A DNA stretch of 64,000 bases. Origin: Vibrio rarus (GTDB taxonomy: Bacteria > Pseudomonadota > Gammaproteobacteria > Enterobacterales > Vibrionaceae). The notes under the pieces were generated by a model. That model ran no database searches and was not told the DNA's origin. It was given only the letters and a program-made list of their open reading frames with translations. This document shows, piece by piece, positions 1 to 64,000 of this stretch. Made by a program: the position numbers and the translations under genes. The stretch covers positions 2,108,001-2,172,000 of the forward strand of contig NZ_AP024900.1 of the NCBI RefSeq assembly GCF_024347075.1, written 5' to 3'. Within the stretch, counting starts at the first letter, position 1. The number at the start of each line of letters is the position of its first letter.

Positions 1-84
1 GCAGCACTGTCTCAAACCGACAGACGCGACTTTGCTAATGCGCTGGATAAGATATTGGCGCGAGCGCCAAAGCCGAATAACTAA
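1..84 (+). CDS. C-terminal end of an unidentified protein (partial)
   Basis: The first base of the window is in an open frame that ends at a TAA at 82-84. Only the last 27 residues are visible; they include LSQTDRRDFANALDKILAR, a short amphipathic helix-like tail. Such tails occur in MarR-type regulators, but this is too little sequence to assign a family. A strong stem-loop follows directly, which supports this being a real gene end. Confidence 0.55.
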   Translation, partial: AALSQTDRRDFANALDKILARAPKPNN

Positions 85-96
85 CTCGTCGTCATA

Positions 97-122
97 ATAA
101 AGGGCTCAAATGAGCCCTTTAT
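97..122. terminator. Bidirectional terminator hairpin
   Basis: A 12-bp perfect inverted repeat (ATAAAGGGCTCA / TGAGCCCTTTAT) with a 2-nt loop lies between the end of the partial + gene and the end of the - strand FAD dehydrogenase. The A/T-rich stem base serves either direction. Confidence 0.75.
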
Positions 123-134
123 CTGAACAAGTTT

Positions 135-153
135 ACCCGTTATTTAGTACGAT
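135..153 (+). repeat. Solo end fragment of the dispersed 160-bp element
   Basis: Nineteen bases here (from ACCCGTTATT to AGTACGAT) are identical to the right end of the MITE-like copy near 28.5 kb. No left end is visible, so this looks like a remnant. It lies just downstream of the FAD dehydrogenase stop codon. Confidence 0.4.
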
Positions 154-157
154 TGGA

Positions 158-1771
158 TCACTCTTCAGCATCCGCAACCATTGCCATAGCCAGAGCTTCT
201 GCCACTTTAATGCCATCGATACCTGCTGACAAAATGCCACCAGCGTAACCTGCACCTTCACCTGCTGGATAGAAGCCTTTTAGGTTTACACTTTGATAAT
301 CTTTACCACGTTTAATGCTAATTGGTGAAGAAGTACGTGTTTCTACTCCTGTTAGCAAGCCGTCTGGTGTAGCAAAGCCTTTGATCTTTTTATCAAAGGC
401 TGGAATCGCTTCTCGGATGGCTTCAATAGCGTAGTCTGGTAACGCTTTAGAAATATCCGTCAACTTAATACCGGGAGTAAATGATGGCTCTACAGTGCCG
501 ATAGCACTAGGATCGTTACCTTTTAAGAAATCCCCAATTTTTTGCGCTGGGGCATCGTAGGTTTCGCCGCCCAGTTTAAATGCGCCAGATTCTAATTCAC
601 GTTGTAAACGAATCCCTGCTAATGCATCTCCTGGGTAGTCTTGTTCTGGTGATATGCCAACGACAATCGCACTGTTCGCATTACGCTCTGCACGTGAGTA
701 TTGGCTCATGCCGTTCGTCACAACGCGACCCTCTTCAGATGTTGCTGCCACTACCGTACCCCCAGGACACATACAGAAGCTATATACAGTACGGCCATTT
801 TTACAGTGATGAACCAATTTGTAATCTGCTGCGCCAAGAATTGGGTTGCCCGCGTTTTTACCAAAGCGCGCTTCATCAATCATGGATTGTTTATGTTCAA
901 TGCGAAAGCCCACAGAAAACGGTTTCGCTTCCATGTACACGCCGCGTTCATGCAGCATCTCAAACGTATCACGCGCACTATGACCAACCGCTAACACTAC
1001 GTAACGCGAGTGAATCGTTTCGCCATTTGACAAAGTAACCCCAGTGAGTTGTCCATCTTGCATGTGTACATCATCCACACGAGTACTAAAGCGAATCTCA
1101 CCTCCTAGCTCAATGATTTTTGCACGCATTTTTTCAATCATGGTGACCAGTTTAAAAGTGCCAATATGTGGCTTACTAACAAACTTGATTTCCGCCGGCG
1201 CACCCGCATCCACAAATTCATTAATTACTTTACGGCTATAATGCTTAGGATCTTTGATCTGACTGTATAGCTTGCCGTCAGAGAAAGTACCTGCGCCACC
1301 TTCACCAAACTGCACGTTAGATTCCGGGTTAAGGTTGCGTTTACGCCAAAAACCAAAGGTATCTTTTGTGCGCTCACGTACTTCTTTTCCGCGCTCAACA
1401 ATAATCGGCTTAAAACCCATTTGCGCTAGGACTAAACCGGCAAACAAACCACAAGGACCAAAACCAATCACCACAGGGCGCTCGGTTAGGTTTGCAGGGG
1501 CTTTCGTCACAAACTTATACGCCATATCTGGAGTAGGTTTAACGTGCGGATCGTCACTAAATGCTTCAAGCAATGACGCTTCGTTATCAACCACGACATC
1601 CAATGTATAGATCAGCAAGATCTTTGATTTTTTACGAGCATCGTAGCCACGTTTAAAGATATTAAAAGAGAGAATGTCTTCGGCAGTAATGCCCAGTTTT
1701 TTCACTATTGCAGCTTGAATGGCTTCTTCTTTATGATCTAAAGGAAGCTTAATTTCGGTTAAACGTATCAT
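158..1771 (-). CDS. NAD(P)/FAD-dependent oxidoreductase (COG2509-type FAD dehydrogenase)
   Basis: 537 residues. An N-terminal domain of about 95 residues precedes a Rossmann dinucleotide-binding motif, GFGPCGLFAG at residues 103-112, followed by VERG, where the FAD ribose is normally bound. A second glycine-rich segment near the C-terminus (FYPAGEGAGYAGG) closes the FAD site. The layout matches the uncharacterised 'FAD-dependent dehydrogenase' family widespread in bacteria; the substrate is unknown. It stands alone on the - strand, divergent from the ferredoxin gene 280 bp away. That arrangement makes an electron-transfer partnership thinkable, but nothing in the sequence proves it. Confidence 0.85.
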   Translation of the reverse strand: MIRLTEIKLPLDHKEEAIQAAIVKKLGITAEDILSFNIFKRGYDARKKSKILLIYTLDVVVDNEASLLEAFSDDPHVKPTPDMAYKFVTKAPANLTERPVVIGFGPCGLFAGLVLAQMGFKPIIVERGKEVRERTKDTFGFWRKRNLNPESNVQFGEGGAGTFSDGKLYSQIKDPKHYSRKVINEFVDAGAPAEIKFVSKPHIGTFKLVTMIEKMRAKIIELGGEIRFSTRVDDVHMQDGQLTGVTLSNGETIHSRYVVLAVGHSARDTFEMLHERGVYMEAKPFSVGFRIEHKQSMIDEARFGKNAGNPILGAADYKLVHHCKNGRTVYSFCMCPGGTVVAATSEEGRVVTNGMSQYSRAERNANSAIVVGISPEQDYPGDALAGIRLQRELESGAFKLGGETYDAPAQKIGDFLKGNDPSAIGTVEPSFTPGIKLTDISKALPDYAIEAIREAIPAFDKKIKGFATPDGLLTGVETRTSSPISIKRGKDYQSVNLKGFYPAGEGAGYAGGILSAGIDGIKVAEALAMAMVADAEE

Positions 1772-2052
1772 ACAGATGTCTCGTAGTAGGTGTCATAGCA
1801 AGGTGGTCACAATTATCATCACGTAATTGTACGCTCCCGCTCACAATGGCGAGGATTTTACGTGAACTTAGCTAGGCTGTCATATTAATTAACTGCTGAG
1901 TTCAATAATTCAACTGCCGTTAGAGTGCTAAACTTACCCTAGATACCTATTGCACCCTCTAAGATTAAATGGATATTTTGCAGCGCAATATTGTATTTTC
2001 ATCTGGTATCCGTATCATCCCCATCGAAAATAGACTACTGAGAGTTCCCATC

Positions 2053-2376
2053 ATGGCGTTTGTCGTAACTGATAATTGTATAAAATGTAAATACACTGAT
2101 TGCGTGGCGGTATGCCCTGCGGATGCATTTTATGAAGGGCCTAACTTTATGGTGATAAGCCCTATCGAGTGCATTGATTGTGGGTTGTGTGTCCCAGAAT
2201 GTGACGCACAAGCGATCTTCCAAGAAGAAGAACTGTCGCCAGATCAAGAAGTCTTCATTCAACTTAATGAAGAGTTAGCCGAAGTGTGGCCAAACATAAC
2301 CGAGGTAAAGCCAGCACTGGCAGATGCCGATGAGTGGAATGGCGTACCAAACAAACTCTCAATGCTGGAAAAGTAA
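2053..2376 (+). CDS. fdxA: 7Fe ferredoxin ([3Fe-4S][4Fe-4S])
   Basis: 107 residues from ATG 2053; an upstream in-frame start at 1969 would add 28 residues not found in the family. The N-terminus [17 protein letters not shown], the following VCP and the second cluster motif [11 protein letters not shown] closely match Azotobacter-type ferredoxin I. The spacing of cysteines suits one [3Fe-4S] and one [4Fe-4S] cluster. The C-terminal half ([16 protein letters not shown]) is the conserved tail of this family. It is a small cytoplasmic electron carrier; its redox partners cannot be inferred. Monocistronic, and convergent with the RNA methyltransferase gene. Confidence 0.93.
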
Positions 2377-2405
2377 GGTTAAAAAAGTAGGGTTAAACAC
2401 ATAAC

Positions 2406-2437
2406 GTTAGAAAAATAGCGCCCGCTATTTCTCTAAC
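2406..2437. terminator. Terminator between convergent fdxA and methyltransferase gene
   Basis: Stem AAATAGCG / CGCTATTT with a 2-nt loop, extended by GTTAG / CTAAC after a short internal mismatch. Read on the - strand it is followed by a T run, so it best terminates the methyltransferase transcript. Confidence 0.6.
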
Positions 2438-2444
2438 AGAGTAT

Positions 2445-3188
2445 CTAACAACGCTCATTATTTTGTCGACGGATATTATCTAAGATGATACCGGTTGCCA
2501 TGGCGACATTCAAAGACTCCGCACCACCAAATGCAGGAATGGTCACTTTATCTGTCACATACTGAGCGGCGGCCTCTCGCACACCGTGAGATTCACTGCC
2601 CATCAGCAAGATACCTTCTGCACTAAATGCCTTATGGTGAGTGCTCTCCCCTTGCAAAAAAGCGCCGTATATTGGCAAGTTTGCCTGTTGCAAATAGCTA
2701 GGTAAATCTAACTGGCTGACACACACACGGCCAAAACTGCCCATAGTGGCACTGATGGTTTTTGGGTTGTAAGGATCGGCGCAATCTTTGCTGGCCACTA
2801 TATGCTTAATGCCATACCAATCCGCGACACGAATAATCGTACCTAAATTTCCAGGGTCGGAGACACCATCTAAAGCAATCATCAAACCTTGTGCTTTAGG
2901 CACAGCAACGGTTGGGATCTCTACAATAGCAATGGCGGCATTGTTGCTCACTAAGGTACTGGCTTTGGTCAATTCATCAAGGGACGCTTCTACACAATCA
3001 AAAGCACTTAATGCTGCGCTGTTTTCAGCCAAAAATTCCGCCGTGGCAAATACCGTTTTTACCACAAGAGAACTGCGACTAAGCTCTACAACGTTTTTTT
3101 CACCTTGCACTAAAAATAGACCATGAGCCTTACGTTGTTTCTTTTGCCCTAGTGCCCGAAGAAGTTTAATTTGGTTTTTAGAAATCAT
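2445..3188 (-). CDS. TrmH/SpoU-family RNA 2'-O-methyltransferase
   Basis: 247 residues from ATG 3188; a TTG five codons upstream is less likely because the GGA-rich ribosome site lies between the two. A small N-terminal substrate-binding domain (QKKQRKAHGLFLVQGEKNV) is followed by the SPOUT knot motifs: NLGTIIRVADWYG (motif 1), LLMGSESHGV (motif 2) and SLNVAMATGIILDNI (motif 3). These bind S-adenosylmethionine in the trefoil knot. The family methylates ribose in rRNA or tRNA; which nucleotide is modified cannot be read from sequence. Confidence 0.88.
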   Translation of the reverse strand: MISKNQIKLLRALGQKKQRKAHGLFLVQGEKNVVELSRSSLVVKTVFATAEFLAENSAALSAFDCVEASLDELTKASTLVSNNAAIAIVEIPTVAVPKAQGLMIALDGVSDPGNLGTIIRVADWYGIKHIVASKDCADPYNPKTISATMGSFGRVCVSQLDLPSYLQQANLPIYGAFLQGESTHHKAFSAEGILLMGSESHGVREAAAQYVTDKVTIPAFGGAESLNVAMATGIILDNIRRQNNERC

Positions 3189-3226
3189 TATTTTTCCACT
3201 CAATTAGCTCTAAAACCACAAGCAAA

Positions 3227-4003
3227 TTACTTGAGGTGATCCCATGAAATGTTTGAAAGTAATCGACATGAATCGCACTTAAAGTGGAACATATCATGCA
3301 AAGGTTCCTCTAATAGCCATTCACCGCCGCACTTAGGACACTTGCGTTGTTTCTCTAACGCTAAGCTTTCGCCACCCACTCTATATAGATAATAGTAAGT
3401 TGGGATTGTTGTGATGTATTCAATGCGGCCCCGCAAATCCCAACCACGACGATAAATATCGCTATCAATAGAGGTGAGCTCATGCAATGCGGCATGTTCG
3501 GCTTTACACCCTCCTGCCATTTGCAACTCATCACACGCCTGCCATTCGGTTTGCCACTTCACTATCGACTTATGATCGCCATTTAAGGTGGGTGGGTTAC
3601 GATACAGCGGAATGGGCATAAAAGTGTCACCACTTCTTAATGGCGAACAGGTGTGTACATAGGTGGTATACAAAATCTGCCAGCTCGGCTCACTCTGTGG
3701 TGAGGTTTGCTCTGAGTTAAGATCTTGACCCAGTGTACGCACTTTGGGAGATAAGACGCCTGCTTGTGACAGCTTGTTTAACGAAAAACGAACAAAATCA
3801 GAGTGATATTTAGGATGCAGACTGTCCTCTTCCGGGCAGACACAACGCAAACTAAAGCTTGCTCCATCCATTGCCAATGGAAATTCGCGACCTAATACTT
3901 GGCCATTAAAACGTAGCGCTTCCATAAGGCCATTAATGGCTTTTTCTACTGCGGTGATCGTGGTGTTTTCAAAGCACTCAAACTGCAATTCACACACGAA
4001 CAT
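3227..4003 (-). CDS. DUF2310 zinc-ribbon protein
   Basis: 258 residues. The C-terminus holds a zinc ribbon with two Cys pairs, CPKCGGEW and CDSCRLLS, about 22 residues apart. The rest has no catalytic motif I recognise. I assign it to DUF2310 (Zn-ribbon-containing, possibly nucleic-acid binding), common in Vibrio and relatives. The gene begins one base after the syd stop codon, so the two are almost certainly co-transcribed. Function unknown. Confidence 0.75.
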   Translation of the reverse strand: MFVCELQFECFENTTITAVEKAINGLMEALRFNGQVLGREFPLAMDGASFSLRCVCPEEDSLHPKYHSDFVRFSLNKLSQAGVLSPKVRTLGQDLNSEQTSPQSEPSWQILYTTYVHTCSPLRSGDTFMPIPLYRNPPTLNGDHKSIVKWQTEWQACDELQMAGGCKAEHAALHELTSIDSDIYRRGWDLRGRIEYITTIPTYYYLYRVGGESLALEKQRKCPKCGGEWLLEEPLHDMFHFKCDSCRLLSNISWDHLK

Positions 4004-4004
4004 G

Positions 4005-4550
4005 CTAAACCTCGACAGCCAAGTTTTGCAAAAACACCTGAACGTTCTCGCTTAGCACTTCTCGCTTACTGGTACCTAATGTTTCAAGTACCACGTTGCC
4101 GGTAATGTTACAGATGGAGATCACATCAAGATCCGAATCAATAGCGGCGATAAATACCGTGGGTTTGATCTTTAAACGGCGCTGAGTCACCAAGTGACCC
4201 AGAATGTTTTCTTGCAGACGCACAAAATCTTCATCATTCCATATTTGCAGTAACGTCAATGGTTTTCCTTGCCAACTCATGCTGAGATCGGCACTGTAAT
4301 GACAACTATAAAACTGCTTAATATCGGAATGTAGCTCAAGCTCAATGCCTTTTTCTACATTTGAAAAATCAGCACATTGCTCTCTTTGTATTGGCTGCCA
4401 ATACACTTCCCCATCTTGAGTCTCTACGATACAAGGTGAAGCCACTCCCACTAACTGTGAACTGGTAGGCAAAGTGCCGTACTCTTGCTCAAAGGTTTTT
4501 AGGTATTGTTGATGAATCGAGTGAAGCGTATTAGCAATAGAATTGGACAT
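4005..4550 (-). CDS. syd: Syd, SecY-interacting protein
   Basis: 181 residues from ATG 4550 (MSNSIANTLH); the in-frame extension upstream to 4613 is not part of the family. Segments such as GVASPCIVET, YWQPIQRE and ENILGHLVTQRRLK match Escherichia coli Syd closely. Syd is a peripheral membrane protein that binds the SecY translocon and acts on badly assembled SecYEG complexes. Divergent from queF, as in E. coli, with the two starts under 90 bp apart. Forms an operon with the downstream DUF2310 gene. Confidence 0.92.
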   Translation of the reverse strand: MSNSIANTLHSIHQQYLKTFEQEYGTLPTSSQLVGVASPCIVETQDGEVYWQPIQREQCADFSNVEKGIELELHSDIKQFYSCHYSADLSMSWQGKPLTLLQIWNDEDFVRLQENILGHLVTQRRLKIKPTVFIAAIDSDLDVISICNITGNVVLETLGTSKREVLSENVQVFLQNLAVEV

Positions 4551-4636
4551 ATATAACCCTACAAGCGTTCCGTTGATGACATCTAAGTATCTATTCAGTA
4601 AAATTCCCCACATTCTACTCTATAACGCAGTGTAAA

Positions 4637-5503
4637 ATGAGCAAATATTCAGACGCAAAAGAGCTAGCCGGCCTAACCCTTGGACAAAAGACGCAATATT
4701 CGTCTCAATACGATCCAACACTATTGCAAGCCGTACCAAGAAGTTTAAACCGAGATGATCTACAACTGGGTCAAACTTTGCCATTCAAAGGTCGCGATAT
4801 TTGGACGCTGTATGAACTTTCTTGGCTCAATAGCAATGGTTTACCTCAAGTTGCCGTTGGTGAGGTTGCTATCCCAGCAGACAGCCCAAACTTAATTGAA
4901 TCCAAATCCTTTAAGCTCTATCTCAATAGCTACAACCAAACTCAATTTTCTCACTGGGACGAGGTTCAAAAGCAATTAATCTGCGATCTTTCTCAATGTG
5001 CTGGGGGTAAGGTCAGTGTGACACTACATAAAGTTCAAGAGTTTAATCAACAACCTATCGTAGATATGCACGGCCATTGCATTGACGATCAAGACATCAC
5101 GATTCACCAGTATGAATTTAGCGCAGACTATCTAAAAGACAGTGTGAGTGATGATGAAGCCGCGCCTCATGTCAGCGAAATACTGCACAGTCACCTGCTT
5201 AAATCAAACTGCCTTATTACCAATCAACCAGACTGGGGCAGTGTTGAAATTCGCTATAGTGGCAAAAAAATCGATCAACAAGCATTATTGCGTTACCTGG
5301 TCTCTTTTAGAGAGCATAATGAATTTCATGAACAGTGTGTCGAACGTATTTTTACTGACATTACTCGCTACTGCCAACCTTTGTCGTTGTCTGTTTATGC
5401 TCGCTATACCCGTCGTGGCGGATTAGACATCAACCCTTTCCGCACCAGTTTAGATAGCGAGACAGACTCTCCTGACAACACTTTGCGCTTAGCGAGACAA
5501 TAA
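4637..5503 (+). CDS. queF: QueF, NADPH-dependent 7-cyano-7-deazaguanine reductase
   Basis: 288 residues, the length of the long (two-domain, YqcD-type) QueF. It reduces preQ0 to preQ1 in queuosine biosynthesis. Visible hallmarks are [15 protein letters not shown] (residues 88-102), the substrate-thioimide Cys192 in [12 protein letters not shown] with the acid Asp199, and [13 protein letters not shown]. The next gene starts 3 bp after the stop, so they are likely co-transcribed although functionally unrelated on present evidence. Confidence 0.95.
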
Positions 5504-5506
5504 ATT

Positions 5507-7822
5507 ATGCGTCCTTTACTCAGATTAACTTCCCTATCACTACTGGCACTGTTTAGTATCATTTTAGCGATGCCTACCATGGCCTCGGAAACGCACCCTA
5601 ATCTGACAAAGGACCTGCTTGATGCAAGACGACTGGTCCATATCACACCGTTACAGTCAAAAAATAAGGCCAAGGCCTACCTCCATTATCACGGCAACAA
5701 TAGAAGCGAAGAAGACTACTCGGCCAGTGCCATAAAACGTAAAATGACGCCGATAACCAAAGCAACCAATGAAGTGCACGCCCATCAAACAATAGGGATC
5801 GCCGATTATCTGCTAGGGAACTACCGCTCTTCTTTGTCGAACATAGATCAAAGTATTAGTATCAGCGCCTCAAATCACCTCAAAGCAAAAGAGTTAGAGT
5901 CAAAAATACTTAAAATCAAGCTGTTATGGGGGATGACCAATGATATACGCAAGGTGGACACTTCATTAGCTGAAATAGATCAGACACTTAAATCGTCTAA
6001 ATTTGAACCCGAAACAAAAGCTTGGCTATCGTATAAACTGAGCTTAGTGCACGCCACCATTGACTCAGACTTAGACAAAAGTGAATCTGCCGAGAAATAT
6101 TTCCTGAGCGCTAAAAAATACGCCGAAAAATTAAGTACTTACCAAGAAGGCCTGGAAGCCAGCTTACAACTGGGCCAATACTACCTGAAAGTTCACAACC
6201 TTAATTCAGCATTAAAAGAGCTTATTGAAAGCTATTGGTTGGCCATAGGTCAAGATAATGCTCGTTATATTGCCCGCGCTAATCACTTGTTGGCCGATCT
6301 TTACTTTGAACGACAAATCTACAGCAAAGCTCAAGAACACCTTTCACAAGCGGCAAGCTACTATGGTAACTATGAGCAATCGCCACTGTTTGCCAGCGTG
6401 CTGAGAAAGTTAGCGGATGTCTACTTTATTCAAGGTCGCTATAACCTTGCGTTAGTTCATTACTTTAATGTTTTGGATCAAGAGCTTGCAGAAAAAGATG
6501 TGGATAAGATCATTGATCTCCGTTTAAAACTAACGGAAACCTACTTAAATTTATATAACTTTACCCTAGCAGAACGCTACCTTAACCGTGCCACTGAGTT
6601 ACTTAATTATACCGATAACAAAACTCAAAATGTGACAGCGACGCTGCTCACCGCTCAGCTCTACTTTTTAAAAAAACAACCCCAGAAAGCCGAAGACTTA
6701 GCCCAGGAAGTCCTGCAGCAGTCCCAAGATATGCACGACCAAGTCATACAACTTAAAACGTTATCTTTGCTATACCGCATCACCAAATCGGTGCACAAGG
6801 ATAAGGAGTCACTCACCTATCTTGAGAAGTACAACAGGCTTACCGCAATTAACCTCAACCATAAAAATGAACTGTTGAGCCACACCTTTCTCGACCAAGT
6901 AAAATCCATAGAGCAATCTATCCATTACAAAGACCAAGTGGAAGAACTCACTGATCTCAGTGTGGAATTTGATAAAACCAAAAAATTCACTCTACTGCTT
7001 GGCTTTGCTTGTACTGTGTTGTTTTTCTTACTGGTACTGAACATTCGTCGAGCGGGACGCAAACAAAAACTCATTACTGAGCTAAATCAAGAGCTGTACA
7101 CTCACCCTCACTCAGGGTTAAAAAACATACGCATGCTCAACCGTAAATTACCAGACTCATTGCATCGTTCTACCTACAATTACGAGCAATGGCGCTTTGG
7201 ACAGTTAATTGATGAGCCTTTAAATGATCGTCTAAAATTTGCCTTGGTTGATGTGCCTATGTTGGCAGATATCTATACCGAGCATGGCTATAAGGCAGGG
7301 CGTACTGAAGAGCGATCTTTTGGCGATCACATTAGAAGCCACCTAATTGAGGGGGCGCGGCTTTACCACCTCTCAGATTGCTCATTTTTATACATAGAAC
7401 CCAACCCAGGTAAGTTGCATCAACCAGAATTACTGTATAAACAATTTGAAGAGATCATCAGTAGCTTTGAAACGCAATATCAGGTCAAACAAAACTTTGC
7501 GGTAAGTATTGCCGACTACCCATTTTTGCCACGAGCCTACACTGTAATTAACGATGAAGATCTTATCGATCTCCTGTTACTAGCCTCAGATATCTGTAAC
7601 AGTATTGTGCAACTTGAAAATCACAGTCAATGGGTCGCATTTACCGCGATTCCATTAGCTCCTGCGGCGTGCTTCTCGCAAAATGACATACGTCGCTCGA
7701 GTTTAAATGCGATTCGCAAGGGTCTCATCAAGGTTCATACATCAGGCACTGAAGACAGTTTAACCACCGTACTCGACAAACTGCCTAGGCACGATGAAGA
7801 CTCACCATTAATTTCAAGCTAG
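5507..7822 (+). CDS. Membrane TPR sensor protein with degenerate GGDEF-like domain
   Basis: 771 residues. A signal peptide or N-terminal membrane segment covers about residues 5-26 (ending at MASETH). Residues 30-480 are helical TPR-type repeats, presumably periplasmic. One membrane helix lies at about 494-513 (FTLLLGFACTVLFFLLVLNI). The cytoplasmic part (about 525-771) has the outline of a GGDEF domain (HSGLKNIRMLNRKL, then FALVDVPMLADIY), but where GGDEF should stand the sequence reads LSDCSFLYIE. It is therefore unlikely to make cyclic di-GMP and may instead be a receptor or scaffold. Follows queF after 3 bp. Function not known. Confidence 0.7.
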   Translation: MRPLLRLTSLSLLALFSIILAMPTMASETHPNLTKDLLDARRLVHITPLQSKNKAKAYLHYHGNNRSEEDYSASAIKRKMTPITKATNEVHAHQTIGIADYLLGNYRSSLSNIDQSISISASNHLKAKELESKILKIKLLWGMTNDIRKVDTSLAEIDQTLKSSKFEPETKAWLSYKLSLVHATIDSDLDKSESAEKYFLSAKKYAEKLSTYQEGLEASLQLGQYYLKVHNLNSALKELIESYWLAIGQDNARYIARANHLLADLYFERQIYSKAQEHLSQAASYYGNYEQSPLFASVLRKLADVYFIQGRYNLALVHYFNVLDQELAEKDVDKIIDLRLKLTETYLNLYNFTLAERYLNRATELLNYTDNKTQNVTATLLTAQLYFLKKQPQKAEDLAQEVLQQSQDMHDQVIQLKTLSLLYRITKSVHKDKESLTYLEKYNRLTAINLNHKNELLSHTFLDQVKSIEQSIHYKDQVEELTDLSVEFDKTKKFTLLLGFACTVLFFLLVLNIRRAGRKQKLITELNQELYTHPHSGLKNIRMLNRKLPDSLHRSTYNYEQWRFGQLIDEPLNDRLKFALVDVPMLADIYTEHGYKAGRTEERSFGDHIRSHLIEGARLYHLSDCSFLYIEPNPGKLHQPELLYKQFEEIISSFETQYQVKQNFAVSIADYPFLPRAYTVINDEDLIDLLLLASDICNSIVQLENHSQWVAFTAIPLAPAACFSQNDIRRSSLNAIRKGLIKVHTSGTEDSLTTVLDKLPRHDEDSPLISS

Positions 7823-7839
7823 CTCAGTAATGAGCTAGC
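7818..7839 (+). terminator. Stem-loop at the end of the TPR/GGDEF-like gene
   Basis: GCTAGCTCA / TGAGCTAGC, 4-nt loop, overlapping the stop codon. The following ATTTAA is only a weak U tract, so termination may be partial. Confidence 0.5.
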
Positions 7840-8116
7840 ATTTAACTTACTAATTTTAATAAGATTATTATTGCAATTACGCACATGATATCTAGTGTTA
7901 AAGTATTCAAACTCACTTTAATCACGCATTGTATTTCATGGGTATGATGGACTAGCTCAATAACACTCATCACCATAAATCAGTGATTAGACATCGCTCA
8001 GAAAAATACCGAAAAATATAACCTGTGTTTTACGCCATCATTTACTTAGATTAGCATTAGCTCACTATCAGCCAATTATGCTCACATTAGGTTGATGTCA
8101 TTAATAAGGGGCAACT

Positions 8117-9478
8117 ATGATCACAACAATAAACCCTGTAGGAAGTATGGGGCTTCTTTCTCAACTAGAAGTGGAACGCCTTAAAAAAACCGCTTCAAGT
8201 GATATCTATACTCTGTACCGTAACTGTACCCTAGCGGTACTCAATTCAGGCAGTCACACCGATGACAGTGCCAAGTTACTTAAACAATATCAATCCTTTG
8301 ACGTTAACGTATTAAGTCGAGAACGAGGCATTAAACTCGAACTCAATAACGCTCCTGAACATGCTTTTGTGGACGGTACCATAATTAAAGGTATACAAGA
8401 GCACCTGTTCGCTGTCCTTCGAGACATCGTTTTTGTGCACATGAATATGGAGCAAAACGATAAGCTCAATCTCGACAATTCCATTCATGTAACTAACTTA
8501 GTGTTTGGTATTTTACGTAATGCGAAAGCCCTTATCCCTGGTATCGACCCAAACTTAGTGGTGTGCTGGGGAGGACATTCCATCAGTGAAGCGGAATATC
8601 AATACACTCGCCTTGTAGGGCATGAGTTGGGGCTTAGAGAGCTCAACATTTGTACTGGCTGTGGTCCTGGCGCAATGGAAGGCCCAATGAAAGGGGCAGC
8701 CATTGGTCATGCAAAACAAAGACATGCCCAAACCCGTTATATTGGCTTAACCGAACCCTCCATTATCGCCGCAGAGCCGCCAAACCCCATCGTTAACGAA
8801 CTCATTATCATGCCAGATATAGAGAAACGTTTAGAAGCCTTTGTGCGCATTGCACACGGTATTGTGATATTTCCTGGTGGCCCAGGTACAGCGGAAGAAC
8901 TGCTGTATGCTCTTGGCATCATGATGCACCCTAAAAACCAAGATCAGCCTCTGCCCATCGTATTAACTGGGCCAAAAGAGAGCGAGGATTATTTCTTATC
9001 CATTGACCACTTTATTCGTGACACCTTAGGTGAAGAAGCGCAGAAGTACTATGACATTGTTATCGATGATCCAGCAAAAGCGGCGCGCATCATTAAACAG
9101 GCCATGCCCGCGGTAAAACAGCACCGTAAAGTCAATGAAGATGCCTATAGCTACAACTGGTCGTTACATATCGAACCGGATTTTCAGGTACCTTTCAACC
9201 CCACCCATGAGAACATGCACAATCTAGATCTGCACATGGATCAGCCAGCGGAAAAACTGGCAGCGAACCTACGCAAAGCCTTTTCTGGTGTTGTTGCTGG
9301 TAATGTAAAAGCGGAAGGGATTGCTGAAATTGAAAAGAAAGGACCTTTTATCATTGATGGCGATAAAGAACTCATGAAAAAAATGGATACTTTGCTCAAT
9401 GATTTCGTAACACAGCAAAGAATGAAACTGCCTGGCTCGGAATACATCCCTTGCTATCGAGTTCAAACCTCAGATTAA
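8117..9478 (+). CDS. ppnN: PpnN, nucleotide 5'-monophosphate nucleosidase
   Basis: 453 residues, almost the same length as E. coli PpnN (YgdH). It cleaves the N-glycosidic bond of purine and pyrimidine nucleoside monophosphates, giving base and ribose 5-phosphate; in E. coli it is stimulated by (p)ppGpp. The LOG-type motif PGGPGTAEE (about 252-260) and its partner region [16 protein letters not shown] (about 179-194) are intact. The N- and C-terminal extensions specific to PpnN ([33 protein letters not shown]) are also present. Followed by its own terminator and then xni, as near the E. coli locus. Confidence 0.96.
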
Positions 9479-9545
9479 TCTCCTTAAACGGTTGCATGAG
9501 TTTTCGATAGCATTCGTTTTCGATAGCATTCTTTTTCTATACAAT

Positions 9546-9566
9546 GGGGCTACGGCCCCGTTTTTT
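9546..9566 (+). terminator. Rho-independent terminator of ppnN
   Basis: GGGGC / GCCCC stem with TACG loop, followed by six Ts. It lies between ppnN and the true start of xni and rules out the earlier in-frame start at 9544. Confidence 0.8.
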
Positions 9567-9576
9567 ATTTTATGTT

Positions 9577-10353
9577 ATGTCTATACACTTAGTTATCATT
9601 GACGCTCTCAACCTCATTCGCAGAGTGCACTCTGCACAGCCCGATGAAACGGATATCCAACGTACAATAGAAACCACCACCCGTACCCTAAAACGCATTC
9701 TCAATGAATCAGAGCCCAGCCATATCATTGCGGTTTTTGATCATCAACAGCAAATGCGCGGCTGGCGTGAGCAACGTTTTCCACAATACAAACAAAACCG
9801 CAAACCTATGCCAGAGGCGCTTGCATTAGGTTTAGACTCCATTCAGCAAGCTTGGTGGGATTTAGGCATTGATTCTCTGCTCTCTGAAGGGGATGAAGCC
9901 GATGATTTAGTGGCGACTCTAGCCGTAAAATTGGCCAATCAGCAACACCAAGTGACGATCATTTCTACCGATAAAGGCTACTGCCAATTACTCTCCCCCA
10001 CCTTACGCATACGCGATTATTTCCAACATCGCTGGCTAGATAACAGCTTTGTAGAAAAAGAGTTTGCGGTGCAGATATCGCAACTGCCCGATTATTGGGG
10101 ACTGACGGGGATCAGTGGCACTGGGCTAAGTGGCGTACCAGGAATTGGCCCTAAAGCGGCCAGAGAAATACTGGCACAAAACATAGGCTTAGAAGAGGCT
10201 TTTGCTAACCAAGAGTTGCCAGAAAAGTATAAGAAAAAAATCACAGGCCAAGAAGAGCACGCTTTGCTATGCCGCGAGCTCGCCTCTTTAAAAACCGACT
10301 TAGAGTTAGGCTTTAACCTGCAAGATCTTCGTTGGTCTCAGCCAGCCTCTTAA
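9577..10353 (+). CDS. xni: Xni, flap endonuclease (ExoIX)
   Basis: 258 residues from ATG 9577; starting earlier would place the ppnN terminator inside the gene. The protein is the small 5'-nuclease related to the N-terminal domain of DNA polymerase I. Acidic metal-binding motifs are visible: VIIDALNLIRR at the N-terminus, EGDEADDLVATLA and ISTDKGYCQLL. The helix-hairpin-helix DNA-binding segment GVPGIGPKAAREIL follows. Xni cuts 5' flaps and has been linked to DNA replication and repair alongside PolA. Confidence 0.93.
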   Translation: MSIHLVIIDALNLIRRVHSAQPDETDIQRTIETTTRTLKRILNESEPSHIIAVFDHQQQMRGWREQRFPQYKQNRKPMPEALALGLDSIQQAWWDLGIDSLLSEGDEADDLVATLAVKLANQQHQVTIISTDKGYCQLLSPTLRIRDYFQHRWLDNSFVEKEFAVQISQLPDYWGLTGISGTGLSGVPGIGPKAAREILAQNIGLEEAFANQELPEKYKKKITGQEEHALLCRELASLKTDLELGFNLQDLRWSQPAS

Positions 10354-10368
10354 TGTTAATGCGTGGGG

Positions 10369-10396
10369 TTCTGCTAGAGCATAAGCCCTAGCAGAA
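10369..10396. terminator. Stem-loop between convergent xni and rlmM
   Basis: TTCTGCTAG / CTAGCAGAA, 9 bp with a 10-nt loop. No clear U tract on either strand, so terminator strength is uncertain. Confidence 0.5.
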
Positions 10397-10413
10397 AGGT
10401 TCCACAAAACAAA

Positions 10414-11499
10414 CTACCAACCTAAGTTAGTATGTGCTTGCACATGCACCGTAATTTCTTCTCTATCATGATAAAGATGTTTAGCTTGTAAGGTGAATTT
10501 AATGCCATTTTCTTTCAAGAACACCTTCAAGTTTTCAATATCTTGCAGCACTTCATCATAACGTCCTTTCATTGGCAGTTTTAAGTTGAAGATGGCTTCT
10601 TTACACCAACCTTGGATCAACCACTCTCCCATTAACTGAGCCACTCGAGAAGGCTTTTCAATCATGTCACACACCAGCCAAGTCACATTTTTACGTGGTG
10701 GTTCAAACTTAAAACCATCGGCTTGATGATGCTTCACTTGGCCTGTATCCATTAGGCTTTGCGCCATCATGCCGTTATCAATTGCGTGCACAAACATAGA
10801 ACGCTTAACTAACTGATAAGTCCAACCGCCAGGACAGGCGCCCAAGTCCACCGCCCACATGCCTGAAGAGAGTCTTTCATCCCATTCATTTTTAGGGATA
10901 AAGACATGGAACGCTTCTTCTAACTTTAATGTGGAACGACTAGGCGCATCCGCTGGGAATTTTAGACGAGGGATCCCCATAAAGAACTGAGAGTTATTAC
11001 TTGGGTACGAGTAACCCACATAACACTTACCCGGCTCCACAAAGCACAAATGCATTACGGGTTTTTTTAGGTTGTCTTTTTTATACAACAAGCCTTTACC
11101 ACGCATGGCTTGACGCAAAGGAACGGTAAATTTACGACAGAATTTCAATAGCTCTTTGGCTTCATTGGTATCTGGCGTCTCTACTCGTAAATCCCCACAC
11201 GTTGGCACTGTTTTCTCAGCCAGAGCTTCAAGAATTGGTGATATACGATCAGCAACAGGAAGCTCTTCCAGAGCGGCGGCAACCGCAAACATTTGGCGCG
11301 CAAAAATAAGGGTTTTAAAATCAATTTCACGCACTAATCGATCCGCATCCCCTGCACTGTAACACTCAAATAAAACATAACCACTGTTACGCTTTACACG
11401 GGGAAAGCCAAACACTTCAAGATTGTTCGCTTTGTCTTGAATCTCACCCGCACAGTCTTTCTCAAAGCCCGCACGACAATACAAAATAACCTGTTTCAA
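10414..11499 (-). CDS. rlmM: RlmM, 23S rRNA C2498 ribose 2'-O-methyltransferase
   Basis: 361 residues if translation starts at TTG 11499, preceded by the ribosome site ACGAGG; an ATG-like start 14 codons upstream (11541) is possible but would add residues absent from homologs. An N-terminal THUMP-like RNA-binding part ([17 protein letters not shown]) precedes a Rossmann methyltransferase with SAM motif [14 protein letters not shown] (about 217-230). [20 protein letters not shown] matches E. coli RlmM almost exactly. It modifies C2498 of 23S rRNA before ribosome assembly. Located beside gcvA as in E. coli. Confidence 0.94.
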
Positions 11500-11572
11500 G
11501 TTAAACCTCGTTTCAATATGCTGAATAGATGCATTCAACACGCGACGCGTATCGCGTCAAAAATAATAAAAA

Positions 11573-12478
11573 CTAGCCTATGGAAGGCACGCCTTCGCTT
11601 GCCGCTATATTGAGCATCCAATCTCTAAATGTCGCAATACGCCCTACATCCGCTTGTTTTTCATGACAAACCACATAGAAAGCGTTTTTACTCACTAACA
11701 CTTCATCAAATGGACTAATTAAACGCCCCGCCTCTATTTCTGGTTGAGCCAGAACATTATTACCTAACGCTATGCCTTGTCCGTGAGCGGCCGCCTGCAA
11801 CACCATAGTCGAGTGACTAAAGATAGGCCCGTAATTGACATTGATGTTATCCACATCATGCTGACGAACAAACTGCTTCCAATCTTTACGCGAAGTATCA
11901 TGCAGCAAAGTGTGTTGCGAGAGATCTTTTAAGGAGTTAAGGGGTTTATCACCATCGAGTAAACGAGGGGCGCAAACGGGTATCAAATACTCTTGATACA
12001 ATTTATCCGCACGCAAACCAGACCAATTACCACGCCCATAATAGATAGCAACATCAACATCATCACTTAATGAGCCTTCATCCATGTCCACCGCTTTGAT
12101 TCGTACATCAATATCCGGCTCTTGTGCGTTAAAATCAGCCAGTCGTGGCACCAACCATTGAATAGCAAAACTCGGTTGCAAGCTAATGGTTAACGAGCCC
12201 TTCTCACTGCGTTCCAGTACTTTATCCGTAGCCTCTGACAGTGAGGTGAAAATATCTTTAATATCAAGAAAGTAACTTTGCCCTTCTTCGGTCAGCAACA
12301 AAGAACGATTGCGTCTTCTAAATAACTTTAAGCCTAAATACTCTTCAAGCGCTTTCACTTGATGACTTACCGCAGCTTGAGTAACAAATAGCTCTTCTGC
12401 CGCTCGGGTAAAACTTAAGTGCCGTGCGGCTGCCTCAAAAACCTTCAATGATTTTAGTGGGGGTAATCGTCTTGCCAT
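11573..12478 (-). CDS. gcvA: GcvA, LysR-type regulator of glycine cleavage
   Basis: 301 residues. An N-terminal winged helix-turn-helix (LSFTRAAEELFVTQAAVSHQ, about residues 21-40) is followed by a LysR substrate-binding domain beginning with GSLTISLQPSFAIQWLVPRL. The start MARRLPPLKSLKVFEAAARH is characteristic of GcvA. In E. coli GcvA activates gcvTHP and the divergent sRNA gene gcvB. The GcvB-like RNA is found divergently upstream here too, which strongly supports the identification. Confidence 0.92.
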   Translation of the reverse strand: MARRLPPLKSLKVFEAAARHLSFTRAAEELFVTQAAVSHQVKALEEYLGLKLFRRRNRSLLLTEEGQSYFLDIKDIFTSLSEATDKVLERSEKGSLTISLQPSFAIQWLVPRLADFNAQEPDIDVRIKAVDMDEGSLSDDVDVAIYYGRGNWSGLRADKLYQEYLIPVCAPRLLDGDKPLNSLKDLSQHTLLHDTSRKDWKQFVRQHDVDNINVNYGPIFSHSTMVLQAAAHGQGIALGNNVLAQPEIEAGRLISPFDEVLVSKNAFYVVCHEKQADVGRIATFRDWMLNIAASEGVPSIG

Positions 12479-12583
12479 TAGCTCTCAACTAGCATTAGTT
12501 TTTCTCATGTGAAACATTATAAATTGTCCATTGCTCTACAGCCAGAGAAAATCTATATTTCGTGTCACGCGTTAGGGTCTAAA

Positions 12584-12743
12584 CGGCATGCCTTTGGCAT
12601 GGATCCTATATGCTGTGTTGTGTTTATACGCTCTTTTTGAGCAAGGTAGCTTCTACCAATGCTTGGGTAATATACCGAAGCATAGTTCCAATTTAATGAA
12701 CTTGTCTGTCATTTTACACCGCTCTTTTGAGCGGTGTTTTTTT
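12584..12743 (+). ncRNA. gcvB: GcvB-like small RNA
   Basis: Divergent from gcvA, in the position of E. coli gcvB. Features seen: a 5' hairpin CATGCC/GGCATG (12587-12101 region, 12587-12601), a G/U-rich unpaired stretch TGCTGTGTTGTGTTTA like the GcvB R1 seed region, a hairpin GGTAG/CTACC, and a strong terminator ACACCGCTC/GAGCGGTGT plus T6 ending at 12743. GcvB is an Hfq-dependent repressor of many amino-acid and peptide transporter mRNAs. The 5' end is estimated from a weak -10-like TAGGGT and may be off by several bases. Confidence 0.75.
12716..12743 (+). terminator. Terminator of the GcvB-like RNA
   Basis: 9-bp stem ACACCGCTC / GAGCGGTGT, TTTT loop, then a run of Ts. Confidence 0.85.
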
Positions 12744-12750
12744 ATGTCTA

Positions 12751-12790
12751 AACAAAAAGAAGGCCGGTATCAAGCACCTTGATACCGGCC
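12751..12790 (-). terminator. Terminator of thiI
   Basis: A 12-bp perfect stem, GGCCGGTATCAA / TTGATACCGGCC (12762-12790), 5-nt loop. On the - strand it is followed by TTCTTTTTGTTT. Confidence 0.85.
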
Positions 12791-12813
12791 AATGTCTATT
12801 CGACTTAATGAGC

Positions 12814-14262
12814 TTAAGGGCGATACACTTTAACGTTATTAAAGCCTTGCTCCTGTAGATACAACGCCTGCAAACGGCTCATGACGCCACGTTCGCAATA
12901 CAATAAGTATGTTTTAGACTGATCTAAATCACCAAACTTGGTGGCTAACTTATAGAAAGGAATATGCTCAATATCGACATTATCTATCTCTAAAGGACGC
13001 TCGTCTTCTTCATCTGGACTGCGAATATCAAGAACAACCGCATGCTCTTGTATGGCCGTAACCTGCTCCACTTCGGGTGCTTGTTCTAGGCTTTCTTTTT
13101 CAATATCTCGAATGTCCATAATTCGAGCTTCTTTCACTACGCGCTCTAGCACAGAGAAATCAAATTTTTCCTCTTCGGCTTCCAGTTTCCCTTTCACGGC
13201 TTTCACGGTAGGTTTACGCGAAATAACACCACAATATTCTGGCATTATTTTTGCGAAATCTTCCGTACCAATACTGCGAGAAAGGTCAATGATGTCTTCT
13301 TTATCCCAGTTAATCAACGGACGTAAAATCAAGGTATCCGTCACACCATCAATATGGCGTAAGTTAGTTAATGTTTGGCTTGAAACCTGACCTAATGCTT
13401 CCCCTGTTACCAAAGCTTCAATTTTAAAGCGTTCAGCAATCATACCACCAGCACGCATAAACATACGCTTGAGCACCACGCCCATTTGCCCGTCTTCAAC
13501 GTTTTCCAAAATCTCGGCAACCACAGGTTCAAAGTCCACGGCGATAAATTTAACTTTGGCGGACGAACCGTATTTATTCCACAAGAAATGAGACACTTGC
13601 TTCACGCCAATTTCGTGCGCAGGGCCACCTAAATTGAAAAAGCAGAAGTGGGTTTTTGAGCCACGTTTAATATGTAGGTAGCTTGAGACACCAGAATCAA
13701 AACCACCAGAGATCAAACTGAGTACGTCTTCTTGAGTTCCAAGAGGGAAGCCACCTAAACCTTTATGGCGAGCCAATACTTGGTTTAGTTTTTCGTTGGC
13801 AACTTCAATATTCACCGTCACTTCTGGACGAGTCAATTTAACCTTAGCACTTGCCACGGCTTGGTTGAGACCGCCACCCACATAACGCTCAAGATCGATA
13901 GAAGAAAAGTCATGCTTACCACGACGCTTAGCACGAACTGAGAAGGTTTTACCTTCAATACGCTCACGACTCAACTCAAGCACTTGCTCGTAGATGTCGT
14001 GCATATCGGTAAACTCGGTTTGTTTCACTTCTAAAGAGTGATGAATACCTGGAGTTTGCGTCAGGATCTCTAATACTTCTTGATAGTACTGGTAGCTCTC
14101 TGCAGAAACCTCAATATGATCCCTACGATTGAATACCGCCACAGATTCCGTGCGACGTTGGATAATGATCCTTAAATTGCACTCCAAAATGCGAGTAAAG
14201 CGCTTTCTCACTGATTCGCTTTTTACAAAAATTTCTGGATGTGGCTTTACGATAAACTTCAT
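12814..14262 (-). CDS. thiI: ThiI, tRNA 4-thiouridine synthase / thiazole sulfur transferase
   Basis: 482 residues from ATG 14262 ([19 protein letters not shown]), the same length as E. coli ThiI; a GTG four codons upstream is an alternative. Order of parts: ferredoxin-like and THUMP domain (about 1-165), PP-loop ATP pyrophosphatase with SGGFDSGV near residue 183, and a C-terminal rhodanese domain. With this start the two functional cysteines fall at Cys344 (PEYCGVIS) and Cys456 (LLYCERG), exactly as in E. coli. It thiolates U8 of tRNA and delivers sulfur for thiamine. Divergent from xseB-ispA-dxs, as in enterobacteria. Confidence 0.96.
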
Positions 14263-14555
14263 AGGTAACTTCACTTCTAATGCGTCAATGACTTGAGTCT
14301 AGCCCAACTGATCCCGTCAACGGAGTCGTTAACTTATTTTAGTTAACTCACCTAAATGATTAAGGTTAATTGAGGGCGACGAATTATATACTGATTTTAA
14401 GCAGAGTAAAAATAAAACAACATGTCATGCTGTGCATTTATCTGCCGATAAACGAACTAAAATTAGTGATATAGGAGGGTTTTTGACAGCTGAAAATTGA
14501 CCAAAACCGTTACCTGAGTTACCTTTCCCAGATCCTAGCGCAGAAAAGAATGAAT

Positions 14556-14810
14556 ATGGCGACCAAAAAACCAGAAAACATGAGTTTTGAAGAGTCTCTT
14601 AGCGAGCTCGACAGCATAGTCAATCAACTTGAACAAGGGGATCTAGAGCTAGATTCTGCATTGAAAAGTTTTGAACGTGGCATTGCTCTTGCTCGCGCAG
14701 GTCAATCCAAGCTAGACCAAGCAGAACAGCGTGTTTCAATTTTGATGGACAATCAAGTTGAAGCGACTCCACAAGATTTTAACTTTGACTCTGGCGATGA
14801 CCCATTTTAA
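14556..14810 (+). CDS. xseB: XseB, exodeoxyribonuclease VII small subunit
   Basis: 84 residues from ATG 14556; a second ATG two codons upstream (14550) is equally possible. The protein is a helical hairpin with the conserved SFEESLSELDSIVNQLEQGD and FERGIALARAGQSKL. Several copies bind XseA to form exonuclease VII. Its last 14 bp overlap ispA, giving translational coupling in the xseB-ispA-dxs operon. Confidence 0.94.
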   Translation: MATKKPENMSFEESLSELDSIVNQLEQGDLELDSALKSFERGIALARAGQSKLDQAEQRVSILMDNQVEATPQDFNFDSGDDPF

Positions 14811-15690
14811 GCAACAACTCGAACACTACCAAAAACGAAATAACCAGCAATTAGAAATTTGGTTAGACTCCTTACACCTGCAAAATAACGCCCTAATTCA
14901 AGCCATGCGCTATGGGCTATTATTAGGTGGTAAGCGAGCTCGACCGTTTCTGGTGTACGCCACAGGCTCTATTTTTGGTCTAAGTAATGAACAACTAGAT
15001 ACACCGGCCTCAGCTATTGAGTGTATACATGCTTACTCTTTGATTCATGACGATCTGCCAGCAATGGACGATGATGAATTGCGCCGTGGCCAAGCCACTT
15101 GCCATATTGAATTTGATGAAGCTACCGCCATTCTTGCCGGTGATGCACTGCAAACACTGGCGTTTACCATTTTAGCGGAAGGGACATTGGCCTCTCAGGC
15201 TGAAAACTTTCGTATAAAGATGGTACAAGGTTTAGCCCATGCATCTGGTGCATCTGGCATGTGCTTAGGGCAGTCTTTAGACTTAGAAGCAGAAAATCGT
15301 CAAGTCACACTAGAAGAGTTAAAGCTCATTCATCGTAACAAGACGGGGGCCTTGATAAAGTCAGCCATCCAGCTTGGAGCTTATGCAGCAGGGGAAATTG
15401 GCATAAAACAACTGCCGCGTCTCAATGCATTTGCTGATAAGATAGGGCTCGCTTTTCAAGTTCAAGATGACATTTTGGACATTACTAGTGATACTGAAAC
15501 CCTAGGTAAGCCTCAAGGCTCTGATATCGCCTTGAATAAATCCACTTACCCATCGCTTCTTGGACTTAAAGGTGCGCAAGACAAAGCCGCACTGTTGTTA
15601 GAACAAGCCTTACTCGAATTAAAAGGCATTCCATACAACACTGAACTACTGGAGCAATTTGCTCGCTACGTAGTTGAAAGAAAAAACTAA
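14797..15690 (+). CDS. ispA: IspA, (2E,6E)-farnesyl diphosphate synthase
   Basis: 297 residues from ATG 14797, inside the end of xseB; an in-frame start at 14758 would extend it beyond family length. Short-chain prenyl transferase: GGKRARP binds isopentenyl diphosphate, the first Asp-rich motif is DDLPAMDDD (about 84-92) and the second DDILD (about 224-228). It condenses IPP with DMAPP and GPP to give FPP for quinones and undecaprenyl phosphate. The adjacent dxs feeds the same pathway. Confidence 0.96.
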   Translation: MTHFKQQLEHYQKRNNQQLEIWLDSLHLQNNALIQAMRYGLLLGGKRARPFLVYATGSIFGLSNEQLDTPASAIECIHAYSLIHDDLPAMDDDELRRGQATCHIEFDEATAILAGDALQTLAFTILAEGTLASQAENFRIKMVQGLAHASGASGMCLGQSLDLEAENRQVTLEELKLIHRNKTGALIKSAIQLGAYAAGEIGIKQLPRLNAFADKIGLAFQVQDDILDITSDTETLGKPQGSDIALNKSTYPSLLGLKGAQDKAALLLEQALLELKGIPYNTELLEQFARYVVERKN

Positions 15691-15717
15691 TTTATTCACT
15701 TATCAGCGCGAAAACTT

Positions 15718-17586
15718 ATGACACTTGATATATCAAAATACCCTACATTGGCATTAGCCAACACGCCTGATGAGTTGCGCTCTCTGCCTAAAGAGACGCT
15801 CCCAACACTTTGTGACGAGTTACGAACCTACCTTTTAAAAAGCGTCAGTAAGTCCAGTGGCCATTTAGCCTCAGGGCTAGGTACAGTGGAACTTACGGTT
15901 GCCTTGCACTACGTCTATCAAACTCCTTATGATCAACTTTTATGGGACGTCGGGCATCAAGCATACCCACATAAAATACTCACCGGCCGCCGCGAGCAAA
16001 TGTCCACCATTCGTCAAAAAGATGGACTGCACCCTTTTCCTTGGCGCGGCGAAAGTGAATACGATGTACTCTCTGTTGGGCACTCATCAACCTCAATAAG
16101 TGCAGCCCTTGGTATTGCCATCGGTGCAGAAAAAGAAGCCAAAGGCCGCAAAGTGGTCAGCGTTATTGGTGATGGTGCCATTACCGCAGGTATGGCCTTT
16201 GAAGCTATGAACCATGCAGGTGATATCCACCCTGACATGTTGGTTGTGCTAAACGACAACGAAATGTCCATTTCTGAAAACGTTGGCGCGCTCAACAATC
16301 ACCTAGCTCAAGTATTATCCGGCAGCTTATATACCTCCATTCGTGAAGGGGGCAAAAAAGTATTATCTGGCGTGCCACCCATTAAAGAGTTGGTAAGACG
16401 TACAGAAGAACACCTAAAAGGCATGGTCGTTCCCGGTACTATGTTTGAAGAGCTCGGTTTCAACTATATTGGTCCTGTGGATGGTCACGATGTCCTTGAA
16501 TTAGTCAAAACTTTAAAGAATATGCGCCACTTAAAAGGGCCGCAATTTCTGCATATTATGACGAAGAAAGGCAAAGGCTATGAGCCAGCAGAAAAAGATC
16601 CTATTGGCTACCACGGCGTACCTAAGTTTGATCCTGCGGTCAGTTCACTTCCTAAAAGCAAGGGCAGCAAACCGACCTTCTCCAAAGTGTTTGGTGATTT
16701 CCTTTGTGATATGGCCGCCCAAGACCCTAAATTAATGGCGGTGACCCCTGCTATGCGTGAAGGCTCTGGTATGGTTCGCTTTTCAAAAGAGTATCCAAAA
16801 CAGTACTTTGATGTTGCCATTGCAGAGCAACATGCCGTTACTTTAGCCACAGGTTTAGCCATTTCAGGAAATAAACCCATTGTGGCGATCTACTCAACCT
16901 TCCTACAGCGTGGTTACGATCAATTGATCCATGATGTCGCTATCATGAACCTTCCTGTGATGTTTGCTATCGATCGCGCCGGTCTTGTTGGTGCCGATGG
17001 ACAAACTCACCAAGGGGCTTTCGATCTGAGCTTTATGCGTTGTATTCCTAATATGACTATCATGGCTCCTAGCGATGAAAACGAATGTCGACAAATGCTT
17101 TACACTGGCCACCAGCATCAAGGCCCAAGCGCCGTTCGTTACCCTAGAGGTAGCGGTGTAGGGGCCAATATTGCAGCAAGCTTTACTGAGTTAGAAATAG
17201 GTAAAGGGCGCATTGTTCGCCAAGGAAGCAGTAAAGTGGCGATATTAAGTTTTGGTACTTTCCTTGAGAATGCCATGCAAGCCGCTGAGCAACTGGATGC
17301 CACCGTCGCTGATATGCGCTTTGTTAAGCCTCTTGATGAAGCCCTTATTCAGCAACTCGCCAACGAACACGATGTGCTGGTCACCATTGAAGAAAATGTC
17401 ATTGCCGGGGGCGCAGGAAGTGGCGTCGTTGAATATTTAATGTCACAAAAGATAATCAAACCAGTATTAAACCTTGGTCTTCCGGATTACTTTGTGGCGC
17501 AAGGTACTCAACAGGAAATGCATGTTGAATTGAAATTGGACGCGCAAGGCATCCAAGGTCAAATTGAAAGCTATTTAAGCTTATAA
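15718..17586 (+). CDS. dxs: Dxs, 1-deoxy-D-xylulose-5-phosphate synthase
   Basis: 622 residues. First enzyme of the MEP isoprenoid pathway: pyruvate plus glyceraldehyde 3-phosphate to DXP, with thiamine diphosphate. Visible: the N-terminal [20 protein letters not shown], the diphosphate-binding [15 protein letters not shown] (from about residue 149), the pyrimidine-domain Glu region [16 protein letters not shown], and [15 protein letters not shown]. Starts 27 bp after ispA and is the last gene of the operon; a strong terminator follows. Confidence 0.97.
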
Positions 17587-17591
17587 CGGAT

Positions 17592-17618
17592 TTGGGGGCC
17601 CTGACAGGGCCCCAGAAA
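17592..17618 (+). terminator. Terminator hairpin after dxs
   Basis: GGGGCCCT / AGGGCCCC with a 3-nt loop between the ends of convergent dxs and pgpA. Very GC-rich but with little U tract. Confidence 0.6.
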
Positions 17619-17624
17619 TTCACC

Positions 17625-18128
17625 CTAAAACCAACCTAATACTGCGCCAAGTGCCGCTAAACATACACCAGCCATCACACCTGCGACAATATCATCAATC
17701 ATAATACCTAGGCCGCCGTGCACTTGCTTATCTAGGTAGCTAATGGGCCATGGTTTAACCATATCGAAGAAACGAAACAAAACAAAACCGGCTATCAACC
17801 AGTGCCAATCATTCACTGGGAGGTTAAAAATGGGCACCACTAACATCGTAATCCAAAAACCGGCAAATTCGTCCCATACAATAGAGCCATGGTCGTGCAC
17901 GCCCATATCCTTAGACGTCACACCACAAATTTTAATGCCGATAATACAGCTTAATAACACCGCCACAGAATACACAATAAGGGGTAATTGAACTAAGGCT
18001 AAATAGAGCGGAATAGAGGCCAATGTCCCCATAGTGCCGGGAATAATAGGAGAAAGGCCACTACCAAAACCTGTCGCAAATAAATGCCAAGGGTTGTCTA
18101 ACGAAATCTTATCAAGGGGATTACTCAT
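17625..18128 (-). CDS. pgpA: PgpA, phosphatidylglycerophosphatase A
   Basis: 167 residues, an integral inner-membrane protein that dephosphorylates phosphatidylglycerol phosphate. Conserved segments: GFGSGLSPIIPGTMGTLASI, HDHGSIVWDEFAGFW and KPWPISYLDK with the following GGLGIMIDD. Several hydrophobic helices span the rest. Lies 32 bp downstream of thiL and is probably transcribed with it, as in many gammaproteobacteria. Confidence 0.95.
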   Translation of the reverse strand: MSNPLDKISLDNPWHLFATGFGSGLSPIIPGTMGTLASIPLYLALVQLPLIVYSVAVLLSCIIGIKICGVTSKDMGVHDHGSIVWDEFAGFWITMLVVPIFNLPVNDWHWLIAGFVLFRFFDMVKPWPISYLDKQVHGGLGIMIDDIVAGVMAGVCLAALGAVLGWF

Positions 18129-18160
18129 GGGGATCTCTAAATGATTATATTAAAGGGGAA

Positions 18161-19129
18161 TTAAGTGCGGAAATGATCAAAACCCGCAACGTCTTTTTCT
18201 ATTAATTGGTTATTGCGCAGTAGTTGCAAAGTGTCAGATTCGATGATCTCTCCCACCTCGGTAAGGAGAATACCAAGCTCTGCTGCTTGTTGTTGCACAG
18301 ACTCTAGCAGATGTTGGGGTAAGGTAAAACAAAGCTCGTACTCTTCGCCACTTTTCAGTGCGTACTGTTGAGCCGTCTCTTTGTCTAAGCAATATTCTAT
18401 CAGCTCTTGAGACACAGGAAGCTTATCAAGAGCTAACCTAGCGCCCACCTTAGAGCGGTGCATTATATGTTGTATATCCGAAACCAAACCATCAGAAATA
18501 TCAATGCAACTGCTGGCTTTACCTCGTAGCATCATCCCTAATCTAATTCGAGACTCAGCGCAGTAATGGCGCGCCTCTAACGTTGCCGCATGAGCAAGAA
18601 GACGTTTGTGAGGTTCAAGAATCACTTCAAGGCCAGCATGACTATCACCTAGCTGTCCACTCACTAAGATTTTATCCCCCTCACGAGCTCCAGAACGTAA
18701 CAGAGCCTCACCTTGAGGAATAAAGCCATGAACGGTCAAGGTAATGCTTAAAGGGCCTCGTGTTGTGTCTCCGCCTATCAATTGCAGGTTATGGGCGTCG
18801 GCAAGTGGAAAAAATCCCTCACAAAATTGCTGTAGCCATTTTTCATCGGGTTTAGGTAGCGAGATCGCCATCGATACCCAAGCAGGCTCTGCGCCCATAG
18901 CCGCCAAGTCGCTAATATTTGAAGCCAATGCTTTATGCCCTACCCATTTAGGGTCGGCGCTTTGTAAAAAGTGAGTGCCCGCCACAAGGGAGTCGGTACT
19001 CACGGCTATTTGGCTGCCAGCCGGGGATAGCAATAACGCGCAATCATCTCCTTGAGAAAGCGCGACATCATTGCGCTTGAGTTTCTGATTGGCAAAATAC
19101 TTACTAATGAGTTCGAACTCTCCGGCCAC
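18161..19129 (-). CDS. thiL: ThiL, thiamine-monophosphate kinase
   Basis: 322 residues from a GTG at 19129 preceded by GGAG at 5 nt spacing; MAGEFELISKYF matches the family N-terminus. PurM-like ATP-binding fold: GDDCALL near the N-terminus, VSTDSLVAGTHF, and GGDTTRGPLSITLT. It phosphorylates thiamine monophosphate to the diphosphate cofactor, which Dxs encoded nearby uses. Separated from nusB by a terminator-like hairpin, so thiL-pgpA may have partly independent transcription. Confidence 0.95.
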   Translation of the reverse strand: MAGEFELISKYFANQKLKRNDVALSQGDDCALLLSPAGSQIAVSTDSLVAGTHFLQSADPKWVGHKALASNISDLAAMGAEPAWVSMAISLPKPDEKWLQQFCEGFFPLADAHNLQLIGGDTTRGPLSITLTVHGFIPQGEALLRSGAREGDKILVSGQLGDSHAGLEVILEPHKRLLAHAATLEARHYCAESRIRLGMMLRGKASSCIDISDGLVSDIQHIMHRSKVGARLALDKLPVSQELIEYCLDKETAQQYALKSGEEYELCFTLPQHLLESVQQQAAELGILLTEVGEIIESDTLQLLRNNQLIEKDVAGFDHFRT

Positions 19130-19156
19130 AATGACTCCATTTGCGTTTGGGGAATA

Positions 19157-19186
19157 GACAAAAAAGGCCAGCAGATGCTGACCTTT
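19157..19186 (-). terminator. Terminator/attenuator between nusB and thiL
   Basis: AAAGG-C-CAGCA / TGCTG-A-CCTTT with one internal mismatch and a 2-nt loop; on the - strand a TTTTTT run follows. It would end or reduce rib-nusB transcription before thiL. Confidence 0.7.
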
Positions 19187-19237
19187 ATTACTATAAGATG
19201 TTAAATAATCCGTTACGACTATTTTTTAGCTTTACAC

Positions 19238-19711
19238 TTATTTTTTAGCTTTACGCAATGACGGTGCGGCTTTATCAAGCACACCATTAACAAATTTGTA
19301 GCTGTCTTCTGCAGCAAACACTTTTGCCAATTCAATCGCTTCGTTAATCACCACTTTATGAGGAACGTCTTCGCGACGAGTCATCTCATAAATAGCAAGA
19401 CGAAGAAGCGCGAGCTCCATCATATCTAAGTCTTGCATTGGACGAGATAAGAAAGGGCGTAGCTTGCTGTCAAGCTCTTGGTGAGACAGTGCAACACCAG
19501 TCAACAGATCACGGAAGTATGCTACATCTGTTTCTTGTTCGTTCAACGCTGGCTCGTCAGCTTGGGTTTCTTCTTCCCCGTACTTTCCAGCGGACAAAAA
19601 CTGTTCTTCTACAGTAGCGATATTTTCTTTAGTGATCTGCCAAGAATATATAGCTTGTAGAGCAAATTGACGTGCATTACGACGTGCGACTGGTTTCACA
19701 CTGGCCCCCAT
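19238..19711 (-). CDS. nusB: NusB, transcription antitermination factor
   Basis: 157 residues; small all-helical RNA-binding protein that, with NusE (S10), binds boxA for rRNA antitermination. Conserved [16 protein letters not shown] and [15 protein letters not shown] are present, as is the C-terminal [16 protein letters not shown]. Start ATG overlaps the ribH stop codon (TAATG), indicating coupled translation. Confidence 0.95.
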
Positions 19712-20181
19712 TAGGAATCGATTTCAGAAAGAACGTTGATCATTTCAAGCGCGCTTAGTGCAGCTTCTGCACCTTTGTTACCGGCTTTGGTTCCAGCACG
19801 CTCAATAGCTTGATCAATGGTATCAACGGTCAACACACCAAATGCAACGGGTAGACTGTACTCCAAAGACACTTGTGCTAGACCTTTATTACACTCACTA
19901 CAAACATAGTCAAAGTGTGGCGTACCGCCACGAATAACTGAGCCTAACGATACAATCGCATCGTACTTCTCAGTGCGAGCAACACGTTGAGCAACAAGCG
20001 GCAATTCAACTGCGCCTGGGCAACGTACTACTGTGATATTGTCTTCTGCAACTTGTCCATGTCGCTTTAAGGTATCGATAGCACCAGACAATAAACTTTC
20101 GTTAATAAAGCTATTAAAACGCGAAATTACGATAGCAATTTTAGCGTTTGGTGCCGGAAATCCACCTTCGATGACTTTCAT
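19711..20181 (-). CDS. ribH: RibH, 6,7-dimethyl-8-ribityllumazine synthase
   Basis: 156 residues. Condenses 5-amino-6-ribitylamino-uracil with dihydroxybutanone phosphate, the penultimate riboflavin step. Typical motifs: [41 protein letters not shown] and [11 protein letters not shown]. In the order ribD-ribE-ribB-ribH-nusB. Confidence 0.96.
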
Positions 20182-20320
20182 ATGTTTTCCTTCAACTGTC
20201 TCATGAGTGAGAACCGCCGGATTCTAGCACAATTATGTGACTAGGATCTAATATCATTTCAGCTAATTCTCTAGTTATTGATGAAACGAGCTACTACAGT
20301 AGCCCGTCACGATTTATTTG

Positions 20321-21430
20321 TTATTCGCACACATACTCTACAACGTCTAAACCAAAGCCCGACAAAGAGTGATAACGTTTGTTGCTTGATGACATTAGTT
20401 TCATCTTGCTCACGCCCATATCGGCCAGAATTTGTGAGCCCACACCCACACGGCGTGATGTGCCTTGCTTCTTAGCCATCGTTGGCGCTTCGCCTTTATC
20501 TTGTTGCTCAAAAGCTTTTAGCTTATTGATACGTTGTTCGCTGGTCTCTTCATTACCAAGAACTACAAGAACCCCCCCCTCTTCACCAATACGCTGCATC
20601 GCTTTATCTAAAGACCAGCTACGATCCGAATCACGGTTTGAGTGCAATAGATCGGTAAATGTATCTTGTAGATGCACTCGAACTAAACACGCTTTTTCAG
20701 ACACTTCACCCTTACGCAAAGCATAGTGAACTTGGTTATCAATGGTGTCGCGGTAGGTCACCATATCAAAATCGCCAAATTCAGTTGGCATCTTACATTC
20801 AGCCACACGTTCAATGGTGGTTTCTGTATTGTTGCGATACTCAATTAAGTCCGCAATCGTACCTAGCTTAACGCCGTGTTTTTCTGCAAAAATCTCAAGA
20901 TCTGGACGACGGGCCATTTCCCCATCATCCTTTAGGATCTCAACAATAACAGAAGCAGGCTCACAGCCAGCAAGACGCGCTAAATCACAGCCCGCTTCAG
21001 TGTGCCCTGCGCGAGTAAGTACCCCACCATCTTGCGCCGATAGAGGGAAGATATGACCCGGTTGAACAAGATCAGCTGCTTTAGCATCTGCCGCAACCGC
21101 CGCTTGCACAGTCACAGCACGATCAGCGGCAGAGATACCTGTTGTCACCCCTTCCGCTGCTTCAATAGAAACAGTAAATGCGGTTGAAAATTGCGCATTA
21201 TTATCTTGTACCATAGGTGGCAGACCTAGGCGAGCACAGCGCTCTTGTGTCATGGTTAGACAGATGAGACCGCGCCCATAAGTGGCCATAAAGTTTACCG
21301 CTTCCGGAGTAATATGTTCTGCCGCCATGATTAGGTCGCCTTCGTTTTCACGATCCTCATCATCCATTAGGATAACCATCTTACCTAAGCGAATATCTTC
21401 AATAATTTCTTGTGGTGAGCTGATAGGCAT
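20321..21430 (-). CDS. ribB: RibBX: DHBP synthase fused to a degenerate GTP cyclohydrolase II domain
   Basis: 369 residues. Residues 1-200 are a complete 3,4-dihydroxy-2-butanone-4-phosphate synthase, with the acidic loop [10 protein letters not shown] and the later [15 protein letters not shown]. Residues about 205-369 align in outline with GTP cyclohydrolase II ([30 protein letters not shown]), but the zinc-binding cysteines are missing: the expected Cys-rich stretch reads [14 protein letters not shown]. So this is the hybrid RibBX form known in Shewanella and Vibrio, and GTP cyclohydrolase activity should come from a separate ribA outside the window. Confidence 0.9.
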
Positions 21431-21475
21431 GTTTGATTCCTTAGTTAAGTGTCTGTCGCACGCGTCGAATAACGC

Positions 21476-22132
21476 CTATGCAAAGCCATTTTGTTGTAAA
21501 AATTCCATCGTCATTGGTGTGGAATTTTGCTGTTGTTCTGAGCCCATGCCTAGCAATCGCTCCATATAGCGAGCCAAAACATCGACTTCAAGGTTAACTT
21601 TTCTTCCTACGCTAAACGCATCAATGATCGTTTGCTCTGCGGTATGAGGAACAATGGTTAGTTTAAACGCATTTTTTCGCAAGTCGTTGATCGTTAGGCT
21701 GATGCCATCAACTGTAATGGAGCCTTTTTGCGCCACATAACGCTCTAATTCACTCGGCAGTTCCACCCAATACTCAACGGCACGACCAACGGGCACTCTC
21801 TCAATGATAGTGCCTACACCATCAACATGTCCGGAAACGATATGCCCACCAAAACGAGTGGTCGGTAACATGGCTTTTTCCAAATTCACCTTGTCCCCCA
21901 CTTGGTAGTGAGCAAAGCCTGTTTTAGTCAATGTTTCTACCGATAAATCTGCCGTAAATGAGCGGTGGTCAAAACGCACTACAGTTAAACAAATACCATT
22001 AGTGGCAATACTGTCACCGAGTTTGACATCCGACATGTCCAAAAGCCCAGTGTCCACCGTTATGGAGATATCTTCCCCTTTATTGGTAATAGCATCTAGT
22101 GTACCAACGGCTTCAACGATACCGGTAAACAT
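21476..22132 (-). CDS. ribE: RibE, riboflavin synthase alpha subunit
   Basis: 218 residues made of two homologous lumazine-binding barrels: MFTGIVEAVGTLDAI at the start and HIVSGHVDGVGTIIER from about residue 95. Ends riboflavin synthesis by dismutating two lumazine molecules. Ribosome site AGGA precedes the ATG. The C-terminal tail beyond the second barrel (LGMGSEQQQNST) is unremarkable. 14 bp downstream of ribD. Confidence 0.96.
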   Translation of the reverse strand: MFTGIVEAVGTLDAITNKGEDISITVDTGLLDMSDVKLGDSIATNGICLTVVRFDHRSFTADLSVETLTKTGFAHYQVGDKVNLEKAMLPTTRFGGHIVSGHVDGVGTIIERVPVGRAVEYWVELPSELERYVAQKGSITVDGISLTINDLRKNAFKLTIVPHTAEQTIIDAFSVGRKVNLEVDVLARYMERLLGMGSEQQQNSTPMTMEFLQQNGFA

Positions 22133-22145
22133 AGTTATTCCTACT

Positions 22146-23243
22146 CTATTTTGATTGCTTAAATGTTGCTACCAGCTTTATATCTGGCCCTACCTGAGTG
22201 AGCTGTTCCACATTCAACTCAATGGCCTGATCCATATCGGTCAACCCAAGAAGGTTAACTAAGCCTCGTCCATCCGTGCCCATAATTTTAGGCGCTAAAT
22301 AGACAATGAGTTCATCCACAAGGCCTTGTTCGATAAAACTGGCGGCTAAGGTTGCACCGGCTTCTACCCAGATATGGTTAATATTGTGTTGCGAGGCTAG
22401 GTTTGCAAGTAGCTCGGGTAAATCAATACCATCTTTTGTTGTTCTCGTTTGCGGCGTGACGTTATCCGTAATCACCAACACTTCGCCATCGGCACTAAAC
22501 AGTCGCATGTCAGCAGTAAGGTGACGCTGACGATCCAGAATCACCCGTAACGGTTGTCTCACCTCTCCTTGCGGATAAGCTTGCTGATGATCAGCTGATA
22601 GCTCAGTAACACGCACATTTAAAGAGGCACTATCATCAATAACGGTTTTTGATGTGGACAAAATAGCCCCTGATTGCGCACGATAAAGCTGAACATCCGC
22701 CCGTGCCTGAGGGCTAGTGATCCACTGACTTTTGCCATTACTTAGGGCTGTTTTACCATCTAAACTGGCTGCCATTTTTAACTGAACCCAAGGTAAGCCA
22801 GTACGCATTTTCTTTAAAAATGGGCGATTAATGCGTTCGGCCTCTGGCTCTAACAAGCCCACCAATACTTCAATACCCGCCTCTCGTAACATGGCGATAC
22901 CCTTACCGCCCACTTGAGGGTTAGGATCTTGCATGGCACAGATAACACGAGCCACACCTGCCTTAATTAGCCCTTCGGCACAAGGGGGAGTGCGCCCATA
23001 ATGAGAGCAAGGCTCAAGAGTCACATAAGCGGTCGCCCCCCTTGCCTTATCACCGGCCATGCGCAAAGCATGCACTTCCGCATGCGGACCACCGGCGCGA
23101 ATATGATACCCCTCACCAACAATCGTTTGTTGTTGTGTAATCACACAACCAACGTTAGGGTTTGGGTGAGTAGTAAATCGACCCTTTTCAGCCAATTTAA
23201 TCGCTTTCGCCATCATCTGATGGTCAAATAAAGAAAAGTGCAT
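22146..23243 (-). CDS. ribD: RibD, pyrimidine deaminase / reductase
   Basis: 365 residues. N-terminal zinc deaminase domain with HAEVHALRMA and PCSHYGRTPPC; C-terminal NADPH reductase domain from about residue 145 (PWVQLKMAASLDGKTALSNG; WVEAGATLAASFIEQGLVDE). Carries out the two consecutive steps that convert the GTP cyclohydrolase product into the ribitylamino-uracil precursor. First gene of the rib cluster; 50 bp downstream of nrdR and likely in the same operon. Confidence 0.96.
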   Translation of the reverse strand: MHFSLFDHQMMAKAIKLAEKGRFTTHPNPNVGCVITQQQTIVGEGYHIRAGGPHAEVHALRMAGDKARGATAYVTLEPCSHYGRTPPCAEGLIKAGVARVICAMQDPNPQVGGKGIAMLREAGIEVLVGLLEPEAERINRPFLKKMRTGLPWVQLKMAASLDGKTALSNGKSQWITSPQARADVQLYRAQSGAILSTSKTVIDDSASLNVRVTELSADHQQAYPQGEVRQPLRVILDRQRHLTADMRLFSADGEVLVITDNVTPQTRTTKDGIDLPELLANLASQHNINHIWVEAGATLAASFIEQGLVDELIVYLAPKIMGTDGRGLVNLLGLTDMDQAIELNVEQLTQVGPDIKLVATFKQSK

Positions 23244-23293
23244 TTAAACTACTCTTTTGCTGTGGGTTTTATGGGGGCAGTTGAGGATAAAAA

Positions 23294-23743
23294 TCAATCT
23301 TCCAGTTTAGCGATCTCTTCGCCAAACTCTCTAATATCTTCAAAACTGCGATACACAGAGGCAAAGCGGATATAAGCGACCTTATCTAACTCTTTAAGTT
23401 GTTCCATGACTAGATTACCAATCATGTCACTGGACACTTCACGTTCGCCTGTGGCGCGCAATTTCGAGTTAATAATACTCATAGATAACTCAACAGCATC
23501 GGCACTAACCGGACGCTTTTCTAAGGCGCGATGCAAACCATTTGCTAATTTATCTTCATTGAAAGGTTCACGGTTACCGTTTGATTTAATGACCTTAGGC
23601 ATCACCAACTCAGCCGTTTCAAACGTGGTGAAACGTTCCTTACAAGCAAGGCATTGGCGACGACGACGCACTTGATGCCCGTCAGCAACCAATCTTGAAT
23701 CGATAACTTTGGTCTCATTTTCTGAACAAAATGGGCAATGCAT
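23294..23743 (-). CDS. nrdR: NrdR, repressor of ribonucleotide reductase genes
   Basis: 149 residues: N-terminal zinc ribbon [17 protein letters not shown] ... [12 protein letters not shown], then an ATP-cone domain ([20 protein letters not shown]). NrdR senses ATP/dATP and represses nrd operons. Position upstream of ribD-ribE is conserved in gammaproteobacteria. Confidence 0.96.
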
Positions 23744-23849
23744 ACAAGCTCCATGATTACGGTTTAATTTTACACCCGCAAGGTTACAATATTTAGTCAG
23801 TGTAACGGATTTACCTATTGGATTCGAGGATGTTCCTTAAAGGGATAAC

Positions 23850-23878
23850 TTCAAAAAAGGGCTCTGTGATAGAGCCCT
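23850..23878 (-). terminator. Terminator of proBA
   Basis: AGGGCTCT / AGAGCCCT with GTGAT loop; on the - strand followed by six Ts. Downstream of proA. Confidence 0.8.
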
Positions 23879-23956
23879 CATTCTTTTCGACGACTGAATA
23901 GACAAAATTATAATAACTTTGAATTTCATGTTCTTACTTTAGGTTTGTAACAAATA

Positions 23957-25216
23957 CTAAGGGCGAGCTAAATAATCCCCCTTGCCTACCCATTTGTAGC
24001 TGGTGAGTTCCTCTAATCCCATCGGTCCGCGCGCATGCAATTTTTGAGTGGACACGGCCACTTCAGCCCCTAATCCAAATTGCGCGCCGTCGGTAAACCT
24101 TGTAGATGCATTCACGTATACAGCGGCAGAGCCGGCAGCATTAATAAAGCGTTCTGCGTTAGTAAGATCATTGGTCATAATCGCATCTGAATGGCTGGCA
24201 TTATGATCACGCATATGTTTAATAGCGCCCTCTACGTCATCAACCACTTTAACCCCAAGCGTGAACGCTAACCATTCTGTATCAAAGTCACCTTGCTCTG
24301 CAGCTCGGACGTTATCTGCATCGCTAAAATAAACTAAAGCAGAGGCATCTGCGACAAACTCAACTTTCCCGTTCAGCTGCTTGGCTAATTTAGTGATAAA
24401 TTCCTCGGCTACAGCTTGGTGTACTAGCAGAGTATCGAGTGAGTTACACGCTGATGGACGTTGCACTTTTGAGTTTTCAACCACAGTTAATGAGCGTGCC
24501 ATATCAGCACTTTCATCGACGAAGATATGAGAAATACCAAAACCACCAATGATGACAGGTATGGTGCTGTTCTCTTTACACATTTTATGTAAGCCCGCTC
24601 CACCTCGAGGAATAATCATGTCGACGTATTCATCCAGTTTCAACAGTTTAGACACCAACTCACGGTCAGGCTTATCGATATATTGAACCGAAGCTGCGGG
24701 TAATCCTGCTTGCTGTAACGCAGTTTGAATAACCTTAACCAGTGCCATATTGGAGTGGAAAGTCTCTCTGCCACCACGCAAGATACTCCCGTTGCCCGTT
24801 TTTAAACATAAAGAGGCAATATCTATGGTGACATTAGGTCTGGCTTCATAAATTACGCCAACCACACCTAATGGCACGCGACGGCGAGATAAAGCTAAAC
24901 CATTTTCTAAGACGCGACTATCCAGTTCACTACCAATAGGATCGCTCAGTTTGATGACGTTACGCACGTCATCGGCAATAGCAGCCAATCTGGCTTCCGT
25001 TAATAACAGGCGATCTAACAGAGCTTCGCTCATGCCCGCATCTCGACCCTTTTGAATATCAATAGCATTGGCATCGAGAATGGTCTGCGATTGCTTCAAT
25101 AACTCATCAGCCATAATAGCCAACGCCTGATTTTTAGTTGCTGTTGTGCTGGTCGCTAGAGCAAAAGACGCTTGTTTTGCACGCTGGCCAAGTTGAATTA
25201 AATCCACTGTGTTCAT
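23957..25216 (-). CDS. proA: ProA, glutamate-5-semialdehyde dehydrogenase
   Basis: About 419 residues from ATG 25216; a GTG three codons later, with GAGG at better spacing, could be the true start. Reduces gamma-glutamyl phosphate to the semialdehyde in proline synthesis. Family signatures: [19 protein letters not shown], the nucleophilic Cys in [15 protein letters not shown], and [13 protein letters not shown]. Downstream of proB in the usual two-gene operon. Confidence 0.96.
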
Positions 25217-25281
25217 CCTCAAAAAATTTCGTTGATTAATACCCGTCACTGTAAATAACGGCTCATTGACTGTGATGGGCC

Positions 25282-26391
25282 TTAATCCTGCATCATGACT
25301 AAATCATCGCGGTGTATCACTTCTGAGCCATAATCATGCCCTAACACCTCGCCGATTGCCTTACTATGCATCCCTTTAATTTGTGTTAAATCGTCACTGG
25401 AGTAACGCACTAATCCCTTAGCTACAAGTTGTCCAGATTGAGTCACAATACGTGCCACCTCACCACGAGCAAAGTGACCATTTACGCCAACAACCCCTTT
25501 AGCAAGAAGGCTACTACCTTTACTTTGTAAGGCATTGACGGCACCATCATCAATGGTAACGTCACCTGACGCAGCAGGGCCGGCTAAGATCCAGCGTTTA
25601 CGATTCTCTAAAGAGCCAGCAATTGGCCAAAAGCGCGTTCCACAGGGTGATGAAGAGACACTCTCTAAAATCACATTTTTTGCACTGCCCGCGGCTATGA
25701 TCACTTCAATACCGGCACGTCTAGCAATATCTGCGGCTTGCAATTTCGTTGCCATACCACCCGTACCTAAAGTGGTACCACTGCCACCAGCAATTTTACG
25801 TAATGTTTTGTCAATGGTGGTCACTTCACGAATCAGCTCAGCCTTAGGGTTATTTCTTGGGTCCGCTGTAAATAAACCCGGTTGATCCGTTAAAAGAAGC
25901 AGTTTGTCTGCACCACAGAGTATCCCCACTAAAGCAGACAAGTTGTCATTGTCTCCCACTTTAATTTCCGTGATCGAAACAGCATCATTCTCATTAACGA
26001 CAGGAATAATGTGGTGCGCGATTAACGCATTCATCGTATCTCTAGCGTTCAGGAAACGCTCTCTGTCTTCTAAATCCGCTCGGGTTAGTAACATCTGACC
26101 AATTTTAAGGTCATATATGGCAAAGAGGGATTCCCACACTTGAATAAGGTGTGACTGACCCACCGCGGCTAGGAGTTGTTTGGTTGCCATCGATTTGACA
26201 AGATTTGGATGACCTAGTTGCTCGCGCCCTGCAGCAATGGCACCTGATGAAACAAGAACAAGGTTGTACCCTTGTTTCTTCAATTCTGCGCACTGACGTA
26301 CAAGTTCTACCATATGAGCGCGATTAAGAAACTGAGATCCTCCAGTTAACACGCTGGTGCCGAGTTTCACTACAACAGTCTTAGCTTGCAT
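25282..26391 (-). CDS. proB: ProB, glutamate 5-kinase
   Basis: 369 residues. Amino-acid kinase domain ([38 protein letters not shown]) plus C-terminal PUA domain (about 275-369; [18 protein letters not shown]). Catalyses the first, feedback-inhibited step of proline synthesis. The order crl-proB-proA recalls E. coli, without phoE between them. Confidence 0.96.
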
Positions 26392-26464
26392 TCGTTACTC
26401 ATTGATTCTTGATAAATAATGGTCTTTTTTAACAAGCTCAGCTCAGTTGCACAAGTAAAAAAGC

Positions 26465-26489
26465 AAAAAGGCACCTAAAGGCGCCTTTA
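26465..26489 (-). terminator. Terminator of crl
   Basis: AAAGGCRCC / GGCGCCTTT-type stem with TAAA loop in the crl-proB gap; TTTTTGC follows on the - strand. Confidence 0.7.
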
Positions 26490-26517
26490 ATGGTTTTATT
26501 GCTATGCCATTTATTCG

Positions 26518-26907
26518 CTATGCAATCGCCTCAGAGTCATCGTGCAGTGCAAATTCAAAAGCAAACTGTTCACTCAGTTGAGCTTGAATCTTTGATTGAA
26601 ACACAGATTGCGTGCGCTTTACTTCCGCAGCGGCCGTACTAGGCACTTTTTCATCGACCCAAATGCCCGATGCATTATATTTACCATGATGGAAACGTGC
26701 GATACAGACTGTCCCTTCATCTTGCTTTTCAAGCTCCATCCACCATCCCCAAAACTCACGACACTCTGGAGATTTGCTATCATCCACACACACGGACAAG
26801 CAATCAAACAAAAATAGATTCGGTTGGCACTCTGCTTCACGTAAATAAGGGCCGATAGCTTTAAGCTTTGAGATCATTCGATGATAAGTAGGCTGCTTTC
26901 CTGACAT
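26518..26907 (-). CDS. crl: Crl, sigma-S holoenzyme assembly factor
   Basis: 129 residues from ATG 26907, preceded by AGGGAG; a longer frame up to 26949 lacks support. Crl binds RpoS and helps it capture core RNA polymerase. Diagnostic segments: KLKAIGPYLREAECQ, LFLFDCLSVCVDD and the nearly invariant EFWGWWMELE. The C-terminal half is variable, as usual. Next to frsA, as in E. coli. Confidence 0.92.
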   Translation of the reverse strand: MSGKQPTYHRMISKLKAIGPYLREAECQPNLFLFDCLSVCVDDSKSPECREFWGWWMELEKQDEGTVCIARFHHGKYNASGIWVDEKVPSTAAAEVKRTQSVFQSKIQAQLSEQFAFEFALHDDSEAIA

Positions 26908-27009
26908 AATAACTCCCTTTATTATTTTGCAACGTAAGCCAATCAACATTTATTGTTAATCAATAGTTACACAAGCAGTACTTATCATGCCATTAATTTA
27001 ACATACGTG

Positions 27010-28248
27010 TCACGACTTTAATTCTTCTAACAGCCAGTCCACCGCTAAATCTAACGATTTTTGATAGCCAGAGCTCAAATTTTTCGATGGCACTTTCACC
27101 GCTCTGCCCACTTTACTTGACATTGCAATCAGCTGATTATCGCTATGCGGTGCAATTACGTCCCCCTCTAAAGAGATGGCTAGAATAGGCACGCTGGTTT
27201 TTCTTGAGGCCAATAAGCCTTGTGTTTTTAGCGACCATGCCGACATTTGCCCCGCCAAACTCGATATATCAATGGGCAATTTACCTAATCGAGAGCCCAA
27301 CACATCAAAATACATTTTTGGCATCTTATTAAGCTTATCAGGGGAAGATAAAATATCATGAACTGGCGCGCCAATGGCGACACAGGCTTTAATGCGCGTT
27401 TGCTCTAAAAAGCTAAGGCGTACCAAAGCGTTACCGCCGAAACGAAACCCTAGCAAGCCCACATTCCAATGATCAATAAAAGGGACTTGTGGTAAATAAT
27501 CGATCACCGCTTGATGCAGGCAACAGGAGTCTTCCGACAATGTCCAATTACTGCTTTTGCCCACAGACGGCATATCTATGGTCAACATAGCAAATTCATT
27601 AGGGGCCAAATGATCAAGGAACAGCTTCCACATATCCGTTTGCACGCTATCTAAACCAGCACAGACTACCACTACCGGCAGCGGGCGCTCAGTGTGGGGT
27701 AAATGCAAGTTCGCTTGAATGGTTTTGCCTTTATAAGGAATGTTCAGTTGCTTAAACACATACTGACTGACATTTGATGCTTCTTCGTAAGCTTTATTGG
27801 CCAACACATGCGCCTGTAAAGAGAGATTATCCCCTTTGATGTGAGGATAAGCTGCAATACTAAAATACAAACTGGCTTTGTATAAAGCTAGAGCAGCCTC
27901 CTCACCTTTTAATTCAGTGGCGCGCCTTTGATGCACCATACCGGCTTGAGTCCACTCATAAGCCCAGTTTCCGGAGTGAAACCCCATCACAGTATCCAAC
28001 CATTCATCCTTAGTTCGAGAATGTTTAGACGATGATATACGAGCTAAAACCTCTTCTTGTTCTATGGGATCAGCCCCTTGCCAAATCCACTGCAAGCGAC
28101 GCAAGTTTCGATACCATGAGCTCTGAGGCTTGTCTTCTAAAACACTTAAGCTACTTGGCATATACGGCGTCAAACTGGACGTCTCTTTTGCTTGATGGTG
28201 TTTGGCAAAGAGTTTCTCTGAAAGGTTTTTATTGGTGTCATCAATCAT
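27010..28248 (-). CDS. frsA: FrsA, alpha/beta-hydrolase fold fermentation-respiration switch protein
   Basis: 412 residues, typical length. N-terminal helical region followed by an alpha/beta-hydrolase core; the nucleophile-elbow segment reads GLLGFRFGGNALVRLSF, so glycine-x-x-x-glycine without the classical serine. FrsA was described as a partner of glucose-specific EIIA in E. coli and Vibrio vulnificus; its enzymatic activity is disputed. Neighbour of crl, as in E. coli. Confidence 0.9.
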   Translation of the reverse strand: MIDDTNKNLSEKLFAKHHQAKETSSLTPYMPSSLSVLEDKPQSSWYRNLRRLQWIWQGADPIEQEEVLARISSSKHSRTKDEWLDTVMGFHSGNWAYEWTQAGMVHQRRATELKGEEAALALYKASLYFSIAAYPHIKGDNLSLQAHVLANKAYEEASNVSQYVFKQLNIPYKGKTIQANLHLPHTERPLPVVVVCAGLDSVQTDMWKLFLDHLAPNEFAMLTIDMPSVGKSSNWTLSEDSCCLHQAVIDYLPQVPFIDHWNVGLLGFRFGGNALVRLSFLEQTRIKACVAIGAPVHDILSSPDKLNKMPKMYFDVLGSRLGKLPIDISSLAGQMSAWSLKTQGLLASRKTSVPILAISLEGDVIAPHSDNQLIAMSSKVGRAVKVPSKNLSSGYQKSLDLAVDWLLEELKS

Positions 28249-28289
28249 AATAAGGCGCTCTGTGAATTAAACTCATGCTAAAGCATAAA

Positions 28290-28318
28290 CAAAAAATGCC
28301 TCTAAAATAGAGGCATTT
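28290..28318 (-). terminator. Terminator of gpt transcript
   Basis: AAATGCCTCT / AGAGGCATTT, AAAAT loop, then six Ts on the - strand. It lies beyond the MITE-like element, so that element is inside the gpt 3' untranslated region. Confidence 0.75.
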
Positions 28319-28352
28319 CAAATGAATATTATTTACGAAATACCGTAAATAA

Positions 28353-28512
28353 TACCAATCACACTAAGTAAGTGCTCAGAAATAGCGCAGGAAAAACCCT
28401 CTAAAACAAGGCAGGATTTTTCGATAAGTAGTTATTCTACAATCAAAAATTCTAACGCCGTTATCGAGTATTTTAACAAGCTATAATGACCCGTTATTTA
28501 GTACGATGGGTA
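28353..28512. repeat. MITE-like dispersed element, copy 1
   Basis: About 160 bp beginning TACCAATCACACTAAGTAAG and ending ...TAGTACGATGGGTA. Similar along its full length to the copies at 30626 and 55494. Ends are TA dinucleotides within imperfect terminal inverted repeats. It carries no gene and lies between the gpt stop codon and the gpt terminator. Confidence 0.8.
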
Positions 28513-28528
28513 TAAGTCTGTTGACCAA

Positions 28529-28993
28529 CTATTTACGCTTGCGATTAACCGGCTCAACAAAAGTAAGCTGCATATCCCAAGGTTGTTCGATCCAAGTTTC
28601 TTGCTCAATATCGACCACATAGTCATCCAGCAATTCAACACCAGAAGGTTTGGCACATACTGCAATTAATTTAGCTTTAGGGTACATTTTACGTAACTGA
28701 CGTGCAGTTTCACCGCTATCGACTAAATCTTCAACAATCAGGAAGCCTTCTCCATCACCCTCAGGGGCCTTAAGAATGCTCATATCACGCTGGTGATCGT
28801 GGTCATAGCTTGAGATACAAATAGTATCTACATAACGAATCCCTAGTTCACGAGCAAGAATAGCTGCGGGTACTAAACCACCGCGGCTTACACCCCAAAT
28901 CCCTTTCCACTGTTCGGCTGGCATTTGACGCCTAGCAAGTTCGCGACAGTTGGTTTGCATTTCATCCCAAGTGATGATGTATTTTTTTGGCAT
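28529..28993 (-). CDS. gpt: Gpt, xanthine-guanine phosphoribosyltransferase
   Basis: 154 residues. Purine salvage enzyme of the type I PRTase fold, with the PRPP loop [17 protein letters not shown] and the N-terminal [19 protein letters not shown]-terminal base-binding segment [13 protein letters not shown]. Lies 26 bp downstream of a purine permease gene, so uptake and salvage are probably co-expressed. PepD follows on the other strand, as in E. coli. Confidence 0.96.
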
Positions 28994-29019
28994 AACTGGA
29001 AAACCTATTTAAGACAATA

Positions 29020-30318
29020 TTAAGCGGCTAGAATATATTTCAAAATAAATATAGCAGACATCACCCAAACACTGAGAGAAACCTCGCGACCCTTACCACT
29101 CAATAATTTTATTGCTGCGTAAGAAATAAAGCCTAAGCTAATGCCCTCTGCAATAGAGAAAGTTAATGGCATTAATAAGCAAGTGACCACTACTGGTGCT
29201 GCCTCTGAAATGTCACTCCAGTCGATATTAACCAAACCAGATAACATTAAGATAGCGACATAAAATAACGCACCCGCTGTAGCGTATGCCGGAATCATAC
29301 CCGCTAATGGTGAAAACAGCAAAGCCAATAAGAAAAGTACGCCAACCGTTACCGCAGTCAGGCCTGTACGGCCACCAGCGGCAACACCGGCTGTAGATTC
29401 AACATAAGAAGTGGTATTTGAAGTACCAAGCAAAGCACCAACAGATGTTGCAGTAGAATCGGCAAGTAACGCCTTGTTTAAACGAGGTAATTTACCATCT
29501 TCTGTCATTAGATTCGCTTTTGAAGCTACACCAACAAGTGTGCCCGCAGTATCAAATAGATCGACAAATAAGAAGGCAAAGATGACCGAGATCATGCCAA
29601 CCTCAAACACACCTGCAAAATCTAGTTGCATAAATGTAGGCGCGATACTTGGCGGTGTCGCGATAATCCCGTGGTATTGCACGTCACCCAAAAGCAAGCC
29701 TAAAACCGTAACGGCTAAAATAGCAATCATCACAGCGCCGCGTACCCCACGGTGCACTAAACCAATGGTAATAAAGAAGCCAATCGCACCGAGTACAGCA
29801 TGCAAACCGGTAATATCTCCCAATGAAACCAAAGTGCCTGGGTGACCAACAACAATACCAGCATTCTTTAGTCCGATAAATGCTAGGAAAAGGCCAATAC
29901 CTGCAGAAATACCTGTACGTAGTGACATAGGAATTGAGTTAATGATCCATTCACGAATGCGTAATAGACTCAGTAGAACAAACAAGATACCAGAGACAAA
30001 GACTGCCGCTAAAGCCACTTGCCAAGTGTAACCCATTCCTAATACAACACCGTAAGTGAAGAAGGCATTAAGTCCCATACCTGGTGCTTGAGCAATAGGG
30101 TAGTTAGCGTATAGGCCCATGACCATACAACCAATTGCAGCGGCTAAACATGTCGCGACAAAAACAGCGCCATGATCCATGCCTGTTGCAGATAGCATTG
30201 TTGGGTTAACGAAAATAATATAAGCCATTGTCAGGAAGGTCGTAATACCTGCAATGATTTCAGTGCGAACCGTCGTTCCATGTTCACGTAGTTTGAATAG
30301 CTTCTCCAGCATTCTCAA
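29020..30318 (-). CDS. NCS2-family purine permease (AzgA/GhxP-like)
   Basis: 432 residues, strongly hydrophobic with 12 or more membrane segments. Motifs of the adenine/guanine/hypoxanthine branch: TEIIAGITTFLTMAYIIFVNP at the start, APGMGLNAFFTYGV, and SYVESTAGVAAGGRTGLTAV. Imports purine bases by proton symport. Which base cannot be decided. A PurR box just upstream and gpt directly downstream point to purine salvage. Confidence 0.9.
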   Translation of the reverse strand: MRMLEKLFKLREHGTTVRTEIIAGITTFLTMAYIIFVNPTMLSATGMDHGAVFVATCLAAAIGCMVMGLYANYPIAQAPGMGLNAFFTYGVVLGMGYTWQVALAAVFVSGILFVLLSLLRIREWIINSIPMSLRTGISAGIGLFLAFIGLKNAGIVVGHPGTLVSLGDITGLHAVLGAIGFFITIGLVHRGVRGAVMIAILAVTVLGLLLGDVQYHGIIATPPSIAPTFMQLDFAGVFEVGMISVIFAFLFVDLFDTAGTLVGVASKANLMTEDGKLPRLNKALLADSTATSVGALLGTSNTTSYVESTAGVAAGGRTGLTAVTVGVLFLLALLFSPLAGMIPAYATAGALFYVAILMLSGLVNIDWSDISEAAPVVVTCLLMPLTFSIAEGISLGFISYAAIKLLSGKGREVSLSVWVMSAIFILKYILAA

Positions 30319-30335
30319 TCCCTAAAAATATGTAA

Positions 30336-30351
30336 AAGTAAACGTTTGCGT
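30336..30351 (-). promoter_or_regulatory. PurR operator upstream of the purine permease
   Basis: On the - strand the 16-mer reads ACGCAAACGTTTACTT, matching every defined position of the E. coli PurR consensus (ACGCAAACGTTTNCNT). It ends about 18 bp before the permease start, so it probably overlaps the promoter or leader. Confidence 0.8.
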
Positions 30352-30625
30352 AATAAAATAGGCGAGAATTATAGTGAGTTATAGAGTTAAATGCCATCTG
30401 TTTTACTTATAAAGTACACCACCCCAACATGAGTAACATTAACCCACACAACAAAAACAATTAAGCCCTTGTTATATAAAGACCCAATATGAGCATTATC
30501 GTGTATTGGATTCTATTATTCTCGCTATTTCACCATGCTATTGTTGATGGTTTCTTATTATTTGTTATTGGAAATAAGAGCCAACTTGCCTATAAAAATG
30601 CCATTTGAAACATAATTGATGGTAA

Positions 30626-30784
30626 TACCAATCACAGTAATTAAGTGGTCAGAAATAGCGCAGGAAAAACACTTGAGAACAAGGCGCTATTTTTGATAAG
30701 TAGTTGTTCTACATTCAAAAATTGCAACGCCGTTATCATGTGTTTTAACAAGCTAGAATGGTCAGTTAATTACTACGATTGGTA
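30626..30784. repeat. MITE-like dispersed element, copy 2
   Basis: 159 bp; left end TACCAATCACAGTAATTAAG, right end reading inward on the - strand TACCAATCGTAGTAATTAAC. These inverted ends are the best preserved of the three copies. A spurious small reading frame crosses it. Flanked by TA. Confidence 0.85.
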
Positions 30785-30851
30785 TAATACCAGCCACGGC
30801 CAGAAATCGTACAGGAACAACACGAAAATAGTTCATCATTTTACCCAGACG

Positions 30852-30962
30852 AAAAAAAAGCCGCTCCAGATGGGCGGCTTATGAAATCAGTAATTAATTT
30901 CTAAAAATATCAGGGTGAACCGAAGTTCGATCACATGCTTAAAATCCTAATCTAAGGATTGA
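30852..30962 (-). ncRNA. Candidate small RNA (unclassified)
   Basis: The 3' part is a strong intrinsic terminator on the - strand (AAGCCGC / GCGGCTT followed by eight Ts), although no protein gene lies upstream on that strand. Preceding it are GAAC-TTCG-GTTC (30917-30928), a hairpin with a stable UUCG tetraloop, and AATCCT / AGGATT (30943-30960). A possible promoter has TTGATA (30981-30986) and TTCAAT (30958-30963) 17 bp apart, which would place the start inside the last hairpin, so the 5' end is uncertain. Confidence 0.45.
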
Positions 30963-31067
30963 AACTCTACATTTAAAATATATCAACCAAAAGGGCAACA
31001 CATTGAAATGTAGAATTCAAAGTTAACCAATTGAAAAACAAATGATTTACACTTTAATTTCAGCATT

Positions 31068-31116
31068 GATGTAGACAATAATGAGCGGGGTGGCTCATAG
31101 AAGGGGTATCTACATC
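31068..31116. other. Two-tier palindrome
   Basis: Outer arms GATGTAGA / TCTACATC enclose inner arms ATGAGC / GCTCAT around GGGGTG. As RNA it would be a stem with an internal loop. No adjacent gene explains it. Confidence 0.5.
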
Positions 31117-31457
31117 GAGGCTTTATATTAGCGATAGTGTAATTTAATTACAAGTATTTTCTTAACTTCCATTAAATAAATTCAAATCTGCCTAATTATG
31201 CGCCTTTTTTGGTAATTTAATTTCACCTGCGAAATAAATGTTCTATCTTTCGCCATATAAAACGCATTGCCTATAGTGAATCGTTGGATATTTAAACAGT
31301 GTAGCATTGTTACAATATTGACTTCATCTGTCCAAGACCCCCTCAGAATGATATCCTGCCAAGTATCAGCCATTCGATTCAAAATCAATGCATCACCGTC
31401 TAATTACAGTAGTTAATCTTTATTCACTACTGCTGTTACCCATGAAGGAGCATCACC

Positions 31458-32930
31458 ATGTCGCAGTTTCTCAACCAAATCAGCCAGCTATCAAATAACC
31501 CAATTTGGCCATTCTTTGCCAACATTTGTTCTATCCCTCACCCATCAAAACACGAACAAGCCTTATCTGATCACATAGTGACTTGGGCCAAAGAGCAAGG
31601 GCTTTCAGTAAAAGCCGATGCGGCAGGTAACTTGTTTCTAAAAAAACCGGCTACAGCAGGAATGGAAAACAAAAAAGGGGTAGTACTGCAAGCTCATATC
31701 GATATGGTGCCGCAGAAAAATGAAGATACCGACCACGACTTTACTCAAGATCCAATTCGCCCATATATTGATGGTGAGTGGGTAACAGCCACTGGCACCA
31801 CACTGGGTGCTGACAATGGTATCGGCATGGCATCATGCCTTGCCGTACTGGCGGCAAAAGATATTGAACATGGTCCAATTGAAGTGTTGCTTACTATTGA
31901 TGAAGAAGCAGGTATGACAGGGGCATTCGCCCTGCAACCAGGCTGGCTTGAAGGTGATATTCTGCTTAATACGGATTCAGAGCAGGAAGGTGAAGTCTAC
32001 ATGGGTTGCGCTGGAGGCATTGACTCAAGCCTAGATTTTGCCATTGTTCGTGAAGCTATCCCTGAAGGGTTCGTCACTAAAAAACTGCTGTTAAAAGGAC
32101 TAAAAGGTGGCCACTCAGGTTGTGATATTCATACCGGTCGCGGCAATGCCAATAAACTGATGGCACGCTTTTTAGCGAACTACGCCCAGCAACTTGAGTT
32201 GAAATTAATTGATTTCAATGGCGGAAGTCTGCGCAATGCTATCCCTCGTGAAGCAGCCGCCACTGTCGCCCTTCCTTCTCACAACCTAGACAAACTGCAA
32301 CAGTTGTACACAGAATTTACAACCACCCTACAACAGGAATTAGCAGCAATAGAAACCACGCTGGTTACTTTTATCGAACAGAGCGACGCTCCATTTGATG
32401 CGTTCTCACAACAGAGTCAGCAAGCATTTGTAGCCGCACTCAATGCCTGTCCAAATGGGGTGATCCGTATGAGTGACGCCATTGAAGGTGTCGTGGAAAC
32501 CTCGCTAAACCTTGGGGTAATCACCACAGAGCAAGATAAAGTTACCGTTCTATGCCTCATTCGCTCCCTTATTGATTCAGGACGTCGCCAAGTGGAAAGT
32601 ATGCTCACTTCTGTGGCAACCCTCTCTGGTGCAAGCATTGAATTCTCTGGAGCATACCCTGGCTGGAAACCGGATGCTGACTCAGAAATTATGGCCGTAT
32701 TCCGTGATATGTACCAAGAAGTGTATGGCCATAAGCCTAACATCATGGTTATTCACGCTGGCCTAGAGTGTGGCTTGTTTAAAAAACCTTACCCTAATAT
32801 GGATATGGTCTCGTTTGGTCCTACTATCAAATTCCCCCACTCTCCAGATGAGAAAGTGAAAATTGACACTGTTGACCTGTATTGGGAACAAATGGTTAAT
32901 CTACTCAAGCATATCCCTAACAAGGCTTAA
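31458..32930 (+). CDS. pepD: PepD, aminoacyl-histidine dipeptidase (peptidase D)
   Basis: 490 residues, M20 metallopeptidase. Ribosome site AGGAG 7 nt before the ATG. Metal-site segments: LQAHIDMVPQ (first His/Asp), TLGADNGIGMA (bridging Asp), IDEEAGMTGAF (Glu base and ligand) and VIHAGLECGLF near the C-terminus. Cleaves unspecific dipeptides such as carnosine-like Xaa-His. Divergent arrangement relative to gpt is shared with E. coli. Confidence 0.95.
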   Translation: MSQFLNQISQLSNNPIWPFFANICSIPHPSKHEQALSDHIVTWAKEQGLSVKADAAGNLFLKKPATAGMENKKGVVLQAHIDMVPQKNEDTDHDFTQDPIRPYIDGEWVTATGTTLGADNGIGMASCLAVLAAKDIEHGPIEVLLTIDEEAGMTGAFALQPGWLEGDILLNTDSEQEGEVYMGCAGGIDSSLDFAIVREAIPEGFVTKKLLLKGLKGGHSGCDIHTGRGNANKLMARFLANYAQQLELKLIDFNGGSLRNAIPREAAATVALPSHNLDKLQQLYTEFTTTLQQELAAIETTLVTFIEQSDAPFDAFSQQSQQAFVAALNACPNGVIRMSDAIEGVVETSLNLGVITTEQDKVTVLCLIRSLIDSGRRQVESMLTSVATLSGASIEFSGAYPGWKPDADSEIMAVFRDMYQEVYGHKPNIMVIHAGLECGLFKKPYPNMDMVSFGPTIKFPHSPDEKVKIDTVDLYWEQMVNLLKHIPNKA

Positions 32931-32945
32931 GCCGTCACCTAACGT

Positions 32946-32981
32946 AAAAAGCCGAGCATACTGTGATGCTCGGCTTTTTTG
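32946..32981 (+). terminator. Terminator of pepD
   Basis: AAAAAGCCGAGCAT / ATGCTCGGCTTTTTT, 6-nt loop. Bidirectional base composition also serves the convergent DUF3332 gene. Confidence 0.9.
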
Positions 32982-32994
32982 TTATTCGATACTT

Positions 32995-33537
32995 TTAAAC
33001 TTTCGTTACAGCAAGATCTTCAAGTTGCGAAAGAGTGGTTTCCGATACGAGTTCACCGTTGTAGTAATAACTCACTTTCTCACCATCACGAACTCCCATA
33101 ATCAGCGCTTTATCACCATTGTTATAAGTGACATTCATTTGCACTGTATTCGCATCAATGGCTTCAAAAGTAGATGACTCTACCTGACGCATTGAAATCG
33201 GGTCTAGGGGCGCTTCGGTAAGTGAAGGGTCTAAGTCTTTATTCATGTTATACATAGTTTCAACTTTTGAGTCGAAGATATGCGGTTTACCATTAATTGG
33301 GTTTTTTCCGGCCCAAAATTCAATGGAGTTAAAAATCAACGTATCCACAGCAACAGAAAGTGCATACACAGGGGCAAGAAGCATATTCACACCACCACGA
33401 GCATAGCGGTTATCTACCACTTCCAAGTTAAACTTCATTACATATCCCGTCACCGCATTACTACCAATACACCCAGTTAGTGACGCTGTAAGAACTGCCA
33501 GACCTACTGCTTTTAAGCCAAATTTCTTCATTTTCAT
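32995..33537 (-). CDS. DUF3332 lipoprotein
   Basis: 180 residues. N-terminus MKMKKFGLKAVGLAVLTASL followed by LTGC is a lipoprotein signal peptide with the acylated Cys at about 23; a nearby start two codons later is possible. The mature part contains a hydrophobic stretch (GGVNMLLAPVYALSVAVDTLIFN) and ends in a beta-rich domain. Matches the DUF3332 family known mainly from Vibrionaceae and relatives. Function unknown; single gene. Confidence 0.8.
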   Translation of the reverse strand: MKMKKFGLKAVGLAVLTASLTGCIGSNAVTGYVMKFNLEVVDNRYARGGVNMLLAPVYALSVAVDTLIFNSIEFWAGKNPINGKPHIFDSKVETMYNMNKDLDPSLTEAPLDPISMRQVESSTFEAIDANTVQMNVTYNNGDKALIMGVRDGEKVSYYYNGELVSETTLSQLEDLAVTKV

Positions 33538-33710
33538 GTACCCTTCCCTGTTTTAATTAACTAGCCTATGCCTTTTTAAAGTAGTCAACTTTCAAGCATT
33601 TACCATTTAAAAGTACATTTTTTTACACTTTCCCATGCCTTGTTCAAATTTATCACTCATTCATTGCATCAGCGGCCTAAAAAGCACAGCCCCCTCTTTT
33701 ATCACCCATA

Positions 33711-33736
33711 AAAAAAGCGACCTAAAAAGGTCGCTT
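33711..33736 (-). terminator. Terminator of purL
   Basis: AAGCGACCT / AGGTCGCTT, 4-nt loop; seven Ts follow on the - strand. Confidence 0.85.
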
Positions 33737-33765
33737 CTAGATTTCAATATAACGCTAGCTATGAA

Positions 33766-36700
33766 TTAGCCAATATTCTTACGAACATTGCGGAACATTC
33801 TCATCCATGCAGAATCTTCACCCCAAGACTCAGGAGCCCAAGAGTTAGCAACCGTTCTAAATACACGCTCAGGGTGAGGCATCATAATTGTTACCTTACC
33901 ATCAGCGGTTGTTAGACCTGTAATCGCGTTTGGTGAACCGTTCGGGTTGTTCGGGTATTGCGAAGTCGCATTACCTAGGTTGTCTACATAACGCAGTGCA
34001 ACCGTACCAGAATTTTCAATCGCATTTAGGTGAGCAGTATCTTTCACTTCTACGCGGCCTTCACCGTGAGAAACCGCGATAGGCATACGAGAACCCGCCA
34101 TACCATCAAAGAATACAGAATCAGACTTCTGAACTTCAACCAAGCTAAAGCGAGCTTCAAAACGCTCTGATTCGTTGCGAACAAAGCGAGGCCATAGGTC
34201 AGCACCAGGAATCAGCTCTTTTAGGTTTGATAGCATTTGACAGCCGTTACACACACCTAGAGAGAAGGTATCTTCACGGTTAAAGAAGCTTTCAAATTGG
34301 TCACGAGCTTGAGCATTGAAAAGGACAGACTTAGCCCAACCTTCACCCGCACCCAGTACGTCACCGTAAGAGAAGCCACCACAAGCCACAAGACCTTGGT
34401 ACTCTTCTAGTACCGCTTTACCGGTTAAGATGTCGCTCATGTGGATATCCACAGAATCAAAACCTGCGCGGTCAAAGGCGGCGGCCATTTCTACGTGAGA
34501 GTTCACACCTTGCTCACGCAAAATAGCCATCTTAGGTTTCACGCCTGTTGCGATATATGGCGCTGCTACGTCTTCATTGACATCAAAGGTAAGCTCAACA
34601 TTCAAGCCAGGGTCTGAGTTGTTTTTCTTCGCTGCAAACTCTTGGTCTGCACAAGCTGGGTTATCACGCAGTGCTTGCATCTTATGCGTAGTTTCAGCCC
34701 AGATAGTACGAAGCTCTGTACGAGAGCGCTGTACCACAGCATTACCGTTAGCAAAGATTTCAACGCTATCGGTTGCTTCGACAGTACCGATAACATGCGA
34801 ACAAGCTTCTAGGCCATGTTCAGCAAGTACTGAACGCACTAGGTCAAGGTCGTCATTGCTAACCTGAACCACTGCGCCTAACTCTTCGTTAAATAGTACC
34901 GCTAGAGTATCTTCACCAAGCTCAGAGATATCCGCTTTCACGCCACAGTGACCCGCAAATGCCATTTCAGCCAGCGTTACCAATAAACCGCCATCGCCTT
35001 TATCGTGGTAAGCCACAAGCTTGTCATCACGAACTAGCGTTTGCATAGCATTAAAGAAGCCTTTTAGCTGCTCTGCGTTGTCAACATCTGCAGGCTTATC
35101 ACCTAATTGTTTGTAAACTTGGGCAAGGGCTGTTGCGCCCATGCGGTTTTTACCGTTACCAAGATCAACCAATACTAGGCTTGATTCACCTTTATCAGTG
35201 CGAAGCTGAGGAGTTACAGTCTTACGAACATCTTCCACACGACCAAACGCAGTGATAACCAATGAAAGTGGAGAAGTCACTTCTTTGTCTTCGCCGTTTT
35301 CGTTCCATTTAGTCTTCATAGACATGGAATCTTTACCAACAGGGATCGTTAGACCCAGTGCAGGACAAAGCTCTTCACCTACCGCTTTAACCGCTTCGTA
35401 AAGACCTGCGTCTTCACCTGGGTGACCGGCTGGAGACATCCAGTTAGCCGAAAGCTTAATACGTTTAATATCGCCGATATCAGAACAGGCAATGTTTGTG
35501 AGTGACTCACCCACAGCTAGACGCGCAGAAGCGCCAAAGTCTAGAAGTGCAACCGGAGTACGCTCACCCATAGACATAGACTCGCCATGGTAAGAGTCGT
35601 AACTTGCTGCTGTTACTGCACAGTTCGCTACAGGTACCTGCCAAGGGCCAACCATTTGGTCACGAGCAACTAAGCCCGTTACACTGCGGTCACCAATGGT
35701 GATAAGGAAGGTTTTCTCAGCAACGGTTGGTAAACGAAGAACGCGATCAACGGCTTCGTTCAGTTCAATACCTTCACGATCAATTGCAGGACTATCCACT
35801 TTTAATGTTTTCACATCGCGGAACATCTTAGGTGTCTTACCTAACAATACGTCCATTGGCATATCAATTGGCGTGTTGTCGAAGTGAGAATCTTCTAGAG
35901 TCAGTTGACGCTCTTCGGTAGCAATACCCACCACCGCGTACGGTGCACGTTCACGCTTACAAATCGCATCAAAAGTGGCCATATGTTCATCAGCCACAGC
36001 CATTACGTAACGCTCTTGAGATTCGTTACACCAGATAGCCAGTGGGCTCATGCCCGGCTCATCGTTAGGCACGTCACGCAGTTGGAATTTACCACCACGT
36101 TCGCCATCATCAACCAATTCAGGGAGTGCGTTAGAGATACCACCTGCACCCACATCGTGAATGAATGCAATTGGGTTATCGTCACCTAACTGCCAACAGC
36201 CATCGATCACTTCCTGACAACGACGTTCCATCTCTGGGTTTTCACGCTGTACTGAAGCAAAATCGAGATCTTCTGCTGATTGACCAGACGCCATAGAAGA
36301 TGCCGCGCCGCCACCAAGACCGATGTTCATCGCAGGACCGCCAAGAACAATCAGTTTAGCGCCAACTGGGATTTCTTTCTTCTGTACGTGCTCATCACGA
36401 ATATTACCCATACCACCAGCAATCATGATTGGCTTGTGGTAACCACGGATTTCTTCACCGGCGTGAGAGGTCACTTTTTCTTCGTAAGTACGGAAGTAAC
36501 CTAGAAGGTTTGGACGACCAAATTCGTTGTTGAATGCCGCGCCGCCTAGCGGGCCTTCAGTCATAATATCCAACGCTGTTACAATGCGACCTGGCTTACC
36601 AAAGTCGGTTTCCCATGGTTGTTCAAAACCAGGAATACGTAGGTTGGACGTGGTAAAGCCCACTAAACCTGCTTTTGGCTTACCGCCGATACCTGTTGCG

Positions 36701-37659
36701 CCTTCATCACGGATTTCACCGCCAGAACCGGTAGAAGCACCAGGCCAAGGAGAAATAGCCGTTGGGTGGTTATGCGTCTCTACCTTCATCAAGATGTGTG
36801 CATCTTCATGGTTGTAAGAGTACTGACGAGTTTCAGGATTAGGGAAGAAACGACCCACTTTAGAACCTTCCATTACCGCAGCATTATCTTTATAAGCAGA
36901 CAATACGTGGTCAGGAGTCACTTCCATGGTGTTCTTGATCATTTTGAACAAAGACTTGTCTTGAGCGACGCCATCGATTGTCCAATCTGCATTAAAGATT
37001 TTGTGACGACAGTGCTCTGAGTTTGCTTGAGCAAACATCATCAGTTCGATGTCATTTGGATTACGGCCTAGCGTATTAAAGCTATCGACAAGGTAATCGA
37101 TTTCATCTTCTGCTAACGCCAGACCTAAAGTGATGTTCGCTTCAGCAAGGGCTTTACGGCCACCTGTAAGCACATCAACAACGGTATGTGGCGCAGGTTC
37201 TGCAACCGTAAACAAAGCGGAAGCTTGGTCCATTTCATTGAAAACCACTTCCATCATGCGGTCATGAATCAATGCTTTTACTGCTTTCAGTTGCGCTTCA
37301 TCTAGCTGAGTCGATGTTTCAACATAATAAGCGGTACCACGCTCTAAGCGTTTAACTGTGTTCAATCCACAGTTATGAGCAATGTCAGTAGACTTAGATG
37401 ACCATGGGGAGATAGTACCTGGACGAGGCGTCACAAGCAGCAAAGTGCCTTGGGGTTCATGTTCTTCGATTGTTGGACCATAAGTAAGCAGTTTTTCAAG
37501 CTTATCAGTCTCTGAGGCATCGAGCTCTGCACTCACATCTGCAAAATGCATAAACTCAGCATAAATACCGGTTACTGGCAGGTCTTGTTCACGACAAAGT
37601 TCTAGTAATTTTTGTACACGAAACTCAGAAAGAGCTGGGGAACCACGCAAAATTCTCAT
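33766..37659 (-). CDS. purL: PurL, phosphoribosylformylglycinamidine synthase
   Basis: 1297 residues from ATG 37659 ([15 protein letters not shown]), close to E. coli's 1295; the 14-residue upstream extension is not in the family. Fourth step of purine synthesis: FGAR + Gln + ATP to FGAM. N-terminal and linker domains, two PurM-like halves ([31 protein letters not shown]) and a C-terminal glutamine amidotransferase with Cys about 1136 in GVCNGCQML. Preceded by a PurR box. Confidence 0.97.
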
Positions 37660-37802
37660 GTGCTTAGGTCTCTTTGATGATGGATTAAAGATAATATTCA
37701 AATAAAAACAATCACTTAAAGCATTAAATTGCTATTATTTCAATATTAACCCTGTTGATTCGGGCGTATTATAAAGCAATTCTTTTTGTGAAGTAACACA
37801 AA

Positions 37803-37818
37803 AAGCAACCGTTTGCGC
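37803..37818 (-). promoter_or_regulatory. PurR operator upstream of purL
   Basis: On the - strand GCGCAAACGGTTGCTT fits the PurR consensus at all but the first base. It lies 144 bp before the purL start in the 327-bp purL-mltF gap, in which I see nothing else beyond A/T-rich promoter sequence. Confidence 0.7.
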
Positions 37819-37986
37819 AAATTTTTGCGTCACACGCCCTCAGCAGAAATGATAAGCGAGTTTTTTTTGTTGCAAGTAACATTCATCAATCCCTAGGACT
37901 GTTTCACTTCCCCAGTGATAAGCGGTTTGATATAAAGGACTATTATTCAGGTTCATTTCTCTTTGTTATTGGAGTTGCCCAACACT

Positions 37987-39492
37987 ATGCGCACGTCAGT
38001 GTTCACTAAATTTTATACATTGGCTTTATCGCTAGTGGCCTTATTGTTGATAAGTGGCTGTCAATATGACAGCAACAGCAAAAGTGAGCTACAACAAATA
38101 AAAGAACGAGGCGTATTGCGTGTCGGGACTCTTAACAACCAACTTTCTTATTATATTGGTCCTGATGGCCCAACGGGTATGGAGTACGACTTAGCGTCTA
38201 AATTTGCCAAAGAGCTTGGCGTTCGCTTAGAAATTAAACCCGCATACCGCCTTTCAGAGCTTTTCCCTGCTCTAAAAAATGGTGAAATCGATATTGTAGC
38301 GGCCGGTTTAACTCAAGCACCTAATCGCGTAAAAGCCTTTCGTGCCGGTCCTGCCTATTACTATGTAAGCCAACAAGTTGTGTACAAAAAAGGCACATGG
38401 CGACCACGTAATTTACAGCAGTTAATCCAAAGTAATCAGTCCATTACTGTCGTTAAAGGCACTCACTTTGAGCACACTTTACAACAACTGGCCAAAAAGC
38501 ATCCCGATCTCAAGTATCAAATCACCGACGATTACGATATTAACGATTTGCTAAAGCAAGTGTCCACGGGGGAGCGACTCTTTACCGTAGCGGACTCCAT
38601 AGAGCTCTCACTCACACAACGTATTTATCCCAATATTGCTTTAGCGTTTGAATTGACGGAAGACCAACCGACCTCATGGTATTTGCGTCGTGACATTGAT
38701 GAAAGCCTGTACGCATTAGTGGTGGAATTTTTTGGCAATATTCATCAAGATGGTCAATTACATCTTATTGAAGAAAAATATTTTGGGCACATAGCGGAAT
38801 TTGACTATGTGGATACTCGTGCATTTGTGCGGGCATTAGACAGTAAACTGCCCAAATGGGAGACCCTATTCCAAAAGTATGCTGAAGAGTTTGATTGGCG
38901 CTTAGTGGCCGCTCTTGCCTACCAAGAATCTCACTGGAACCCAAAAGCCAAATCCCCTACCGGTGTACGCGGCATGATGATGCTAACCTTACCTACCGCA
39001 AGAAGCGTCGGCGTGACCAATCGTCTTGACCCTGAACAATCCATACGCGGTGGAGTGGAATACCTTAGAAAAATTGTCAATCGTATTCCTGATAGTATCA
39101 ATCAACATGAAAAAATTTGGTTTGCACTTGCTTCCTATAATCTAGGTTATGGGCATGTAATGGACGCTAGAAGAATCGCCAAAGCGCAAGGAGCGAATCC
39201 GGATCTTTGGAGCGATGTAAAAACTCGACTCCCGCTACTGCGTAAAAAAGGCTATTACGAATACACTCGATATGGTTTTGCACGCGGTGACGAAGCGCTT
39301 AATTATGTAGAAAGCATTCGCCGTTACTATCAAAGTATTATCGGTCACATAGATCAACGAGATCACGATGTTCTGGATACTGGAACGGACGATCTAATGG
39401 TGATCAGCGCTCCTGATGATGGTATAGAGAAAACGCCGTCGAACAAAGGGACAACAACACAGCAAGCCCCTAAACAAACATCAAAACAATAG
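37987..39492 (+). CDS. mltF: MltF, membrane-bound lytic murein transglycosylase F
   Basis: 501 residues from ATG 37987; a TTG eight codons upstream is possible. Lipoprotein signal ending LLISGC. Residues about 40-270 form an ABC-type solute-binding domain (GVLRVGTLNNQLSYYIG) that regulates the enzyme. Residues about 295-460 are the SLT lysozyme-like domain, with catalytic Glu314 in ALAYQESHWNP, the same number as in E. coli. Cleaves peptidoglycan glycan strands at the outer membrane. The tail after 470 is Thr/Lys/Gln-rich and low complexity. Divergent from purL as in E. coli. Confidence 0.95.
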   Translation: MRTSVFTKFYTLALSLVALLLISGCQYDSNSKSELQQIKERGVLRVGTLNNQLSYYIGPDGPTGMEYDLASKFAKELGVRLEIKPAYRLSELFPALKNGEIDIVAAGLTQAPNRVKAFRAGPAYYYVSQQVVYKKGTWRPRNLQQLIQSNQSITVVKGTHFEHTLQQLAKKHPDLKYQITDDYDINDLLKQVSTGERLFTVADSIELSLTQRIYPNIALAFELTEDQPTSWYLRRDIDESLYALVVEFFGNIHQDGQLHLIEEKYFGHIAEFDYVDTRAFVRALDSKLPKWETLFQKYAEEFDWRLVAALAYQESHWNPKAKSPTGVRGMMMLTLPTARSVGVTNRLDPEQSIRGGVEYLRKIVNRIPDSINQHEKIWFALASYNLGYGHVMDARRIAKAQGANPDLWSDVKTRLPLLRKKGYYEYTRYGFARGDEALNYVESIRRYYQSIIGHIDQRDHDVLDTGTDDLMVISAPDDGIEKTPSNKGTTTQQAPKQTSKQ

Positions 39493-39670
39493 TTGAGTTA
39501 GCTCACAAATAAACGGAGTGCAGGCATCCGCTTGCATAATTTTGCGATCTATCTCCTTTGCTTAGGTTCATATAATAGTAACAATCATCCTCTATATATA
39601 AGTAATGCAAACTAAAACAACGTCATTATTCATCCAGTTTGCATCTACGAAGTTCATAGGAGATTGTTCG

Positions 39671-39805
39671 TTGAAACTAAAAAGAAAGCTATCGAAAAAA
39701 TTATCAAATAGCACTGTTTCTGCTAACCGTCGTAAGCGTATGCTAGCCAACAACAAGAAAAAAATTCTTTGGCGAAATCGCTCTTACGTAACGTTAGAGT
39801 TATAG
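39671..39805 (+). CDS. Small basic protein of unknown function
   Basis: 44 residues from TTG 39671, preceded by AGGAG with 8-nt spacing; an ATG at 39605 in the same frame has no ribosome site. The sequence is very rich in Lys and Arg (LKRKLSKKLSNS, ANRRKRMLANNKKK), suggesting nucleic-acid or ribosome contact. I recognise no family. It fills the gap between mltF and tadA, which are adjacent in E. coli. Confidence 0.5.
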   Translation: MKLKRKLSKKLSNSTVSANRRKRMLANNKKKILWRNRSYVTLEL

Positions 39806-39817
39806 TAAAACCTCAAA

Positions 39818-39851
39818 GCAAACATTTGATCGTATGCCATTGAATGTTTGC
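39818..39851. terminator. Stem-loop between small ORF and tadA
   Basis: GCAAACATT / AATGTTTGC, 16-nt loop, between convergent genes. Weak U tracts. Confidence 0.5.
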
Positions 39852-40382
39852 CTAATCCCCCTTCTGTTGCTGTTCTCTTTGTAAACGTTTTAATTCTTTT
39901 TGCTCTTTTCTGCGTCGCTTAAAAAATGCCTGCAACTGCTCTCGACACTCTTTTTCTAACAGCCCCGACTCAATAATGGCGTAATGATATGCCGCTTGGC
40001 TGGAAAACAGATCCAATACCGTGCCTGCCGCTCCTGCTTTAAGATCTGCTGCGCCAAACACAATGCGTTTCACTCGGCTATGCAATAAGGCACCCGCACA
40101 CATGGGGCACGGCTCTAAGGTGACATACAAGGTAGTATCTAATAGACGATAGTTTTGCAAAGTATCGCCGGCTTGTCTTAATACCTGAACCTCTGCATGG
40201 GCGGTGGCATCATGTGCACCGATACAACGATTCCATCCCTTAGCAATCACTTTATTGTCTTTAACTAACACAGCACCAACAGGGACCTCCCCCTCAAGCT
40301 CGGCATTATGAGCAAGCTCAATAGCTTGTCGCATAAAATACACATCTTGCTCAGAAAAAGAATGGGATAGGGTTTCACTCAT
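39852..40382 (-). CDS. tadA: TadA, tRNA-specific adenosine deaminase
   Basis: 176 residues. Deaminates A34 to inosine in tRNA-Arg(ACG). Zinc-site motifs: TAHAEVQVLRQ with the catalytic Glu, and LEPCPMCAGALLHSR. The C-terminal tail (KRRRKEQKELKRLQREQQQ) is strongly charged and longer than in E. coli. Its start overlaps the end of the LysR gene by 8 bp, so the two may be co-transcribed. Confidence 0.95.
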   Translation of the reverse strand: MSETLSHSFSEQDVYFMRQAIELAHNAELEGEVPVGAVLVKDNKVIAKGWNRCIGAHDATAHAEVQVLRQAGDTLQNYRLLDTTLYVTLEPCPMCAGALLHSRVKRIVFGAADLKAGAAGTVLDLFSSQAAYHYAIIESGLLEKECREQLQAFFKRRRKEQKELKRLQREQQQKGD

Positions 40383-41289
40383 AATTATGCCTGTGGGTTG
40401 TCTTTGCTGAAAATGTACCTTGCGCGAGATGCTCGCTCAAGAACTCAATGGCCATTTTTACCTTGGGGGATAAATGCCGGTTTTGTGGGTAGAGCGCCCA
40501 AATGGGCTCTTTGTCACTGCGATACTCTTTCAGTATCTCAACCAAATTTTGCTTTTCTAAGTGAGAAGTCACGTAAAAATCGGGTAATTGCACCACCCCG
40601 TAACCTTGTATCGCCGCTTCCGTTAGAACATTACCACTATTGCAGCGAAAGGCTCCTTTAACGGTTAAATTCAGCTTCTTATTGTTCTCCGTAAAACGCC
40701 ATGTAGCCGAAGACCCGAGTAGACAATCATACCCCACCAACTGTGATGGATGTGAGGGTTGCCCATACTTGTTTAGAAATGTAGGGCTCACACAAACATA
40801 CTGCTGACGCTCTGTCAGTTTTTTAGCAATTAAAGAAGAATCGGGAAGCTCACCAATGCGAATCGCAATATCAAACTTATCCGCAATCAAATCCAAACGC
40901 CGATTGCTTAATTGCAGATCGAGTTCCAACTGAGGGTAGTGACGAGCAAACTGCATCAATAGTGGCGCAATCACGGTTTCCCCGTAAGTGGTTGGGGCTG
41001 TGATTCTCAACCGGCCTATGGGTGACGAGTGCACTTGAGTGGCTTCTCTTTCCGCTTCAGCCAACCCGTCCAGTAACATTCGGCAGTGCTGAGCATAACC
41101 TAAGCCAATTTCCGTCACCGACACTCTACGTGTCGTGCGTTGCACCAATTTCAAGCCAAGACGAGACTCTAAAGCCGATAGCTTACGGCTTACTTGCGCC
41201 ACAGAGGTATCTAAATGCTGTGCCGCTTTAGTAAAGCTGCCACTATCCACCACCGCAATAAACTCTTCAATGCCTTCCCATCGACTCAT
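40375..41289 (-). CDS. LysR-family transcriptional regulator next to frmA
   Basis: 304 residues from ATG 41289 (MSRWEGIEEFIAVV); a GTG four codons upstream is an alternative. N-terminal helix-turn-helix (GSFTKAAQHLDTSVAQVSRK) and a LysR ligand-binding domain. The CrgA-like branch of the family is likely. Divergent from frmA-fghA with about 120 bp between, a typical layout for a regulator of the neighbouring formaldehyde-detoxification operon. Confidence 0.88.
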   Translation of the reverse strand: MSRWEGIEEFIAVVDSGSFTKAAQHLDTSVAQVSRKLSALESRLGLKLVQRTTRRVSVTEIGLGYAQHCRMLLDGLAEAEREATQVHSSPIGRLRITAPTTYGETVIAPLLMQFARHYPQLELDLQLSNRRLDLIADKFDIAIRIGELPDSSLIAKKLTERQQYVCVSPTFLNKYGQPSHPSQLVGYDCLLGSSATWRFTENNKKLNLTVKGAFRCNSGNVLTEAAIQGYGVVQLPDFYVTSHLEKQNLVEILKEYRSDKEPIWALYPQNRHLSPKVKMAIEFLSEHLAQGTFSAKTTHRHNYE

Positions 41290-41398
41290 TATTACACTCA
41301 CGTAAAAGTAATTTACTAAAAGGCTAGTTTATCATCGTAATGGAAACAATATAATCACTGGCATAGACTAATATTTAAATTAACTGTTTCGCCAATAG

Positions 41399-42538
<1,140 letters not shown>

Positions 42539-42548
42539 CAGTGGTAAT

Positions 42549-42583
42549 AGTGGCGCGGTCAAAGATGCAGCGCCACTTTTTTA
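42549..42583 (+). terminator. Terminator/attenuator between frmA and fghA
   Basis: AGTGGCGC / GCGCCACT, 13-nt loop, then a TTTTTTA run. It would lower fghA expression relative to frmA unless read through. Confidence 0.7.
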
Positions 42584-42598
42584 TTTTGGGAATCCTTT

Positions 42599-43435
42599 AT
42601 GAGCTTCAATAAAATCAGTGAAACTAAAGTCTTTGGTGGCTTACATCAACGATTTACTCATCAATCTACCACCACGCAATGTGAGATGACTTTTGCTATA
42701 TTCCTCCCCCCTCAAGCAACCCAACAATCGGTACCTGTTCTTTATTGGCTCTCAGGGCTAACCTGCACCGACGAAAATTTTATGCAAAAAGCGGGGGCCT
42801 TTCGTAAGGCAGCGGAATTAGGTATCGCTATCGTGGCTCCCGATACAAGCCCTAGAGGTGATGCTGTACCCGATGACAATGACAACGCTTATGACTTCGG
42901 CCTAGGTGCGGGGTTTTACTTAAATGCCACGCAGACACCTTGGAAAACACACTATCAAATGTACTCCTATGTGGTCGATGAATTGCCCGATTTAATAGAA
43001 GCGCAGTTTCCTGTCACTAATAGAAAGGCCATTTCTGGGCACAGTATGGGCGGTCACGGAGCCTTAACTATTGGTTTAAAGAATCAAGACAAATACCAAT
43101 CAATCTCTGCATTTAGCCCTATTACCAACCCTACCGAGTGCCCTTGGGGCATTAAAGCTTTATCAAATTACTTAGGGAATGACCCAGCGCTATGGCAGAA
43201 GTACGATGCTTGTAAGCTGTTGGCTAAACATGGCTGTCAATTGCCTATTCTTATTGACCAAGGCGAGGCCGATGGCTTCTTAGAAGAGCAACTTAAACCA
43301 AACCATCTCATTGATGTGGCAGCGCAACAGCAACTCGATTTTGAGCTTCGTATGCAAGCGGGCTATGATCATAGCTACTTCTTCATCTCAAGTTTTATCG
43401 ATGACCATCTCGCGTTTCACGCAAAGCATCTATAA
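42599..43435 (+). CDS. fghA: FghA, S-formylglutathione hydrolase
   Basis: 278 residues, esterase-D type alpha/beta hydrolase. Nucleophile Ser148 in SGHSMGGHGALTIGL; the oxyanion and early conserved region LSGLTCTDENFMQKAGA; catalytic His in YDHSYFFISSFI. Hydrolyses S-formylglutathione made by FrmA to formate and glutathione. Also known as frmB/yeiG in E. coli. Confidence 0.95.
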   Translation: MSFNKISETKVFGGLHQRFTHQSTTTQCEMTFAIFLPPQATQQSVPVLYWLSGLTCTDENFMQKAGAFRKAAELGIAIVAPDTSPRGDAVPDDNDNAYDFGLGAGFYLNATQTPWKTHYQMYSYVVDELPDLIEAQFPVTNRKAISGHSMGGHGALTIGLKNQDKYQSISAFSPITNPTECPWGIKALSNYLGNDPALWQKYDACKLLAKHGCQLPILIDQGEADGFLEEQLKPNHLIDVAAQQQLDFELRMQAGYDHSYFFISSFIDDHLAFHAKHL

Positions 43436-43456
43436 ACCACGTTCTTAGAAACAACA

Positions 43457-43485
43457 AAGCTCGCCAAAATTGGCGAGCTTTTCTT
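43457..43485. terminator. Bidirectional terminator fghA / abgT
   Basis: AAGCTCGCCAA / TTGGCGAGCTT, 2-nt loop, followed by TTTTCTTTT on the + strand. Confidence 0.8.
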
Positions 43486-43500
43486 TTATTAATACGTCAC

Positions 43501-45060
43501 TTACATTGTGTAAGTGTAAGGCGCTTGAATACCTAGAGGGATACCTAGAGCCCAGTAAGCTAGCAAGAAGATAGTCCAACCAATCAGCATAGCGATTGAG
43601 AATGGCATCATTAGAGAAGCGAGAGTACCGATACCAGTATTTTTAACGTAGCGCTGGCAGTACACCACAACCAGAGGGAAGAACACCATAAGTGGTGAGA
43701 TGATGTTAGATACAGAATCCCCCACACGGTAGGCCGCTTGAGATAGCTCAGGAGAGATACCCACCGCCATTAGCATAGGTACTAGGATAGGACCAATCAA
43801 GGCCCACTTAGCCGATGCAGAACCGACCAAAAGGTTAACCATCGCTGTCAGTAGAATCATACCAACCACCGTTGCTTCACCGGGTAGGTTCATCGCTTTC
43901 AGACCTTCAGCGCCGTACAACGCTAGCATAGTACCAATGTTTGATTGACCAAATGCCACTAGGAACTGAGCACAGAAAAATGACATTACCATGTAAGCAC
44001 CCATAGTGTTCATGGTGTCAGACATAGACTTGATGACGTCGTTGCTGCTAGAGAACTTACCTACCACACGGCCATATACGATGCCCGGAATGATGAATAG
44101 GATGAAGATTAAAGGAACAATTGACTGCATGATAGGCGCTGAGAATGCGGTGATCTCACCTTCAGGAGAACGCAATGCTGAATTCTCTGGCATGATGGCA
44201 AATACCAGCAGTGCAATACCTGCAATCATAGACCAACCCGCGTACTTAAATGCTTTCGCTTCTAGCTCAGTCATAGAGCCAAGATCCGGCGCTTGTTCTG
44301 CGTCTTCATCCACTTTAGTGGTTGCATCTAGGCGAGGCTCAATGATGCGCTCAGTAACAAACCAACCAATAGCCACAATTAACACTGAAGATAATCCAGT
44401 GAAATAGATGTTGGCCAGTGGATTCACAATGTACTCAGGGTCGAGAACGTTTGCCGCCGTTTGCGTGAAACCCGCCAGAAGCGGATCGATACCAGAAGGA
44501 ATAAAGTTTGCAGAGAAACCGCCAGATACACCGGCAAATGCTGCTGCAATACCAGCAAGAGGGTGACGCCCCGCCGCGTGGAAGATGATACCACCTAGCG
44601 GAATAACCAATACATAGCCCGCATCTGCTGCTGTGTGTGACACGATAGCAACAAGGATCAACATTGGAGTAAGCAGTTTCGCTGGCGTGAAGCTCAGCAT
44701 CTTCTTTAGGCCTGTAGTAATAAAGCCCGAAGAGTCGGCAACACCGACACCTAGCATGGCCACTAGAACGATGCCTAGAGGTGCGAAACCGGTAAAGGTT
44801 GTTACCATGTTAGCCAGAAAATGTGCCAACGCATCACCGGTTAAAAGGTTTGTAATCTCAAGAGGATCACCGGTGCGTGGATTAATGAGGTCGAACGAGA
44901 CATTAGACAGTAGGGCTGAAAATACCCACACTATAATTAATGCCCAGAAGAATAAAATGGCGGGATCAGGGATCTTGTTACCTGCTTTTTCAATCAGGTT
45001 CAAGAAGCGATCCATACCACTTGGTTTAGGAGTAGCTGTGCTTGCTATATCATTGCTCAT
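43501..45060 (-). CDS. AbgT-family transporter (p-aminobenzoyl-glutamate type)
   Basis: 519 residues from ATG 45060 (MSNDIASTATP); an in-frame extension to 45156 is not supported. Polytopic inner-membrane protein with about 9-12 helices. Family segments include NKIPDPAILFFWALIIVWVF, HTAADAGYVLVIPLGGIIF and GVSGGFSANFIPSGIDPLLAG. Members take up p-aminobenzoyl-glutamate or expel sulfonamides; the actual substrate here is not known. The 300 bp upstream of it hold only A/T-rich sequence. Confidence 0.9.
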   Translation of the reverse strand: MSNDIASTATPKPSGMDRFLNLIEKAGNKIPDPAILFFWALIIVWVFSALLSNVSFDLINPRTGDPLEITNLLTGDALAHFLANMVTTFTGFAPLGIVLVAMLGVGVADSSGFITTGLKKMLSFTPAKLLTPMLILVAIVSHTAADAGYVLVIPLGGIIFHAAGRHPLAGIAAAFAGVSGGFSANFIPSGIDPLLAGFTQTAANVLDPEYIVNPLANIYFTGLSSVLIVAIGWFVTERIIEPRLDATTKVDEDAEQAPDLGSMTELEAKAFKYAGWSMIAGIALLVFAIMPENSALRSPEGEITAFSAPIMQSIVPLIFILFIIPGIVYGRVVGKFSSSNDVIKSMSDTMNTMGAYMVMSFFCAQFLVAFGQSNIGTMLALYGAEGLKAMNLPGEATVVGMILLTAMVNLLVGSASAKWALIGPILVPMLMAVGISPELSQAAYRVGDSVSNIISPLMVFFPLVVVYCQRYVKNTGIGTLASLMMPFSIAMLIGWTIFLLAYWALGIPLGIQAPYTYTM

Positions 45061-45362
45061 TGGATTACCGCTCTGTGACTTTTGCAAAAATGTAAAATGA
45101 AAAGATCTTGGTTTTATTTTTATTAGGGTGCATATTTTACCCAAACAACCACTCAAAAACAGAATCTTAGTTTACCAAATGAGTCATCAAACTCTTATTT
45201 TGCATAACAGCAACCAAACAAAAACAATTTAAATACAAAACTGAAAATAAAACGATCGCCACACGCAACCACTTGCTTATTTTTACCCTTAAACTATGAC
45301 AATATTCAGAGCTATGCACTTTCTATTCATTCCCTATACCACAGCAACAAGACATTAACATT

Positions 45363-45755
45363 TCACTTATTAAAAACCACCCAGGTTTTAATTGATAATT
45401 GCTGTTGCTCACCCCATGGATCGCTCCAAGATGCAGATAGCATAATTTGACGCCCCTTTACTCCCTGCGATGACACAGTATCACTATGCAAAACTGTGAG
45501 CGAAAATGGCAACGACGCTGCGGGCCAATGGGATTCAAGATCGGTGCCTGTCAGCGCCTTAACTCTTGCTTTCTCTAACTGGTTTTCCATATGCGCCAGC
45601 ACCTGCACCCTTTGCGTCGCTAAATGCGTTTCCCTTTGTAGGTACACCCCCCCTTCAATAAGAAACAAAGAAAACAACGCCACTAATGCTGTCGCGACTA
45701 ACACCTCGAGCATCGAACTGCCTTTATGCCCTTTATTATGCTTACTAGAAGTCAC
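45363..45755 (-). CDS. PilV-like minor pilin / prepilin
   Basis: 130 residues if started at GTG 45755, preceded by AGGGGAG at 5 nt. A short leader ends in Gly and is followed by SSMLEVLVATALVALFSLFL, a prepilin N-terminus with Glu at +5, to be cleaved by PilD. The C-terminal head is small. Last gene of a four-gene minor-pilin cluster, overlapping the upstream gene by 11 bp. Probably a component of the type IV pilus initiation complex. Confidence 0.75.
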   Translation of the reverse strand: MTSSKHNKGHKGSSMLEVLVATALVALFSLFLIEGGVYLQRETHLATQRVQVLAHMENQLEKARVKALTGTDLESHWPAASLPFSLTVLHSDTVSSQGVKGRQIMLSASWSDPWGEQQQLSIKTWVVFNK

Positions 45756-46680
45756 GCCAACTCCCCTGCAACCAACTGCGTTTAGCAAACTTAAATCGAG
45801 ATGCCATCAAATATTGGCTATTTTCCATAACACTTACCCCTCCCTGTTTTACCTCCATCATGGTTGGGGTTTGTAATAATAATCCTCCTTCAATTCTAAG
45901 GTTGCCACCAATCGTCAGTGTCCCTTGCTTCTGCCATACCGCCACAATGCCGTATAACGTGTTACTGCCAGAGAGCTCAATGTCTGGCCCGACGAACAAC
46001 AAATTCAACGCAGTGGACTGTGAAGCGACAGCCAGTTGATCCCAATAATAGTCACTGATAGAACAAGACCCAGTGATGACGATATCGGTATAGGATTGTT
46101 GCACTTGGGCCAACAACTCACTGCCACACATTGACGCCTCTGACAGCAACAACTCACTCCCCCACCTCAAACGCAGTTGCTCACTATCCGCATAATCATA
46201 AAAAGTCATCAGCGCCGAAGGCACTATCGTTATTGACGAGCCAAGTACGGCGCTGGGCAGTGGTTGATTGCTAATGATGGCGGCGTTATTTTCCTGCTTA
46301 CCCAGTTGCATTATGGTGCTTGTGGCTATGCTTTTATAAGAACCGTTATTAGCTATAGCGGTGCTACTCCAATGACTTGCGGTGTCAGCTTGCACCTGCA
46401 GTTTTATTTGATTGACCTGAGGCTGTTGTTCAATGGTTATCTGCAGGTTTTGTTCGATTAAACACTCTGCACTTTCTGACAACTGTAGTGAGGTAAGGTG
46501 CAAAGCCGTACAGTGAATAGCCGACTCCAGTTGCCAATCCAAATAGACCCTTTTTATTTGTAATTGCGCTTGCCAACGAATTGCGTCTGTCACGTAGCGA
46601 GCGTTTTCTAGCATCACAAAGCCTAAAATAAATAATGTGCTCAATACCATAAGCAGTACAAACCCATTATGGTGCTTCAT
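45745..46680 (-). CDS. PilX/GspK-like minor pilin-type protein
   Basis: 311 residues from ATG 46680 (MKHHNGFVLLMVL), overlapping the previous gene by 14 bp. The hydrophobic N-terminal helix after Gly begins FVLLMVLSTLFILGFVML. Position +5 is Met rather than Glu, as in tip pseudopilins of the GspK/PilX kind. The large remainder has no motif I recognise. Its Cys residues (CGSELLAQ; GSCSISDYY) may form a disulfide. Confidence 0.6.
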   Translation of the reverse strand: MKHHNGFVLLMVLSTLFILGFVMLENARYVTDAIRWQAQLQIKRVYLDWQLESAIHCTALHLTSLQLSESAECLIEQNLQITIEQQPQVNQIKLQVQADTASHWSSTAIANNGSYKSIATSTIMQLGKQENNAAIISNQPLPSAVLGSSITIVPSALMTFYDYADSEQLRLRWGSELLLSEASMCGSELLAQVQQSYTDIVITGSCSISDYYWDQLAVASQSTALNLLFVGPDIELSGSNTLYGIVAVWQKQGTLTIGGNLRIEGGLLLQTPTMMEVKQGGVSVMENSQYLMASRFKFAKRSWLQGSWRDF

Positions 46681-47251
46681 TAGCGTCTTCCTCATCTGAT
46701 AAAGACAATAATGAATTGCGGGAGGCACTATATACCCCTTGCTGCTGTGGCTGAGCTCCTTTTATTGCCAGCGCATAATCCACTCGCAACACTCCGTGAA
46801 TAGCAGGATGGGTCGCAATAATAAATTCACTCATAGAAAACAGCTTATCGTTCAACATAGAGTAATTGATATTGCCGGCACAGGTATCGGCAATGGGCGC
46901 CAGTTCTATGCTGGCATCGCGACAATATTTCAATTTAGCTTGGGTGGCATCACGCCAAATAAACACGCGGCGATACCCTTCAACGTCATCCTTATAACCT
47001 ATACCCAGTTGCGACGCCTGCGTATAGAGAGAAGAAGATTGGGCATAACCTGAACGCCTTATCTCACCGCGTAGATAATTGCTCAGGTACTGGCTTTCAA
47101 TAAACAGTTGCGCTTGTTCGATTAGTTTGGAGAGGAGTTGTTGCTGGTGTACGAGCAAAGTGGACGTTGAGAGTAATAATACACTAGAGATGCCAAGGCT
47201 CATCAGCACTTCAAGTAAGGTTTGCCCCGTTTCATTATAAGGCTTTAACAT
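46667..47251 (-). CDS. PilW-like minor pilin
   Basis: 194 residues from ATG 47251 (MLKPYNETG). Prepilin cleavage site after Gly, then QTLLEVLMSLGISSVLLLST with Glu +5. The C-terminal globular region is variable. Overlaps the upstream FimT-like gene end by 7 bp. In V. cholerae a comparable row of pilin-like genes follows dnaJ. Confidence 0.7.
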   Translation of the reverse strand: MLKPYNETGQTLLEVLMSLGISSVLLLSTSTLLVHQQQLLSKLIEQAQLFIESQYLSNYLRGEIRRSGYAQSSSLYTQASQLGIGYKDDVEGYRRVFIWRDATQAKLKYCRDASIELAPIADTCAGNINYSMLNDKLFSMSEFIIATHPAIHGVLRVDYALAIKGAQPQQQGVYSASRNSLLSLSDEEDANEAP

Positions 47252-47742
47252 GCTGGATAACCATAAGTCACCGCAGTGGCTGAGCACACACGCATCCTAC
47301 CGGTTATATCATGATAAATCACTTTGATAACCACTTGATCTTGTAGGCTAAGGCTAATGTTTCCATTGCCATAGGGTCTTCCCGTGACCCCACTAAAACG
47401 CAATGAAGTGAAGGTGGTGCTAATGGCGACACCCGTGACTTGCACAGGATTAACCCCTCCTTTAAAGATGGTTTGCTGAGTGCGAGGAGAGTTATCTAAA
47501 TGAATAGCAAATAACCCATTCTCAGATGAGGTATCTGCATGTAACCACAGATCTTTTTTTAGGCCATAAGCCGTATCCCTGGCGGTGGTGAGTAGGGCAT
47601 AAATTTGCGCAGTGGATTGCTTTATTTTTAGGTTATTCAGCTGCTCAGTAATGACCAGCAATGCCATGTGTCCTGTCATACCTAGCACCACACAACATAC
47701 CAGTAATTCCATCAGAGAAAAGCCATGGGTTGTCATCTTCAT
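47245..47742 (-). CDS. FimT/GspH-like pseudopilin
   Basis: 165 residues. A six-residue leader ending in Gly precedes FSLMELLVCCVVLGMTGHMA (Glu +5), the prepilin processing site. The C-terminal segment with ISLSLQDQVVIKVIYHDITGRMRVC fits the FimT/GspH beta-sandwich, including a C-terminal Cys pair. First gene of the cluster; transcription is away from dnaJ, whose terminator lies just upstream. Confidence 0.8.
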   Translation of the reverse strand: MKMTTHGFSLMELLVCCVVLGMTGHMALLVITEQLNNLKIKQSTAQIYALLTTARDTAYGLKKDLWLHADTSSENGLFAIHLDNSPRTQQTIFKGGVNPVQVTGVAISTTFTSLRFSGVTGRPYGNGNISLSLQDQVVIKVIYHDITGRMRVCSATAVTYGYPAC

Positions 47743-47834
47743 CTGCCAAGATTAGATCACAAAAACGCGCCATATTTCAGCAAAACGGCACTCTACGAGG
47801 CACCGCTCACAACACCCTACTTTCTACCATACAT

Positions 47835-47861
47835 AAAAAAGGCCAACACAAGGTTGGCCTT
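47835..47861 (-). terminator. Terminator of dnaKJ
   Basis: AAGGCCAAC / GTTGGCCTT, 5-nt loop; on the - strand followed by TTTTTT. Downstream of dnaJ. Confidence 0.85.
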
Positions 47862-47886
47862 CAATCAGTCATTTTTTAAAGAGTGG

Positions 47887-49032
47887 TTAGCTAGTAAGAT
47901 CATCAAAGAACTTTTTAACACCATCAAAGAAGCCTTCAGATTTTGGCTTGTGTTTATTGGCTGCATCGCCACCACAAGAATCTTCAAACTCTTTTAGTAA
48001 CTCTTTTTGACGCGAGTTGAGTTTAACGGGTGTTTCTACTACCAACTTAACGATCAAGTCCCCTTGCGCACCGCCGCGAACCCCTTTCACACCCTTGCCA
48101 CGCATACGGAACATGCGTCCAGTTTGAGTTTCTGGTGGAACTTTTAGGCTTACTCGTCCATCAAGTGTTGGTACTTCTACTTCACCACCTAAGGCGGCCA
48201 TAGCAAAACTCACAGGGACTTCACAGTATAAGTTACTGCCATCACGTTCAAAAATATGATGCTCTTTCACATGCACTTGCACATAAAGATCTCCAGCAGG
48301 AGCGCCGTGCTCTCCCGCTTCCCCTTCACCCGATAAACGAATACGATCGCCCGTATCTACACCGGCTGGGATTTTAACATTGAGAGACTTCGTTTTATGT
48401 TTGCGTCCTTCCCCATGACAAGCGCCACAAGGATCTTTAATGATTTTGCCTTTACCATGACATGTTGGACAAGCTTGCTGAACAGCAAAGAAACCTTGAC
48501 GCATTTGTACTTGGCCATGACCGTGACAAGTGCCACAAGTTTGCGCAGAAGAGCCTTTCTTCGCACCAGAGCCATCACACACATCACAACTCACAAGAGT
48601 AGGGACTTGGATCTCTTTTGAGCAACCACGAACCGCTTCTTCTAAAGTCAATTCCATGTTGTAACGTAGGTCTGAGCCTCGTTGAGCGCGCTGCTGACCA
48701 CCCCCACGACGACCACCACCAAAAATATCACCAAACACATCACCGAAGATATCACCGAAGTCAGCACCGCCACCGCCGCCAAAGCCGCCGCCGCCCATGC
48801 CACCTTGTTCAAAAGCGGCATGGCCGTATTGATCATAGGCTGCACGTTTTTGAGAGTCGGTTAAAACCTCATACGCTTCCTTCACCTCTTTGAACTTCTC
48901 AGCCGCGCCTTCATCACCCTGATTTCTATCTGGGTGGAATTTCATTGCGAGGCGTTTATAGGCTTTTTTGATATCACGTTCAGAAGCGTCTCGGCCTACA
49001 CCTAGTACTTCATAAAGATCACGTTTAGACAT
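47887..49032 (-). CDS. dnaJ: DnaJ, Hsp40 co-chaperone
   Basis: 381 residues from ATG 49032. J domain (1-70) with the HPD motif in [11 protein letters not shown]; Gly/Phe-rich linker (about 75-112); four zinc-binding repeats [24 protein letters not shown] and CGACHGEG; and the C-terminal substrate-binding beta domains. Delivers unfolded proteins to DnaK and stimulates its ATPase. 262 bp downstream of dnaK. Confidence 0.97.
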
Positions 49033-49152
49033 GTGTTTCGTCACCAATTTGTTTACTGCAAGCGGTCACACCGCTTCATATTTATATCGATATAGATGGA
49101 GGTTCTAGGGACTAAAAATATCATCTATAGCGACAGCTGTATCGACAAACAT

Positions 49153-49182
49153 ACGGGCGTTTAGGTTGCCCAAAACGCCCGT
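49153..49182. other. Strong hairpin in the dnaK-dnaJ spacer
   Basis: ACGGGCGTTT / AAACGCCCGT, 10 bp, 10-nt loop. No U tract follows on the - strand, so it is not a standard terminator; it may protect or insulate the dnaJ mRNA. Confidence 0.55.
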
Positions 49183-49234
49183 AACTATCAGATTAGAAAA
49201 GTATTTTCCTAAACTAAAGCGGGTTTATTCAATT

Positions 49235-49258
49235 AAAAGAGCCTAGTAGATAGGCTCC
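49235..49258 (-). terminator. Partial terminator after dnaK
   Basis: GAGCCTA / TAGGCTC with GTAGA loop, then TTTTAATT on the - strand. It probably lets part of transcription continue to dnaJ. Confidence 0.65.
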
Positions 49259-49293
49259 TTCTTTATAAATTCACACGCTAGAGTAACGGGAAA

Positions 49294-51210
49294 TTATTTC
49301 TTATCGTCTTTCACTTCTTCGAACTCAGCATCAACAACGTCGTCGTCTTTAGCTTGCTCTTGACCCGCATCAGCACCTTGTGCTTGCTGAGCTTGAGCTT
49401 GCTGTTGAGCGATTTCCATTAGTTTTTGAGCTGCAGTCATAAGTGCTTGAACTTTAGCGTCAATCGCTTCTTTGTCGTCACCAGACTTCACTTCTTCTAG
49501 TTCAGTGATAGCCGCTTCAATCTTAGTTTTCTCGTCCGCTGGAAGAGCGTCACCCGCTTCTTCGATTTGCTTACGAGTACCGTGGATCATTTGGTCCGCT
49601 TGGTTACGAGTAGTCACTAACTCTTCGAACTTTTTGTCCGCTTCTTTGTTAGCTTCTGCTTCTTGTACCATTTTCTCGATATCTTCGTCGCTTAGGCCAC
49701 CAGAAGCTTGGATAGTAATCTTTTGCTCTTTACCAGTGTTCTTGTCTTTAGCAGACACGTTTAGGATACCATCAGCATCAAGGTCTAAAGTCACTTCAAT
49801 TTGAGGCATGCCACGAGGTGCAGCTTGAATACCTTCCAAGTTAAATTGACCTAGAGACTTGTTGTAAGTCGCTTGTTTACGCTCACCTTGAAGCACGTGA
49901 ATTGTTACTGCGCTTTGGTTGTCTTCTGCTGTTGAGAACACTTGATTTGCTTTCGTTGGAATCGTTGTGTTTTTCTCGATTAGCTTAGTCATCACGCCAC
50001 CCATAGTCTCAATACCTAGAGACAATGGAGTTACGTCAAGTAGAAGTACGTCAGTTACGTCGCCCGCAAGAACACCACCTTGAACTGCAGCACCCATAGC
50101 CACTGCTTCATCAGGGTTAACGTCTTTACGAGGTTCTTTACCAAAGAATTCAGTTACTTTAGCTTGAACCATAGGCATACGAGTTTGACCACCAACAAGA
50201 ATAACGTCAGTGATTTCGCCTACAGATAGGTCAGCATCTGCTAGAGCAACTTTAAGTGGCTCAAGAGAACGTTGTACTAGGTCTTCAACTAGAGATTCTA
50301 GTTTGGCACGAGTCACTTTAACGTTCATGTGCTTAGGACCTGTAGCATCTGCAGTAACGTAAGGTAGGTTTACGTCAGTTTGAGTAGTAGAAGAAAGCTC
50401 AATTTTCGCTTTTTCTGCTGCTTCTTTAACACGTTGCATAGCGAGTGGATCGTGCTTAAGGTCAATACCTTGATCTTTTTTGAACTCTTCAACCAAGTAG
50501 TTGATCATGCGAGTATCAAAGTCTTCACCACCAAGGTGAGTGTCACCATTAGTTGCTAGAACTTCAAACGTTTTTTCGCCTTCAACTTCATCAATTTCGA
50601 TGATAGAAATATCAAAAGTACCACCACCAAGGTCATACACAGCGATAGTGCGATCGCCGCCAGACTTGTCTAGGCCGTATGCAAGAGCTGCAGCTGTTGG
50701 TTCGTTGATGATGCGTTTAACATCAAGACCTGCAATGCGACCTGCATCTTTAGTTGCTTGACGTTGTGAATCATTGAAGTAAGCAGGAACTGTAACCACA
50801 GCGCCAGTCACTTCTTCACCAAGGAAGTCTTCTGCAGTCTTCTTCATTTTCTTAAGAATTTCAGCAGATACTTGAGGAGCAGCCATTTTTTGGCCTTTCG
50901 CTTCTACCCATGCATCACCGTTGTCAGCCTTAACAATTTTGTAAGGCATGATTTCGATATCACGCTGAACTTCTTCGTCTTCAAAACGACGACCAATCAA
51001 ACGTTTGATTGCAAATAGTGTATTTTCTGGGTTTGTTACTGCTTGACGTTTAGCAGGTTGGCCAACCAAAGTTTCGCCATCAGTGTAAGCAACAACAGAA
51101 GCTGTTGTGCGTTCGCCTTCTGCGTTTTCAATTACACGTGGTGCGTCACCGTCTAAAACTGAAACGCATGAGTTAGTTGTACCTAAATCAATACCAATGA
51201 TTTTACCCAT
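49294..51210 (-). CDS. dnaK: DnaK, Hsp70 chaperone
   Basis: 638 residues. ATPase domain (1-385) with [14 protein letters not shown], the second phosphate loop [14 protein letters not shown] and [12 protein letters not shown]; linker [15 protein letters not shown]; substrate-binding domain and a Gln/Ala-rich C-terminal tail ending in EEVKDDKK, the EEV motif. Transcribed from an apparent sigma-32 promoter. Confidence 0.98.
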
Positions 51211-51253
51211 CAGACTATCTCCAAAAATTTAATTATTTGTTTCTCTATACCCC

Positions 51254-51284
51254 ATAAGTGGGGGATGCTTGGCTTAGTTTCAAC
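51254..51284 (-). promoter_or_regulatory. Sigma-32 heat-shock promoter of dnaKJ
   Basis: On the - strand GTTGAAA (51278-51284) is followed after 14 bp by CCCCCACTTAT (51254-51264), resembling the sigma-32 consensus CTTGAAA and CCCCATNTA. About 45 bp upstream of the dnaK start. Confidence 0.75.
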
Positions 51285-51380
51285 CCTAAGCCATAAATTT
51301 GTTTGAAGCAGTTAGCTTATGTTTAATTGCTCTGCACCATAGATAGGGTCTCTATTTTTTGTTTCAAGAGTTACGCAGAA

Positions 51381-51416
51381 AAAAAATAAAAAAAGAGGCT
51401 GAAAACAGCCTCTTTT
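51381..51416 (-). terminator. Terminator of grpE
   Basis: AAAAGAGGCTG / CAGCCTCTTTT, 4-nt loop; on the - strand a long T-rich run follows. grpE is thus separate from dnaKJ. Confidence 0.85.
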
Positions 51417-51439
51417 CGCTAACTTTGTTCAATTTAAGC

Positions 51440-52054
51440 TTATTTAGCAACCATAACCATCGCTGGGCGAACAACACGGCCATTAAGTTCATAGCCTTTT
51501 TGCAATACCACAGTTACGGTATTAGCCTCGTGATCAGGGCTTTCAACCATAGATACAGCGTTATGCAGTTCAGGGTTAAATGCTTCGCCCTCTGGATTGA
51601 TTTCTTTCAAGCCATTTTTAGACACCACATCAATAAATGATTTATGCGTCATTTCAATGCCTTCAAGAATTGGCTTAATCACTTCGCTTTCGGTATCAGC
51701 CGCTTGCATAGCACGCTCTAAATTGTCGATAACTGGCAATAGTTCTTCTGCAAACTTATTAATGGCAAACTTACGTGCTTTCGACATTTCTTGCTCTGTA
51801 CGACGACGCATGTTTTCAACTTCAGCTTTAGCACGAATAACAGTGTCGTGTTGTTCCTTTAGACGCATCTCAGTTTGAAGTAACGCAGCTTCAAGTTGAG
51901 CCACTTTTGACTCTTCTACTTCTTCAGCTGTTTCTTCGTTCCATTCGATATCACCCTCATCGCCAATTATTTCGGCATCGTCAACAACTTGCTCAGCTTC
52001 ATTAGTCGCTTGTGCCAACTCTTCTTCATTAATTTTATTTTCTTTATCGCTCAT
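51440..52054 (-). CDS. grpE: GrpE, nucleotide exchange factor
   Basis: 204 residues from ATG 52054 with CGGAG 5 nt upstream; an in-frame start at 52141 would add 29 unlikely residues. Acidic disordered N-terminus, long coiled coil (about 60-120; [20 protein letters not shown]) and the C-terminal beta domain ending [18 protein letters not shown]. Dimer that releases ADP from DnaK. Confidence 0.96.
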
Positions 52055-52149
52055 GATATCTCCGGTGCGAGTACGCATATTTCTGAAAGTGCTATTATTT
52101 TGATAGAAATACACCCACAAAAAATTAGCATCTGAATTCAACTTGCCTT

Positions 52150-52179
52150 TATTATGGGGATCATCGTTTCTGAATCAAG
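52150..52179 (-). promoter_or_regulatory. Sigma-32 promoter of grpE
   Basis: On the - strand CTTGATT (52173-52179) and CCCCATAATA (52150-52159), 13 bp apart, preceded by GAT. The -10 part is the same as I recall for E. coli grpE. Starts a transcript of roughly 90 nt leader; nadK diverges. Confidence 0.8.
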
Positions 52180-52204
52180 CCTAACCAAATAATTTGGGAC
52201 TAAA

Positions 52205-53089
52205 ATGAGCCAGCATTTCTCTACAATCGCTATTTTGGGTAAACCTCGCGACATAAACGCCATCCAGACTCACTTTGAGATCTACCATTGGCTTGCCAAT
52301 AAAGGCTACCGCATTTTTATTGATGATAGACTTCAAGACCTCATGCCCGAGCTTGATCCCAATATTTTTGGCAGCCTAATGCAAATTGGCCAAAATGCCG
52401 ATCTCGCCATTGTGGTGGGAGGCGATGGCAACATGTTAGGAGCAGCACGTGTTCTGTCACGCTTTGACATTTCAGTTATTGGTGTCAACAAAGGCAACCT
52501 TGGCTTTTTAACCGATTTAGACCCTGACGATTTCAAAACCCCGTTAGAAGAAGTGCTTTGTGGCCAATACATAAAAGAGCAACGTTTTCTGTTGGAGACA
52601 GAAGTACACCGCCACGGCTTAGTAAAAAGCAAAAATGCGGCCCTAAACGAAGCAGTACTTCACCCAGGGAAAGTGGCGCATATGATTGAGTTTGAAGTGT
52701 ATATCGACGACTCTTTTGCCTTCTCACAACGCTCAGATGGACTCATAGTCTCTACCCCTACCGGTTCTACCGCCTATTCACTCTCTGGTGGTGGCCCTAT
52801 TCTTTCACCAAGTTTGAACACTATTTCACTTGTACCTATGTTCCCTCACACCCTATCTAGCCGCCCATTAGTTGTAGACGGTAATCGCCGTATAAAACTG
52901 GTCCTTGCCCCAGATAACAGAGGCACACAAGAAGTCAGTTGCGATGGTCAAATATCACTCCCCGTTGAACCCGGTGACGAAATACATATTTTTAGAAGCA
53001 ACAATGTATTGCAGTTAATTCACCCTAAAGACTATAGCTACTACCATGTTTTACGAGAAAAATTAGGTTGGTCTAGTAAACTTTTTTAG
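52205..53089 (+). CDS. nadK: NadK, NAD kinase
   Basis: 294 residues. Phosphorylates NAD to NADP. GGDGN motif in [13 protein letters not shown] (about 72-84), and the NE/D-rich catalytic segment [12 protein letters not shown] with [18 protein letters not shown]. Divergent from grpE and upstream of recN, as in enterobacteria. Confidence 0.97.
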
Positions 53090-53130
53090 GCCAGCACACA
53101 AAATTTAGCAAAAAAATAAGTCAGCGCCTT

Positions 53131-53150
53131 TACTGTATGTAAAACCAGTA
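53131..53150 (+). promoter_or_regulatory. LexA box 1 upstream of recN
   Basis: TACTG-N10-CAGTA with perfect half-sites CTG and CAG 10 bp apart, fitting the LexA SOS-box consensus. Confidence 0.85.
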
Positions 53151-53152
53151 TA

Positions 53153-53172
53153 TACTGTTTCTATACACAGTA
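53153..53172 (+). promoter_or_regulatory. LexA box 2 upstream of recN
   Basis: A second TACTG-N10-CAGTA, 2 bp after the first. The box ends 22 bp before the preferred recN start, so it covers the promoter. Confidence 0.87.
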
Positions 53173-53194
53173 CTTTTATTCTATGGATTTCGCT

Positions 53195-54856
53195 ATGCTT
53201 GCTTATCTTAGTGTTAATAATTTTGCCATCGTAAAGTCACTACAAATTGAACTTCAACCGGGTATGACCACCATCACGGGTGAAACTGGAGCAGGTAAAT
53301 CGATCGCCATTGATGCTCTGAGCCTATGCCTCGGCCATCGCTCTGACTCCAGCATGGTGCGCCAAGGGGAAAGTAAGGTTGACCTGTGCGCCAGTTTTGT
53401 CATTGAAGATAATATCAGCACCCAACGCTGGCTAGAAGATAACGAATTAGCCGATGGTGAAGAGTGTATTCTTCGCCGAATTATTGGTAAAGATGGTCGT
53501 TCCCGCGCTTTTATTAATGGCAACCCTGTCCCTGTATCTCAACTGAAAAGCCTAGGGCAAACACTGGTCAGCATTCATGGTCAGCACGCTCATCATCAAC
53601 TGTTAAAAAAAGAGTATCAACTCACTCTTTTAGACCAATATGCTGGTCATCAAAGTTTACTGAATAATGTTCAAACCCATTATCAAGCATGGCGTCAGGC
53701 CGACAATACCTTGAAGCAAACCATACAAAACGGCCAACAAAATCAAGCTCAAAAACAACTACTAGAATACCAAATTAAAGAATTAGACGAGCTTGCCTTA
53801 CTGGAAAACGAATTTAGCGCACTTGAAGAAGAACACAAAAAACTCTCAAATAGCGGAGAGTTACTGTCTCTTACTCAACAAAGTCTCGATGTAATTAATG
53901 ACAATGATGACATTAATGCCATCGCTTTACTGCACAATGCCATTGCTCAAACCCAACAATTGGCTGAATTAGACCGCAGCTTTTGCGACATCAACCAAAT
54001 GCTCAATGACGCGCTAATTCAAATGGAAGAGGCAAGCAGCGAGCTAAGAAACTACCTAGAGTCCATAGATATGGATCCTATGCGTATGCAAATGGTCGAA
54101 GAACGCTATTCTAAAGTGATGTCACTGGCTAAAAAACACATGGTTTCACCTGAAAACCTGTATCAGCACCATCAAGATTTAGCCAAACAAATTGAGTTAT
54201 TAGACTGTTCAGACGAACGCATCCAACAGTTACAAGAAAAAGTAGACAAGGCATTAACTAAGTATTTAAAAAGCTCAGAGAAACTAAGCAAATCTCGTGC
54301 ACGCTACGCTAAAGAGTTGAATAAGCTCATTTCGCAGAGTATGCATCGACTCAGCATGGAAAAAGCTCAATTTAGTATCAATATCAATAATGACCCTAAA
54401 TTCGCCTCTCCCCTTGGCACTGACGACATCGACTACCTGGTTTCAGCAAACCCCGGTCAACCTTTACAACCACTGGCTAAAGTGGCCTCTGGTGGTGAGT
54501 TATCTCGTATTTCATTAGCTATTCAAGTGATTACCGCGCAAAAAGTAGAAACACCAAGCCTTATATTTGATGAGGTTGATGTGGGGATTAGTGGACCTAC
54601 TGCCGCTGTAGTTGGACAAATGCTGAGAAAACTGGGCGAAAGCACACAAATTCTCTGTGTGACGCATTTACCTCAAGTGGCAGGCAGTGGTCACCAACAA
54701 ATGTTTGTCTCTAAAAAAACCAACGCCGGAACCACTGAAACGCAAATGTTCACCTTAAATGAAACACAACGCATTGAAGAACTAGCGCGACTTTTAGGTG
54801 GCAGTGAAATCACCTCTTCAACCTTAGCTAATGCTAAAGAACTCATGGCAGCCTAA
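53195..54856 (+). CDS. recN: RecN, SMC-like DNA repair ATPase
   Basis: 553 residues from ATG 53195 ([16 protein letters not shown]); an ATG four codons upstream (53183) is possible. N-terminal Walker A GETGAGKS (about 30-37), a long coiled-coil centre (residues about 150-360), and the C-terminal signature [14 protein letters not shown] with Walker [13 protein letters not shown]. Cohesin-like, acts in double-strand break repair. Two LexA boxes upstream predict strong SOS control, as in E. coli. Confidence 0.96.
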
Positions 54857-54962
54857 GTGAACTCATCACAAATTTGACTGTCTATAGCCTAGAAAGTGGG
54901 GAAATGTCATGTTTTGCAGTATCAAAGGCAAGCAATCCTAACTCTCATCGCTGTTTCTCTAT

Positions 54963-54990
54963 ACAAGCAGGCTTAGCTTGTTTATTATTT
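54963..54990 (+). terminator. Weak terminator after recN
   Basis: ACAAGC / GCTTGT with 7-nt loop, then TTATTATTT. Confidence 0.45.
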
Positions 54991-55025
54991 GCCGAGTTTT
55001 ATTTAGAAGTTAAAGATCTGATTAT

Positions 55026-55385
55026 ATGCAGTTTAAAAAGTGGTTAATAACAATCCCATTGGCACTCTCTATGCTCACCGGCTGTTCTCTCTTAGAAAGA
55101 CTGGTGTACCGTATCGATATTAGTCAAGGGAACTTTGTCGAACAATCTGCAGTAGATCAGCTTCGTATTGGCATGTCTAAAGAGCAAGTTCGCTACGTAT
55201 TAGGCTCCCCTATGCTTATCGAAAATGGCAAACCGAACAAATGGTATTACATCTACCACTTCACTAAAGGCCACGAAGACCCAATACAGAAAAACCTGTT
55301 TGTATTCTTTGGTGGGGACAATCGCTTAGAGCGTATTGAAGGTGATTTCAGTGCTTCGGCAGACTTCAACCAAGCGATTCAATAG
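55026..55385 (+). CDS. bamE: BamE, outer-membrane assembly lipoprotein
   Basis: 119 residues. Lipoprotein signal with lipobox LTGC (Cys about 20). The mature SmpA/OmlA fold carries [35 protein letters not shown] and [15 protein letters not shown]. Part of the BAM complex that inserts beta-barrel proteins. Between recN and the rnfH-ratA pair, as in other Vibrio. Confidence 0.95.
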
Positions 55386-55420
55386 TGACAGATTGCTGAC
55401 ACCTTAATCAATACGATAAT

Positions 55421-55452
55421 AAAAAAGGAGCAGATTTATATGCTCCTTTTTT
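55421..55452 (+). terminator. Terminator of bamE
   Basis: AAAAGGAGCA / TGCTCCTTTT with an 8-nt loop and a T run. Confidence 0.85.
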
Positions 55453-55493
55453 ATTTGAGTGCAACTTTTAACTAAACTTCGTCACATGCTTTA

Positions 55494-55652
55494 TGCCAAT
55501 CACACTAAGTAAGTGATCAGAAATAGCACAGGAAAAATGCTCGAAAACAAGGTGGCATTTTTCCATAAGCAGTTGTTTTACATTCAAAAATTGCAACACC
55601 GTTATCAAGTGTTTTAACCAGCTAGAATCATCCGTTAATTACTACGATGGTA
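55494..55652. repeat. MITE-like dispersed element, copy 3
   Basis: 159 bp, similar along its length to the copies at 28353 and 30626. The left end is TGCCAATCACACTAAGTAAG (first TA changed to TG), right end ...ACTACGATGGTA. Lies between the bamE terminator and the rnfH stop codon. Confidence 0.8.
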
Positions 55653-55672
55653 TGACTAGCTAGGTGAATAGG

Positions 55673-55984
55673 TTACTTACTACGATTAGCATTCGCTGCT
55701 TGTTCTGCACGCTTACGTCTAATTTCTTTAGGATCGGCAAGCAGTGGTCGATAAATTTCAATTCGATCATTATCTCTCACCAAGCCATCCAACTTAACAT
55801 TGCGACTAAATACCCCAACCTTGTTTATCGCTAGATCTATTTCAGGAAACAAGGTTAATAGGCCTGATTGCTCAATAATTTGCTCAACAGTAAGCTCTTT
55901 ATTAACAACTAATGACACCACACGCTGATCATTTGGCAGCGCGTAAACCACTTCAACATGAATCATATCAGAATCAATACTCAT
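55673..55984 (-). CDS. rnfH: RnfH-family ubiquitin-like protein
   Basis: 103 residues of the RnfH/UPF0125 (YfjF) family: [31 protein letters not shown] and [20 protein letters not shown]. The fold is ubiquitin-like; function unknown in spite of the name. Overlaps ratA by 11 bp (translational coupling). Confidence 0.9.
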
Positions 55985-56417
55985 AACTTGGGTACACCTG
56001 CTTTGCTCGCTGGGTAAAGGCGTTGATCATATTAGACGTTAATTCGTTAAATACTTTACCAAAAGCCATCTCAATCATACGGCTAGAAAACTCAAACTCT
56101 AACTTTAACTCTACCTTACATGCACATTCATCTAGGGGGGTAAAAAACCATCCACCTTGTAAACGTTTGAAAGGCCCATCGACTAAATTCATTTCTATAG
56201 CGCGACCAACACGTAATACGTTATTGGTGGTAAAGGTTTTTTTTATCCCCGCTTTTGCCACATCCACGGAGGCCAGCATACTCGTCTCATCAACTTTATG
56301 TACCTTAGAACCTGAGCACCCTGGCAAAAACTCTGGATAACGTGCGACATCGTTGACCAAATTGAACATTTGTTCAGCGCTAAACGATACCAATGCTGAA
56401 CGGGTCACCTGCGGCAT
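55974..56417 (-). CDS. ratA: RatA, START-like ribosome association toxin
   Basis: 147 residues. START/COQ10-like fold: [28 protein letters not shown] at the N-terminus. E. coli RatA was reported to bind 50S subunits and block 70S formation; the family is also related to coenzyme Q-binding proteins. Upstream of rnfH, divergent from smpB, as in E. coli. Confidence 0.92.
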
Positions 56418-56519
56418 AACTACTCCTCACCTACTAAATCGCAAATTTTACTGAGCTTTACCTTAAACCGAGTAAAAACTAGTTCCCTATAATAAGGCAA
56501 TACGTATAATGAGGCCATT

Positions 56520-57005
56520 ATGGCAAAGAAAAAATCAAAAACCAAAGCGACTAGTAATACTATTGCGCTAAATAAAAAAGCCCGTCACGAGTACTTTATC
56601 GAAGACGAGCTTGAAGCTGGCCTAGAGCTCCAAGGTTGGGAGGTAAAATCTCTACGTCAGGGTAAAGCAAATATCGCCGAGAGCTACGTCTACATTAGAG
56701 ATGGCGAAGCCTTTATCAGTGGTATGAGCATTATACCGTTAAACCAAGCATCGACACATATCGTAGCTAACCCTACTCGTGTGCGTAAGCTTCTGCTTTC
56801 GCGTAAAGAGTTGGATAACCTATTTGGTAGTATTAACCGCGATGGCATGACCCTAACAGCACTATCTCTGTACTGGTCACGTTCGTGGGTAAAAATAAAA
56901 ATCGGTGTCTCTAAGGGTAAAAAATTGCACGATAAACGTACCGATCTTAAAGATAAAGACTGGGCTCGAGATAAAGCGCGAGTTATGAAGAGTAAATTGC
57001 GTTAA
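56520..57005 (+). CDS. smpB: SmpB, tmRNA-binding protein
   Basis: 161 residues. Oligonucleotide-binding barrel with conserved [20 protein letters not shown] and [19 protein letters not shown], and the basic C-terminal tail ([21 protein letters not shown]) that enters the ribosomal mRNA channel. Partner of the tmRNA encoded 66 bp downstream. Confidence 0.96.
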
Positions 57006-57031
57006 TATTGAGCATACAGTTAGCATGGTGC

Positions 57032-57059
57032 TAGACAGTGCACACTTTTCTGGTACTAT
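57032..57059 (+). promoter_or_regulatory. Promoter of ssrA
   Basis: TAGACA at 57032-57037 and TACTAT at 57054-57059, 16 bp apart, 12 bp before the mature 5' end. Confidence 0.55.
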
Positions 57060-57071
57060 GCAAGAACACTT

Positions 57072-57438
57072 GGGGCTGATCTAGGATTCGACGAGAATTC
57101 TGAAGTCTGAGGTGCATGCCGTGGGGCGGTTGGCCACGTAAAAAGCCGCAAAAAAATAGTCGCAAACGACGAAAACTACGCACTAGCAGCTTAATAACCT
57201 GCTGAGAGCCTCTTTGCCCTAGCTTCCGCTTGTAAGACGGGGAATAACAAAGAGTCAAACCCAAACTAGCTAGATCGGATTCTCCCGCCTGAGAGATGAA
57301 GTTCGAAATTTAATTCAGGATAGTCATTTACTAGCGTGTCGGTTCGCAGGTACTTGGTGAATTTAAAGATCGACTAAGCATGTAGTACCAATGATGAATG
57401 ATTTTCGGACGCGGGTTCAACTCCCGCCAGCTCCACCA
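57072..57438 (+). ncRNA. ssrA: tmRNA (ssrA)
   Basis: About 367 nt. The 5' end GGGGCTGAT pairs with the 3' end CAGCTCCACCA to form the tRNA-Ala-like acceptor; GGACGCGGGTTCAACTCCCG is the T-arm. The mRNA-like part encodes the tag ANDENYALAA with stop TAA at 57162-57194. Rescues stalled ribosomes with SmpB. The 3' end of ssrA is a classic attachment site for genomic islands, including VPI-1 of V. cholerae. Confidence 0.97.
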
Positions 57439-57449
57439 AATCAAAGTAA

Positions 57450-57480
57450 AGGGACGTCTCAGGACGTCCCTTTTTCTTAT
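57450..57480 (+). terminator. Terminator of ssrA
   Basis: AGGGACGTC / GACGTCCCT with TCAG loop and TTTTTC. Confidence 0.9.
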
Positions 57481-57626
57481 CTAAGCCCTTGTAAAACAAG
57501 CAACTTCACAGTTTTCTTTTCTCATAGAGTCTCACCGAGTACCACCCCATAACACCTAAAGGATTACCCATTTTATACCAATTACATTAATTTTATGATC
57601 TAATGATTCATGTTTAAGGAGTGCCT

Positions 57627-58103
57627 ATGAATCATGATTTTCAACGTCTAATCAATGCCACATCTAATGCTAGACTTAGAGTTCGTTATCTTGCTATTTC
57701 CCATTTTATTGATGGAAAAAACCGCACTGAGATCGCTCTCTACCTCAAGGTTAGTAGGGTGAGTGTGAATAAATGGGTTAAAGCTTATCTAGATGATGGG
57801 CTTGAAGGACTTCAAGAAAAACCACACTCAGGAAGACCTCACCGCCTAACTGAAGAGCAAAGACTGCAGCTTAAAAATCATGTTACAGACCACGCTATTA
57901 ACGCTAGTGGAGGTCGCCTACAAGCAAAAGACATTGGCCTCTATATAGAAAGTAATTTTGGAATAAAGTACCAACAATCAGGTGTTTATCGGCTACTACA
58001 TGAAATAGGTTTAAGCTGGATTACGACTCGGTCTAAGCATCCGAAACAATCAATTGAAGCCCAAGAAGCTTTTAAAAAAATTCCAAATCGAAACGATCCT
58101 TAA
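57627..58103 (+). CDS. IS630 transposase, N-terminal frame
   Basis: 158 residues from ATG 57627 (AAGGAG upstream). DNA-binding part with helix-turn-helix KNRTEIALYLKVSRVSVNKW and the EKPHSGRPHRL linker. The frame runs into a stop shortly after a run of seven As at 58074-58080, where it would have to change frame to join the catalytic part. Confidence 0.85.
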   Translation: MNHDFQRLINATSNARLRVRYLAISHFIDGKNRTEIALYLKVSRVSVNKWVKAYLDDGLEGLQEKPHSGRPHRLTEEQRLQLKNHVTDHAINASGGRLQAKDIGLYIESNFGIKYQQSGVYRLLHEIGLSWITTRSKHPKQSIEAQEAFKKIPNRNDP

Positions 58104-58650
58104 GATCCCTGGGCATATCCACTTAAAAGAAGTACTTGTTTGGTTTCAAGATGAAGCTAGATTTGGTCAACGCAATACCACAACCAAGATTTGGGCAGAA
58201 AAAGGGACTCGACCTAGAGCCGTTCAGCAGCAGCAATTCGAGTACGCTTATTTGTTTGGAGCCGTTTGTATCAATACGGGCGAAGCTGAAGCTATTGTTT
58301 CACCGCTAAGCAATATGGAGGTAATGACGAAGCACCTTGAATTAATCTCGACTGCGACCCCTACAGGCAAACATTCCGTGGTTATTATGGATCAAGCAAG
58401 CTGGCATCAAACATATTTAGCCAATCATTTTAAAAACATCACGATAATCCATATTCCGCCATACTCACCAGAATTAAACCCGATAGAGCAAGTTTGGCAA
58501 TGGCTTCGACAGTACAAGCTAGCGAATAGGTGTTTTGAAAACTATAACGATATAGTGAACTCAGTATGTAGCGCTTGGAATAGTTTTTGTGAAGATAAAC
58601 GCAGGGTCCAATCTCTCTGTTTTAGAGATTGGACTCAATTGATAAATTAA
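58054..58650 (+). CDS. IS630 transposase, C-terminal DDE frame
   Basis: 198 residues in the +1 frame relative to the first part. DDE residues: Asp in VWFQDEARFGQ, Asp in VVIMDQASWHQT, Glu in PELNPIEQVWQWL. The first codons upstream of the A run are probably not translated on their own. The join can arise by slippage at the A7 tract or the element may be broken by an indel. Confidence 0.8.
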   Translation: MKPKKLLKKFQIETILKIPGHIHLKEVLVWFQDEARFGQRNTTTKIWAEKGTRPRAVQQQQFEYAYLFGAVCINTGEAEAIVSPLSNMEVMTKHLELISTATPTGKHSVVIMDQASWHQTYLANHFKNITIIHIPPYSPELNPIEQVWQWLRQYKLANRCFENYNDIVNSVCSAWNSFCEDKRRVQSLCFRDWTQLIN

Positions 58651-58753
58651 TTAATGGAATTGGTATTATTACCCAAAAATTAAATCTATACTGATTTTAA
58701 AGTTTGGGTAACCTTTGTGCTGTTACCTCCCCATAAATAGAAGGTGCGGCCGA

Positions 58754-58876
58754 ATGGCGATGAGAAAAGACACATACTACAAAAACCTCTCCCTAACTAA
58801 TGAACAGTCAGAGCTAGTCATATGCGATGGCGATAATCTGTATTTTCGTAGTGGATTAACAGATTTGGCCACATAG
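58754..58876 (+). pseudogene. Possible integrase N-terminal remnant
   Basis: 40 codons from ATG 58754 to a TAG at 58874-58876. ELVICDGDNLYFRSG recalls the start of the arm-binding domain of P4-type tyrosine integrases (DGxGLYLRV). After the TAG the frame stays open (LEFGQKEKYVRR) into the array, as if TGG had mutated to TAG. Such an integrase is expected beside a tmRNA attachment site. Weak evidence; it may be chance. Confidence 0.3.
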
Positions 58877-58911
58877 CTAGAGTTTGGCCAGAAAGAAAAG
58901 TATGTCAGACG

Positions 58912-59955
58912 CTGTCATTGCTACGTAATTTTGATAAGGTATTGAAGCGCTGCCATAGCATGGCGTGGTCTAGTGACTTGGCCGTTTCATTGCTACGTGA
59001 TTTTGATAAGGTATTGAAGCTCTTTGGGAACGTCTGCGGCGTAATGCTCTCTTCTGGTTTCATTGCTACGTGATTTTGATAAGGTATTGAAGCCTGAAAG
59101 CGCGCGGATACATCGTTAATGCCGTTAAGTTTCATTGCTACGTGATTTTGATAAGGTATTGAAGCAAACTTGAATCCGACAACATGACTCGTGCGCTAGG
59201 GTTTCATTGCTACGTGATTTTGATAAGGTATTGAAGCTTAGGTGCTGACCTCCCACGCTGTCGGACACGTAGTTTCATTGCTACGTGATTTTGATAAGGT
59301 ATTGAAGCATATTCTCGTGAGTTATAGTGATTGCATAGAACGTTTCATTGCTACGTGATTTTGATAAGGTATTGAAGCCCCAGCGGCATGTAACTTACCT
59401 TTACCCTGCAAGTTTCATTGCTACGTGATTTTGATAAGGTATTGAAGCAAAAAAGGCAATAGTTATCATTAGACGGTTCTTGCAGTTTCATTGCTACGTG
59501 ATTTTGATAAGGTATTGAAGCAGAGAAAAGTCTCGTTTTACGCTCTGCCTTTCGGCGGTTTCATTGCTACGTGATTTTGATAAGGTATTGAAGCAAGCTA
59601 GAGCAACGGCAAGCAAAACAGCACCAAAGTTTCATTGCTACGTGATTTTGATAAGGTATTGAAGCTAAACCAAAAACAGTAATAACACTAGGAAACGTCA
59701 GTTTCATTGCTACGTGATTTTGATAAGGTATTGAAGCTGCCAACGACCATCTAACCATTCATCGTATTCACCGTTTCATTGCTACGTGATTTTGATAAGG
59801 TATTGAAGCACAATAGATCAATGGTGGCTGTCTGTGTCTCGCTGTGGTTTCATTGCTACGTGATTTTGATAAGGTATTGAAGCCTAAGAACAAAAATTCA
59901 TGGCTTGAGGATGCTTGAGTTTCATTGCTACGTGATTTTGATAAGGTATTGAAGC
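58912..59955 (+). CRISPR. CRISPR array, 15 repeats and 14 spacers (type II-B)
   Basis: Repeat length 37, starting GTTTCATTGCTACGTG and ending GATAAGGTATTGAAGC. Repeats start at 58912, 58984, 59057, 59129, 59201, 59272, 59342, 59412, 59485, 59558, 59629, 59701, 59773, 59847 and 59919. Spacers are 33-37 nt. Fourteen repeats are identical as far as I can see; the first (58912) has three changes (positions 1, 3, 16). The strand is given as + because the candidate tracrRNA would pair with RNA read in this direction. Apparent proteins read across the repeats are artefacts. Confidence 0.97.
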
Positions 59956-60070
59956 CTACTACAGAAACCCCCATGGTAACTACTGTGGGGCTCTATCCTG
60001 GTAATCATTTTTTCGAAAACAAACCTGTGAGCAAAATCACTGTCTTTTTTTCGAAAAAGGATTATTGTGA
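59956..60070 (+). promoter_or_regulatory. Cas-proximal CRISPR flank (probable leader / tracrRNA promoter region)
   Basis: A/T-rich segment after the last repeat. It has a hairpin CCCCA / TGGGG (59969-59990), two copies of the palindrome TTTTCGAAAA (within 60008-60019 and 60046-60057), with GTGA...TCAC between them, and a possible -10 TATTGT at about 60063-60068, just before the anti-repeat. Confidence 0.5.
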
Positions 60071-60160
60071 ACTCATCAAAATTACGATGCAATGAAATCA
60101 TCTAAAATCAAGATTGATTACCCCTCTGCGCTAGCATGGGTGACTTTATTCTCTGTCATT
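60070..60160 (+). ncRNA. Candidate tracrRNA
   Basis: 60075-60097 is an anti-repeat: its complement matches the crRNA repeat over TTTCATTGC, CGT and ATTTTGAT, interrupted by a two-base mismatch (TA/AT) and one G-U pair. The sequence after it (ATCATCTAAAA, then a CCTCTG hairpin-like segment) resembles the F. novicida tracrRNA as I remember it. It is on the + strand, between the array and cas4, and its 3' end runs antisense over the last codons of cas4. Exact ends are estimated. Confidence 0.7.
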
Positions 60161-60718
60161 ACAGAAATTTATGTATTCACACTGCCCACATTGAGCCTGT
60201 GATGCACTGCTGTCTGGCATTATCTGCGTTTTTTGCATTAATTCAATATGCTTAATTGCATTTGATAAGGTTATTTTTAGCTCCTCTTTTATCTCTACTC
60301 TATGAACTTTTCCCTTTAATTCATAAGAAATAAAGCCACTTTTAAGACCAATATCATATTGTTCTTCAATCATCACCGCATAAGCAACCATTTGTAATAT
60401 CTGTCCACGAGTGGGTTTGGTGCAAGTTAGTTTAAATTCAATAACCAGCGCCTCTTCTGGTAAAAAAATCACCGCATCCGCCAAGCCGTGAATCCCCCAC
60501 TTAACGGACCTTAGCTTTACATCAAACTCGATCTTAGCACTATTAAGATCATACCTTTTCAAAGTTCGTGACTGACTTAGTTGCTGCTCACGCACATGAT
60601 AGTCAATCCCTTGTTTAACCCAAAGAGGGCTTGGTACTTTGAGCCCAAGAATGTATTGAAAATAGACAATTCGAGGGCAAAAGCAGTACTGACGAAATAA
60701 ACTGGAGGGGATACTCAT
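60146..60718 (-). CDS. cas4: Cas4, RecB-like CRISPR adaptation nuclease
   Basis: 190 residues. Iron-sulfur cysteines: Cys14 in CFCPRIVYF and Cys177, 180, 186 in CGQCEYINFC. Nuclease motif residues: Asp81 in GLADAVIFL, Glu94 and Lys96 in VIEFKLT, and the QxxxY segment QILQMVAYAV. Cas4 trims pre-spacers and helps choose PAM-linked ends; its presence with Cas9 is diagnostic of type II-B. Start overlaps the cas2 stop (ATGA). Confidence 0.93.
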   Translation of the reverse strand: MSIPSSLFRQYCFCPRIVYFQYILGLKVPSPLWVKQGIDYHVREQQLSQSRTLKRYDLNSAKIEFDVKLRSVKWGIHGLADAVIFLPEEALVIEFKLTCTKPTRGQILQMVAYAVMIEEQYDIGLKSGFISYELKGKVHRVEIKEELKITLSNAIKHIELMQKTQIMPDSSASQAQCGQCEYINFCNDRE

Positions 60719-61014
60719 AATACCTCGAAACTGGTGGGCGGTTGAAAATCGTTCTCTTGATACCCTAATCCATACTTGCCAATCACACTGCCTAGCTTTG
60801 CTCTGACCAAAAAGGCTTTATCACTCTCTTTATCAAGTTTTTTGAACAAACGGTACACCGCTCTCTCTTCCGCTTTATTGAGAAACCCCCAAAATACCGA
60901 CTTTTGTATTGGCTCTAATCCAACGTCTTTAAGTTGTTCAAATAGCTTCTTACGTTGCTTATTATTTTCAACGTCATAGGCGACTAATACTTCATACCTA
61001 AGCGATTTACTCAT
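60715..61014 (-). CDS. cas2: Cas2, CRISPR adaptation endoribonuclease-fold protein
   Basis: 99 residues from ATG 61014 with GAGG upstream; a GTG at 61035 would overlap cas1 and is a less likely start. Ferredoxin-like fold with the N-terminal acidic residue in EVLVAYDVENNKQR. Forms the Cas1-Cas2 integrase complex that inserts spacers. Confidence 0.92.
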   Translation of the reverse strand: MSKSLRYEVLVAYDVENNKQRKKLFEQLKDVGLEPIQKSVFWGFLNKAEERAVYRLFKKLDKESDKAFLVRAKLGSVIGKYGLGYQENDFQPPTSFEVL

Positions 61015-61031
61015 CACTACCTCAACAGAGA

Positions 61032-62024
61032 TCACCAGCGGAAAATATAGGGTTTGTATTTTTTTTCACCATAGAAAGCACCAGACAGGCGATAGATCTG
61101 ACGCTGTAAAATGGTTTCAAGTTTGAGCTTTTTCCCTTGATAAGGGTAATGCGTAGCAAAAGTTTTATGGATAGAAGCAATCAACTGTTTCTTGATTTTC
61201 GGCGTCAGTCCACCTGACTTTTGCAACTTATCGGCTATCTTGATCACATTTCTATCGACAACCCACGCTCGGTACACTTCCATAATATCTAGTACCAATG
61301 AAGGCTTCCCGGCCCTTTGTGTATGCAATACACCTTGATATATTTCTAAGCCAGAGTTAATCAAACAGTGCCAAACATAAGAGCTTAAAATGTGATAACC
61401 ATAGTTTAAAGCAGAGTTAATGGGATCGGTTGCACCTCTACCCATTCGACCGCTAAAGCTATCAGGGAAAAGGTTGGCCTCGTATAATGTTTTCCAATAC
61501 ATAGCCGCACCACTGCCTTCGTAACCAAGCAATACTTCACGCCAGTCATCATACTTTTCAATCTTAATCTTTTGCACTTTGGCGATATGGGTTTTGAGGT
61601 TCGACGCTGCTAATTGACAGGCATGAGACTGATTATGTTTCTTTTTGTACTTGGCAAAGTAGTTAAGGATCACTCGTTGGTTTTTGAGCTTCCCAACCAC
61701 CAAGTTTTGAGCTAATTTTTTCGCTTCATCACTCCCTAAAAACTTAAACTGCCGCTCTCGTACTTTACTTACCGCATGGAGCTGCCCACCACTAACGCAA
61801 GCCAGTGTGTGTGAGAAAGGATCAAGTACAAAGAGCTTAATCCCCCTCATGGCGCACTGAACGATAACATTACTTGATAAGCTAACACCCTTTTTAGTGA
61901 TCGTAACGGTCTTGATTCGACTTAATGGATACTCAGCAACAAGCACCCCATCCTCTTTAATAGTTAGGCGTTCACTGGTTACACCAACAAATTGACCGTA
62001 ATCACAAACCGTTATGTGTTTCAT
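61032..62024 (-). CDS. cas1: Cas1, CRISPR integrase
   Basis: 330 residues. Metal-binding residues visible: Glu169 in YEGSGAAMYW, His234 in GVLHTQRAGKP and Asp246 in SLVLDIMEVYRAW. N-terminal beta domain and C-terminal helical domain have normal length. Overlaps cas9 by 4 bp (ATGA), so cas9-cas1-cas2-cas4 is one operon. Confidence 0.96.
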   Translation of the reverse strand: MKHITVCDYGQFVGVTSERLTIKEDGVLVAEYPLSRIKTVTITKKGVSLSSNVIVQCAMRGIKLFVLDPFSHTLACVSGGQLHAVSKVRERQFKFLGSDEAKKLAQNLVVGKLKNQRVILNYFAKYKKKHNQSHACQLAASNLKTHIAKVQKIKIEKYDDWREVLLGYEGSGAAMYWKTLYEANLFPDSFSGRMGRGATDPINSALNYGYHILSSYVWHCLINSGLEIYQGVLHTQRAGKPSLVLDIMEVYRAWVVDRNVIKIADKLQKSGGLTPKIKKQLIASIHKTFATHYPYQGKKLKLETILQRQIYRLSGAFYGEKKYKPYIFRW

Positions 62025-64000
62025 CGTACTACTGGTGTACCATTTTGGTAGGCTTGTTTCATAACCTTGTTCGAGCTTTCTACAATGTACTCCAACGTAA
62101 TGATCTCACCCAAGTTAACAATAAATAGATTTGAGCGTGGCTTTCCCAGCAATTCGCCAAACTTATCCAACCACTCTCTTGGCTTCGCTAGCTTCAATTC
62201 TGCTGATAATTTACTCCAATGATCTAACCCTTCAGTATCTTGCAACATTGGGACTACTAACTCATTGAATTCTTGATAACCAATATCAACAGCAACTCTG
62301 AAGCGTGATTTAGAATTAGTAGACAAATAGACCGACTTACATACATTCTCTCGAATCCCTTCTAGGTCTATTTCGCGCCATGCATTAAATGGCTCAAGCA
62401 GTTCACGTTGTGCATATCGATTACCTACTGGCGTCAATTTATTGCTTTGCTCTATCTGTCTAATAGGAACTGAACCGTCTTCAGAAAAGTTAATCACTCC
62501 ATTATCATGCGAAAAACCGCTTGCGCCTAAGCCTTCAACTGCAAACAATTGCCAAATATCCGTTCCATCAGCGTTTTTACGGCGGGCTCTATACGCACCA
62601 GAGGCTTTACTAATGCGTGGTAAAGACCACTGCTTTCTTATCCCTTTATGTGAGCGAGTATTTAACTTCGTTTGAGGGAACACTTCTTGAATCAATGCAT
62701 TAAATTCAACATCATCAAAGGGTTGCTTTGAGCCTTGATTGGTTTGAATAAATGTCATTTGAGATAATTTTTGCCAGTGTGCCATCCCTGGATAGTGCAA
62801 CGATTTTTTTGAAACTTTCTTACTCTTACTATTCAAATATGATGATTTAGGCTCAAACTTAATCGTAAAGTGCTTCGCATTAGTTAGATCGACAGCTTTT
62901 GCATACATCTTCTTCATATCATCGTAAATTGCAGTACGAAGATTGGTCTTTTGAGTGGTGTAGTACAGTGCTCCTAGCAAGTCAGCGGCCAATAGTTCAC
63001 TCTCTGAGCATGACTGTTTTGCCACTTTTTCCAACAACTCAAAAGCACAACTTTTGTTTACGCTAAACGCTTTAAACCCCTTACCAACTGTTTGTTGGAT
63101 TTGGTTTAAATCCTTCTTAGCCTTATTCAAATATGGGAACAATGCTTGCCACCAAATCTGAGGGGCTTCAGCATCAAGCAACCATGACACATTATTGGTA
63201 TTAAAGCCGATACCTAACTTATCTTGCATCACGATGAGTGGCATAAAGTGTTCCGAATACAAACCATCTTTAAACAATTGTTTACTGCTAATTGAATCCT
63301 TTTCATACTTCAATTTCGACTCGATGCGTACTACTTTTGCGTTATCAGGGATAAGTTTTTTAAGCCAATCACTTCCCTCTAAACCGGCCGTTTGTAAAAT
63401 ATCTCTTGTATGTGGTTGCTTCAACGCCTGTGCCATGACCATTGCTGCATCTATCATATGGCTAGCAACGGGTTGTAGCTTTTTCTTTTCGTACTCTGGA
63501 TGCGCTGTACTTAATAGGTCACGCTCTTGGGATGCCAAATCAGCTTGAATATAAGCAACATCAAAGCTGATTTGATTCACATTATACAACTGCTTGATCT
63601 TTTGCATGATCAATTTTGCTAAGAAAGCCTGCGTGCCATTTACCCTAGTCTTGTTTGACTGATGCAAGAGTCGCATTAATTCTGTACGTAATGATTCAAC
63701 AAATAAGCCATGACGAATTGAACGTTGAATTTCTGGCTCTAGTTTATCAAAACCAATGATATCTTGACCAAGCACTCCTTGGCAGTTTGCAATGATTATC
63801 TCTTCAATCGCTTGCCTGTCATGATGACCAAACTGCTTATGGAGATAGCTATCATGCAAGTCTGACAAAGAGTAGTAACTGCGATCTTTCAAACTATTGC
63901 CTTGCGTTGAGCAGTAAATTAGGTTTGCTTCATGATTGAACACTCCTTTATTTCTCCCACGTGATTCAGCTCTTGAGATGATATGGTCTATCTCACCACC
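62021..64000 (-). CDS. cas9: Cas9, type II-B (Csx12-like), partial (C-terminal about 659 residues)
   Basis: The frame is open to the right edge of the window. The visible part begins with GGEIDHIISRAESRGRNKG, the HNH nuclease site; the catalytic His is residue 6 of the fragment and the HNH Asn is in VFNHEANLIY. RuvC-III residues His181 and Asp184 lie in ASHMIDAAMVMA. About 653 residues follow the HNH His, near the 660 in F. novicida Cas9, so the complete protein is probably around 1,600 residues. The C-terminal part should hold the PAM-interacting domain. No frameshift or stop is seen in this half. With guide RNAs it would cleave invading DNA. Confidence 0.93.
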   Translation of the reverse strand, partial: GGEIDHIISRAESRGRNKGVFNHEANLIYCSTQGNSLKDRSYYSLSDLHDSYLHKQFGHHDRQAIEEIIIANCQGVLGQDIIGFDKLEPEIQRSIRHGLFVESLRTELMRLLHQSNKTRVNGTQAFLAKLIMQKIKQLYNVNQISFDVAYIQADLASQERDLLSTAHPEYEKKKLQPVASHMIDAAMVMAQALKQPHTRDILQTAGLEGSDWLKKLIPDNAKVVRIESKLKYEKDSISSKQLFKDGLYSEHFMPLIVMQDKLGIGFNTNNVSWLLDAEAPQIWWQALFPYLNKAKKDLNQIQQTVGKGFKAFSVNKSCAFELLEKVAKQSCSESELLAADLLGALYYTTQKTNLRTAIYDDMKKMYAKAVDLTNAKHFTIKFEPKSSYLNSKSKKVSKKSLHYPGMAHWQKLSQMTFIQTNQGSKQPFDDVEFNALIQEVFPQTKLNTRSHKGIRKQWSLPRISKASGAYRARRKNADGTDIWQLFAVEGLGASGFSHDNGVINFSEDGSVPIRQIEQSNKLTPVGNRYAQRELLEPFNAWREIDLEGIRENVCKSVYLSTNSKSRFRVAVDIGYQEFNELVVPMLQDTEGLDHWSKLSAELKLAKPREWLDKFGELLGKPRSNLFIVNLGEIITLEYIVESSNKVMKQAYQNGTPVVR

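Follow-up and report, generated by a model that had tools for sequence, protein, structure and literature searches.

Type II-B CRISPR-Cas systems are already on record for the family Vibrionaceae. According to the accessible part of the report by McDonald et al. (2019), they occur in V. natriegens CCUG 16373, V. sagamiensis and Salinivibrio, where they reside on integrase islands (PMC6360697). The locus described here lies on a chromosome of Vibrio rarus, in a stretch of 64,000 nucleotides (the window, whose numbering is used for all coordinates). As far as the accessible part of that report shows (PMC6360697), it resembles the 2019 systems in host family, in the cas9-cas1-cas2-cas4 cluster, in the 37-bp repeat and in the integrase-island setting, and differs from them in its site, which is ssrA and not a tRNA gene, and in its integrase, of which a stump is left. 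The locus is a further example and not a new kind, II-B having been reported in Vibrio in 2019, and the surprise with which the initial annotation met this subtype in a Vibrio shrinks in view of those published islands at tRNA sites. The additions are small: two distant Vibrionaceae II-B lineages at different sites, and solitary copies of the repeat core in genomes without a II-B cas9.

A second counterpart is the locus of Vibrio sp. JC009 (G072), which NCBI already names type II-B. Its Cas9 (P0007) is 58-59% identical to that of V. rarus, and gene order, array orientation and the repeat/anti-repeat design all match; it differs in lying between flagellin genes and in its 27 repeats of another sequence. 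The names V. natriegens and V. sagamiensis do not appear among the 120 listed Cas9 homologues. We consider it highly probable that the V. rarus locus is a complete-looking II-B adaptive immune locus at an ssrA island hot spot of a Vibrio chromosome, adjoining the stump of an ssrA-site integrase. For a rare subtype, it contributes, from a marine Vibrio, a Cas9 of some 1400 aa together with its matching repeat and anti-repeat.

Gene order, Cas9 and subtype

An IS630 element, an array of 15 repeats and 14 spacers and the genes cas4-cas2-cas1-cas9 follow in this order 3' of ssrA, and every element of this layout, as first annotated, was confirmed at its coordinates. The four cas genes are encoded on the minus strand, and neighbouring genes overlap by 4 nt each: cas4 at 60146-60718 (best PADLOC model Cas4_II), cas2 at 60715-61035 (Cas2_II), cas1 at 61032-62024 (Cas1_II) and type II-B cas9 at 62021-64000 (Cas9b). 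The last gene runs out of the window; rightward extension in the same genome, which had been proposed as a check, found the N-terminus and completed the gene at 62021-66238, with a product of 1402-1405 aa (residues are numbered on the 1402-aa form, P0001). All four frames are whole. Judged from frames, no candidate for the II-A gene csn2 adjoins the cas genes: no other cas-strand frame of at least 80 aa was present between the array and cas4, and the first gene read beyond the 5' end of cas9 lies on the opposite strand and has no Pfam match.

The Cas9 protein scored 474.5 bits against TIGR03031 (cut-off 399.4) and 426.7 bits against PF21069 Csx12 (cut-off 27). Its HNH motif D748-H749-I750 and RuvC-III pair H924/D927, annotated as intact from the visible part of the protein, are indeed invariant across the 35 rows of alignment A1 and align with those of solved Cas9 chains, and D10, in the part outside the window, is kept in 90% or more of those rows. 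All of the solved chains compared are distant in sequence: 8umf and 9ko9 match over nearly the full length (E about 1e-173), while 5b2o, which we take to be Francisella novicida Cas9, has over 200 residues more and matches in the middle only (E 1e-55).

Alignment A1 recovered 37 loci in the genome contigs, compared with no confirmed locus when the V. rarus Cas9 was used as a single-protein query; no member of its lineage was found in plasmids, phages or viral contigs. A quick Cas9 tree of 39 rows was built from 17 of these 37 loci, 12 of the 120 listed homologues, L024 (from G042, with cas9 cut by a transposase gene), L089 (from G243) and 8 of the 12 Csn1-family loci; L062 (wrong frame) and L084 (663 aa) were left out. 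The tree, proposed as another check, separated 31 II-B rows, with the V. rarus Cas9 among them, from the 8 Csn1-family rows, pooled as an outgroup without a II-A/II-C split, with a support of 100. The gene content is that of II-B, a single operon that joins cas1, cas2 and cas4 to cas9. The agreement of the TIGR03031 cut-off, the Cas9 tree, cas4, gene order and array orientation bears out the original assignment, and by these sequence features the subtype is II-B.

CRISPR array and putative tracrRNA

The array (58912-59955, crRNA sense plus) consists of 15 repeats of 37 nt and 14 diverse spacers of 33-37 nt. Fourteen repeats are identical; the first one, at 58912, is degenerate and represents the trailer repeat. 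Judged by repeat sense, array and cas genes point in opposite directions in all four Vibrionaceae loci read (V. rarus, G072, G042 and G243), and for II-B arrays transcription against the direction of the cas operon is described (PMC3936727). The anti-repeat of a putative tracrRNA was located between the array and cas4, at 60072-60100 on the plus strand; the predicted RNA would cover 60072-60155, its 3' end being uncertain, and its 3' part is conserved in Vibrio sp. JC009. The computed pairing energy of repeat and anti-repeat is -27.4 kcal/mol in V. rarus and -31.1 kcal/mol in JC009, against -20.8 and -15.4 kcal/mol for the swapped pairs. The anti-repeat co-varies with the repeat in JC009, as for a II-B tracrRNA. 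Among 300 shuffled repeats set against the V. rarus tracrRNA region, the best reached -27.2 kcal/mol, near the real value. Folding of this region is barely better than that of shuffles (z -1.5) and no clear terminator was seen in it, while the 3 promoter-like sites found in 58640-60300, with 4.9 expected, are not above chance.

With no promoter or terminator of its own standing out, a degenerate trailer repeat, and an IS630 copy and a broken integrase at its side, the locus might be taken for a decaying and inactive one. Such decay is improbable given four whole cas frames, the retention of catalytic residues and the identity of 14 of the 15 repeats. Another function can also be considered, since in Francisella novicida the II-B system has a regulatory small accessory RNA, scaRNA, as described in the accessible part of the source (PMC6737040). 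The V. rarus locus has the same subtype, and the array-cas4 sequence past the anti-repeat is conserved between it and JC009, which would suit a locus that no longer confers immunity and regulates host genes through an RNA of this sort. That reading is very unlikely: the adaptation genes and the 14 diverse spacers are intact, and no second anti-repeat was present in the 7-kb stretch among the 25 longest of 60 inverted pairs.

For an immune locus, we infer the following course of activity, RNA processing and PAM use. The array and the tracrRNA would be transcribed from the plus strand, in the direction opposite to that of the cas operon; the anti-repeat of the tracrRNA would pair with each repeat, and host RNase III would cut the duplex. 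Cas9 guided by the two RNAs would cleave DNA beside a short G-rich PAM, and new spacers would be added by Cas1, Cas2 and Cas4. One of the 14 spacers has a phage match, a weak one (E 0.09). An exact-pattern search of viral contigs with the repeat core, a piece of spacer 4 and a piece of spacer 14 (plus a following NGG) returned nothing, and the JC009 array had no match in phages.

The ssrA site and the origin of the locus

The tmRNA gene ssrA (57072-57438, plus strand; ARAGORN, Rfam tmRNA 252.9 bits) forms the chromosomal flank. Of the 14 relatives read, 8 have an integrase, backed by Pfam, immediately 3' of it, and in one relative 23 nt of the ssrA end recur without a mismatch. The initial view of ssrA as an island hot spot is therefore right for the V. 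rarus clade. None of the frames matched at ssrA in the 14 relatives is a cas gene.

The IS630 element (about 57575-58666, plus strand) is bounded by imperfect terminal inverted repeats of 35 nt (77%). Its transposase is encoded by two overlapping frames, 57621-58103 and 58054-58650, both above the NCBIfam IS630 cut-off; they join close to seven consecutive A, which is compatible with programmed frameshifting, and the transposase may be produced in this way. The element is missing between ssrA and the integrase in the relative G127, and a near-match search did not find it in plasmids. Next to it, the segment 58666-58848 is 98.9% identical to a G127 sequence opening a gene with Pfam integrase domains. 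By identity to that gene, 58754-58848 (plus strand) is the 5' stump of a tyrosine integrase, about 31 codons in 95 bp, which itself matched no Pfam model; the integrase beside the attachment site is thus present as this stump only. The array begins 63 bp further on.

The likeliest order of events is that an island with an integrase occupied the ssrA site, that a deletion brought the 5' part of its integrase gene up against the distal end of the array, and that an IS630 copy inserted between ssrA and the stump. The locus would thereby illustrate concretely how an island decays at ssrA. Delivery of the II-B locus by a mobile island, as originally proposed, draws on mixed support: the stump by the array and the restriction of the Cas9 to 3 of 227 Vibrio genomes favour it, while the integrase is dead, the right edge is unclear and no second ssrA 3' end (attR) was found, either within the mismatch limits applied to the 25 kb on the left and the 55 kb on the right of ssrA or with an 81-base ssrA-end query, which had a single match in the whole genome. 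The search for a right boundary, suggested with the first annotation, succeeded to the extent that the edge is bracketed at 66238-67403, and failed to reveal a duplicate of the ssrA end in these 80 kb. The right-flank gene at 67389, taken by eye for a porin, is an alginate lyase by Pfam. The comparison of relatives showed no cas gene at ssrA among the frames matched in the 14 read, but this is not a clean insertion, because other genes fill the interval in G157.

The missing attR would also suit a later arrival, in which the II-B locus entered an already degraded ssrA island by illegitimate or IS-mediated recombination and the stump is a mere neighbour. The closest relative, G127, has a near-identical integrase at ssrA and no II-B Cas9, and the related locus of JC009 is flanked by flagellin genes, the 30 kb read there containing neither a tRNA nor a tmRNA. 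Against this stand the start of the array 63 bp past the stump, where relatives hold island cargo, and the integrase islands of the published Vibrionaceae II-B loci, as given in the accessible part of the report (PMC6360697). Later insertion is a real possibility, though arrival with the integrase island is preferred.

Distribution in Vibrio and a solitary repeat on a plasmid

II-B Cas9 is rare, being present in 3 of 227 Vibrio species genomes; weak Csx12 matches in G122, G166 and G075, which would have made the count 6, are chemotaxis-receptor-like proteins by eye. In the 39-row tree the V. rarus lineage is distant from that of G042 and G243, which suggests that Vibrionaceae acquired II-B at least twice, as two distant Cas9 lineages. 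The sites of the Vibrionaceae loci are ssrA, a flagellin cluster and the vicinity of a tRNA-Met.

An exact solitary copy of the V. rarus repeat core was found on the conjugative plasmid p1 of V. echinoideorum and in one other Vibrio genome (G011). Plasmid p1 has one copy in 24 kb and no cas gene annotated there, and neither G163 nor G011 has a II-B Cas9. The two copies represent a single event, because both sit in one shared module. A solitary repeat core carried by a mobile element that lacks cas9 is likewise seen in RNA anti-CRISPRs (Racr, PMC10651486, from its accessible text); unlike those, the p1 repeat has no promoter-like site upstream, the only one found lying downstream. II-B, Vibrio and tracrRNA are not mentioned in the accessible main text of that report. 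The repeat could conceivably be an RNA decoy of II-B Cas9, tying up tracrRNA and Cas9 once the plasmid reaches a Vibrio cell that has such a system, a reading to which we give little credence in view of the missing upstream promoter, the single event behind both copies and the pairing energies given below; if it does act on such a system, it would be a Cas9-countering RNA, and this is testable. Some 110 conserved nt that precede the p1 repeat were considered as a shared repeat-cassette promoter, a reading that was rejected, as they recur in other Vibrio plasmids; none of the 9 other loci read carries the repeat core (up to 6 mismatches), so the stretch is a dispersed element. Over the 35 nt searched, the p1 and G011 copy has the GTAATTTT form, shared with the trailer repeat of V. 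rarus. The other 14 repeats form a G-U wobble with the V. rarus tracrRNA that is absent when this form pairs with it, and the computed pairing energies of the two forms are practically equal (-27.3 and -27.4 kcal/mol).

Organisation of the locus and Cas9 subtype

In the V. rarus genome (3.88 Mb, three contigs), the tmRNA gene ssrA (57072-57438) is followed by an IS630 element (57575-58666), then by a CRISPR array (58912-59955) of 15 repeats of 37 nt and 14 spacers of 33-37 nt, and by the minus-strand genes cas4, cas2, cas1 and cas9, named from the array side and joined by 4-nt overlaps. All of these parts were located in the window as the initial annotation had described them. Rightward extension into same-genome DNA beyond the window reached the Cas9 N-terminus and showed the gene to be whole, with 1405 codons from a TTG start at 66238, or 1402 codons from an ATG three codons downstream. 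The G+C content of the cas genes (39.6-40.3%) is slightly below that of the window (43.4%).

The proposed assignment to subtype II-B was upheld. Cas9 scored 474.5 bits against TIGR03031, the II-B Cas9/Csx12 family model (cut-off 399.4), the top PADLOC models for the locus were Cas9b, Cas1_II, Cas2_II and Cas4_II, and the protein falls inside the II-B part of a quick tree of 39 rows, where eight Csn1-family outgroup rows were split from 31 II-B rows with support of 100. In this tree, in which support falls below 80 at ten inner forks and the program flagged a risk of long branches grouping together, it joins Cas9 protein P0002 and that of V. splendidus, then P0005, P0006 and Vibrio sp. JC009, then P0008 and P0009, and then P0010. 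Among the homologues listed, the nearest named Cas9s are those of V. splendidus (partial, 86%) and Vibrio sp. JC009 (58%). Residues D10, E685, H749, H924 and D927, which we take to be catalytic, are all present; the latter four are invariant across 35 II-B rows, and D10 is found in at least 90% of rows. The HNH and RuvC-III motifs line up with those of solved Cas9 chains, and their residues (H749, H924, D927) are intact, as had been reported from the visible portion.

Genomic setting at ssrA

G127, the relative with the most similar ssrA region (89%), has ssrA leading into an integrase gene without an IS630 element between them. The window matches this genome at 57000-57576 (97.4%) and 58666-58848 (98.9%), with similarity ending within the integrase gene, a pattern indicating that the V. 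rarus chromosome carries the IS630 element and a 95-bp integrase stump, which lies 63 bp before the first repeat. The integrase gene of G127 itself has no catalytic-domain match and continues into a transposase-like gene. With Pfam support, an integrase is the first gene 3' of ssrA in eight of the 14 relatives read at this flank (G127, G220, G143, G106, G101, G072, G059 and G015), although the catalytic domain in G143 scores slightly below the cut-off; the other six (G157, G180, G170, G065, G082 and G125) lack it there.

The stump and the integrases of the relatives speak for the earlier proposal of a mobile island at an ssrA hot spot, but the duplicate ssrA 3' end (attR) expected with it was not found, either over 25 kb to the left and 55 kb to the right of ssrA within the mismatch limits set, or genome-wide with an 81-base query, and in G157 the interval between the flanks is occupied by other genes, so the change at this site was one of replacement, not of clean insertion. 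Second copies of the ssrA end occur in G220 (perfect, 23 nt, 15 kb on) and G180 (83%). On the right flank, homology returns at the alginate lyase gene, at 67403 (G157, G106) and 67462 (G065); synteny there is variable, the best lyase match of G101 being on a different contig. A 133-aa frame at 66552-66953 (L009:14552-14953), between cas9 and the alginate lyase gene, has no Pfam match and looks DoxX-like by eye, and DNA similar to its region (70-71%) is found elsewhere in G127 and G065.

Array, putative tracrRNA and spacers

Type II repeats usually start with GTTT, and this start, together with the anti-repeat pairing, places the crRNA sense of the repeat on the + strand, opposite to the cas genes. 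By repeat sense, the same opposite orientation holds in four of four Vibrionaceae loci (V. rarus, JC009, G042 and G243). It is stated for II-B in PMC3936727; the agreement of array and cas direction expected in PMC6737040 is not supported by these four loci.

The putative tracrRNA has its anti-repeat at 60072-60100 (+), whose pairing energy with the repeat is -27.4 kcal/mol, a value beaten by none of 300 shuffled repeats, the best of which was nearly equal (-27.2 kcal/mol). JC009 has a different repeat with a matching, different anti-repeat (-31.1 kcal/mol; best of 300 shuffles -26.9), and pairing was weaker when the partners were swapped between the two genomes (-20.8 and -15.4 kcal/mol). No clear terminator was seen 3' of the V. 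rarus tracrRNA, in contrast to JC009, and sites resembling promoters were no more frequent across the array region than expected by chance. Inverted TTTTTCGAAAA motifs at 60009-60058, between array and tracrRNA, have similar counterparts in JC009 and are possibly a leader or regulator site. Since the left end of the array (58912) is a degenerate repeat and the left end of the JC009 array likewise has a repeat fragment, spacer acquisition probably takes place at the cas4 side.

For one of the 14 spacers (59166-59200), 30 of 35 bases agree with a gene in each of two Vibrio phages, with the annotations tape measure protein and TMhelix protein, one in each phage; with a BLAST E value of 0.09 for each, these targets are only suggestive. 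The 3' flank of the match is TGG in one phage and CGC in the other; the PAM is given as NGG for Vibrionaceae II-B in PMC6360697, and as NG for F. novicida in PMC3936727. A similar search with the 26 spacers of JC009 gave no phage matches. Comparison of the array with plasmids and 227 Vibrio genomes, scoring the top two candidates per genome, returned matches to repeats or, array to array, to JC009, with none to spacers and no self-target.

Distribution of II-B and a solitary plasmid repeat

TIGR03031 matches were found in six of the 227 Vibrio genomes; three were rejected as II-B Cas9, the proteins looking like chemotaxis receptors. The remaining three are V. rarus and JC009, both above the cut-off, and G042. 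The related JC009 locus (L022:5928-14113; 27 repeats) lies between flagellin genes. The G042 locus (L024, contig C70) is disrupted twice: a transposase gene interrupts cas9, and inserted DNA with transposase-like genes divides the array. A family-wide draw of 197 genomes contained II-B in V. rarus and G243 alone. The G243 locus (L138), in another genus of the family, probably Salinivibrio, is flanked by tRNA-Met and, at its opposite end, by an integrase, as PMC6360697 described for Salinivibrio. In the 39-row tree, G042 and G243 form a Cas9 lineage distant from that of V. rarus; two lineages so far apart suggest that Vibrionaceae probably acquired II-B at least twice.

II-B is rare among these Vibrio genomes (3/227), but II-B in vibrios is not new: PMC6360697 describes it in V. 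natriegens, V. sagamiensis and three Salinivibrio species, on islands at tRNA loci. Among open-licence papers searched for II-B with Vibrio and for Cas9 with tmRNA, island or integrase, no title on II-B at ssrA was found. The V. rarus locus is well supported as a rare, already published kind of system at a new place.

A 35-nt core of the repeat, with the GTAATTTT form also seen in the V. rarus trailer repeat, is present as a single exact copy on p1, a conjugative plasmid of V. echinoideorum (G163; L048:12001-12049, NZ_AP025485.1), and in G011 (C2:1993098-1993132). The exact core was seen in these two of the 227 Vibrio genomes besides V. rarus and had no exact match in 2.9 million viral contigs, and neither of the two has a match to the II-B Cas9 model. 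The module that follows the solitary repeat is the same in both genomes and has two genes, one a 61-residue frame and the other encoding a protein with weak, below-cut-off similarity to DUF6338; it was found in these two of 227 genomes, so the two repeats are one event. The second module gene is matched by four Vibrio phage records; the one examined, from a tailless phage, has both genes with no repeat core within 3.6 kb. The solitary core may be an array remnant, a chance transfer or an RNA decoy of the Racr (RNA-based anti-CRISPR) type described in PMC10651486; no promoter was found upstream of the repeat and both repeat forms pair with equal energy, which counts against decoy action.

The sequence beside the p1 repeat (L048:11882-12000) is a dispersed element: about 110 nt long and with inverted ends, it recurs in similar form on other Vibrio plasmids. 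A search with its region returned 32 plasmid records including p1 (31 from Vibrio, one from Photobacterium) and one Vibrio phage, most of the plasmid matches falling at the element itself. Elsewhere in the window, 21230-21333 (+) matches the Rfam family Vibrio RNA AS9 at 56.2 bits (gathering score 50).
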